This document shows positions 1 through 44,271 of a stretch of DNA of 44,271 nucleotides, one piece after another. The stretch spans positions 1 through 44,271 of the forward strand of contig MNVC01000045.1 in the NCBI GenBank assembly GCA_001871435.1, given 5' to 3'. The position numbers were made by a program, and so were the translations under genes. The first letter of the stretch is position 1. Every line of letters begins with the position of its first letter. Below the pieces are notes generated by a model. That model searched no databases, was not told the origin of the DNA, and saw nothing but the letters and a program-made list of their open reading frames with translations. Origin of the DNA: Candidatus Magasanikbacteria bacterium CG1_02_32_51 (lineage in GTDB: Bacteria; Patescibacteriota; Patescibacteriia; Magasanikbacterales; UBA922).

Positions 1-756
1 TGAAAACACAAACCAATAAACAGCCCAAAGTATAAAAGGAATACTTAATAGTTGTCCTGTACTAAGTGGGAAGTCAAACAAATTAAATTTTTCCTTGAAA
101 AATTCTAAGATAAATCTAGTAGAAAAATAAAGAAGTAAAAATAAATTAGTGATAAAATATTGTGGAAGATTTTTGTATTTTTTGTAAACAAAATAAATTA
201 TTCCAAAAATGACCAAAGCAGTGAGCGATTCATAAAGTTGACTGGCATGTCTTAAGATCATTTGGCCATTATCAAATTTTGGGAAGTAAATACCCCATGG
301 CATTGTAGTTGGTTTGCCAACAATTTCCGAATTGAAAAAATTTCCCAAGCGAATGAAAGTAGCTAAAAGAGGAATTGGTATAACAAGTAAATCAAAATAT
401 TTTTTGATGTTTGTTTTTTTTATTTTTTGAAAAAGCCAAACTGTGATTAGAATACCAATAGTCATACCATGACTAGCTAGTCCACCGTGGTTGATCATGA
501 TTATTTCAGTAGGGTGTAATAAAAAATAATCTAGATTATAAAATATAATGTGTCCAAGTCGCGCACCAATTAGTCCGCCGATTATTAACCAAATACTAAG
601 GTCATATACTAGATCAAGGGAATATTTTTTTTCTTTGAATAATTTGTGATATATTAAAATGGTTAAGATGATTCCAATTGTCAAAAATAATCCGTACCAA
701 CGAATAGTGATAAAATTGTAATGAAAAATGATTGGATTTAAGTTGTCTATGAACAT
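1..756 (-). CDS. lgt: Prolipoprotein diacylglyceryl transferase, C-terminus cut by window edge
   Basis: Reverse translation from ATG at 756: MFIDNLNPIIFHYNFITIRWYGLFLTIGIIL...GARLGHIIFYNLDYFLLHPTEIIMINHGGLASHGMTIG; GARLGH and HGGLASHG are Lgt motifs. Missing from ORF track because it is open at the edge. Confidence 0.93.
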   Translation of the reverse strand, partial: MFIDNLNPIIFHYNFITIRWYGLFLTIGIILTILIYHKLFKEKKYSLDLVYDLSIWLIIGGLIGARLGHIIFYNLDYFLLHPTEIIMINHGGLASHGMTIGILITVWLFQKIKKTNIKKYFDLLVIPIPLLATFIRLGNFFNSEIVGKPTTMPWGIYFPKFDNGQMILRHASQLYESLTALVIFGIIYFVYKKYKNLPQYFITNLFLLLYFSTRFILEFFKEKFNLFDFPLSTGQLLSIPFILWAVYWFVFS

Positions 757-955
757 ATTTTTTTAAGGTGTTTTAAGATGAATTTATGAGATAAAAAGGT
801 TATAGATAAACATTATTTGTTGATTATAATTTAGTCTGATTATAGATAAAAAGGGTGGTATTGTCAACGTAGAATAATATATCCACAAATAAAACTTGTA
901 ATTATTTCAAAATATTGTTATAGTCTTTCTTGATTTTACAAATAACTATAAAACT

Positions 956-1225
956 ATGTCATCAGATGAAAATTATCTATTAGTCAAAACAGCATTATTA
1001 AGTCATGTACGAGAACTTTTTGAAGAAATAGAGTCTGAGTTAGCACGTTTTCATGAAGAAAAATTTGCTATGCTTGAAGATGCACTTGAAGGAGCATCTG
1101 ATATTGAAGAGCTACAAGTAGCTTTTTCTCAATGGTTCAATGACCAGGGTGAAGATTTGGATTTGGGCTATGAATTGGAAGAAATTTGGAATAATGCTCT
1201 AGATGATTTAGATGTTGATGTCTAA
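956..1225 (+). CDS. Hypothetical small acidic protein (89 aa)
   Basis: Intact ORF; TTGTAA-17 nt-TATAGT upstream (896-924); followed by a hairpin/T-run. Confidence 0.6.
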   Translation: MSSDENYLLVKTALLSHVRELFEEIESELARFHEEKFAMLEDALEGASDIEELQVAFSQWFNDQGEDLDLGYELEEIWNNALDDLDVDV

Positions 1226-1245
1226 TTCTTGAAATAAAACATTTA

Positions 1246-1279
1246 AAGTGGTACTATTTAGGTAGTGTCACTTTTTTTA
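1246..1279 (+). terminator. Probable Rho-independent terminator
   Basis: AAAGTGGTACTATTTAGGTAGTGTCACTTTTTTT imperfect hairpin plus T-run. Confidence 0.55.
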
Positions 1280-1282
1280 TGG

Positions 1283-1316
1283 TATCCTGATGTCGGCGAA
1301 GCACGACGAGGGATCT
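1283..1316. repeat. Dispersed palindromic element, TATCCTGA...AGATCC family, inverted copy
   Basis: tatcctgatgtcggcgaagcacgacgagggatct; its reverse complement matches the elements at 4871-4903 and 10998-11038. Confidence 0.55.
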
Positions 1317-1423
1317 TTCCTAAAGTTAAATAGTGAAGAATTATAAATCAAACAAAATAATTATTTACAGCGTAGCAAATTTTTAAGAAAGATATTTCGC
1401 TTCGCTCAATATGAAAAAATATT

Positions 1424-2395
1424 ATGCTCAATTATAAAAAACTAGGGTTTGTAAATACCAAGAAAATGTATACTGAAGCACTCAAAAAAAATTATGCTTT
1501 GCCAGGATACAATTTCAACAATATGGAACAATTGCAAGCTATATTGTCTGCTTGTTTGCAAACACAAAATTCTGTGGTGCTTCAAGTCTCCAAAAAAGCC
1601 TATGAGTATATGGAAGAAAATTTGATTTATCATCTAGTACAAGGTGCTATCGCAACTATGAAAAGTCAAGCCAAGAAAATGAAATTAAAACCAATTGAAG
1701 TAGCTTTACATCTTGATCATGGTGATAGTTATGAACTTTGTGTCTCGGCTATCAAAAATGGTTTTTCTTCGGTAATGATTGATGGTTCTCATTTGTCTTA
1801 TAAAGAAAATATAAAGTTGACAAAAAAAGTTGTAGACTTTGCACACAAATATAATGTGACAGTGGAAGGAGAATTAGGAGTACTTGCTGGAGTAGAGGAT
1901 TATGTCTCAGCTGAGAATCAAGTTTATACTAGACCAGAAGATGTAAAAGATTTTGTGGGCAAGACTGGTGTAGATTCTTTGGCGATTGCTATTGGAACTT
2001 CTCATGGCGCTTACAAATTTAAGCCTGGACAGCAACCAAAAATACGTTTGGATATTTTGCGAGAAATTGAAAAGAAATTGAAAAATTTTCCAATTGTGAT
2101 GCATGGTTCTTCTTCAATACCAAAAGAAGCTGTAAATAAAATAAATAAATACGGTGGAAAGATGGAGCATGCCGTAGGTATTGATCCTAAACAACTTTGT
2201 GAGGCCGTCAAAACGCCAGTCTGTAAAGTTAATATTGATTCTGATAGTAGAATGACTATGACAGCAGGTATTCGTGAATCATTGGCAAAAAATCCAGAGA
2301 ATTTTGATCCTAGGGGTTATATGGGTTTTGCCCGTGAGGCATTAGTAGAGATGTATAAGAAAAAAAATATTGAAGTTTTAGGTTGTGGAAAATAA
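1424..2395 (+). CDS. fba: Class II fructose-1,6-bisphosphate aldolase
   Basis: ALHLDHGDSYELC, GFSSVMIDGSHLSYKENI, VEGELGVLAGVED, AIGTSHGAYKF motifs. Confidence 0.93.
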   Translation: MLNYKKLGFVNTKKMYTEALKKNYALPGYNFNNMEQLQAILSACLQTQNSVVLQVSKKAYEYMEENLIYHLVQGAIATMKSQAKKMKLKPIEVALHLDHGDSYELCVSAIKNGFSSVMIDGSHLSYKENIKLTKKVVDFAHKYNVTVEGELGVLAGVEDYVSAENQVYTRPEDVKDFVGKTGVDSLAIAIGTSHGAYKFKPGQQPKIRLDILREIEKKLKNFPIVMHGSSSIPKEAVNKINKYGGKMEHAVGIDPKQLCEAVKTPVCKVNIDSDSRMTMTAGIRESLAKNPENFDPRGYMGFAREALVEMYKKKNIEVLGCGK

Positions 2396-2428
2396 CTCTT
2401 TTAATTTTTTGACAAAATTTTCATATAA

Positions 2429-2456
2429 AAAAGACTAAGATTAGTCTTTTTTTGTT
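2429..2456 (+). terminator. Rho-independent terminator after fba
   Basis: AAAAGACTAAGATTAGTCTTTTTTTG. Confidence 0.8.
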
Positions 2457-2484
2457 TTTATCCACAAGTATAGTATAAAAAAAG

Positions 2485-2513
2485 TTGACAGTTTTTTAAT
2501 AATAAAATATACT
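2485..2513 (+). promoter_or_regulatory. Sigma70-type promoter for the TrmB-like gene
   Basis: TTGACA - 17 nt - TATACT; predicted start about 9 nt before ATG 2529. Confidence 0.65.
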
Positions 2514-2528
2514 AATATAAGCAAATAT

Positions 2529-3263
2529 ATGGATATTAATCTTTTCAAAAAAATAGGATTTTCTGACAAATCAGCCAAAGTTTACTTGGTTTTGCTTGGA
2601 CTTGGTCCAAGTTCTATACGTAAATTGTCTGATAGTCTTGATATGAATAGAGGGCAGGTCTATGAAATACTCAAAGAATTGCAAGAAAAAGAGGTAGTAA
2701 AATTTTTTAGAGAAGATACTAAACAGCTTTTTGTAGCTGATGATCCCGAAAGCTTGCGTAAATTGGTGGATAAAAAAGAACATGAACTAAAGATTATCAA
2801 CAAAAGTGTTGATATGGTGATTCCTGAGTTGCAGGCTCTTTATAATTCTGGGGGTAACAGGCCAGTTGCTAAATATTTCAAAGATGATGATATCAAAACA
2901 ATTTTGGAAGATGTTTTGGAGGCATGTGAATCATCTGAAGAAAAAATGTATCGTGTTTATTCGGCAGAAGGTGTGCGTGAACATTTATATGAAGATTTTC
3001 CATCCTTTAGTGATGCACGTATTGCCAAAAATATTACAGTAAAAGTAATTGCTACTGGTAATGGTGGGGAGCTTCGTGGTTTGGACGAAAGAAAATGGCT
3101 CAAACAAGAGAGCAAGACTCCGACCTACATTTTTATCTATCCAGGTAAGACGGCTTATATTTCTTTTGATGCTAAGGATAATTTGGTTGGTGTGATTATT
3201 GAAAATGTTGGGATTTGTGAAACACAGAAGATGATTTTTGATCAGGTTTGGAAGACGTTGTAA
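2529..3263 (+). CDS. TrmB-family transcriptional regulator
   Basis: N-terminal wHTH: LFKKIGFSDKSAKVYLVLLGLGPSSIRKLSDSLDMNRGQVYEILKELQEKEVV. Confidence 0.8.
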   Translation: MDINLFKKIGFSDKSAKVYLVLLGLGPSSIRKLSDSLDMNRGQVYEILKELQEKEVVKFFREDTKQLFVADDPESLRKLVDKKEHELKIINKSVDMVIPELQALYNSGGNRPVAKYFKDDDIKTILEDVLEACESSEEKMYRVYSAEGVREHLYEDFPSFSDARIAKNITVKVIATGNGGELRGLDERKWLKQESKTPTYIFIYPGKTAYISFDAKDNLVGVIIENVGICETQKMIFDQVWKTL

Positions 3264-3322
3264 GGATTTAGATATTTTTATATTTTAGAAAAAGTTTTAT
3301 TAGTTGTTTTCGTCTAATAAAT

Positions 3323-3390
3323 AGAGATAAGGAGATAAAATAGAGATAATAAAAAAATCCTTATCTCTATTTTATCTCCACTTATCTCTC
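3323..3390. repeat. Long AT-rich inverted repeat with GAGATAA sub-repeats
   Basis: agagataaggagataaaatagagataa / ttatctctattttatctccActtatctct: 27-bp arms with one bulge, 11-nt loop. Confidence 0.8.
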
Positions 3391-3444
3391 GTATAAAAAT
3401 AATAAGATATTGTTTTATTTAGAATAAAGTAAAGAAATGCATTT

Positions 3445-4074
3445 ATGTTCATTATTGATTTCGACGACACTCTATTTGATACCCAAGAGTTTAAACAAGC
3501 AATGGTTAAGAGTTTGGAAAGTGTTGGTGTTAGTAGAAAATTGTTTTGGCAGACCTATATTGAAGCTAGAATGTTGGTAGATGGAAGTCTTTCTTATTCT
3601 TTTGAAAGACATGCCAGAATTTTGGAAAAGCAAGGTTTTGATTATAATGAAATTTTAAGAAATTTTAATTTAATAAATATAAAAAATTTTCTTTTTTTAG
3701 ACGCTATTGATTTTTTGGAAAGTTTGAAAAAAATGGATCAAGATTTGTATTTGCTAAGTTTAGGTGATGAATTTTTTCAAAAATTAAAAGTTGGACAATG
3801 TAATATTGAAAAATATTTTAAAAAAGTTTTTTTTCTTAGTAAAAATAAAGAATTAGCGGTTAAAGAAATATTAGATGAGAACAGCGATAGTAATATCTTT
3901 TTTATTAATGATAAAATAGAGGAGAATTTGAAAATAAAAAATGATTTTCCTGAGATTGAAATAATTTTGAGACAAAGCTCAAATATCCCAGATGAGGAAT
4001 ACAAAAGTAGTGGAATTATTTATTTTCAAAATTTAACAGAAATAAAAAAATATGTTACAGATAAACTTAAATAA
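3445..4074 (+). CDS. HAD-like hydrolase
   Basis: MFIIDFDDTLFDTQ motif I (DxDxT); 209 aa. Confidence 0.75.
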   Translation: MFIIDFDDTLFDTQEFKQAMVKSLESVGVSRKLFWQTYIEARMLVDGSLSYSFERHARILEKQGFDYNEILRNFNLINIKNFLFLDAIDFLESLKKMDQDLYLLSLGDEFFQKLKVGQCNIEKYFKKVFFLSKNKELAVKEILDENSDSNIFFINDKIEENLKIKNDFPEIEIILRQSSNIPDEEYKSSGIIYFQNLTEIKKYVTDKLK

Positions 4075-4819
4075 AATTGGTGTAATAGTTTTGGCCGCTG
4101 GCAAAGGTACCCGTCTCAATTGTACTGACAGACCAAAAGTCATGCTTGATTTGAATGGTCAACCTATTGTGAAATACGTGATAGACACTTTGCGTAAAGT
4201 TGGTTTTAGTAATGAACAGATTTGTTTGGTGGTCGGCTTCAAAAATGAATTGGTGAAAGAATATTTTGGTGATACTTTTAGATATGCTCTTCAAGAACCA
4301 CAGTTGGGTACTGGACATGCAGTGATGATGGCTGAAAACGTGATGAAAACTAAATTTGAACATATTGTGGTAATCTATGGTGACTCACCATTTATCAGCG
4401 AAGAAACTATCCGAGCGATTGTTAGCAATAATGTTGAAAACAAGACTGCTGTGACAATGACATCAGTATTATCAGAAAATTATGGAGGTAGTAATGCTAG
4501 ATTTTTTGATTTTGGTAGAGTCGTTAGAGATGAAGCTGATAATATTTTGAACATCACCGAGAAAAAAGATTGTACTGAGGAGCAATTAAAAATAAAGGAA
4601 GGTAATGCTGGTTATTATTGTTTTGAAAGCAAGTGGCTTTGGGACAATTTGCCAAAAATAAAAAGTCACAATGTTCAAAGCGAATATTATTTGACCGACT
4701 TGGTGGATATTGCTATTTTTCAAGGTGAAAAAGTTGAGAGTGTGATAATACCTGCAGAGGAAACAATTGGAATAAATACTTCAGAACAATTGGAACAGGC
4801 TAAGAGAAAGTTAAAATAA
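4052..4819 (+). CDS. Sugar nucleotidyltransferase, GlmU-type UDP-GlcNAc pyrophosphorylase domain without acetyltransferase domain
   Basis: GVIVLAAGKGTRLN...RPKVMLDLNGQPIV, LGTGHAV, VIYGDSPF; 255 aa; next to glmS. Confidence 0.85.
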   Translation: MLQINLNKIGVIVLAAGKGTRLNCTDRPKVMLDLNGQPIVKYVIDTLRKVGFSNEQICLVVGFKNELVKEYFGDTFRYALQEPQLGTGHAVMMAENVMKTKFEHIVVIYGDSPFISEETIRAIVSNNVENKTAVTMTSVLSENYGGSNARFFDFGRVVRDEADNILNITEKKDCTEEQLKIKEGNAGYYCFESKWLWDNLPKIKSHNVQSEYYLTDLVDIAIFQGEKVESVIIPAEETIGINTSEQLEQAKRKLK

Positions 4820-4870
4820 CTAAACTAGTTTATTCATTAAAAAAGAACGTAGCTAAAACAAAAGTTTTCA

Positions 4871-4903
4871 GAGTCTACAGATCCTTCGCTACGCTTCAGG
4901 ATA
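4871..4903. repeat. Dispersed palindromic element, AGATCC...TCAGGATA family
   Basis: gagtctacagatccttcgctacgcttcaggata; same frame as 10998-11038. Confidence 0.6.
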
Positions 4904-4914
4904 ATAAAAATTAT

Positions 4915-6762
4915 ATGTGTGGAATAATCGGTTACATTGGCAAAAAGCAAGCTTTACCAGTCTTGATAAAAGGTTTGCGTCGTTTGGAATACCGTGGTTA
5001 TGATAGTGCTGGTGTGGCCATCTTGGAAACTGACCAAAATAAAACAGTCATAAAAAGAATTAGGGCTGTGGGTAGGATAGACAATTTGGCTGATAAAATA
5101 AAAGATGAAAAATTTGTTGGTCATGTAGGTATTGCTCATACTCGCTGGGCTACACATGGTGGTGTGACCGAAGAAAATGCTCATCCTCATTTTGGTTGTG
5201 ATGATAGATTAGCTATTGTTCATAATGGTATTATAGAAAATTATCGAGAAATAAAAGAAATGTTGGGTAACAGTCATACCTATAAAACCGAAACAGACAC
5301 AGAAATTTTGGCACATTTGATAGAGTCGTATTATCAAGGTGATTTGCGACTGGCTATAGAAAAAGCTTTATCCTTTGTGCGTGGTACTTATGCTCTTGTA
5401 GCTATACATAGTGATCATCCAGATATGGTTGTTGCTGCACGTCTTGGTAGTCCACTTGTAGTTGGTGTAAATTCTGTTGATGATAATGACGAATATTTTG
5501 TGGCTAGTGATGCCTCACCAATTTTGGCTTATACCAAAAAAGTAATTTTCTTGGATGATAATGAAGTTTTGGAAATTAGTAATGGCAAGATGAATACTTT
5601 TAATTTGAAAGATGAAATTGTCCAAAAAAATATAGAAGAAATAGAGTGGGATGAAAGTGAAGCTCAAAAACAAGGTTTTCCACATTTTATGCTTAAAGAA
5701 ATTTTTGATCAGCCAAGAGTTTTTGTGGATGCTATTCGTGGACGTTATGATTTAAAAAATGGTATTTCTTTTCTGGGTGGTCTCAACATGACCGAAGAAG
5801 AAATGCATAGTATTAATAAAATAATACTTATAGCTTGTGGTACAGCTTCTTATGCTGGTATGGTTGGTAAATACGCTTTTGAGCGTTTAGCAGAAATTTC
5901 TACGACTGTAGAAGTCTCTAGTGAATTTCGTTATAGTGATCCAATTGTTGATAACAAAACTTTGGTATTTGTACTTTCACAGTCTGGAGAGACAGCAGAT
6001 ACTTTGGCTGCTTTGCGTGAGGCCAAGCGCAAAGGTGCTTTTGTGCGTGGTATAGTCAATGTAATTGGGTCAAGTATTGCTAGAGAAACAGATGGTGGTA
6101 CTTATATCCACGCTGGTCCAGAGTTGGCTGTTGCTTCTACTAAAGCTTATACCAATACAGTAGCAGTGTTACTTTTGTATGCTCTACAATTTGGACGTTT
6201 GAAAAGAACAAGCTTGGTTACTGGGGAAAGAATGTTAAAAGCTATGCTTGAAATTCCAGAAAAAATGTCTAAAATTTTGGCACAAAGTGATAAAATAAAA
6301 GCCATTGCTCTAAAATACAAAGATTGTAAGAATATGATGTTTATTGGTCGTGGGATAAATTATCCAGTAGCTTTGGAAGGTGCTTTGAAACTAAAAGAGA
6401 TTTCTTATATTCATGCTGATGCTTTTCCTGGTGGGGAATTGAAACATGGCCATATTGCTTTGCTTAGTGAGGATTTTCCAATATTTGCTATTATGACCAA
6501 AGATCAACTTTATGATAAAATGAGAAGTAATGTAGAAGAAATAAAAGCTAGAAAAGCCCCAATTATACTTATTGCTACCGAAGGTGATGAAAGTGCTAAA
6601 AATTTGTCAGAAGATATTATTTTTGTTCCTGAAACTCTGGAATTGTTGGAACCACTTTTGAATAGTGTAGCTTTGCAATTGTTTGCCTACCATACAGCTG
6701 TATTGCTGGGACGTGATGTGGATAGACCACGCAATTTAGCAAAAAGTGTCACTGTTGAGTAG
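4915..6762 (+). CDS. glmS: Glutamine--fructose-6-phosphate aminotransferase (isomerizing)
   Basis: MCGIIGYIG N-terminal Cys, RLEYRGYDSAG, HTRWATHG, SQSGETADT, C-terminal RPRNLAKSVTVE. Confidence 0.97.
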   Translation: MCGIIGYIGKKQALPVLIKGLRRLEYRGYDSAGVAILETDQNKTVIKRIRAVGRIDNLADKIKDEKFVGHVGIAHTRWATHGGVTEENAHPHFGCDDRLAIVHNGIIENYREIKEMLGNSHTYKTETDTEILAHLIESYYQGDLRLAIEKALSFVRGTYALVAIHSDHPDMVVAARLGSPLVVGVNSVDDNDEYFVASDASPILAYTKKVIFLDDNEVLEISNGKMNTFNLKDEIVQKNIEEIEWDESEAQKQGFPHFMLKEIFDQPRVFVDAIRGRYDLKNGISFLGGLNMTEEEMHSINKIILIACGTASYAGMVGKYAFERLAEISTTVEVSSEFRYSDPIVDNKTLVFVLSQSGETADTLAALREAKRKGAFVRGIVNVIGSSIARETDGGTYIHAGPELAVASTKAYTNTVAVLLLYALQFGRLKRTSLVTGERMLKAMLEIPEKMSKILAQSDKIKAIALKYKDCKNMMFIGRGINYPVALEGALKLKEISYIHADAFPGGELKHGHIALLSEDFPIFAIMTKDQLYDKMRSNVEEIKARKAPIILIATEGDESAKNLSEDIIFVPETLELLEPLLNSVALQLFAYHTAVLLGRDVDRPRNLAKSVTVE

Positions 6763-6803
6763 TTTTTTTGGAGTTAAAATTTTTAGTAAATAATATGTTA
6801 GTT

Positions 6804-6867
6804 AGTTTATAAAGTTCATAAAGTTTTTATTTAAACTACTTTATAAACTTTAAGAACTTTATAAACT
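6804..6867. repeat. AT-rich inverted repeat, AGTTTATAAAGTTC family
   Basis: Left arm agtttataaagttcataaag (6804-6823), right arm ctttaagaactttataaact (6848-6867), one mismatch. Confidence 0.8.
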
Positions 6868-6883
6868 TTTAACTGTATGTTTT

Positions 6884-7852
6884 ATGAAAAACATTGTCAC
6901 AATTGGAGGAGGAAATGGGATGTCAACCACAGTAAACGCCTTGAAGAGATTTATTTCTGATATTTCTTTATCTGTGATTGTTGGTATGAGTGATTCAGGT
7001 GGTTCTTCTACTGGCAAACTTAGAAAAGAATTGGGTGTTTTACCTCCTGGAGATATTGTGAGAGCTATTTTGTCTGTTTCAAAATATGATTATTACTTTT
7101 TGAAACAAATTTTTTATAAAAATAGATTTTTTGATTCTGGTAAATTGACTAATCATAATATCGGAAATCTATTTTTAACTTTTACAGCACAATATAGTGA
7201 TTTTATGATAGCAGTGAGAGCTTTTGAACAAGCTCTAGAAGCTGTAGCTAAAGTCTATCCGACTACTCTTGAAAAATGTAATTTAGTCGCAGAGTTGGAA
7301 AATGGAGATATTATTTTTGGTGAAGCAGATATTGACGAACCAAAATATGACAAAAAATTGAAAATAAAAAAAATCTGGTTAGAAAAAGAAAATGAAAAAG
7401 AATCTCCGGTTATTTACTTAGGGGCAAAAGAAGCTCTGAAAAAAGCTGATTATATATTTTTTGGTCCAGGTGATCTTTATACTAGTGTGATTGCTACTAT
7501 TTTACCACAAGGTTTTTCGGAAACTCTAAAAAAATCTAAAGCAAAATTAATTTATGTTTTTGGTAATGCTTTTCATATTGAAGGGGAGACTGGCCCGACG
7601 ACTTTTAGTGAAGCAGTTTTGACTTTGGAAAAATATATTGGCAGAAAATTGGACGCTGTTATTTACAATAATCATGTTTTGAATAATAAAGAAATAGAAA
7701 AATATCTAGAGCGTGGCTGGGGGTTGATAAAATATGATAAAGAAAATTTGCCAGAGCATAATATTGTAGAATGCGATTATGAAAGGGTTGGTGGGGGACT
7801 TTGTCCAGATAAGTTGTCTGTTTCACTCAAAGAAATAATGGATTTAAAATAA
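6884..7852 (+). CDS. YvcK/CofD-family protein (gluconeogenesis factor-like)
   Basis: VTIGGGNGMSTTVNALK, GMSDSGGSSTGKLRKELGVLPPGD, NHNIGNLFL. Confidence 0.88.
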   Translation: MKNIVTIGGGNGMSTTVNALKRFISDISLSVIVGMSDSGGSSTGKLRKELGVLPPGDIVRAILSVSKYDYYFLKQIFYKNRFFDSGKLTNHNIGNLFLTFTAQYSDFMIAVRAFEQALEAVAKVYPTTLEKCNLVAELENGDIIFGEADIDEPKYDKKLKIKKIWLEKENEKESPVIYLGAKEALKKADYIFFGPGDLYTSVIATILPQGFSETLKKSKAKLIYVFGNAFHIEGETGPTTFSEAVLTLEKYIGRKLDAVIYNNHVLNNKEIEKYLERGWGLIKYDKENLPEHNIVECDYERVGGGLCPDKLSVSLKEIMDLK

Positions 7853-7856
7853 ATTT

Positions 7857-8189
7857 ATGGAAATACAAAAAAAGGAAATAAATAATGTCAAAGCTCTAAA
7901 ATATTTTGTCGAAAAAGATGGTAAAGAGGTTGGTAGAGCTTATGTTTATATTATTAAAAATGATTTACATGTTGATCCTTATGGACTTTTGGAAGATATT
8001 TTTGTAGATGAATCAGCTAGAGGAGGAGGGTTGGGTACTGAATTATTGAAGCAAGCGATTGCTGGCGCCAAAGAAGCTGGTTGTTACAAATTTGTCTCTA
8101 CCAGTCGTAAGAGTCGTGAAAATATTCATGCTTGGTATAGGAAAAATGGTTTTGAAGAATATGGATTGGAGTTTAGAATTACTTTTTAA
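7857..8189 (+). CDS. GNAT-family N-acetyltransferase
   Basis: IFVDESARGGGLGTELLKQAIAGAKEAGCYKFVST...WYRKNGFEEYG. Confidence 0.85.
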   Translation: MEIQKKEINNVKALKYFVEKDGKEVGRAYVYIIKNDLHVDPYGLLEDIFVDESARGGGLGTELLKQAIAGAKEAGCYKFVSTSRKSRENIHAWYRKNGFEEYGLEFRITF

Positions 8190-8191
8190 TA

Positions 8192-8262
8192 GCAGAATAA
8201 GCAAATTAAGCAGAATATGCAGAATAAGCTGTAAGCCTTGTGAGCCTCGTAGCCTTGTAAGC
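8192..8262. repeat. Short tandem-like repeats (AAGCAGAATA and GTAAGCCTTG units)
   Basis: agcagaataagcaaattaagcagaatatgcagaataagctgtaagccttgtgagcctcgtagccttgtaagcac. Confidence 0.6.
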
Positions 8263-8332
8263 ACTTTGATTTATTTTGTATCATTTAGAAAATATAAAAT
8301 TTTGAATTATTAAAATTTCAATTTAAATAAGT

Positions 8333-9556
8333 ATGAACCTATACGAATTTGAAGGTCGAGAATTACTCGAGAAACATGGTATTATAATTCCCGTAGGAGA
8401 AGTCGTCAGACGTGGTGATAATATTGCTGATGCTTATAGAAAATTAGGACTTGAAGAGGTTGTAGTGAAAGCACAAGTTTTGTCTGGTAAGCGTGGTAAA
8501 AATAATGGAATTAAATTTTGTAAAAATATTGAAGAAGTAAAAAAAGCAGTAAAAGAAATTTTTGAGATGTCTATTCGTGGACAATATGTTGCTTCTATAC
8601 TTATAACAGAAAAAATAAATATTGCATCAGAAAATTATTTGTCTATTACTTATGATACTAATCGCAAACAACCAGTTCTAATTTTTAGTGAAGATGGTGG
8701 AGTGGATATTGAAGATGTGGTAGAAGATAAAATTGTAAAAATACTTTTAGATATTAGAAAAAATAAATTACCAGAAAATATTTCTTTACCACAAGATATT
8801 TTGGTTGTTGCCGAAAATCTTTGGCAATGTTTTTTGGCAGAAGACACACGTCTGGTGGAAATAAATCCTTTGGTAAAAACTACGGATGGTAAAATCATAG
8901 CGCTTGATGCCAAGATTGCTCTTGATGATGATGCCTTCTATCGTCATTGTATTGAGGCTCAAGATCGGGCTAAAGAAAAAGGCTTAGATTCTGAGACAAT
9001 CACTGATTGGGCAAAATTTGAAACACGTACTATGCTTGGTCGCCCAGCAACAGAGCGTGAAATTGCTGTGCAAGAAATAGACAAAGGAGAAAAATATTAT
9101 CAAGGTACGGCTGGTAAGTACATTGAATTAGATGGGGATATTGCTTTGATTTTAAATGGTGGTGGTGCTAGTATTGCTAATATGGATGCGCTTATTAAAG
9201 TTGGTTTGAAACCAGCCAACTATACAGAATATTCTGGTAATCCTCCACGTGAAAAAGTCTATGCACTGGCCAAAATTGTTTTGTCTAAATCAGGAATAAA
9301 AGGTCTATGGATGTGCGGAGTTGTGGCTAATTTTACCAATGTAGAGGAAACCTTCAAGGGTATTGTGGATGCCTTAGATAAAATCAAACCTGCCTTTCCA
9401 ATAGTCGTGCGTCGGGCTGGACCTCATGACAAAGAAGGAATGAAATTGTTGGCAGATTGTGCTAAAAGAAATAATTTGAATATAAAAATATTTGGGAAAG
9501 AAATAAGTATGAGTGAGACTGCTCAGGTTTTGGCTGATTTAATAAATAAAAATTGA
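8333..9556 (+). CDS. ATP-grasp acyl-CoA synthetase, ATP-citrate lyase beta-like / citryl-CoA synthetase large subunit
   Basis: SucC-like fold with EINPLV; C-terminus NYTEYSGNPP, VVANFTNVEETFKGI, VVRRAGPHDKEGMKLL, IKIFGKEISMSETAQVL resembles ACLY/AclB more than SucC. Confidence 0.75.
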   Translation: MNLYEFEGRELLEKHGIIIPVGEVVRRGDNIADAYRKLGLEEVVVKAQVLSGKRGKNNGIKFCKNIEEVKKAVKEIFEMSIRGQYVASILITEKINIASENYLSITYDTNRKQPVLIFSEDGGVDIEDVVEDKIVKILLDIRKNKLPENISLPQDILVVAENLWQCFLAEDTRLVEINPLVKTTDGKIIALDAKIALDDDAFYRHCIEAQDRAKEKGLDSETITDWAKFETRTMLGRPATEREIAVQEIDKGEKYYQGTAGKYIELDGDIALILNGGGASIANMDALIKVGLKPANYTEYSGNPPREKVYALAKIVLSKSGIKGLWMCGVVANFTNVEETFKGIVDALDKIKPAFPIVVRRAGPHDKEGMKLLADCAKRNNLNIKIFGKEISMSETAQVLADLINKN

Positions 9557-9557
9557 T

Positions 9558-10040
9558 ATGAAAAAAGTTTATATATTTTTAGTATTTAGTTTTTTTGTTT
9601 TGTTTCCATTTTCAAGTATTGCCGTTACTTGCAGAGATAACTATAATGATGATTATTTTTGTGAGAAGCAAGGGTATAATCTAGAGAAAGGAAATGGTTG
9701 TCAACCAAGAATTTGTGTTTTTCCTGATGGTAGTAAATGTTCATCAGATACTTTTTTGCACGGAACTTGTGGTGTTGAGTTTAGAAAACCAACCTCTTGT
9801 GTTGAGAATGGTCATATAGTGCAAGGTTATGAAGTATGCTGTAATGGGAAAAAATTATTAAATTATGGTGCTGGAGAATACTCTGGTTACGCAACTTGTG
9901 AGAGTTTTTTAACATACCCTTATAAAAATTTACCATCAAATACGAGAGTTATTATTTCACAAGCAATTTTTTTTATAGCTTTGTTTAGTGGTTTATTTAT
10001 AATTGGTTTTTTTATAAAAAAATTGTTTAAGAAAAAATAA
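9558..10040 (+). CDS. Secreted or membrane-anchored Cys-rich protein, unknown function
   Basis: Signal-like N-terminus MKKVYIFLVFSFFVLFPFSSIA, many Cys, C-terminal TM helix plus KKLFKKK; packed 1-2 nt from both neighbours. Confidence 0.75.
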   Translation: MKKVYIFLVFSFFVLFPFSSIAVTCRDNYNDDYFCEKQGYNLEKGNGCQPRICVFPDGSKCSSDTFLHGTCGVEFRKPTSCVENGHIVQGYEVCCNGKKLLNYGAGEYSGYATCESFLTYPYKNLPSNTRVIISQAIFFIALFSGLFIIGFFIKKLFKKK

Positions 10041-10042
10041 TT

Positions 10043-10939
10043 ATGTCAATTCTAATCAACAAAAATACCAAAGTCTTAGTCCAAGGTATCACTGGCAACG
10101 AAGGTGAGAAGGCTACAAGAGCTATGCTAGAATATGGCACAAATGTCGTTGGTGGTGTACGTCCAGGTAAAGGTGGAGAAGAAGTGCTCGGTAAACCAGT
10201 CTTCAATACTGTGGCTGAAGCAGTAAAAAAATTTCCAGATATAACTACCACGACTATTTATGTACCACCATTTGCAACTAAAGCAGCAATCATGGAAGCA
10301 GTAGAAGCTGATATTCCTCAAATCAATACTATTGTTGAGCGTATCCCAATTCGTGATACGGCTTATTGTCTAGCTGCGGCACAAGAAAAAAATATTCAAA
10401 TTATCGGGCCAAGTTCACTAGGGCTAATCGCGCCAGGCATTGGTCGGATTGGTGTAGTTGGTGGACCAAAAGAGCAAGCTGATGAAATATTTACTCCAGG
10501 TAGTATTGGGATTATTTCTCGTTCTGGTGGTATGACCAATGAAGTTTCTTGGCAAGTGCGTAAAGCTGGATTAGGACAAAGTACGGCTGTGCATGTGGGT
10601 GGAGATTTACTCATGGGTACAACTTATGTAGATTTGTTAAAACTTTTTGAAAAAGATGAACAGACAGAAGCTGTAATAATTTTTGGTGAGCATGGTGGAA
10701 GCTACGAATTTGAAATAGTAGATTTGATAAAAAATAAACAATATTCTAAACCCTTAGCTATTTACATTGGTGGTAAGTTTGCCAGTACTTTGCCAGAAGG
10801 TATGAATATTGGTCATGCTGGAGCGATTGTGGAGAGGGGTAAAGGAGCTTTGGAGAAATCAGAAGCCCTTAACAAAGTTGGTGTTATGATTGCTGATAGA
10901 TATGAAGATTTAGTAGAACTTATTAATCCATTTGCTTGA
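10043..10939 (+). CDS. Succinyl/citryl-CoA synthetase alpha-like subunit (AclA N-domain-like)
   Basis: VQGITGNEGEKAT, GPSSLGLIAPG, SRSGGMTNEVSWQ, FGEHGGSYEFEI, GHAGAIVERGKGALEKSEAL. Confidence 0.8.
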   Translation: MSILINKNTKVLVQGITGNEGEKATRAMLEYGTNVVGGVRPGKGGEEVLGKPVFNTVAEAVKKFPDITTTTIYVPPFATKAAIMEAVEADIPQINTIVERIPIRDTAYCLAAAQEKNIQIIGPSSLGLIAPGIGRIGVVGGPKEQADEIFTPGSIGIISRSGGMTNEVSWQVRKAGLGQSTAVHVGGDLLMGTTYVDLLKLFEKDEQTEAVIIFGEHGGSYEFEIVDLIKNKQYSKPLAIYIGGKFASTLPEGMNIGHAGAIVERGKGALEKSEALNKVGVMIADRYEDLVELINPFA

Positions 10940-10997
10940 GAGAAGTCGTCAATTACAACACTTCGGTAAAATTATAATTTAATTAAATAGTACGCAG

Positions 10998-11038
10998 GGT
11001 CTACAGATCCCTCCCCGCCGATTCGGCGGGTCAGGATA
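10998..11038. repeat. Dispersed palindromic element with a CCCGCCGATTCGGCGGG core
   Basis: ggtctacagatccctccccgccgattcggcgggtcaggata. Confidence 0.7.
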
Positions 11039-11047
11039 AATAATAAT

Positions 11048-11770
11048 ATGAAATTTCAAACAAGAATAACCAAAGTAGAAAATGGACAAGAAATAATTTA
11101 TGGACAAAATTTGGAAAAATTGATGGAGGAAAATACTTTTGCTCAAAATATTTTTTTCCTACTTACTAGCAAATTGCCAAATGAAAAGGCAAGTAAAATG
11201 TTTGAAGCAATATTGAGTTCAATCATTGATCATGGTCCTGCTACAGCTTCAGCCATGATTGCTCGTATTTCAGCTTCTGCCAAAAATTCTTTGCATGCTT
11301 CTGTGGCTGCAGGATTGCTTGGTCTTGGTGAGAGACATGGTGTAGTTATTTCTCAAGCTATGGATTTTTTTTATGAACATGTGGAAGAAAAAGATTTATC
11401 AAGTTTACTTACCAAAATGAAAGAAGAAAAAAAGTATGTATTAGGGTTTGGACATAAATTTTTTATAGACACTGATCCTCGCACTTTGAAACTTTTTTCT
11501 TTAGCAAAGGAAAATGAAATTTTTGGTGTACATTGCGAATTGGCTTTGGCAATAGAAAAAAACTTAAATGAAATATCTTCCAAAAAATTGCCTCTCAATG
11601 CTGATGGGGCCATCGCTGCTATTTTGTGTGATATGAAGTTGGAAAGTAGTATTGGTAATGGAGTTTTTGTTATTGCTCGTGTACCCGGACTTGTTGCTCA
11701 AATTTTGGAAGAAGTGAATAATGATGTAGGGATTAGAAGGTTAGATGATGGTGAAATTGAGTATCTATAA
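11048..11770 (+). CDS. Citrate synthase-like / citryl-CoA lyase
   Basis: 240 aa; DHGPATASAMIAR, GLGERHGVVISQAM, GFGHKFFIDTDPR, LNADGAIAAILCDM keep the citrate synthase-type His/His/Asp positions. Confidence 0.75.
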   Translation: MKFQTRITKVENGQEIIYGQNLEKLMEENTFAQNIFFLLTSKLPNEKASKMFEAILSSIIDHGPATASAMIARISASAKNSLHASVAAGLLGLGERHGVVISQAMDFFYEHVEEKDLSSLLTKMKEEKKYVLGFGHKFFIDTDPRTLKLFSLAKENEIFGVHCELALAIEKNLNEISSKKLPLNADGAIAAILCDMKLESSIGNGVFVIARVPGLVAQILEEVNNDVGIRRLDDGEIEYL

Positions 11771-11920
11771 ATTACAAGATACAAGTAATAAACAAATTTC
11801 AAATCACAAAATCCAAATAACAAATAAAACCATAATGACAAAAATTAAAAATATTTTTTTTTATTAATTTGGATTTGATTTGGAATTTGAGCTTTGATAT
11901 TTGTCATTTTTATTAATAAC
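11771..11920. repeat. Intergenic AT-rich imperfect inverted repeat
   Basis: caaatttcaaatcacaaaatccaaataac... with ...ttaatttggatttgatttggaatttgagctttgatatttgtca. Confidence 0.6.
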
Positions 11921-11925
11921 TTGCT

Positions 11926-13188
11926 ATGAAAAAAGTGCTTGATCTTCATATCCATTCCAAATATTCTCGTGCTTGTTCCAAAAGTTTGGAGTTGCCTTTA
12001 ATTGCTAAGACTTGTGAAACAAAGGGAATTGATATTGTTGCCACTTCGGATTTTACACATCCAAAATGGTTTGCACATATGAAAGATAGTTTGGTAGAAG
12101 ATAATGCAGGGATTTATAAATTAAAAGACAATTCTAGTAAAACTAGATTTATTATTGGTACAGAGTTAGCTTCAATTAGAAAACATAAAGACAAAACGCG
12201 TAGAATTCATTTGTTAGTTTTTGCACCAAGTCTAAAAGTTGCAGAAAAATTTAATAATACTTTAGAAAAGAGAGGTTTTAATTTGAAATCAGATGGTCGT
12301 CCAATACTTGGTCTTACTTCCAAAGAAATTTTGGAGTTAATGCTTGAGACTGATGAACGTATGATGATGATTCCGGCGCATGCTTGGACACCATGGTTTG
12401 GTATTTTTGGTTCCAAAGGTGGATATGATTCACTTGAAGATGCTTTTGAAGAATTGACACCGTACGTACGAGCCATAGAGACTGGTCTATCAAGTGATCC
12501 TATTATGAATTGGCGTTTATCAGCTTTGGATAATATTACGCTTATATCTAATTCTGACGCACATAGCAACGCCAAATTAGGTAGAGAAGCAAATGTTTTT
12601 GATTTTAATTCAGAAAAAGATATTACTTATAATGAAATAAAAAGAATTATTGATGTTGGAGATAAAAAAAAGTTTTTACATACTTTAGAATTTTTTCCTG
12701 AAGAAGGGAAGTATCATTATGATGGGCATGCTGTTTGTAATTTTTCTTGTTCGCCAGAAGAAACAAAAAAATATAAAGGACTTTGTCCAAAATGTCATAA
12801 GAAATTAATTATTGGGGTAGAAAATAGAGTTTTTGAATTGTCAGATAGGACTGTAGAAGAAACAATAATTGTTGGTAAAAATAAAATACCTTACAGAAGC
12901 ATTGTTCCTCTAGCAGAAGTTATTGCGGATACTTATAGTTGTGGTGTTGGTACCAAACGTGTATTAGAAACTTATAATAATTTGATAAAAAATATTGGTA
13001 ATGAATTTCTAATTTTATTAGAAGCTAATTTGAAAAAAATTTCTGAAGTTGGTGGTAAAGATATTGCTGTAGCGATTGATCGTGTACGTAATGGAAATAT
13101 CTTTGTGAAGCCAGGATATGATGGAGTGTTTGGTGTAGTAAAAGTTTTTCAAGATAGAGAAGTCGGACAAGAAATTTTGGATTTGTAA
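11926..13188 (+). CDS. PHP-domain nuclease, endonuclease Q family
   Basis: LDLHIHSKYSRA, IVATSDFTHP, GTELASI, HAWTPWFGIFGSKGGYDS, SNSDAHS; Zn site CNFSCSPEETKKYKGLCPKCHKKL. Confidence 0.85.
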   Translation: MKKVLDLHIHSKYSRACSKSLELPLIAKTCETKGIDIVATSDFTHPKWFAHMKDSLVEDNAGIYKLKDNSSKTRFIIGTELASIRKHKDKTRRIHLLVFAPSLKVAEKFNNTLEKRGFNLKSDGRPILGLTSKEILELMLETDERMMMIPAHAWTPWFGIFGSKGGYDSLEDAFEELTPYVRAIETGLSSDPIMNWRLSALDNITLISNSDAHSNAKLGREANVFDFNSEKDITYNEIKRIIDVGDKKKFLHTLEFFPEEGKYHYDGHAVCNFSCSPEETKKYKGLCPKCHKKLIIGVENRVFELSDRTVEETIIVGKNKIPYRSIVPLAEVIADTYSCGVGTKRVLETYNNLIKNIGNEFLILLEANLKKISEVGGKDIAVAIDRVRNGNIFVKPGYDGVFGVVKVFQDREVGQEILDL

Positions 13189-13239
13189 AACAGTGGCTGT
13201 ATAGATTACTGATGATTAAAATAATATTTTAATTAAAAC

Positions 13240-13269
13240 AAAAACACTCCCTTACGAGAGTGTTTTTTG
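13240..13269. terminator. Bidirectional terminator between convergent genes
   Basis: AAAAACACTCCCTTACGAGAGTGTTTTTT. Confidence 0.8.
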
Positions 13270-13284
13270 TATAAGAAAAAAATA

Positions 13285-13395
13285 TTATTTTTTCTTACGT
13301 TTAGCTACTTTTTTCTTAGCAGCTGGTTTACGTTTAGCTACTTTTTTCTTAGCAGCTGGTTTACGTTTAGCTACTGTTTTCTTTTTTGCTGGCAT
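13285..13395 (-). CDS. Lys/Arg/Ala-rich 36-aa DNA-binding-like miniprotein (histone H1/Hc1-tail-like)
   Basis: MPAKKKTVAKRKPAAKKKVAKRKPAAKKKVAKRKKK; strong SD GAGGAGGTGA just upstream of ATG (gtgaggaggtgaactttATG); two-plus 33-bp repeats; shared terminator downstream. Confidence 0.8.
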   Translation of the reverse strand: MPAKKKTVAKRKPAAKKKVAKRKPAAKKKVAKRKKK

Positions 13396-13907
13396 AAAGT
13401 TCACCTCCTCACATTTTTAAGTTAATTGATGTTCACTTTGACGTGACCATGGTACACACCAAAATAAATTTGTGTACATCTTTGAAGTTTTTACATGACA
13501 AGCATCGATGAAAAAACTTTTTATATTTTTTGTGAAAAATATATTACGACCTTTGATACTATATAGTATAATTTATTTTTGTATTTTTTGAAATAGGTTT
13601 TTTCAAAAAGCTGTGCATAACTTTTTTTTTATAAAAAATAAAAGATAAAAACATTTTTTTGAAATTAAATAATTATAAATATTTTTATATAGTAAATAAT
13701 ACTTTTTTAGAGAGCATTTTGTTATATTAAGGATATAATTTTATTTTTATTTTATAATTTTTTTGAAACATTGTATTTATTTTTCTTTTTTTTGTAATTT
13801 ATTTTGTCTCTTTAAAAAAACAAAAAAATAGCTTTTCATTTTGGATTTGGTCATAATTATAAAAAAATGATGCACTTATTTATTTTATGTTTACTATAAA
13901 AAATAAA

Positions 13908-13934
13908 AACTAGCCAGTTGGCTAGTAGTTTAAT
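13908..13934 (-). terminator. Rho-independent terminator for the HD-domain gene
   Basis: Minus strand: ACTAGCCAACTGGCTAGTTTTTATTTTTT. Confidence 0.75.
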
Positions 13935-13967
13935 AAAATTTATTTTCTTTAACAAAATTATATTTTG

Positions 13968-14711
13968 TTAGTTTGCTACCGCGTAGCTGATATTGTTTAA
14001 TTCAATAATGCTATTTAATCTATTTTCAAGTTGAAGTAAAGTTTTTTCTAACCATTCTTGACCAAAGTTTTCTTTATGCCACAAATAAACTTCTGTATCA
14101 CAAAGCCAATTAATAAAATTTTTGATAGTTTCTTCAATATATACTCTAGCTTCTATAGTTTTCATTTCCAAAATTTTGGTATGGAGACTAAACCAAATTA
14201 AAGTGCGAAATTTTCTTAAATTATTTTTGGATAATTTTGCAAGATGACCAGCTTCATAAAAACGTTGGATATTCAAAACATCCATCATATCAGCATCCTT
14301 TAGAAGGTTTAATACTAGTCTGGTTCTTTGACTAGCAAAAATTTTGGTCATGAATTTGCCTGTAACCATGCCACTACACATAAGTATAACAAATGCTCTG
14401 ATTGCTACACTATTTAACACACGATAACGAATAGCATAAAATAATAAAGCAAAAGCAGAAAGGTTGTCATCAAAAAGTGCCATCCAAATCATGGAAGGTT
14501 TGTTGGATAAGGCACGACTAGCATCATGCCACCAAGCAGCAAGCTCTAGAGAGTCTCTTTCTTTTTGAGAAAGTTTGATATTTTGTGAAATTTTTTTGGT
14601 ATTTTCAACTACTCTTTCTACATGGCGTAAATCATGAAGAGGATCAAAAGAATGACTCATTTGTTTTTGAGCTTCCTCTTTAAGTTTTTTGATACTTTTT
14701 GTAAAAGACAT
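13968..14711 (-). CDS. HD-domain phosphohydrolase-like protein
   Basis: HSFDPLHDLRHVERVVENTKK...LAAWWHDASR HD motif. Confidence 0.8.
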   Translation of the reverse strand: MSFTKSIKKLKEEAQKQMSHSFDPLHDLRHVERVVENTKKISQNIKLSQKERDSLELAAWWHDASRALSNKPSMIWMALFDDNLSAFALLFYAIRYRVLNSVAIRAFVILMCSGMVTGKFMTKIFASQRTRLVLNLLKDADMMDVLNIQRFYEAGHLAKLSKNNLRKFRTLIWFSLHTKILEMKTIEARVYIEETIKNFINWLCDTEVYLWHKENFGQEWLEKTLLQLENRLNSIIELNNISYAVAN

Positions 14712-14760
14712 ATAAATATTATTGTTATATTTTTATTATAACATTTTTTTGAATAAATTT

Positions 14761-14873
14761 GTAGGCCAGTCCCGATTGAATCGGGAGACCCCAACGTTAT
14801 ACCCCGCCCTTCGCGAAAGGCGGGGCTAACCTCAGCCAGAGGCTAATCAGCCTCTGGCTGAAACTGAGCTACT
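14761..14873 (-). pseudogene. Degenerate tRNA-Ile copy 1 carrying substituted/inserted hairpins
   Basis: Keeps gtaggccag, gaccccaacgttata and actgagctac of the tRNA at 14905-14978, with TCCCGATTGAATCGGGA, CCCCGCCCTTCGCGAAAGGCGGGG and TCAGCCAGAGGCTAATCAGCCTCTGGCTGA in place of or inside arms. Confidence 0.75.
14785..14873. repeat. 89-bp perfect direct repeat, copy 1 (partner 15006-15094)
   Basis: gagaccccaacgttataccccgcccttcgcgaaaggcggggctaacctcagccagaggctaatcagcctctggctgaaactgagctact in both, offset 221. Confidence 0.9.
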
Positions 14874-14904
14874 TTATTAAGTTTTATTTTGTTTTTTACT
14901 TTTG

Positions 14905-14978
14905 TAGGCCAGGATGGACTTGAACCATCGACCCCAACGTTATAAGCGTTGTGCTCTAACCAACTGAGCTACTGGCCC
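14905..14978 (-). tRNA. tRNA-Ile (UAU anticodon, reads AUA); CCA not encoded
   Basis: GGGCCAGTAGCTCAGTTGGTTAGAGCACAACGCTTATAACGTTGGGGTCGATGGTTCAAGTCCATCCTGGCCTA; D, anticodon and T stems fully paired; loop CTTATAA; A73. Confidence 0.93.
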
Positions 14979-14998
14979 TCTTGTATTTTTTATTTTGA

Positions 14999-15098
14999 AA
15001 CCATCGAGACCCCAACGTTATACCCCGCCCTTCGCGAAAGGCGGGGCTAACCTCAGCCAGAGGCTAATCAGCCTCTGGCTGAAACTGAGCTACTGGCC
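14999..15098 (-). pseudogene. Degenerate tRNA-Ile copy 2 carrying the same two hairpins, 3' half truncated
   Basis: Keeps ggccagtagctcag and the accatcga...gaccccaacgttata parts of the tRNA. Confidence 0.75.
15006..15094. repeat. 89-bp perfect direct repeat, copy 2
   Basis: Identical to 14785-14873. Confidence 0.9.
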
Positions 15099-15125
15099 TT
15101 CTTTTATTAATTTTGAGTTTTTTTC

Positions 15126-15151
15126 GCCCAAGGCGGACCCGCCTTGGGCGG
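15126..15151. repeat. GC-rich palindrome, CCGCCCAAGGCGGA-like family
   Basis: cgcccaaggcggacccgccttgggcg. Confidence 0.75.
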
Positions 15152-15180
15152 GGAACCAAGTAGAGTATAGCAGAAAACTC

Positions 15181-15209
15181 TTGTTTTTTCAAGTCTTTTG
15201 GGTTATACT
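15181..15209 (+). promoter_or_regulatory. Candidate promoter for the RluD-like gene (possibly leaderless)
   Basis: TTGTTT - 17 nt - TATACT; predicted start 15216-15217, ATG at 15220. Confidence 0.55.
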
Positions 15210-15219
15210 CATGTTACTT

Positions 15220-16194
15220 ATGAAAAATACTAAAAATAGACAAATTTTCCCAGTTCCAGAAGATAAACGTGCTGAGCGTTTAGATGTTTTTTTGGCTGAA
15301 CAGACAGCTATAAGTCGTTCACAAATTCAGAAGATGATTATCTTAGGACAAGTGACTATTGATGGTAGAACTCCAAAAAAAGCTGGAGAAAGGCTTACCT
15401 CAGTCAAAAATGTTGAAGTAATAGATTTGTCAGAAAAATCACAATCTAGTAAAAAAACAAATAAAAAATTACCCAAACTAGAAATATTAGGAGAAACCAA
15501 AGATTATATTGTGGTCAACAAACCAGCTGGAATTCTTGTTCATCCAACTCAAGCAGGTGAAACAAATACTCTTAGTAATATTTTGGTTGATAAATATCCA
15601 GAAATAAAAAAAATAGGGGATAACGAAGTACGACCAGGTATTGTTCATCGTTTGGATAAAGATGCTTCTGGAGTGTTGATTGTGGCTCGTAATCAAAAAA
15701 GTTTTTCTAGTTTAAAAAGACAGTTTCAAGAAAGACAAATAGATAAAGTATATAGTGTTTTGGTTTATGGAGAATTTAACAAAGATTATAACACTATAGA
15801 TTTTGAAATTGACCGAGGTGATGATGGTCGGATGGTATCTAGACCAAAAATAGACAAAATGAAATTAAGAAATATTACCAAAATTCAAGATGGTAAAGAA
15901 GCTTTGACTGAATATTGGGTAGAAAAAAAATACAAAAGATTTACTTTACTAAAGGTTAAAATACATACTGGTAGAACACATCAAATTAGAGTTCATATGT
16001 TTGCCATTGGTCATCCTGTTGTAGGAGATAGACTTTATATCAACAAAAAACTTATCAAAAAAAGTGATCAAGAATTGAATAGATTATTTTTGCATGCTAA
16101 ACATCTTGAATTTACAGATTTGCAAGGTAAGCGTGTTAGTTTTGACAAAAATATTCCAGTTGAATTGAAAAATTATTTAAAAAATTTAGTTTAA
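15220..16194 (+). CDS. RluD-family pseudouridine synthase with S4 domain
   Basis: S4 (RLDVFLAEQTAISRSQIQKMI), VVNKPAGILVHP, GIVHRLDKDASGVLIVA, GRTHQIRVH. The track start 14995 runs through pseudo-tRNA DNA; true start is 15211 or 15220. Confidence 0.9.
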   Translation: MKNTKNRQIFPVPEDKRAERLDVFLAEQTAISRSQIQKMIILGQVTIDGRTPKKAGERLTSVKNVEVIDLSEKSQSSKKTNKKLPKLEILGETKDYIVVNKPAGILVHPTQAGETNTLSNILVDKYPEIKKIGDNEVRPGIVHRLDKDASGVLIVARNQKSFSSLKRQFQERQIDKVYSVLVYGEFNKDYNTIDFEIDRGDDGRMVSRPKIDKMKLRNITKIQDGKEALTEYWVEKKYKRFTLLKVKIHTGRTHQIRVHMFAIGHPVVGDRLYINKKLIKKSDQELNRLFLHAKHLEFTDLQGKRVSFDKNIPVELKNYLKNLV

Positions 16195-16212
16195 AAATAA
16201 ACCAATTATATT

Positions 16213-16266
16213 CGTCATCCCGAGCGGAATGAATGAACGATAGTGAATGAATGTAGTCGGGATGAC
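16213..16266. repeat. Intergenic hairpin, CGTCATCCCGA...TCGGGATGAC
   Basis: 10-bp perfect arms with a GAATGAATG-repetitive loop. Confidence 0.75.
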
Positions 16267-16301
16267 TAATTTAAAAGCTATTCTTCTTTAAAACATTTTT
16301 T

Positions 16302-16892
16302 ATGGAAAAACCATATTCTATTATCATTATTTCTGGACCATCGGGGGTAGGGGAAGATAGTATCATCGAAAAATTATCAGATAGAATTGTTTTAGAAAGA
16401 GTAGTAACAACCACAACTAGGCCAATGCGTCCTGGTGAGACTGAAGGTCATCCATATTTTTTTATTAACAAAGAAGAATTTTTGGAAAAAGTGAAAAGTA
16501 AAAAATTTTTTGAACATGCAGAGGAATACAATGGACATCTCTATGGTGTAACTTTTGATGAATTGAGAAGGGTAGAAAATAGTAAAAAAGTAGGTATTTG
16601 GAAAATAGAATACAAAGGAGTAATCAAAGCCAAGAAATTGATATCAAACATCGTTGCCATATTTATAAATGCCCCATTGGATGTGTTAGAAAGTCGTATT
16701 AGACGTCGTGACAAAGCCGATGATGCCTATGTGGCAGAGAGGATGAAATACACCAAAGAATGGCTAAAATATCGTAATATCTATGACTACGAAGTAGAAA
16801 ATACCGAAGGACGATTGCTTGAATCAGTGGATAAAGTTGAAAGTCTGATTAGAGACCTCTTTCCTCTTGACAAAAAGGGAAAAATTTTGTAA
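16302..16892 (+). CDS. gmk: Guanylate kinase-like protein with altered P-loop
   Basis: IIISGPSGVGEDSIIEKL, TTTTRPMRPGETEGHPYFFI, EYNGHLYGV; 196 aa. Confidence 0.85.
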   Translation: MEKPYSIIIISGPSGVGEDSIIEKLSDRIVLERVVTTTTRPMRPGETEGHPYFFINKEEFLEKVKSKKFFEHAEEYNGHLYGVTFDELRRVENSKKVGIWKIEYKGVIKAKKLISNIVAIFINAPLDVLESRIRRRDKADDAYVAERMKYTKEWLKYRNIYDYEVENTEGRLLESVDKVESLIRDLFPLDKKGKIL

Positions 16893-16976
16893 AATGTCTC
16901 TGCAATTCAAATTTAGATTATTATAAATTCTGTATGTTGGAGTAAATACTACCAACCTCTCATAAAATAAAATAAT

Positions 16977-17378
16977 ATGTCCAAAGAAATCAAAGACATC
17001 CGAGATGAAATCAAGTCAGGAATGATTGTCAGAGTTCATCAAAAAATAAAGGAAACAAATGCTAAAGGAGAAGAAAAAGAGCGTATTCAAATTTATGAAG
17101 GAATGGTAATTGCTGTCAAACATGGCAAAGAATCTGGTGCTACCATGACTGTTCGTAAAGTATCTGATGGCATTGGTGTAGAAAAGATTTACCCTGTCTT
17201 TTCCCCAGTTATTGACAAGATTGAGCTAGTTCGTCAAATGAAAGTAACACAATCTCGTCCATATTTCTTACGAACTTACAAGAAAAAATTGAAAGAAGTA
17301 AAACAAGAAAATGGCAAAGAAGTAAAAAAAGAAAAAATTGTAGCTAAAAAGGAAGAAACAAAAGTTGAAGCTAAATAA
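16977..17378 (+). CDS. rplS: 50S ribosomal protein L19
   Basis: KSGMIVRVHQKIKE...RIQIYEGMVIAVKHG...MTVRKVSDGIGVEKIYPVFSPVIDKIELVR. Confidence 0.93.
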   Translation: MSKEIKDIRDEIKSGMIVRVHQKIKETNAKGEEKERIQIYEGMVIAVKHGKESGATMTVRKVSDGIGVEKIYPVFSPVIDKIELVRQMKVTQSRPYFLRTYKKKLKEVKQENGKEVKKEKIVAKKEETKVEAK

Positions 17379-17390
17379 TTTTGAAAAATT

Positions 17391-17420
17391 TAAAACCACT
17401 CTTCAAGAGTGGTTTTTTGT
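17391..17420 (+). terminator. Rho-independent terminator after rplS
   Basis: AAAACCACTCTTCAAGAGTGGTTTTTTG. Confidence 0.85.
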
Positions 17421-17424
17421 TTGA

Positions 17425-17513
17425 ATCCGCCCAAGGCGGACAAGGTTTAATTCTTCATAGCTTCAGCCAGAGGACTGATCAGCCTTGGGCACAATGCTGT
17501 GAGGTAATTCATT
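17425..17513. repeat. Composite palindromic repeat (CCGCCCAAGGCGGA plus ACAAGGTTTAATT...GAGGTAATTCATTAA frame with nested hairpin)
   Basis: Outer frame matches 26955-26998; inner cagccagaggactgatcagcc resembles the hairpin inside the pseudo-tRNAs. Confidence 0.7.
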
Positions 17514-17522
17514 AATTAAAAT

Positions 17523-17804
17523 TTATTTTTGTTCTGCAAGACAAATATGGACTTCAACCCAACCACGATAAGAGTAGGGTGTGCCACCAATTTTTTGGCA
17601 CTCAGCTTCGTCAGTAATTCCTTCGTAGATTTTTACCATATATTGTTCTCGTGGATTAGGACAATAATCGCCACAGGCAAAATGATCAACTATTGGAGGT
17701 TTTTGTATTTCAATTATTTTTGGATTTTGTTTTTTAGGTAAAAATACAAAAATTAAGATAGTTATAATTATTAAACTAATTGTCAAAAAGATTATTTTTT
17801 TCAT
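17523..17804 (-). CDS. Small membrane-anchored protein, unknown function
   Basis: N-terminal TM MKKIIFLTISLIIITILIFVFLP then Cys-containing domain CGDYCPNPRE. Confidence 0.6.
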   Translation of the reverse strand: MKKIIFLTISLIIITILIFVFLPKKQNPKIIEIQKPPIVDHFACGDYCPNPREQYMVKIYEGITDEAECQKIGGTPYSYRGWVEVHICLAEQK

Positions 17805-17862
17805 GAGTTTATTTTATTTATATATCTAATCTTAACACTCTAAAAAACTATTTGCAACTTTT

Positions 17863-17890
17863 TAAAACAGAACTTTTCAGCTCTGTTTTT
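17863..17890. terminator. Hairpin terminator (probable end of uvrA/DinD-like transcript)
   Basis: AAAACAGAACTTTTCAGCTCTGTTTTTG. Confidence 0.6.
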
Positions 17891-17971
17891 GTTTATTATA
17901 TCATAGAAAAAATTGAAAGAAATAATTCAAATACAATGTCTTTACTTTTTATAACTAAAAAGTAACAAAAA

Positions 17972-18072
17972 GTTTTGAAGGGGAAAGAACTCGCGTTTTC
18001 TCGTGTAGGTAAGGTCAAAATTCATCTAGCGACGCACGCTCAAACAGCTTTCCCCCTCAAAATCCCCGGAGT
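17972..18072. other. GC-rich intergenic island with a long-range stem; candidate structured RNA or repeat
   Basis: ttttgaaggggaaag ... ctttccccctcaaaa inverted repeat around an approx. 60-nt GC-rich interior. Confidence 0.4.
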
Positions 18073-18247
18073 TATTTGATTTTATTTTTTATTTTCACGT
18101 TTTTAGTGCTATAAAGATAAAAAATCATGAAAAATAGGGATTTTCACGATTATTATTTAGTAAAGTGCGTTTTTTGTTCATTACTTTCTAATTATTAGGA
18201 ATTTTTAGATGTTTGAGTTGTTGCATTTTTTGCAATAATTCAAAACT

Positions 18248-19090
18248 TTATGACAAAGTTTTTTTTGTTTTTTTGTTAGCTAAAAAATTTTCACCAGTTA
18301 CTATAGATTTACCAGTTTTTTGTTCCAAAGCTCTGCGAGCATCTTTGGCTATTTTGCCACCTTTTTTGGCAGGCACTTTGTTTTGTTCTAATCCTTCTGC
18401 CTTGGTATGATCAGCAATTTGACGAGTAGATAATTCTGCTAGAGCTGTGAAAATCAACTCGGCTTCAGTCATGTGATCTCGTAGATTTTGAGTTTTGAGT
18501 CCTTTCAAATTTTTGTGATCTTTCACTGACAATTCTGACCACTCTTGATGAATAATATTGGTTAGTATGGCAAACTCGTCGCCTTTTTTTACACCATGAT
18601 CACTCCAATAGTCAGTCAACTTGTTTCTGGTTTCTTGCCTCATCATTCTTTGTTGGATCCATTTGGTGCTTCTACCTTGTTTTTGCCAATATTCACGTGA
18701 ACGGTTGAGAGCTTTTTCTGGATCTATCATTTCTTGCATCCTTTCATAACCAACTTTGGCGAGCCAAAGTTTGATTGGTTCGGCTTTTTTGCTAGGTATA
18801 GATTGAATTAGCCTCAACAAAGTTTCGACATCAGCGACGTCTGTCTCTCTCATTTTGCTGTCTTGAGCTACTATTTTCAACCGGTGACAATTTGTCACCA
18901 CTTCACTTCCTTCTTGTTTCAGACGTTCAGATAGTTTATTCCAATATTTTCTGGCAGTTTGATAATCAAATTGTTCAGTGAGAATAGCTACAATATCCAC
19001 AACTGAAAAATACCATATTTCTTTTTTTTCATCATAAATACGACGGACTTTGAAATTTTCAAAGATAGACAAGGAAGTTTTATTTTTCAT
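18248..19090 (-). CDS. BRO-N / DNA-damage-inducible protein D-like protein
   Basis: VRRIYDEKKEIWYFSVVDIVAILTEQ...ARKYWNKLSERLKQEGSE...KLWLAKVGYERMQEMIDPEKALNRSREYWQKQGRSTKWIQQRM. Confidence 0.75.
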   Translation of the reverse strand: MKNKTSLSIFENFKVRRIYDEKKEIWYFSVVDIVAILTEQFDYQTARKYWNKLSERLKQEGSEVVTNCHRLKIVAQDSKMRETDVADVETLLRLIQSIPSKKAEPIKLWLAKVGYERMQEMIDPEKALNRSREYWQKQGRSTKWIQQRMMRQETRNKLTDYWSDHGVKKGDEFAILTNIIHQEWSELSVKDHKNLKGLKTQNLRDHMTEAELIFTALAELSTRQIADHTKAEGLEQNKVPAKKGGKIAKDARRALEQKTGKSIVTGENFLANKKTKKTLS

Positions 19091-19103
19091 ATATTTTTTA
19101 ATT

Positions 19104-21932
19104 CTACAAAATATTCTTCAAATACTTTCCAGTCCAACTTCTTTTCACTTTTATTACATCATTGACTACACCTTGTGCTACAACTTCGCCACCTTCTTTG
19201 CCACCCTCAGGGCCTAAATCAATAATCCAATCACTAGATTTGATAATGTCTAGATTGTGTTCAATAATAAGTACAGTATTGCCTTTGTCCACTAGTTGAT
19301 TCAAGACATGTAAAAGTTTTTTGATATCTTCAAAATGTAGACCAGTACTTGGTTCATCAAGAATATAAAGAGTCTTGCCAGTTGAGCGACGAGAAAGCTC
19401 AGTAGATAGTTTGATACGTTGGGCCTCACCACCGGAGAGAGTGGTGGCTGGCTGACCAAGTTGTAAATAACCTAGTCCGACATTGCGGAGGATTTGCAAT
19501 TTCTCAGCAATGTTTTTGTTGTGCATGAAGAATTTGTAGGATTCCTCTACAGTCATATTGAGAATTTCAGCAATGTTTTTTTCTTTGTAGTGAATTTCAA
19601 GAACGTCTTTGGTATATCTGGTGCCATGACATTCATTACACTCTACATAAACATCATTCAAAAAATGCATAGGAATAGTGACATAGCCTTCGCCACCACA
19701 AGCTTCACAGCGTCCATCACCCTTCACATTGAAACTAAAAGTACCAGCACTATAGCTAAACATTTTTGACTCTGGTAGTTCAGAAAACAAATCGCGGATG
19801 AGAGTAAATATTCCCGTATAAGTAGCAGGATTACTACGAGGAGTACGACCAATGGGAGTTTGGTCAATAGTAATAACTTTGTCAATATTACTTAGCCCTT
19901 TGATAGCTTTGTGTAGACCTGGTTCATCTTTGGCACGATAAAATCTTTTGGATAATTCTTTACTCAAAATATCAAGAATAAGTGTAGATTTGCCAGAGCC
20001 AGAGACACCAGTAATACTAACCAGTTTGCCAAGAGGAATTTTTACTTCAATATTTTTCAAATTGTTGGCTTTGGCTCCTTGAATAATTATTTCTTTGCCA
20101 TTGCCTTGGCGAGGTTTTTTGGGAATATCTATTTTTTCTTTTTTGCTCAAATAGCGTCCAGTCATAGATTTACCATCTTTTTTGACTTGAGCTGGTGTAC
20201 CACAAGCCATTATTTCACCACCATATTCACCAGCACCAGGACCAATATCAATGAGATAATCAGCGGCTTCCATAATAGCTCGATCATGCTCAACTACGAT
20301 TACAGTATTACCAGAGTCGCGCAAAGATTTCAGAGTTTCAATCAGTTTATCATTGTCTTTTGGATGTAGACCAATAGAAGGTTCATCAAGAATATAGATG
20401 ATGCCAGATAATCCTGCTGATAGTTGAGTAGAAAGACGGACTCTTTGAGATTCACCACCAGATAGTGTACTGACTGAACGATCAAGAGTAATGTAACTAA
20501 GACCAACTTTGTTGATGTGGTCTAGTCTGCGTTTGATTTCTTTGGCAATAGAAGTAGCTACTTCTTGTTCTTTGATATCTAATTTTTTTAGAATGTCAGA
20601 TTTTTTATTTTCAATACTAGTAAAGAAAGCTAGAGCTTCACTAATACTCATTTCCACAATATCTGAAATACTAAGATCAACAATTTTAACATAAAGACTT
20701 GCTTCTTTCAGTCTTTTCTTGTTGCAAACTGAACAAGATTTTTCGTGCATGTAAGCTTCAATTTCTTTTTTGACATATTCAGATTTACTAGTCAAATATT
20801 TGTTGGTAAGATTTGGTATGACACCCTCGTAAATGGTTTTCTTGCCGTTGAGATCATATTCTTGACCATCTGTGCCATACAAAAGTATAGACATTATTTT
20901 TTGAGATAGTTGTTCAACAGGAGTATCTATTGAAAATTCGTGAGTCTCAGCTACTTTGGTGATCAGTTCTTGGTAGTGTGTTTGATTACCAACTAATCTA
21001 GTCCATGGTTGGACTGCACCTTCAGCAAGCGTGAGTTTTGGGTTTGGTATGACAAGATCAGCATCTACCTCTAGAGTTTTGCCAAGACCAGTACAGCGTG
21101 GACAAGCACCATAAGGACTATTGAAACTGAAAGTGCGTGGTTCAACAGCTTTGAAGGTGCCAGCACATTGGCTACACATTGGTATTTCTGAATAGCTGAT
21201 TGTTTCATCTTTGTCTCCATCGTATAATTTTGCAAAACCATTGGAATAATCAAGAGCCTTTTCAATATGAGCAGACAAATCACTAGCTGGAATCTCACTT
21301 AGTTTGTCAATCAAAATATCTATGTCATAGAGATAAATAGGGTTGAATTTGAAATTACTTAGATTTTTTATTTGAACTTTGACGCCATTAATCAACAAAT
21401 TACTATAGCCAGTCTTTTCTATTTTTATTTTCAAATTTTTCAAATTTATTTTTTGTTGACGGATGACAGGGGAGAGAAGTAACAGGGCTGGATTTTTTTT
21501 CTTTTGTTTACGAATTTCTTCAATAATTCTGCCTTTATTGAAAAAGTCCACAGGGATGTGGCACTTCGGACACCATTGTTTGCCAATGCGCGCGAAAAGT
21601 AACCTCAAGTAATCATAGATTTCGGTAGTAGTGCCGACAGTAGATCTAGGATTTTTGGCAAAGTTTCTTTGGTTGATGGCGATAGTAGGGGACAAACCTT
21701 GGATCTCGTCAACATCTGGTTTGTCTTGCATATCCATAAATTGTCTGGCATAAGCATTGAGACTCTCAGCGTAGCGACGTTGACCCTCGGCATAAATAGT
21801 ATCAAAAGCCAGAGAGGACTTTCCTGATCCGGAAAGTCCGGTGATGATTGTGAGTTTGTTTTTTGGTATTTCAACTGATACATTTTTCAAGTTGTGGACT
21901 CGGGCGTTGATAACTTTTATTTTGTCTGGCAT
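19104..21932 (-). CDS. uvrA: Excinuclease ABC subunit A
   Basis: [83 protein letters not shown]. Confidence 0.97.
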
Positions 21933-21972
21933 ATTTGTTTTAGTTTTGTTTATGGCGTTAGTTTCTATTTAC

Positions 21973-23508
21973 TTATTTTGGTGGGGAATAGCCAAATTTT
22001 GCATAACATCTGGTAAAGTCAGATAGATTATCCACATCACATATCTTGTCTATATCAATATGAAAATAAATACCTTTTTTTAGTTCCTCAGCTTTTATCA
22101 AGTATTTGTCTATAATATTTTTTGAGAGGACTTGAGCTGCTGGTTTTGCATATGGTTTTAGAGCAATGTTAAGGGCTGGGCTTAAGAAAAAATCAGTCAT
22201 AGAAATACCCGTACCAGTGGAGATAAAAAGATCATCCTCTAGATCATCCCCATCATCAGCTAGATCTATTGCTTGTCCTGTTGCCCTATCAATACCAAAA
22301 TAATGTTCATCATTATTGAAAGATCCTTCTTCGTTGATAGAGAGAAAAAGTACAAAACCTTTGATTTCGCCGTCTCCACTACAGTAGTTATGGTTTATTT
22401 TTGATGGTGGTATAATTGAGAAAAACTCTTGAATTAGTTTGTCACTATTTATGTAGATTTCTTCGCTAGGATCTTTGGTGTCTATACTTAAATCTTCAAG
22501 TTTACCATTTTTACATACAGCTTTTATGTCTATATCATTTTTACCATCATCCGTTAGCCATTTCCATTCCCATCCTTCACCAAATACAGTACTTAAAATA
22601 ATGGCTAAAGTATTTTTTTGAACGAAGTTGTCTGTAACAGATGAAGAATAGACAATACCAGCTATATTGGCAGTATTACAGGCTTTACTACTAGCTATTG
22701 GTTTTTGGTAGCAAACTTGTCCATCACTTAGACACGAATTTCCTCCACAAGTCTGTCCACCAGTTTTATTCACATAATAATCATTGCCACAGATTGAAGT
22801 TTTGTCGGCTGTAGTACTATCGGGAATAAAAAATTTTGCACTTGCCAAATCTGTGGGTGGAGTTGTTGCAGATTGATTTTTTGCCAAAGCTATCATGGTA
22901 ACTTTTTTGGGACCTTGATCCAAACTTTCACAATTTACTGGAGCAATACCACTAGTATTGATAGCCCAGATACTTGGTAACCTAAGCTCTACCAGATAAG
23001 GATTGATAGTCTTGAGGATTGTAAAAGACAATGCCATGAGTACTAGTCCAGTGATGGCTCCGTAGATTTTTTTCTTGGCTTGGCCGACTGTATCAGAATT
23101 GCCACCAGAAAAAATATACATGACACCGGCGACGATGATGACCATCACGGCAATTACTGAACCGATTATGAAAGCGTATTGATAAATGAATTTTATGAAT
23201 TCACCAATATTACTAAATTTTGTTCTGCCACCAAAAGATATAGAAGTAACAGTCTCTCCGGCCGGTAAACAAAAACCAATATTTCTACCAGTGAAATCTT
23301 TACCATCAGCTCCTGTTTTACAAGCCTCTTTGGCATCCATATGTAGGTCGGCGCTATAGAATCCACCAATGGCATCAACAGAGCCAAAAGTTTCTCTGAA
23401 TTTTTTACAGTCCTCTTCCAGCCAACATCTTTGGTCTAATGCTGCAAAGCTTGTTTTTGGGATTAACAAAAAAATTAATACTAAAGTGAGAAATATTTTT
23501 TTCTGCAT
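21973..23508 (-). CDS. Secreted/membrane protein with VirB2/TrbC-pilin-like TM pair
   Basis: Signal peptide [86 protein letters not shown]. Confidence 0.65.
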
Positions 23509-23514
23509 AGTATT

Positions 23515-24240
23515 TTATTTGTTTAAATTTTTGATAATTAATTTGTCCCATTCATCGGCAGTAATATTACCTTCAACAATTTCACCATTTATAATATAGG
23601 TAGGAGTACCACGCAAACCAATACTTACAGCATCTGTCAGATCGCGTTCAATATTGTCAACATATTTTTGACTCTTGACACAAAGGTCAAATTTGTTTAT
23701 ATCAAGTCCAATATTTGTGCCATAGTTATAGAGAGAGTCAGTATCTAGTTTTTTGGCAGTAAAAATCTGATCATAATATTCCCAAAATTTGTTTTGTTCG
23801 TTGGCACAAGTCCCTGCAATAGCTGCTAGTGTAGCGTTGGGGTGGATTTCTGTAAGAGGTAAATTTTTGAAGACAACCTGAACAACTGGTTTGTATTTTT
23901 CTAAAACGTGGGCAAAAATAGGATAACTTGCTTGGCAATATGGACACTCAAAATCTATAAAAGCCATAATAGTTATTTTGGCGTCTTTGGCCCCTATTGT
24001 TGGATTGTATTTTTGGAGTAGTTTGCTATAGTCACTTATATTTTGTGGTGCATTTTTGTCTATAGCTGTACTAAAATTTGGTTCATATTTTTTGGTTATT
24101 TTTTGGATATCATTGTTATTTCCATATTTGAATTGGATAGAATAATAGATAAAAAATCCCAAAAATATTATAAAAATCAAGCCAATAATAATACCTAATG
24201 ATATAAATAAATACTTCCAAAATTTTGATTGTTTAGGCAT
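23515..24240 (-). CDS. DsbA-family thiol oxidoreductase, membrane-anchored
   Basis: N-terminal TM; FIDFECPYCQASYPIF (CPYC); GLRGTPTYIINGEIVEG cis-Pro motif. Confidence 0.88.
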   Translation of the reverse strand: MPKQSKFWKYLFISLGIIIGLIFIIFLGFFIYYSIQFKYGNNNDIQKITKKYEPNFSTAIDKNAPQNISDYSKLLQKYNPTIGAKDAKITIMAFIDFECPYCQASYPIFAHVLEKYKPVVQVVFKNLPLTEIHPNATLAAIAGTCANEQNKFWEYYDQIFTAKKLDTDSLYNYGTNIGLDINKFDLCVKSQKYVDNIERDLTDAVSIGLRGTPTYIINGEIVEGNITADEWDKLIIKNLNK

Positions 24241-24268
24241 ATTTTGTGTGTAAATAAATGGTGCTTAT

Positions 24269-24295
24269 ATTATAACATATTTTTGCTTTTGTCAA
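24269..24295 (-). promoter_or_regulatory. Candidate promoter upstream of DsbA-family gene
   Basis: Minus strand TTGACA - 15 nt - TATAAT; spacer shorter than optimal. Confidence 0.4.
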
Positions 24296-24429
24296 CAGTG
24301 CCGCAACACACTATATCACCTAATCACATTTCATAAAAAAATAAATTTTGATTAGCAGCTTTCCGCTCTATGATGGACAGCTACGAGGTTGAACTATCTT
24401 TGAACAAAATGTTTTATTTTACTAAAATG

Positions 24430-24476
24430 GTAGGGACAGGTCTCCACCCTAGGCGGACAAGTCGACCTGTCCCTAC
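24430..24476. repeat. Hairpin GTAGGGACAGGTC...GACCTGTCCCTAC with nested palindrome
   Basis: 13-bp perfect arms; loop tccaccctaggcggacaagtc. Confidence 0.85.
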
Positions 24477-24614
24477 GAACATGGTAGTATTATTTCAAAA
24501 TTCTTTTTCTTTTGACTCTATTATTGACAAAAAGCCTTAGTTCTGTTAGGATTAGTTCACTTGATTGCTTTTTATTATTGTTGTTGTATAATATAGTTAG
24601 TCTCTAAAAAAACT

Positions 24615-24833
24615 ATGCTCAAACAAATTTTACAAATAATCCAAATTATTTTAGCTATTGTACTTATAATTGTAGTACTTTTGCAACAAAAAGGTACTGG
24701 TCTAGGCTCAGCTTTTGGTGGTTCTGGAACTATTCATACTACTAGACGTGGCATTGACAAAGTACTTTATCAAATAACCATCGTTGTTTCTGTATTATTT
24801 TTTCTTTTAGCTATTGTAAATTTACTTTTCTAA
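24615..24833 (+). CDS. secG: Preprotein translocase subunit SecG
   Basis: LLQQKGTGLGSAFGGSGTIHTTRRGIDKVLYQITIVVSVLFFLLAI; 72 aa. Confidence 0.9.
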   Translation: MLKQILQIIQIILAIVLIIVVLLQQKGTGLGSAFGGSGTIHTTRRGIDKVLYQITIVVSVLFFLLAIVNLLF

Positions 24834-24911
24834 TTTTGTCGTCGTAGTCTAAATATACAAATTTTTAGTTTTTATTTTTTTCTTCTCTAATCTTGTAGTA
24901 ATTTTTTTTCT

Positions 24912-26927
24912 GTGTTTTCTTTTTTCAAAAAAACGTGGCAGATAATAGTAAAAAATCTGAAACGTAATCACAATTCTGATCGTCTTGAAAAAGATGATTT
25001 GACACTTATGAAGAAAATGCGTAAAAGCAACTTTCTTTCTATACGTCAGTTTTTTAATATAAACAAAGTTTTGTCAGGCTCTGAAAAATTGGTTTTTTTC
25101 TCAGCATTGATTATGTTGTTAGTTAGTGTTGTATGGTGTCTCAATGTCTTGTCAAATAGATATGGTGTAGAAGTACCAAAAGTTGGTGGAGACTATGTTG
25201 AAGGTGTTTTGGGATCGCCACAACTTATCAATCCACTTTTTTCTAGTCTCAATGAAGTAGATCAAGATTTGGTAAATATGATTTATACTGGTCTCATGCG
25301 TTATGACAAAAATCGTAATTTAGTTCCAGATTTGGCTAGTAGCTATGATATAAGTGCTGACAAAAAAGAATATACTTTCAAATTACGTCAAGGAGTATTT
25401 TGGCACGATAGTCAAAAATTTACTGTTGACGATGTTATTTTTACTTTTGATACCATTCAAGATAGCTTAGTTGGTTCTCCTTTCAAAGTAAGTTTTGACA
25501 ATATTAAAATAGAAAAAATAGATGATGATACTATCAAATTTATATTAAATGAAGCCTTTCCATCATTTTTGTCTACTTTAACTATAGGAATTTTACCACA
25601 GCATATTTGGTCAGGAGTTTCTCCAGACAAAATAAAGTTAGCACAACGTAATTTGCAACCAATCGGTACTGGACCTTTTATGTTTAGTAAACTTATCAAA
25701 AATTCTAGTGGGGTTATCAACAAAGTTACTTTAAGTCGTTTTGTAGATTTTTATAGACAGCCTGCTTATCTAAAAACTTTTTCTTTTGTTTTTTACAATG
25801 ACTATGATGGTCCTGATGGTCTAGTAACTGCACTTCGTGAACAAAAAATAGATGGTATGAGTTTTGTACCTTTTGAATATAGAGATAAAGTAACACGTAA
25901 ACATATTGATTTGCATACTTTGAAATTACCTCAATATACAGCTTTGTTTTATAATATGAACAAAGATGTTTTGGGAGAACAAGAGGTACGTTTGGCATTG
26001 TCTGAAGCAATTGATAAAACAAGGATTGTCAATGATGTTTTGAACAATGAAGCTCAACTTATTAATGGTCCTATTTTGGAAGGTTTCCCAGGATTTGATT
26101 CAAATTTGTCAGGTGTCAATTTTTCTGTAGATGAAGCTAACAAATTATTAGATAAATATTATCCTCGTATTTCTACCGAAGATTACCATACATTGTTGGT
26201 AAATAATCAAGTTTTAGCTTTTAAAGAACAAACAAAAATAACGAGTACTACTATTGAATCTATTACAAATACAAGTACAGTTTTAGATGTGACAAATACC
26301 ACCAATCTAGATGAAATAAAAAAACAAATTGTGGATCAAGTAAACAATAGTTTGGATGAAGCACAATTATTTTATCGTTATACTGATAAAAATGATAAAT
26401 CAAAAATTGTGGAATTGAATCTTGTAACCTCAGCTAATCTTGAATATACTAAAATAGCTCAACTTATTTCTGGTTATTTGCAAGATGTTGGTATAAAAGT
26501 AAATGTAAAGTTAGTGGATTCTAATGATTTTGTTAGACAAGTTTTGAAGACTCATGATTATGATATTTTACTTTATGGTGTTATTGTGGGAAGTGATCCT
26601 GATCAATATCCATTTTGGCATTCTTCTCAGATAAATTATCCTGGTCTCAATTTTTCTGGCTATGCAAAGAGAAGTGTTGACGATTTGCTTGATAAAATTA
26701 GAAGTACCAAAGATAATAATGAATTAGCAACAGAATATAGTGATTTGCAAAAAACTATTTTGGCAGATGTCCCAGCAATCTTTCTTTTTGTACCGACTTA
26801 TACTTATGCTTTATCAGACAGTATTCATAATTTTGATGTGGAGCGTATTGCTCATCCAGCAGATAGATTAGTAAATGTAGCTGAGTGGTATATAAAGAAT
26901 AAAAAAATCTGGAAATTTCAAAGATAA
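24912..26927 (+). CDS. Membrane-anchored peptide/nickel-type (SBP_bac_5) solute-binding protein; GTG start
   Basis: NPLFSSLNEVDQDLVNMIYTGLMRYDKNRNLVPDLASSYDIS...YTFKLRQGVFWHDSQKFTVDDVIFTF...IGTGPFMF. Confidence 0.88.
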   Translation: MFSFFKKTWQIIVKNLKRNHNSDRLEKDDLTLMKKMRKSNFLSIRQFFNINKVLSGSEKLVFFSALIMLLVSVVWCLNVLSNRYGVEVPKVGGDYVEGVLGSPQLINPLFSSLNEVDQDLVNMIYTGLMRYDKNRNLVPDLASSYDISADKKEYTFKLRQGVFWHDSQKFTVDDVIFTFDTIQDSLVGSPFKVSFDNIKIEKIDDDTIKFILNEAFPSFLSTLTIGILPQHIWSGVSPDKIKLAQRNLQPIGTGPFMFSKLIKNSSGVINKVTLSRFVDFYRQPAYLKTFSFVFYNDYDGPDGLVTALREQKIDGMSFVPFEYRDKVTRKHIDLHTLKLPQYTALFYNMNKDVLGEQEVRLALSEAIDKTRIVNDVLNNEAQLINGPILEGFPGFDSNLSGVNFSVDEANKLLDKYYPRISTEDYHTLLVNNQVLAFKEQTKITSTTIESITNTSTVLDVTNTTNLDEIKKQIVDQVNNSLDEAQLFYRYTDKNDKSKIVELNLVTSANLEYTKIAQLISGYLQDVGIKVNVKLVDSNDFVRQVLKTHDYDILLYGVIVGSDPDQYPFWHSSQINYPGLNFSGYAKRSVDDLLDKIRSTKDNNELATEYSDLQKTILADVPAIFLFVPTYTYALSDSIHNFDVERIAHPADRLVNVAEWYIKNKKIWKFQR

Positions 26928-26954
26928 TTTTCTTATTTAATCTACCAAAAACAA

Positions 26955-26998
26955 ACAAGGTTTAATTTCTCGCATTTTGTTGCGAGGTAGTTCATTAA
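26955..26998. repeat. Hairpin repeat ACAAGGTTTAATTTCTCGCA...TGCGAGGTAGTTCATTAA
   Basis: Simple version of the composite repeat at 17440-17513. Confidence 0.7.
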
Positions 26999-27001
26999 AA
27001 A

Positions 27002-27078
27002 ATAGAGTACAGATTGGACGAATTTTTTCATTTTTGATTTCTACCTGCCGGCAGGTAGGCGTTAAATCTGTATTCTAT
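27002..27078. repeat. Nested inverted repeat with inner 18-bp palindrome
   Basis: Outer atagagtacagatt / aaatctgtattctat; inner ctacctgccggcaggtag (27041-27058). Confidence 0.75.
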
Positions 27079-27273
27079 AAACAGACAATTTTTTGTCTGA
27101 TAGTTTATATTTTTTTATTATACAAAAAGTTCATATATTTTTTTGTGTAGTTTACTTCAAAAAATAAAATCTTATAATTGTTGCTAGATTTTATCTATCA
27201 ACATTTTTGTGAAATTTTTCAATCATTTGAAAGGCTTCCAATTTAATTTATTTATTAATTCTTTTTAATTTTT

Positions 27274-29166
27274 ATGATTAGAAAAAATACTTCTACTTAT
27301 GGTAGAAGACCTTCCCCTGTTAGTACTGGAGAAGTAAAACAAAATGTTGAAAACAACAGAACTTTTGGCTCTCGCAGTCAAAGTAGCTCATCTATTACTG
27401 CTAATAGTGGCAGTATGCATAAGCGCAAAAATATTCAGTCTGTTAGATATAATAGTAGGCCTAAACCTATGGTTACTCTAAAGAGTATTCCTATGGCAAA
27501 TTCAAAAAATTTGCGTATTATCCCTATTGGTGGTTGTGAAGAAGTTGGTCGCAATATGACCGTCTTTGAATACGACGGAGATATTGTAATTATAGATATG
27601 GGTATACAGTTTCCAGAAGAAGATATGCCAGGTATTGATTATATTATTCCTAATACCAAATATTTGGAAGACAAACTAAAAAATATTCGTGGTGTAGTCT
27701 TTACTCATGGTCATCTTGATCATATTGGAGCAGCTCCAATATTGCTTGAAAAGCTTGGTAATCCTATAATTGTTGGCAAAGATCTGACACTTGCTCTTAT
27801 CAAACACAAGCAAGATGATTATAAGAAAGATACTGCCAAAAAACTTCGAACAATTCGTGTCAACGGTTTGACAGATGTCATCAAACTTGGTAAGTTTACT
27901 GTCAAATTTTTTCAAGTGGAGCATTCTATCATGGACGCTGTAGGTATAATTTTGGAAACTCCAAATGGTACTATTATTCATCCAGGTGATTGGACTTTGG
28001 CTCGTGATATAAATGGTGTAACTCATATCAATTATGATGAACTAAGTAAACTACCAAAACCAACGGTGTTGATGTTGGAGAGTCTTGGAGCTCTAAATGA
28101 TAAGCGTCATGGTATTTACGAAGAAATTTATAAAAATCTTTCCAATATTTTGGAGAATTCTCCTGGTAGAATAGTAATTGGTACTTTTTCTTCTCAGTTA
28201 GAACGTGTTCGTTGGGTATTAGAATGTGCTGAAAAAATAGGTAAAAAAGTTGCTCTTGATGGTTATAGTATGAAGATGAATGTCAAAGTTGCTCAAGAAC
28301 TTGGTTATATCAAATCGGCCAAAAATGTTTTGATAGATATCAAAGATACTAGAAATTATCCTGACAACAAAGTAGTGGTGGTTTGTACTGGAGCACAAGG
28401 TGAAAAGAATGCTGTACTGATGCGTATCGTTAGTAAACAACATAGATTTATCCAATTGAAAAAAACTGATACGGTAGTTTTTTCATCATCTATTATTCCG
28501 GGTAATGAAAGAAGTATTCAACGTTTGAAAGATAATCTTTATCGTCAATGTGACAATGTAATTCATGGTCAAATAATGGATGTCCATGTTAGTGGTCATG
28601 CCACTCGTGAAGATATTTTGACCATGCTTGATCAAATCAAACCAACATATTTCATACCAGTTTACGCTAATTATTATTTCCTTCGTGAGGCTGAACAATT
28701 GGCTCTCAAAAATGGTTTTCCAAAAGAAAATATTTTTGTACCAGACAATGGTAGTATAATAGAAGTAAACAAACAAACAGCCATAATGTTGGATAAAAAA
28801 GTACCAAGTGATTATGTGTTTGTTGACGGTCTAGGAGTGAGTGACAACCAAAATATTGTTTTGCGTGATAGACAAGTTTTGGCAGGTGATGGTATGCTTG
28901 TAGTTATTGCGACAATTGATTCCAAGACTGGCGCTTTAATTCAAAATCCAGATATTATTTCTCGCGGTTTTGTTTTCTTGAAAGACAACAAAGATTTGAT
29001 AGAAGATATCAGACAAAAAGTAAAACAATTAGTCATCAAATCTGATCCACTTACTTGGACTGATAGTAATCAAATTCGTAATGATATTCGTGACAAAATA
29101 GGACAATTCGTGTTGAGTAAAACAGAGAAACGTCCAATGATTTTGCCAGTGATTATTGATGTTTAA
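27274..29166 (+). CDS. rnj: Ribonuclease J with low-complexity N-terminal extension
   Basis: IPIGGCEEVGRNMTVFEYDGDIVIIDMGIQFPEEDMPGIDYIIPN, FTHGHLDHIGAAP, HVSGHATREDILTMLDQIKP. Confidence 0.95.
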   Translation: MIRKNTSTYGRRPSPVSTGEVKQNVENNRTFGSRSQSSSSITANSGSMHKRKNIQSVRYNSRPKPMVTLKSIPMANSKNLRIIPIGGCEEVGRNMTVFEYDGDIVIIDMGIQFPEEDMPGIDYIIPNTKYLEDKLKNIRGVVFTHGHLDHIGAAPILLEKLGNPIIVGKDLTLALIKHKQDDYKKDTAKKLRTIRVNGLTDVIKLGKFTVKFFQVEHSIMDAVGIILETPNGTIIHPGDWTLARDINGVTHINYDELSKLPKPTVLMLESLGALNDKRHGIYEEIYKNLSNILENSPGRIVIGTFSSQLERVRWVLECAEKIGKKVALDGYSMKMNVKVAQELGYIKSAKNVLIDIKDTRNYPDNKVVVVCTGAQGEKNAVLMRIVSKQHRFIQLKKTDTVVFSSSIIPGNERSIQRLKDNLYRQCDNVIHGQIMDVHVSGHATREDILTMLDQIKPTYFIPVYANYYFLREAEQLALKNGFPKENIFVPDNGSIIEVNKQTAIMLDKKVPSDYVFVDGLGVSDNQNIVLRDRQVLAGDGMLVVIATIDSKTGALIQNPDIISRGFVFLKDNKDLIEDIRQKVKQLVIKSDPLTWTDSNQIRNDIRDKIGQFVLSKTEKRPMILPVIIDV

Positions 29167-29241
29167 GTCCGACTTGTCCGCCGTAGCTCTATGAAATAAG
29201 AGCGAAGGTGGGTGATTTTGCCAGTGATTATTGATGTCTAA
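29138..29241. repeat. Duplicated 3' end of rnj flanking a hairpin element
   Basis: tgattttgccagtgattattgatgtTtaa (29138-29166) and ...gtCtaa (29213-29241), 28/29 identical; 46-nt insert with palindrome features. Confidence 0.85.
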
Positions 29242-29311
29242 ACATTGATAACACACCTGACTGCCGACAGGCAGTGATTAGGAAAGGATTGTGTACTGAA
29301 TATTAAAAACA

Positions 29312-29340
29312 AAAATCGTCTTTAAGAAGACGATTTTTTG
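29312..29340. terminator. Bidirectional terminator overlapping the stop of the minus-strand gene
   Basis: AAAAATCGTCTTTAAGAAGACGATTTTTTG. Confidence 0.85.
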
Positions 29341-29864
29341 TTATTTATTTTCCATGTTTCATACATTTCCCTCATTGTTTCAGCATATTCTTCAAAAGGT
29401 TCCATACTCATTTCAGCTCGACGGTTATTTAGATTTTCTGGTTCAAATATTTCTTCCGGACCATATGTTTCATCTTTAGCTATTACAAATTGGGTGCCAT
29501 ATAATTGTGGTTGGTTTTCTGCTACCAGAATTCTATCTTCAAGATAAGCTATGTCTTCTTGTAGTACTTCATTTGTAGGTTCTTTTTTCATTGATTCTAA
29601 ACAATATTTTTGGAATTCAATATCTTGATCGGCGTGTTGTACTAATAACCAAGCATAGTGTGCAGACTGTTCTCCAACTTTAGATTTTGTCGGCCAGCCA
29701 ATTCTTTCAATAATAGATTTTAGTTTTACTGTGTTTTCTTGGTCTATTTTTATGGTAATTTCTGGGTTGTTATTTTTTCTAGCAGTTTGATCAATATCAA
29801 ACATTTTTTTTATATCATCAGATGCACTTGCTAATTCTCTTGGGTCAAAATTTTCTTGGTTCAT
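29322..29864 (-). CDS. DUF6624-like protein
   Basis: IGWPTKSKVGEQSAHYAWLLVQHADQDIEFQKYCLESM...QLYGTQF pattern. Confidence 0.65.
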   Translation of the reverse strand: MNQENFDPRELASASDDIKKMFDIDQTARKNNNPEITIKIDQENTVKLKSIIERIGWPTKSKVGEQSAHYAWLLVQHADQDIEFQKYCLESMKKEPTNEVLQEDIAYLEDRILVAENQPQLYGTQFVIAKDETYGPEEIFEPENLNNRRAEMSMEPFEEYAETMREMYETWKINNKKSSS

Positions 29865-29989
29865 ATTTTTTTAAAATAATTATTAAATATATTTTACTCC
29901 AAGATATACACAGTTTCAAGTCTTGATTTTGTACAACATTTTATTTTTGTGTTATACTATAATTAATTAATAATTTTAATTAAAAAAAT

Positions 29990-30904
29990 ATGTCTGTCAA
30001 AAAATCTGTTTCTACTACAACAAATAGAAATACAACAAATAGTATACCTGACATGTCTACAATGACTTCTGTATCAGAAGAAAAACATGGTTGTTGTCAG
30101 AGCCATGGACAATTTGGTATAGGACATCACGGTAATTGTCAAAGTTCTCATTTTGGTCACAAATTAATGAAAACTTTTTTTGGTATTTTGTTGGTTTACT
30201 TAATAATTTTGGTTGGTTCTCTTATTCGTAATGAAATCAAAAAGTATGATTTTATTGGAAAAGCACCTGTCAATGTCAGTGACCGTCAATTAAATATTTC
30301 AGCTGAAGGCAAAGTGGAAGTAAAGCCAAATGTTAGTAAAATTATTGTAGGTAATAGTCTTAGAGAGGCTACTTCAGGGGAAGCTAGCGCAAAAAATAAT
30401 AAACTTATTTCAGATTTTGTAACTCAGGTAAAAGCTTTGGGTATTCCTGATACAGACATCAAAACTGAATCTCAAAGTATGTATCCTGAATATACTTATA
30501 AGGACGATGGCACAAAAGAGCTTATTGGTTACAATATAACCCAAAATGTAACTGTAAAAGTTAGAAATGATGTTGAAAAAGCTAGTCAAGTTGTTACTCT
30601 TGCTGGAAAAGTTGGTTTGAATACTATTGGTGGAGTAGAATCTATTTTAGATGATGCAGAAATTTATTTGGAAGAAGCTCGTCAACAAGCTGTCAAAAAA
30701 GTTCAAATAAAAGCTATGAAATTGGCTAATGTATTGGGTATAAGTTTGGATGGTGTTGTTTCTTATAGTGAATATATACCAGATTCTTTTCCTATGTATG
30801 AAAAGTCAATGGCTATGGGCTCTGATATGGGTGGTGGTTCTACCATTGAACCAGGAACAACAGATGTAAAAATTAATGTAAATATCACTTATAAGATAAG
30901 ATAA
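29990..30904 (+). CDS. SIMPL (DUF541) domain membrane protein with His/Cys-rich N-terminus
   Basis: One TM then LNISAEGKVEVKPNVSKIIVG...TESQSMYPEYTY...YNITQNVTVKVR; N-terminus HGCCQSHGQFGIGHHGNCQSSHFGH. Confidence 0.85.
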   Translation: MSVKKSVSTTTNRNTTNSIPDMSTMTSVSEEKHGCCQSHGQFGIGHHGNCQSSHFGHKLMKTFFGILLVYLIILVGSLIRNEIKKYDFIGKAPVNVSDRQLNISAEGKVEVKPNVSKIIVGNSLREATSGEASAKNNKLISDFVTQVKALGIPDTDIKTESQSMYPEYTYKDDGTKELIGYNITQNVTVKVRNDVEKASQVVTLAGKVGLNTIGGVESILDDAEIYLEEARQQAVKKVQIKAMKLANVLGISLDGVVSYSEYIPDSFPMYEKSMAMGSDMGGGSTIEPGTTDVKINVNITYKIR

Positions 30905-30916
30905 ATTATCAAATTC

Positions 30917-30950
30917 AAAAACAGCCTTTCCTAAAGGCTGTTTTTTTTGT
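30917..30950 (+). terminator. Rho-independent terminator after the SIMPL gene
   Basis: AAAAACAGCCTTTCCTAAAGGCTGTTTTTTTTG. Confidence 0.88.
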
Positions 30951-30988
30951 ATAATGTATAAAGGCTAGAAAGTATATAAAATCTCTTG

Positions 30989-31066
30989 GGATACGAAATA
31001 CGAAAGGTACGAAATTATGAAAAATCTGTGGTTCGTATTTTCGTAAATTTTCGTATTTCGTATCCT
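30989..31066. repeat. Long inverted repeat, GGATACGAAATACGAAA family, copy 1
   Basis: ggatacgaaatacgaaaggtacgaaatt...gttcgtattttcgtaaattttcgtatttcgtatcc. Confidence 0.88.
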
Positions 31067-31098
31067 CCTATATTTTTACTAATTTATAAAATCATACT

Positions 31099-32355
31099 AT
31101 GAAAGACACAGACATAAGAAAGATTGTTTCTAGGGAAATATTGGATTCACGTGGCAACCCAACTTTGGAAACAAAAGTTTATTTGGTAGGTGGAGCTATT
31201 GGCAAAGCTGCTGTACCATCTGGTGCTTCTACTGGAACTCATGAAGCTTTGGAGCTGCGTGACAATGCCAAACGTTTTGGTGGTAAAGGTGTCTTGAAAG
31301 CTATAAAAAATGTAAATACAATTATTGCTAAAGAATTGTTAGATAAAGATGTTTTGGATCAAAAAAATATTGATAAATTAATGATAAATTTGGATGGTAC
31401 TAATAACAAAAGAAAGCTTGGTGCTAATGCTATTTTGTCAGTGTCTCTAGCTTGTGCTCGAGCTGGTGCCAAGTCCAAAAAGATGCCTTTGTACAAATAT
31501 ATTCGTAGTGTTTATTCTTTGCCAGAAAAAAATTGGCGTATGCCAGTTGCTTCTATGAATATTTTGAATGGTGGACGACACGCAGACAACAAGCTTAGTT
31601 GTCAGGAATTTATGATTATACCAATACACAAGAAATTTGCTGAACGTGTGCGTATGGGTTCACAAATTTTTCATTCTCTCAAAGCAATTTTGAATGACAA
31701 AGGTTACACAACTTCGGTCGGTGATGAAGGTGGTTTTGCACCAGATTTGCTCAACAATGAAAGAGCAATACAGCTTATTATCAAGGCTATTCAAGTTTCT
31801 GGTTTTGAACCTGGCAAAAATGTTTATCTGGGTTTTGATATTGCTGCTTCAGAATTTTATCGTAAAGGAAAATATTATTTTACTAGTCCTTCTCAAGCTT
31901 CAAGTGCTGATAAAATGATTAGAATTTTTGAATCTTGGATAAGACGTTATCCTATACTTTTTCTTGAAGATCCATTAGCTGAAGATGATTGGGAAAATTG
32001 GGCTATTATTACCAAACATTTGGGTAAGAAAGTTACTTTGGTTGGAGATGATTTGTTTGTGACCAATGTCAAACGCATCCAAAAAGGAATTGATGAAAAA
32101 GTTGCCAATGCTGTACTTATTAAACTAAATCAAATTGGTACTTTGTCAGAAACTATTGATGCTATTTATCTAGCCAAAAAGAATGGTTACAAAGTAGCTA
32201 TTTCACATCGTTCTGGAGAAACAGCTGATACTTTTATAGCTGATCTTGCTGTGGCTGTTAATTCTGAATTCATTAAGACTGGCTCCATGAGTCGTTCTGA
32301 GAGAATTGAAAAGTATAATAGATTGATGGAGATTGAGGATGAAGTTTTGAAATAG
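31099..32355 (+). CDS. eno: Enolase
   Basis: ILDSRGNPTLE, PSGASTGTHEALELRD, NILNGGRHADN, QEFMIIP, SVGDEGGFAPDL, LFLEDPLAEDDW, SHRSGET. Confidence 0.97.
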   Translation: MKDTDIRKIVSREILDSRGNPTLETKVYLVGGAIGKAAVPSGASTGTHEALELRDNAKRFGGKGVLKAIKNVNTIIAKELLDKDVLDQKNIDKLMINLDGTNNKRKLGANAILSVSLACARAGAKSKKMPLYKYIRSVYSLPEKNWRMPVASMNILNGGRHADNKLSCQEFMIIPIHKKFAERVRMGSQIFHSLKAILNDKGYTTSVGDEGGFAPDLLNNERAIQLIIKAIQVSGFEPGKNVYLGFDIAASEFYRKGKYYFTSPSQASSADKMIRIFESWIRRYPILFLEDPLAEDDWENWAIITKHLGKKVTLVGDDLFVTNVKRIQKGIDEKVANAVLIKLNQIGTLSETIDAIYLAKKNGYKVAISHRSGETADTFIADLAVAVNSEFIKTGSMSRSERIEKYNRLMEIEDEVLK

Positions 32356-32481
32356 TTTAAATGTACGTATATTAGGATTTTTCTAGCTGTAGTATTCTCA
32401 AAACAAATACGGCATAATCTCTATTTGTTGTAATAGAGAAAAGGATTTATTTATTTCCCTCCTTAAATGGGTAAGTAATAT

Positions 32482-32600
32482 CGTCATCCTGTCCGTCATT
32501 CTGAACTTGTTTCAGAATCTTTATTACAAAAAACGTCTTTATACAGAAAAGACCCTGAACTAAATTCAGGGTGACGGACAATATGACGGACGGCATGACG
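32482..32600. repeat. Composite nested inverted-repeat cluster
   Basis: Outer CGTCATCCTGTCCGTCAT...ATGACGGACGGCATGACG; inner TTCTGAACTTGTTTCAGAA and CCCTGAACTAAATTCAGGG. Confidence 0.8.
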
Positions 32601-32729
32601 CTTTTTAGGAGGATAAAATAATTTAAATTTTGTAATTGATAAATTCGCTATGTCGCATTTGACACTGGAAAGAACGCTAACTTGTTTTTTGCTCTAATAA
32701 ATGCTAAAATTAGTCGATATAAATAAACT

Positions 32730-34313
32730 ATGTTATCAAAACTAAACGAGAAAAAAAAAGAAATTGTTGAAGATCACAAACCAACAGTTTTGATGATTTT
32801 GGATGGGTTTGGTCTTGCTGATCCAAAAAATACAGGTAATGCTATTACTCCCAATACTGCACCAAATATTTTTTCTTATCTAAAAAAATATTCTAATACA
32901 GAATTAAAAGCTTGTGGTATGGATGTTGGACTTTTTCCCAATCAAGAAGGTAATTCAGAAGCTGGACATTTGAATATTGGTGCGGGTAGAGTAATAGAAC
33001 AAGATTTGGTGAGAATTTCTCATGCTATCAAAGATGGAACATTTTTTAAAAATGATTCTTTTCGTCATGTTCTTTTCCATGCTAAGAAATATAATAGTGC
33101 TGTGCATCTTATGGGACTTTTGACTGACGGACAAAGTGCTCACGCTAATTCTAAACATATTTATGCATTATTAGAATTTTTTCGTAAACAAAATCAGAAA
33201 GAAGTTTATTTACATTTATTTACTGATGGTCGTGATTCTTCACAACACGGAGCTGTCAATTTTTTGCTTGATTTACGTAAAAATATGAAGAATGGTGAGA
33301 AAATTGCTACCGTTATTGGTCGTTTTTATGCTATGGATCGAAACAAGATGTGGACAAGAACTCAGCAGGCATATGAAGCTGTGGTTTGTGGTATAGGTAT
33401 GAAAGCTAATAGTGCTGAAGATGCAATTTCTCAAGCCTATAATAGAGATGAAACTGATGAATATATTTTGCCAACAGTTATTATGGAAGGCGGAAAGCCA
33501 GTAGCCACTATTGAAGATAATGATGTTATTTTCTTTTTTAATGCTAGAAGTGATAGAGCTAGACAAATTACCAAAGCTTTTGTTCAAAAAGATTTCCAAA
33601 AGATGAATCAAGGAGCTTTTAAAAGAAAAAAAATACCAAAAAACAATAGGTTTGTGGCTATGACTGATTTTGGTCCAGATTTGCCAGGTATTTTCACTGC
33701 TTTCCCAAGTCCTGACTTCAAAAATTGTTTAGCCAAAGCTATCGGCGAAAATTATGAACAACTGTATATTTCAGAAACAGAAAAATATGCTCATATAACT
33801 TATTTTATAAATGGTGGATATTCTGAATCAATTAATGGAGAAAAAAGACAAATGATAAAATCAGGAGCACATTATTCTTATGCTGATAAGCCAGAAATGC
33901 ATTGTAAAGAAATTACTGATACAGTTTTGGGTTATTTAGAAAAACATACTTACAATTTTGTGACTATCAATTTTCCCAATGCGGACATGGTAGGGCATAC
34001 CGGAAATTTTGAAGCAACCAAAAAAGCAGTTACTATTATGGATAGTCAAATAAAAAGATTGGTAGATTATGTTTTGAACAAAGACGGACAGATTTTTATT
34101 ACTGCTGACCATGGTAATGCCGAAAGGATGTTTGATGAAAAAACTGGAGAAATTATGACTTCTCACACTACAAATCCTGTGCCTTTTATTTTTATAAGTA
34201 AAGATAAAAAACAAAAAATGAAATCTGGTCGTCTAGCTGATGTGGCTCCAACTATTTTGAAAGTTTTGAATATTGAAAAACCAGAGGAAATGACAGGGCA
34301 TTCATTAATTTAG
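32730..34313 (+). CDS. gpmI: 2,3-bisphosphoglycerate-independent phosphoglycerate mutase
   Basis: MILDGFG, GNSEAGHLNIGAGR, DGRDSSQHG, NARSDRARQIT, NADMVGHTG, ADHGNAE, TSHTTNPVPF. Confidence 0.95.
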   Translation: MLSKLNEKKKEIVEDHKPTVLMILDGFGLADPKNTGNAITPNTAPNIFSYLKKYSNTELKACGMDVGLFPNQEGNSEAGHLNIGAGRVIEQDLVRISHAIKDGTFFKNDSFRHVLFHAKKYNSAVHLMGLLTDGQSAHANSKHIYALLEFFRKQNQKEVYLHLFTDGRDSSQHGAVNFLLDLRKNMKNGEKIATVIGRFYAMDRNKMWTRTQQAYEAVVCGIGMKANSAEDAISQAYNRDETDEYILPTVIMEGGKPVATIEDNDVIFFFNARSDRARQITKAFVQKDFQKMNQGAFKRKKIPKNNRFVAMTDFGPDLPGIFTAFPSPDFKNCLAKAIGENYEQLYISETEKYAHITYFINGGYSESINGEKRQMIKSGAHYSYADKPEMHCKEITDTVLGYLEKHTYNFVTINFPNADMVGHTGNFEATKKAVTIMDSQIKRLVDYVLNKDGQIFITADHGNAERMFDEKTGEIMTSHTTNPVPFIFISKDKKQKMKSGRLADVAPTILKVLNIEKPEEMTGHSLI

Positions 34314-34315
34314 GA

Positions 34316-34440
34316 ATTTTAAATTTTGAATTTTAAAACAATTTTCAATGTATCAATTTTGAAATTTGTATATTTTTTATAATTTGAAATTTAATCATTC
34401 CTAAATTGTTTGAAAATTTAAAATTTCTAAATTTAAAATT
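34316..34440. repeat. Extremely AT-rich imperfect inverted repeat between gpmI paralogs
   Basis: ggaattttaaattttgaattttaaaacaatttt ... aaattgtttgaaaatttaaaatttctaaatttaaaatt. Confidence 0.55.
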
Positions 34441-36018
34441 ATGACAAATCGTCCAAAACCGGCAGTACTCCTTACTCTTAGTGGTTGGGGATTAGCGCCA
34501 AATACTCCAGGTAATGCTATTGCTAAAGCACATACGCCAAATTTTGATAGATTCATAGAAGAATATCCTGTGATGAGTCTTGGTGCTGCTGGTCCAGATG
34601 TTGGTTTGATAGGTGTAGGTGCTAGTAATTCTCGTATTGGACATTTGAATATAGGAGCTGGTAGAATTTACAAAAAAATTTTACCAAGAATAAATCAAGC
34701 TATCAAAGATGGTAGTTTTTTTGAAAATAGAGCTTTTTTGTCAGCTTGTCAACATGTAGAACAAAACAATTCTACTTTACATATTATTAGTTTGTTTGGC
34801 AACCAAATTCACAATGCCAATGACGAACATTTTTTTGCGTTGTTACAAATAGCCAAAAAAAATAACATTAAAAATGTTTTAGTCCACGCTATTTTGGATG
34901 GTGAAGATGATATTTATAATAATGCTATAGAACATATCAAGAAAATAGAAGAAAGGATGTCAGAGATTGGTATTGGCAAAATTGTTTCTTTGTCTGGCCG
35001 TTATTATACATTAGACAATGGTCGTCATTGGGATAGAACACAAATTGTCTACAAAACTATAGTCAAAGCAGAGACCAATTATGTTTTTCCTGATACACAT
35101 AGTGCTATTCAGGCTTCTTATGATAAAAAAGTTTTTGATACAGAATTTGTACCGGCTATCATAGGTGTTAGACAAGGTGAACAAATTATAAAAAATAATG
35201 ATGCAATCATTTTTGCTATTTTTGGATCTAGTCTTTGTAGACAACTTACTAAAGCTTTTGTGCTTCCAGCCTTTGCCAAATTTGAACGTGATTATTTGAA
35301 AAATTTATTTTTTGTGACTATGACTGATTATGAAAAAGAAATACCAATTGAGGTAGCCTTTGCAAATACTTTTATATATAATTCTTTGGGAGAAATATTG
35401 AATAAAGAAGGTTTGTCACAAATTAGAATTGCTGAAACAGAAAAATATACTTGTGTAACTACATTTTTCAATGGTATGTATGATCAAAAATTTGATAATG
35501 ATGAATGGAAAATGGTTCCTTCAAAAAAAGTAGCTTTTTATAATGAAGAACCAGAAATGTCTGCTAATAAAATTACTAGTGAAGTAATAAAAGCAATCAA
35601 GTCTGAAAAATATGATTTTATTTTGGCTAATTTTGCCAATGCTGACGCTGTATCACGTACTGGAGATATACAAGCTACAATCAAGGCTTGTGAAATTATA
35701 GACAAAAGTATTGGTAAAATAGCCGATTATGTTTTGGCTGAAGATGGAGTACTTTTTATTATTGCTGATCATGGTAATGCAGAACAAGTTTTGAATATAC
35801 AAACAGAAAGTATTGATAAAACTTCAAGTACCAACAATGTACCATTTTTGATTATTCAAGAAAGTTTGTTTGGAGTTTCTGGTAGAGTAGGTGATTCGCC
35901 AAATCAAGATTTGAGTTTATTACCAAAGTCTGGTGTTTTGGCTGATGTGGCTCCGACGATTTTGAAAGTTTTGGGAATTGAAAAACCAGATGAGATGACG
36001 GGGAAGAGCTTGCTTTAA
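34441..36018 (+). CDS. gpmI-like paralog, probable pseudoenzyme
   Basis: Full-length similarity to the upstream gene, but LLTLSGWG, DGEDDIYNN, FGSSLCRQLT, NADAVSRTG and KTSSTNNVPF replace catalytic/metal motifs. Confidence 0.88.
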   Translation: MTNRPKPAVLLTLSGWGLAPNTPGNAIAKAHTPNFDRFIEEYPVMSLGAAGPDVGLIGVGASNSRIGHLNIGAGRIYKKILPRINQAIKDGSFFENRAFLSACQHVEQNNSTLHIISLFGNQIHNANDEHFFALLQIAKKNNIKNVLVHAILDGEDDIYNNAIEHIKKIEERMSEIGIGKIVSLSGRYYTLDNGRHWDRTQIVYKTIVKAETNYVFPDTHSAIQASYDKKVFDTEFVPAIIGVRQGEQIIKNNDAIIFAIFGSSLCRQLTKAFVLPAFAKFERDYLKNLFFVTMTDYEKEIPIEVAFANTFIYNSLGEILNKEGLSQIRIAETEKYTCVTTFFNGMYDQKFDNDEWKMVPSKKVAFYNEEPEMSANKITSEVIKAIKSEKYDFILANFANADAVSRTGDIQATIKACEIIDKSIGKIADYVLAEDGVLFIIADHGNAEQVLNIQTESIDKTSSTNNVPFLIIQESLFGVSGRVGDSPNQDLSLLPKSGVLADVAPTILKVLGIEKPDEMTGKSLL

Positions 36019-36092
36019 ACTCATACCTCGTATCACATACCACATAACAAAGTTGATATGTGTTTTTTGTACAAAAATATATTTTAGATTAA

Positions 36093-36124
36093 AAAATAGA
36101 CTAAATACAGTAGTCTATTTTTTA
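36093..36124. terminator. Bidirectional terminator between convergent genes
   Basis: AAAATAGACTAAATACAGTAGTCTATTTTTT. Confidence 0.85.
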
Positions 36125-37257
36125 ATTTCTTGTTTGATATGCTTCACTATTTCTTCTTCCACTTCAGTCAAACTTTTTCCTGTGATATTGAATTTAGTTT
36201 CATTTTCGTCACCTTCAGCTGAATATTTTTTCATCATCTCTGTAGCGTGTTGTTGTGGTAAGATGCGTAAGGTTCCAGAAATATTTTGGTTGTTTTCTAG
36301 ATCTTCATTTAAGAGCAAAATAAATTGAGCAGATGGTGAAGTGCTGATTAATTCATCAATAATATTATTAAGATCTGTTTTTTTGGCTCCACTTCTTACA
36401 AAATCATCACGAGTAATGGTAGACCAAACAAAATTAGTTTCTTTGTCTTCTTTTAGATGACTTAATACTGCACCCCAGATTTTGAAAGTGGCAATAGATT
36501 TTGTTTGATAAAGATTTTTGATGATAAAACTTCTGTCAGCACCAAGGTCAACTAATTTACTAGCCACTTGTAAAGTTTGTGGTCTTACTTTGTTTTTTTT
36601 GAAACTATTGGTACCAGCAATAATACCAGTTAACAATGCTTGAGCAATGTGGCGATTGATCAATTCTTCTTTGCTTTTTTGTAATAAATCAAAAATAATT
36701 TCAGCACTAGTACTGGCTGGCAAATCTATAATATTGATTTGGCCATAGTGTTCATTGTTGGCTTGGTGGTCAATATTTATTATAGGTTTGCTATAAAAGA
36801 AGTTTTCATGGTCAGTATATATTTCACCCAAAGAATTCAAATCTGGAGTATCTATAGTAATGATCAGATCGTATTTGAAGTCACTTTGACTAGTAGTAAT
36901 GTTTTCTCTGTTAATATAACCATTTTTTGGTGTGACAAAAATACGTAATTTATTATCCTTTGTATCATAACTAAGTTCAGAAATACCAGTTTTGGCAATA
37001 TCTATATTTATAACAAAATTATTTAAACCTTCAAAACTATTTTTTATTTTTTGGGATTGTTTAAGGAAAGTATATTCACTGGGTAAAACAAAATTAGCGC
37101 AGACTATATCTACACGTTTTTCCATTTGCTCCAAAAAGAGTTTAAGCGCCAAAGCGCTACCGATAGCATCACCGTCAAAATGTTTTTTGAAAGTAATTAA
37201 GATGTTTTTTTTGTCTTCTATCGTTTTGTCAAATTGTTCTATTTTACCGAGTGCCAT
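36115..37257 (-). CDS. DHH-family phosphoesterase (NrnA-like)
   Basis: ILITFKKHFDGDAIGSALALKLFL, IITIDTPDLNSLG, IINIDHQANNEHYG (DHH-like). Confidence 0.8.
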   Translation of the reverse strand: MALGKIEQFDKTIEDKKNILITFKKHFDGDAIGSALALKLFLEQMEKRVDIVCANFVLPSEYTFLKQSQKIKNSFEGLNNFVINIDIAKTGISELSYDTKDNKLRIFVTPKNGYINRENITTSQSDFKYDLIITIDTPDLNSLGEIYTDHENFFYSKPIINIDHQANNEHYGQINIIDLPASTSAEIIFDLLQKSKEELINRHIAQALLTGIIAGTNSFKKNKVRPQTLQVASKLVDLGADRSFIIKNLYQTKSIATFKIWGAVLSHLKEDKETNFVWSTITRDDFVRSGAKKTDLNNIIDELISTSPSAQFILLLNEDLENNQNISGTLRILPQQHATEMMKKYSAEGDENETKFNITGKSLTEVEEEIVKHIKQEIKK

Positions 37258-37490
37258 ATTTGCGTATTGTTACAAACAAATATCTAGTTGCTAAATATCT
37301 GATTGTAACACCTTTTTTGTACCTTTGACTATAAAAGGGCAATAGGAGATTATATATCAAAAGTAATATTGTGTCAATAGAGCCTAATAAGCCTAGTAAT
37401 GTATTTTTTGGATATTATTTAGCTAATTTTAGGCTTTTTCTTGCATTTTCTGGGTAATTATAGTATTATTATATAATTGGTTTGACTTTT

Positions 37491-37528
37491 AACTTTATAA
37501 CTTTATAACTTTAAGGACTTTATAAACT
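37491..37528. repeat. AACTTTATAA...CTTTAAGGACTTTATAAACT element, same family as 6848-6867
   Basis: 19/20 match to ctttaagaactttataaact at 6848-6867. Confidence 0.7.
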
Positions 37529-37535
37529 ATTGTGT

Positions 37536-40214
37536 ATGGAAAAGGCTTACGAACCAAAAATATACGAAGATGATATTTATAAACTTTGGGAGGAAAGTGG
37601 GTTTTTTAATCCTGACAATTTGTCTGGTGAGCCATACGCTATTATGATGCCACCTCCAAATGTAACGGGTGTTCTTCATCTCGGACATGCTTTGGAAAAT
37701 AGTCTTATGGACATTATGGCTAGATATCAGCGTATGCAAGGTAAAAAGGTATTACTTTTGCCTGGTACAGATCATGCCGCTGTGGCCACACAAGCTAGAG
37801 TAGAAAAAAATTTAGTGGAAGCGGGCATGAAAAATCCACGTGAAGAATTGGGAAGGGAAGGACTGTTGAAAAAAATTAGGGAATATTCAGAACAATCAAA
37901 AGCCACAATTCTTAAACAAATTAGAAAAATGGGAACCAGTGCTGATTGGAGTCGTTTGGCCTATACTTTTGATGAAGAGAGAAGTAAAGCTGTAAATACT
38001 ACTTTTGTAAAAATGTATAATGATGGGCTTATTTATCGTGGGTTTAAAGTAGTAAATTGGTCAGTAAAAGGTCAGTCTACTTGTAGTGATGATGAATTAG
38101 TCTATATTGATAGAGAGGCAAAATTGTATACTTTTAAATATTCTAAAGATTTTCCAATTACTATTGCCACTACTCGTCCAGAGACAAAATTGGGTGATAC
38201 AGCTGTGGCTGTAAATCCAAATGACAAACGTTACAAAAAATTTATTGGTAAAGTATTTCCTGTGAATTTTTGTGGTGTAGATTTGAAATTAAAAATAATT
38301 GCTGATGAGCATGTAGAGATGGAATTTGGTACAGGTGCTCTTGGTGTTACTCCAGCTCACAGTGGAGTAGACTTTGAAATGTATGAAAAGAAAAAAGTTG
38401 AAGGTGATCCTATTGAATTGATTCAGGTGATTGATGAAAAAGGAAAGATGACTTTGCAAACTGGTAAAGAATTTGTAGATAAAACTGTTTTGGAGGCTCG
38501 TGATTTGGTGGTAGAAAAATTAAGAGCTGAAGGTCTCATGGAAAAAGAAGAAGAAATTGAACAGAACGTAGGAACATCGGATAGATTTGGTGATGTAGTA
38601 GAAGCTATACCAATGACCCAATGGTTTATTGATGTAAACAAAGAAATTCCTGGTAGAGGTAAGAGTCTGAAGGCTCTTATGAAAGAAGCTGTTTCAAGTG
38701 GTTTGGATAATGATAAAAATAAAAAAGTAACTATTACTCCTGATAATTTTGTAAATATTTATTTTAATTGGATAGACAATCTACGTGACTGGTGTATTAG
38801 TCGTCAAATTTGGTGGGGGCATCAGATTCCGGTGTGGTATAGAAAAGTCGAAAGTCGAAAGTCGAAAGTCGAAAGTATTGAAGATATATATGTTGGAGTT
38901 GAAGAACCAAAAGATATTGAAAATTGGACACAGGATTCAGATACTTTAGACACTTGGTTTTCTTCTGGACTTTGGACTTTTTCAACTTTAGGTTGGCCAA
39001 ATGATACAGCTGATTTCAAAACTTTTCATCCTACAAATTGGATGCAAATGGGTCATGAAATTTTGTTTTTTTGGATGGCTCGTATGATTTTGTTTTCCGG
39101 TTATTTATTTGATGGTATACCTTTTAAAGATGTTTATATTCATGGAATTTTGCGTGACAAAGATGGCAAGAAATTTTCCAAATCATCTGGTAATGGTATT
39201 GATCCATTAGATATAATAGAAAACTACGGTACAGATGCTTTGCGTTGGAGTGTACTTTCTGGTATTACTCCTGGTAATGATTCTAGATTTTATACAGAAA
39301 AAGTTGAAGGGTCTAGAAATCTAGTAAACAAATTATGGAACGTTGCGCGTTTTATTGAGATGACTATTGTAGAAGCTGGAGGAAAATTAGTTAGAGAGTG
39401 CAAAATGCCCAAAGCTAAAACTCTAGCTGATACTTGGATTTTGTCACGTTTAAATAAAATAATCAAAGATGTAGTAGATAATATTGACAATTATCAATTT
39501 TCTCAAGCAGCTGAAGTTTTGCGCGACTTCACTTGGAATGATTTGGCTGATTGGTATTTGGAAATTGCCAAGATTGAAACTGACAAATCAGAAGTATTAA
39601 ACTATATTTTGAATACTGTTTTGAAACTTTGGCATCCATTTATGCCATTTGTGACTGAAGCTATTTGGTCATCCTACGCTAAAACTTCAGATGATAAACA
39701 AGAATTATTGATGGTGGAAAAATTTCCGGAAGTAAATGTGGAGTGGCAAGAAGTAATAGATTTTTCAATGTTACAAAATATCATTATCAACATCCGCTCA
39801 GTTCGTGGTGATTACAAGATTGATCCAGCCAAAAAAATAAATGTGACAATTTCAGCAGGAGACAAAAAAGAATTGCTGGAAGAAAATGCTGAAATAATAA
39901 AAAGATTGGCACGTCTGGAGAATTTACAAATAAACCAATCAGCTAATAAGCCTAATGATTCTGTTTCTTTTGTGGAGGGTGGTGTAGAAGTTTTTGTAGA
40001 ATTATCAGGTGTAGTAGATTTTGCCAAAGAAAAAGAAAAGTTAGGAAAAGAAATAGAACAATTAACTAAATATATTTCTGGTCTAGAGGGTAAACTAAAT
40101 AATCCAGGCTTTGTAAGTAGTGCTCCAGAGAGTATAATTAATCAAGAAAAAGAAAAGTTGATTGAAGCACAAGAAAAGTTGGAAAAAACTAACAAACAAT
40201 TTCAAGCAATTTAA
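37536..40214 (+). CDS. valS: Valine--tRNA ligase
   Basis: PPPNVTGVLHLGHAL, TRPETKLGDTAVAVNP, WWGHQIPVWY, DTWFSSGLWTFSTLGWP, KFSKSSGNGIDPLD. ATG 37536 preferred over track TTG 37530. Confidence 0.95.
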   Translation: MEKAYEPKIYEDDIYKLWEESGFFNPDNLSGEPYAIMMPPPNVTGVLHLGHALENSLMDIMARYQRMQGKKVLLLPGTDHAAVATQARVEKNLVEAGMKNPREELGREGLLKKIREYSEQSKATILKQIRKMGTSADWSRLAYTFDEERSKAVNTTFVKMYNDGLIYRGFKVVNWSVKGQSTCSDDELVYIDREAKLYTFKYSKDFPITIATTRPETKLGDTAVAVNPNDKRYKKFIGKVFPVNFCGVDLKLKIIADEHVEMEFGTGALGVTPAHSGVDFEMYEKKKVEGDPIELIQVIDEKGKMTLQTGKEFVDKTVLEARDLVVEKLRAEGLMEKEEEIEQNVGTSDRFGDVVEAIPMTQWFIDVNKEIPGRGKSLKALMKEAVSSGLDNDKNKKVTITPDNFVNIYFNWIDNLRDWCISRQIWWGHQIPVWYRKVESRKSKVESIEDIYVGVEEPKDIENWTQDSDTLDTWFSSGLWTFSTLGWPNDTADFKTFHPTNWMQMGHEILFFWMARMILFSGYLFDGIPFKDVYIHGILRDKDGKKFSKSSGNGIDPLDIIENYGTDALRWSVLSGITPGNDSRFYTEKVEGSRNLVNKLWNVARFIEMTIVEAGGKLVRECKMPKAKTLADTWILSRLNKIIKDVVDNIDNYQFSQAAEVLRDFTWNDLADWYLEIAKIETDKSEVLNYILNTVLKLWHPFMPFVTEAIWSSYAKTSDDKQELLMVEKFPEVNVEWQEVIDFSMLQNIIINIRSVRGDYKIDPAKKINVTISAGDKKELLEENAEIIKRLARLENLQINQSANKPNDSVSFVEGGVEVFVELSGVVDFAKEKEKLGKEIEQLTKYISGLEGKLNNPGFVSSAPESIINQEKEKLIEAQEKLEKTNKQFQAI
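38844..38876. repeat. Heptanucleotide tandem repeat (AAAGTCG)x4 plus AAAGT inside valS
   Basis: aaagtcgaaagtcgaaagtcgaaagtcgaaagt. Confidence 0.95.
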
Positions 40215-40226
40215 TTAGCAAATTAT

Positions 40227-41420
40227 ATGAAAATAATTACTGACGAAAATAGAATTCAAGAACTTCTTACACGTGGTGTGGAAAATATTTATCCCAAGCG
40301 TGAATTTTTAGAGAGTAAATTGAAATTGGGTGAAAGACTTACTCTTTATACTGGTTATGATCCTACAGCATCTACTCTTCATATTGGCCATGGTATTACC
40401 ATGTTGAAATTGAGAGAGTTTCAAGAATTAGGACATAAAGTAATTATGCTGATTGGAGATTTTACTGGCATGATTGGAGATCCTAGTGACAAAGGTTCTG
40501 CTAGACAAAAGTTGACTCGCGAACAAGTTTTGGAAAATTGTAAGATGTATCAAAAACAAGCTAGTACTGTTTTGGATTTTGAAGGCGAAAATCCAGTAGA
40601 AGTCAGATACAATAGTGAATGGTTCCTAAAAATGAATTTTGCGGACGTGCTTGATCTTACATCTCACTTTACAGTCCAAAGAATGCTTGAACGTGATATG
40701 TTTGAAAAACGTATAAAAGAAGAAAAACCAATTTATGTACACGAATTTTTATATCCTGTTATGCAAGGTTACGATAGCGTGGTTATGGATGTAGATGGTG
40801 AAATTGGTGGTAATGATCAGACTTTTAATATGTTGGCTGGTAGAACTTTGATGAAAGACATGAAAAATAAAGAAAAATTTGTGATTGCAGGTAAGCTTCT
40901 AGTTGATAATAATGGTAAAAAAATGGGTAAGACTGAAGGTAACATGATTGCTTTGAATGATGCACCAGAAGATGTTTTTGGTAAGGTTATGAGTTGGACT
41001 GATAGTATGATTATTAGTGGCTTTGAAATTTGTACGAGAATTCCTATGAAAGATATTGAAAAAATCAAAAAAGATTTAGATGGTGGTGTTAATCCTCGAG
41101 ATGCTAAACTTAAATTAGCTTTTGAAATCACTAAAACTTTCTTAGGAGAAGAAGCAGCCAAACAAGGTCAAACTCACTTTGAAAAAGTCATCCAAAGTAA
41201 AGACAAACCAGATGAGATTGCTGAATTGAAACCACAAAGTTACAATATTATTGAAGTGTTAGTTGAGTCAGGGCTTTGTTCTGGTAAGAGTGACGCTCGT
41301 CGGGCGATTGAGCAGGGTGGTGTCAAAGTAAATGATAAAAAAGTTTCTGATTTTGATTTTGAAACAAAATCAGAAGACGTTATTCAAAAAGGTAAAAGAT
41401 TTTTTGTTAAAGTGAAATAA
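40227..41420 (+). CDS. tyrS: Tyrosine--tRNA ligase
   Basis: YTGYDPTASTLHIGHGITMLKL, GGNDQTFNMLAGR, KMGKTEGN, C-terminal S4. Confidence 0.95.
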   Translation: MKIITDENRIQELLTRGVENIYPKREFLESKLKLGERLTLYTGYDPTASTLHIGHGITMLKLREFQELGHKVIMLIGDFTGMIGDPSDKGSARQKLTREQVLENCKMYQKQASTVLDFEGENPVEVRYNSEWFLKMNFADVLDLTSHFTVQRMLERDMFEKRIKEEKPIYVHEFLYPVMQGYDSVVMDVDGEIGGNDQTFNMLAGRTLMKDMKNKEKFVIAGKLLVDNNGKKMGKTEGNMIALNDAPEDVFGKVMSWTDSMIISGFEICTRIPMKDIEKIKKDLDGGVNPRDAKLKLAFEITKTFLGEEAAKQGQTHFEKVIQSKDKPDEIAELKPQSYNIIEVLVESGLCSGKSDARRAIEQGGVKVNDKKVSDFDFETKSEDVIQKGKRFFVKVK

Positions 41421-41423
41421 TCT

Positions 41424-43139
41424 ATGTTGTCAAAAATAAAAAAAGAAATTTTGAAACTTCTTGATTTGAAAGAAGCTAATTTTTCTATGCCACCAACATC
41501 CGAGATGGGGGATATTTGTTTTCCAACATTTGAAGAGGCAAAAAAACGCGGTGCCAATCCAGGTGGTGTTGCCAAAGAATTGGCTAATAATTTCAAAGCT
41601 CAAATTTCAAATTTCAAATTGATTGACAAAGTAGAATCTTTTGGTCCTTATGTAAATTTTTTCTTGAATACTGCTGAATTATCAAAATTAGTTTTGGAAA
41701 ATATTGATGAAAATTTTGGTAATAATAATATTGGAAAGGGTAAAAAAGTTTTGATTGAATATCCATCTCAAAATACCCACAAAGAATTTCATATCGGGCA
41801 TTTTCGTAATGTCTGTATTGGCAATACTATTCTACAAGTTTATAGGGCTAGTGGTTATAACATCACACCAATGAATTATGTCAATGATTTTGGTCGTCAT
41901 GTTGTAAAGTGTTTGTGGGGAATTATGAATAGTTCTTTATTAGGAATACAGAGTTTAGAGATTGAAACTGCAGAAAATAAGCAGAAAATACTTGGGGAAA
42001 TTTATGCCAAAGCTAGTAATTATTTGAAAGAACATGACAAAGAATATGATGAAGAATTGGATGATTTACAAAAAAAGTTGGAGAGTGGTGAAGAAGAAAT
42101 TACAAAATTATTTTTGGAAACAAGAAAATGGAGTATTGATGGTTTTGTTGAATTGATGCAAGAAATGAAAGTAGAACATGATTCTATTATTTATGAAAGT
42201 GAAGTCAAAGCTCAAGGGCAAGAATTGGTAGATGAACTTTTGAGCAAGAAAATTGCTGAAGTAGGGGAAGGTGGAGCGATTATTGTAGATTTGAATAAGT
42301 ACAAGCTTGATATTGCATTACTTAGAAAAAGTACTGGAGGAGGAGTGTATATGACCAGTGATTTAGCTTTGTCAGAAGAAAAGTTCCAGCGTTACGATGT
42401 AGAAGAAAGTATCAATATTACTGGTAGTGAACAAGACTTTTATTTCAAGCAACTTTTCAAAGTTTTGGAGTTGAATGGGTTTCACAAAAAAATGACTCAC
42501 ATTGGTTATGGTCTTATCAATACTTCAAACGGTGGCAAAATGTCTTCTCGGGCTGGCAACGTGATTCTTTATGAAGATTTGCGTGATAAGATTTTTGAAC
42601 ATTTAGAAAAAGAAACCAGATCTAGACACGAAGATTGGAGTGAGGAAAAAGTAAGAGAGACATCTTATATTTTGACTATGGCAGTGCTCAAGTTCACTAT
42701 GCAAAAGCACGAAGCTAACAAAGTGGTAACTTTTGATTTTGAAGAAGCTGTTAGTTTTGATGGTTTTAGCGCACCATATATTTTATATACTGTAGCTCGT
42801 ATCAATAGTCTGAAGAGAAAATTTGTTCAAGAAAATTTTGCATTGGTAGAAAAAGATTTTGCTTTGTTTACAGAAGACGAGGTAAAAAATTTAGTTTTGA
42901 AAATATCTGATTTTCCAGAAGTCGTGATTAAATCATTAGAAAATTATAATTCCTCAATTATTGCTAAATATTGTTTTGACTTGGCCAAAATATACAATGA
43001 TTTTTATAATAAGCATAGTGTATTAAATGCTGAAAATGAAGAACTGGTGAAGGTGAGATTATATTTGAGTATAAAAGTTTTTGAAGTTTTGACAAAGGCT
43101 TTGGGATTGCTTACAATAGATGTGGTTTCAGAGATGTAG
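41424..43139 (+). CDS. argS: Arginine--tRNA ligase
   Basis: YPSQNTHKEFHIGHFRNVCIGNTI, MNYVNDFGRHV, GLINTSNGGKMSSRAGNVI, DALR-like C-terminus. Confidence 0.95.
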   Translation: MLSKIKKEILKLLDLKEANFSMPPTSEMGDICFPTFEEAKKRGANPGGVAKELANNFKAQISNFKLIDKVESFGPYVNFFLNTAELSKLVLENIDENFGNNNIGKGKKVLIEYPSQNTHKEFHIGHFRNVCIGNTILQVYRASGYNITPMNYVNDFGRHVVKCLWGIMNSSLLGIQSLEIETAENKQKILGEIYAKASNYLKEHDKEYDEELDDLQKKLESGEEEITKLFLETRKWSIDGFVELMQEMKVEHDSIIYESEVKAQGQELVDELLSKKIAEVGEGGAIIVDLNKYKLDIALLRKSTGGGVYMTSDLALSEEKFQRYDVEESINITGSEQDFYFKQLFKVLELNGFHKKMTHIGYGLINTSNGGKMSSRAGNVILYEDLRDKIFEHLEKETRSRHEDWSEEKVRETSYILTMAVLKFTMQKHEANKVVTFDFEEAVSFDGFSAPYILYTVARINSLKRKFVQENFALVEKDFALFTEDEVKNLVLKISDFPEVVIKSLENYNSSIIAKYCFDLAKIYNDFYNKHSVLNAENEELVKVRLYLSIKVFEVLTKALGLLTIDVVSEM

Positions 43140-43151
43140 ATTACATATTAT

Positions 43152-43229
43152 AGGATACGAAATACGAAAAGTACGTAATTACGAAAGTTTCGTAGTTCGT
43201 ACTTTTGTAAATTTCGTATTTCGTATCCT
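43152..43229. repeat. Long inverted repeat, GGATACGAAATACGAAA family, copy 2
   Basis: aggatacgaaatacgaaaagtacg...cgtacttttgtaaatttcgtatttcgtatcct. Confidence 0.88.
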
Positions 43230-43249
43230 TTTACATTTATAATATTATT

Positions 43250-44271
43250 ATGTTGTACAAAAAGATTATTCGTCCTATATTATTCAAAACTGACCCTGAA
43301 AGGGTACATCATTTTGTTATTAGATTATTGGGTGCAATTAGCGTTTTGCGCCCTTTTTTTTACTTAATAAAAAAGTTTTTATTTGTTGAAGATTCGCGTC
43401 TGCATGTCCAAATTGGTAATTTACACTTGAAAAATCCAATTGGTTTGTCTGCTGGTTTTGACAAAGATATTATAGCTCCATTGGCTTATTCAATGCTTGG
43501 TTTTGGGTTTGCTGAGTTAGGGTCTATTACCAATTCAGCTCAACCAGGCAATCCCAAACCAAGATTATGGCGTATTCCTGATGACAAAGGTCTAATTGTC
43601 TATTATGGTTTATCAAGTTGTGGAAGTCTAGAAGCATCCAGAAGAATCAAGAAAAAATTACAAAAACGCGATATTCCTTATGGTGTAAGTATTGCTGTTA
43701 CTACAGGACTAAAGGAAAATGAAATGACTGATGATTATATACGATCTTTTTTAGATTTGTATGAGTTTGCTGATTATATAACCCTCAATGTTAGTTGTCC
43801 TAATGTAGTCAAGTGTGATGTCTTTGCTCAGGTTTCTTTTATAGAAGAACTTTTGCAGAAAATTATGAATATTGTCAAAGAAAGAAAAATCGGCATAGAT
43901 ATTTTTATAAAAATTGGTCCAGATATGTCTTATACAGATTTGGATAAAATAATAGATTTGTGTGTGGAGTACAAAATTACTGGCATTGTCGCCACAAATT
44001 TGGGAAAAGATAGAACTTGGATGAAAAAGTTAAAATCTTCAGAAGAAAAATTGGATCATCCAGGTGGAATTTCTGGCAAACATTTGCAAGATAGAAGTAA
44101 CAAAATAATTAGTCATATTCGTGAACGTGCTCACGATAAACTAAAAATCATTGGTGTTGGTGGAATTTTTACAGCAGAAGATGTTTATGATAAGATGAAA
44201 GCAGGCGCTGACGCTGTGCAAATGATTACTGGTTTTATTTACGGTGGGCCTTTGACTATTAGAAAGATTAA
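43250..44271 (+). CDS. pyrD: Dihydroorotate dehydrogenase-like protein, 3' end cut by window
   Basis: MLYKKIIRPILFKTDPERVHHFVIRLLGAI class-2-like N-terminus; NPIGLSAGFDKD, QPGNPKPRLWRI, LNVSCPN, IVATNLG, GGISGKHL, IGVGGIFTAEDVYDKMKAGADAVQMITGFIYGGP. Confidence 0.85.
   Translation, partial: MLYKKIIRPILFKTDPERVHHFVIRLLGAISVLRPFFYLIKKFLFVEDSRLHVQIGNLHLKNPIGLSAGFDKDIIAPLAYSMLGFGFAELGSITNSAQPGNPKPRLWRIPDDKGLIVYYGLSSCGSLEASRRIKKKLQKRDIPYGVSIAVTTGLKENEMTDDYIRSFLDLYEFADYITLNVSCPNVVKCDVFAQVSFIEELLQKIMNIVKERKIGIDIFIKIGPDMSYTDLDKIIDLCVEYKITGIVATNLGKDRTWMKKLKSSEEKLDHPGGISGKHLQDRSNKIISHIRERAHDKLKIIGVGGIFTAEDVYDKMKAGADAVQMITGFIYGGPLTIRKI

Follow-up and report, generated by a model that had tools for sequence, protein, structure and literature searches.

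A tRNA-Ile locus of a Candidatus Magasanikbacteria genome, probably the relic of a tRNA-inserted GIY-YIG homing element, with hairpin-interrupted tRNA copies

The DNA analyzed is a stretch of 44,271 nucleotides (the window) from Candidatus Magasanikbacteria bacterium CG1_02_32_51, whose genome, an 837-kb draft in 48 contigs, is called G000 below. Its size, its gene content, and a palindrome in common with named CPR genomes point to a member of the CPR. An intact tRNA-Ile gene in the window is flanked by two degenerate copies that contain palindromes. The features of the locus are as follows.

13968-14711, minus strand: flanking conserved ORF of 247 aa without a Pfam match, used as an orthology marker
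14761-14873, minus strand: degenerate tRNA-Ile copy 1, on the 3' side of the intact tRNA-Ile
14770-14786, minus strand: 17-nt palindrome TCCCGATTCAATCGGGA in place of the 17-nt T arm of copy 1
14802-14825, minus strand: 24-nt palindrome in place of AGCACAACGCT in copy 1
14832-14861, minus strand: 30-nt double palindrome TCAGCC-AGA-GGCTGA-TTAGCC-TCT-GGCTGA in the D-loop of copy 1, a clean insertion at 17^18
14904-14978, minus strand: intact tRNA-Ile, anticodon TAT (ARAGORN and Rfam RF00005, 72.4 bits)
about 14995-15098, minus strand: degenerate tRNA-Ile copy 2, on the 5' side of the intact tRNA-Ile, ending in the T arm
15023-15046, minus strand: 24-nt palindrome at the anticodon-stem site of copy 2
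15053-15082, minus strand: 30-nt double palindrome in the D-loop of copy 2
15125-15150, no strand: additional (fourth) GC palindrome upstream of copy 2
15220-16194, plus strand: flanking S4/RNA pseudouridylate synthase gene, used as an orthology marker

On the minus strand, copy 1 consists of AGTAGCTCAGTT, the 30-nt hairpin, GGTTAG, the 24-nt hairpin, TATAACGTTGGGGTC, the 17-nt hairpin, and CTGGCCTAC. Both copies have the 30-nt double palindrome in the D-loop and the 24-nt palindrome between GGTTAG and TATAACG; the replacement of the T arm by TCCCGATTCAATCGGGA is an extra feature of the downstream copy 1. The tRNA finders accepted neither copy. Both copies match tRNA-Ile(TAT) itself, which excludes an origin from other tRNAs. 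In the assembled metagenome sequence, positions 14785 to 14873 are repeated exactly at 15006 to 15094, an 89-bp repeat that includes two of the hairpins. A preliminary description of the window had reported two degenerate copies with three palindromes in copy 1, which proved exact to the base, and both the exchange of the 17-nt T arm for a 17-nt hairpin and the 89 bp common to the copies, two hairpins included, were confirmed. It had also described a swap at the 5' side of the anticodon stem with a tRNA arm as the target. There is indeed a replacement at this site, but AGCACAACGCT runs from the 3' strand of the D stem into the anticodon stem and is therefore not a tRNA arm; it forms the small inverted repeat AGC-ACAAC-GCT. 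When the 44-kb window was scanned for GC-rich palindromes of at least 15 nt, 6 of the 14 lay inside 380 bp at the tRNA-Ile locus, so this clustering is not due to chance.

The region was found in four genomes of the same genus, and the tRNA-Ile locus was readable in three of them (G001, G002, and G004). All three have degenerate copies, in arrays that are similar to that of the window and not identical to it. A GIY-YIG ORF lies directly after the intact tRNA-Ile(TAT) in G001 and G002. It is absent from this locus in G000 and G004, and no GIY-YIG ORF was found on the window contig. The orthologous tRNA-Ile(TAT) loci thus differ in the presence of the ORF, as is looked for in a homing element. 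The junction GGTTAG^TATAACG holds TCCCGACAAAGTCGGGA or CCCCGCCCTTCGCGAAGGGCGGGG in G001, TCCCGATAACATCGGGA in G002 and G004, and CCCCGCCTTTCGCGAAGGGCGGGG in G000. The copy downstream of the ORF in G002 has the T-arm palindrome TCCCGATTCAATCGGGA, as does copy 1 of the window. Because the ORF is present in G001 and G002 and degenerate copies occur throughout, the window locus is best read as a relic that lost its nuclease gene, loss of the ORF in G000 and G004 seeming more likely to us than two gains. A search of viral contigs found no relative of the ORF at tRNA-Ile.

Palindromes in G000 were surveyed in the stretches around tRNA genes, each tRNA being compared with its surroundings. Nine tRNA genes are adjoined by partial, palindrome-bearing copies: Ile-TAT, Ile-GAT, Val-GAC, Pro-TGG, Phe-GAA, Thr-TGT, Asp-GTC, Cys-GCA, and His-GTG. 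A GIY-YIG ORF is present at five of these nine versus none of the 23 others (p 6e-4). It lies between the degenerate and intact copies at Pro, Thr, and Asp, after the tRNA at Phe, and before it at Cys. The palindrome-bearing loci that have no ORF today are Ile-TAT, Ile-GAT, Val, and His; an element at these four would have to be postulated, and relatives argue for one at Ile-TAT only. Of the non-UvrC GIY-YIG ORFs, 5 of 7 in G000 (p 2e-6) and 12 of 29 in 12 relatives (p 6e-10) lay no more than 500 bp from a tRNA, a zone that makes up about 4% of the genome. In a class-wide sample, the best match was near a tRNA in 24 of 30 genomes, a count that is biased upward because the profile was made from tRNA-linked ORFs.

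All of the tRNA-linked ORFs examined (47/47) are on the strand of the tRNA, and many overlap it by a few bases or start 1 to 4 nt past its end. PF01541, the GIY-YIG catalytic domain, was matched by all 14 tRNA-linked ORFs scanned, and TIGR01453 (group I intron endonuclease) was matched by 8 of them. Residues Y5, Y16, G18, R26, H30, and E62 are invariant in the 14 ORFs; from what is known of the GIY-YIG family, we take Y5, Y16, R26, H30, and E62 to be putative catalytic residues. Several of the ORFs in G000 are broken (contigs C43, C32, and C3; L078, L083, and L082), with an in-frame TGA at Thr, truncation by the next tRNA at Phe, and a missing 5' end at Cys.

Complete loci have an ORF of about 85 aa between the degenerate copy and the intact tRNA, and the units take two forms. 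Form A consists of a 5' part of the tRNA, a palindrome, 6 to 25 nt more of the tRNA, the ORF, and the intact tRNA. Form B is its mirror: the intact tRNA, the ORF, a short 5' piece, a palindrome, and a 3' part. The interruption site in complete units is often in the anticodon or D loop. Glu occurs in both forms, with a common palindrome site (TTTT^CATCC) in G014, G003, and G093, and related Glu ORFs flank tRNA-Glu on opposite sides in G003 versus G014. The order is copy-ORF-intact-copy at Cys in G003 and a tandem copy-ORF-copy-ORF-intact at Gln in G115. When target tRNAs were mapped on a tree of 56 ORFs, 31 label changes were required, compared with a mean of 42 after shuffling, and none of 200 shuffles was as low. 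Most Asp (two families), Ser (three families), and Glu (two genera) ORFs grouped together, and this clustering by target tRNA indicates that target specificity is carried by the nuclease lineage. For Glu, Asp, Ser, Pro, and Cys, the interruption site is fixed per target across genomes, genera, and families, while the sequence of the palindrome varies. A fixed site, ORFs grouped by target, and a changing palindrome are as expected of a homing nuclease with a defined target followed by later hairpin exchange.

The hairpins were found widely in G000 and its relatives, at tRNA copies and elsewhere, and palindrome-bearing tRNA copies range over at least one class. Near-identical versions of the 30-nt double palindrome occur at other tRNA copies and at intergenic sites of G000. 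The pattern TCCCGA-N1..9-TCGGGA has 23 sites in G000, with 0 for the reversed control, and 2 to 22 sites in each of eight relatives, with 0 or 1 for the reversed pattern. The exact 24-mer has three matches in the species collection, all in intergenic DNA of other genomes without a neighboring tRNA. Empty sites could not be recognized for intergenic palindromes, since gene identity to the relatives is about 78% and the DNA between genes has diverged too far. In the Ala-Phe-Pro tRNA cluster, degenerate copies are present in G000 and absent from G001.

The parent tRNA next door is a record of the sequence of each copy before it was changed, and the position of each palindrome could be read against it. 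Clean insertions occurred in the D-loop (17^18), the anticodon loop (34^35), and the T-loop (54^55); 14 of 15 fell within loops whose closing stem had 4 or more pairs, where 6.1 were expected. Replaced segments were usually inverted repeats themselves. Thus, the Asp anticodon arm CTGCCCTGTCACGGCAG was exchanged for TCCCGACTCAGTCGGGA, Phe CAGTGGACTG was exchanged for TCCCGCAGACGGGA, and AGCTCAGCT was exchanged for TCCCGACTCAGTCGGGA in the Thr copy of G004. Some of the replaced inverted repeats are tRNA arms. Others are chance repeats outside tRNA arms, such as AGC-ACAAC-GCT in Ile, which points to hairpins at the DNA level. In 16 distinct replacements, the terminal complementary pairs of the removed segments summed to 43, whereas length-matched random segments from the same tRNAs gave a mean of 6.6 (0 of 20,000 as high); the replacement and insertion events were curated by hand, with boundaries set by sequence match alone. 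Five of the 16 had no terminal pairing as delimited, among them the Asp copy of G069, an exact 17-for-17-nt arm exchange whose boundary was set too wide. In many tRNA copies, and in many genera, hairpins have taken the place of whole arms, and the size of these micro-hairpins is 14 to 36 nt.

Similar hairpins occupy stem-loops of the RNase P RNA, at positions that differ between species. TCCCGACTTGTCGGGA lies in the internal RNase P RNA hairpin in G001 and in the 3' hairpin in G004, with an unrelated hairpin at the reciprocal site. G029 has CCCCGATGTACATCGGGG in its RNase P RNA and TCCCGATGTACATCGGGA in its tRNA-Ala copy, and G020 has TCCCGATGACCATCGGGA in its RNase P RNA and CCCCGATGACCATCGGGG in its tRNA-Ala copies. 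A variant common to the RNase P RNA and the tRNA copies of one genome argues for spread within the genome. Ordinary compensatory evolution could account for some of the stem changes in RNase P RNA, and one hairpin with the loop AGTAAT kept and the stem altered was left out of the exchange count because a plain compensatory change was possible there. The idea of the preliminary description that palindromes replace existing stem-loops is supported, as a pattern, by the orthologous tRNA-Ile junctions, the arm exchanges, the terminal complementarity, and the RNase P RNA.

Scars of tyrosine integrases were rejected as a source of the fragments. Integrase sites typically leave tRNA 3' ends, and most of the fragments are 5' or internal parts of tRNAs. 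A RAYT/Y1 transposase, also raised in the preliminary description, is not supported as the agent: PF01797 has two full-length matches in G000 and no match in G014, G029, G035, and G041, which are 97 to 100% complete and all carry hairpins. By inspection, there was no GTAG/CGTC tag at the hairpin base, and the 5' flanks vary (AGTT, TTAG, GGTC, TTTT, GCAA, CATA, and others). The small dispersed repeats (SDRs) of cyanobacteria, said to have been described by Elhai and colleagues in 2008, are reportedly hairpin-forming mobile repeats of 21 to 27 nt with nested insertions, and that description reportedly does not include the replacement of whole stem-loops. The hairpins found here are likewise small and nested, and they would differ from the SDRs in sequence. 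REP/REPIN palindromes, which are mobilized by RAYT Y1 transposases (PMC3116915, PMC3733652), are also short and dispersed and also form double hairpins; in contrast, the hairpins here lack the shared GTAG/CGTC tag, have several carriers without Y1, and are exchanged for stem-loops besides being inserted. Short hairpin-forming repeats have spread in the intergenic DNA and rRNA of sponge mitochondria, similarly with conserved stems and tandem double hairpins (PMC2800124). However, those are organelle genomes, and the accessible part of that paper describes neither a nuclease element nor interrupted tRNA copies.

On the nuclease side, the mORF gene hybrids of fungal mitochondria (atp6 in Allomyces macrogynus; atp6, atp9, cox2, and nad3 in Glomus sp.) offer a close parallel, in which an endonuclease ORF in an essential gene replaces the part it displaces and leaves the native fragment behind; the endonuclease of the Glomus atp9 mORF is of the GIY-YIG type (PMC3630166). 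The hybrids target protein genes in fungal mitochondria, and their mobility is biochemically supported (PMC3630166), whereas the elements here target bacterial tRNA genes, have hairpins at the interrupted site, and are putatively mobile. SegB of T-even phages, a GIY-YIG homing endonuclease of the tRNA region, makes its cuts within tRNA genes, and it causes the tRNA-segB segment to be amplified in tandem (PMC13096335). As a free-standing GIY-YIG enzyme adjoining tRNA genes, it is, by description, the nearest tRNA-linked homing enzyme of this type; unlike the elements here, it is phage borne, and interrupted palindrome-bearing tRNA copies do not appear in the accessible part of its description. 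Insertions in CPR rRNA genes lie mostly at the top or base of stem-loops, and some encode GIY-YIG proteins; that survey covers rRNA only, without mention of tRNA, and judges the GIY-YIG insertions to be outside homing spread (PMC11270868). A literature search, with most subscription journals outside its reach, turned up no account of GIY-YIG elements linked to tRNA genes, or of exchanged stem-loops, in these bacteria. It returned no paper that joined GIY-YIG, tRNA genes, and Patescibacteria, and gave analogues only. The tRNA-linked GIY-YIG element is widespread and apparently undescribed.

From these sequence comparisons, the locus is probably what remains of a GIY-YIG homing element inserted in a tRNA gene, and its interrupted copies were probably colonized by micro-hairpins that exchange stem-loop for stem-loop. 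The nuclease would cut uninvaded alleles of its tRNA at the interruption region. Recombination would then bring in the element and, along with it, the tRNA portion that is missing, which would always leave one functional gene, and the displaced half would stay at the locus. Repeated cutting and unequal recombination may give rise to tandem copies, as demonstrated in phages for SegB (PMC13096335). In G000, the ORF at tRNA-Ile would have been lost, with the two interrupted copies left. Mobile micro-hairpins of 14 to 36 nt would populate such copies by entering loops or replacing whole stem-loops, possibly on single-stranded DNA or nascent strands, where a hairpin from another site would be copied instead of the resident. 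With a hairpin at its target site, the copy would in addition be protected against recutting. No cause was found for the protection of the intact tRNA beside the ORF against recutting, and the model must explain why it is spared.

The same data bear on other readings. Ordinary tandem tRNA duplicates may have decayed, with REP-like palindromes scattered in unselected DNA and the GIY-YIG genes unrelated; palindromes in intergenic DNA and the Arg-GCG and Gln fragments, which have neither palindrome nor ORF, would fit this. We consider it unlikely, since the ORF association, strand bias, and target-specific clustering are strong, the palindromes are concentrated at tRNA copies, and an interruption site fixed per target across genera and families is not what unbiased decay would leave. 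The preliminary description favored palindrome spread alone, by template switching or a structure-specific transposase, in which tRNA copies would be hit passively, without any involvement of a nuclease. Its hairpin exchange largely holds, given the exact exchanges in tRNA copies and RNase P RNA and the nested palindromes in the tRNA-Met copy of G035, but it overlooked the nuclease element whose ORF is present in G001 and G002. As a full account it is quite improbable, because it leaves the extra tRNA copies, the flanking GIY-YIG ORFs, and the fixed site per target unexplained, and Y1 is absent from four hairpin-bearing genomes.

The interrupted copies might instead be functional RNAs, for instance decoys for tRNA-cleaving toxins or leaders with hairpins that control translation of the downstream nuclease ORF. 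Their sequences are close to the parent tRNA, and the end of the 5' copy is often just ahead of the ORF start codon; however, the copies are unconstrained in length, in hairpins, and in the side of the ORF on which they lie, and they persist after its loss, so we give this reading little credence. There is next to no chance that the locus is an assembly artefact of a metagenome bin. A 48-contig draft and an exact 89-bp repeat would invite that suspicion, but the three same-genus genomes have similar, nonidentical arrays at the orthologous locus, and comparable arrays occur in genera of other families. The relic of a homing element is thus preferred.

If this reading is true, the elements would be a bacterial equivalent of the fungal mitochondrial gene-hybrid homing elements, directed at tRNA genes, and would suggest why GIY-YIG ORFs and broken tRNA copies adjoin the tRNA genes of small bacteria in this group. 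The broader proposition stands at about even chances: a class of mobile DNA of 14 to 36 bp that exchanges stem-loops in dispensable tRNA copies and functional RNAs, together with a tRNA-parasitic GIY-YIG family that carries the spare tRNA part by which the host is kept alive. Few records of how very small palindromes move are as clean as the interrupted tRNA copies. Because the parent tRNA preserves the sequence before the exchange, the old question of how REP-like palindromes spread without a transposase of their own becomes testable. For annotation, ORFs adjacent to tRNA genes and fragments of tRNAs may, in these genomes, be debris of mobile elements.

Several other arrangements were seen near tRNA genes. 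After tRNA-Arg-GCG in G000 (L064; C5, about 8640-8860), there are two 99-bp tandem repeats without GC palindromes, each terminating in the last 17 nt of that tRNA. The spacers of the Ala-Phe-Pro cluster in G001 (L160; C52) and G009 (L122; C82) have longer imperfect repeats of the type CTTCGCTACGC..., and another repeat family seems to reside between tRNA genes. A call of tRNA-Cys(ACA) adjoins tRNA-Thr-CGT in G001 (L158; C51:9540-11655), where G000 has tRNA-Gly-CCC; its anticodon arm is the long AT-rich hairpin TTGTTTACATAAGTATTATTTTGTAAACAA, and it may be a hairpin-swapped tRNA-Gly. By tRNA-Met in G035 (L131; C3), the nested palindromes TCCCGATG[TCAGCCTTGGGGCTGA]ATCGGGA and then TCCCGAGCTCGCCTCGGGA were found, one palindrome lying in the loop of another. 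In G001 (L155; C30:39098-40998), a degenerate tRNA-Asn copy is interrupted by a TCCCGAT...ATCGGGA palindrome whose loop contains an intact tRNA-Asn, an arrangement of a tRNA gene within a tRNA gene; the right-hand junction is identical at L180 in G004.
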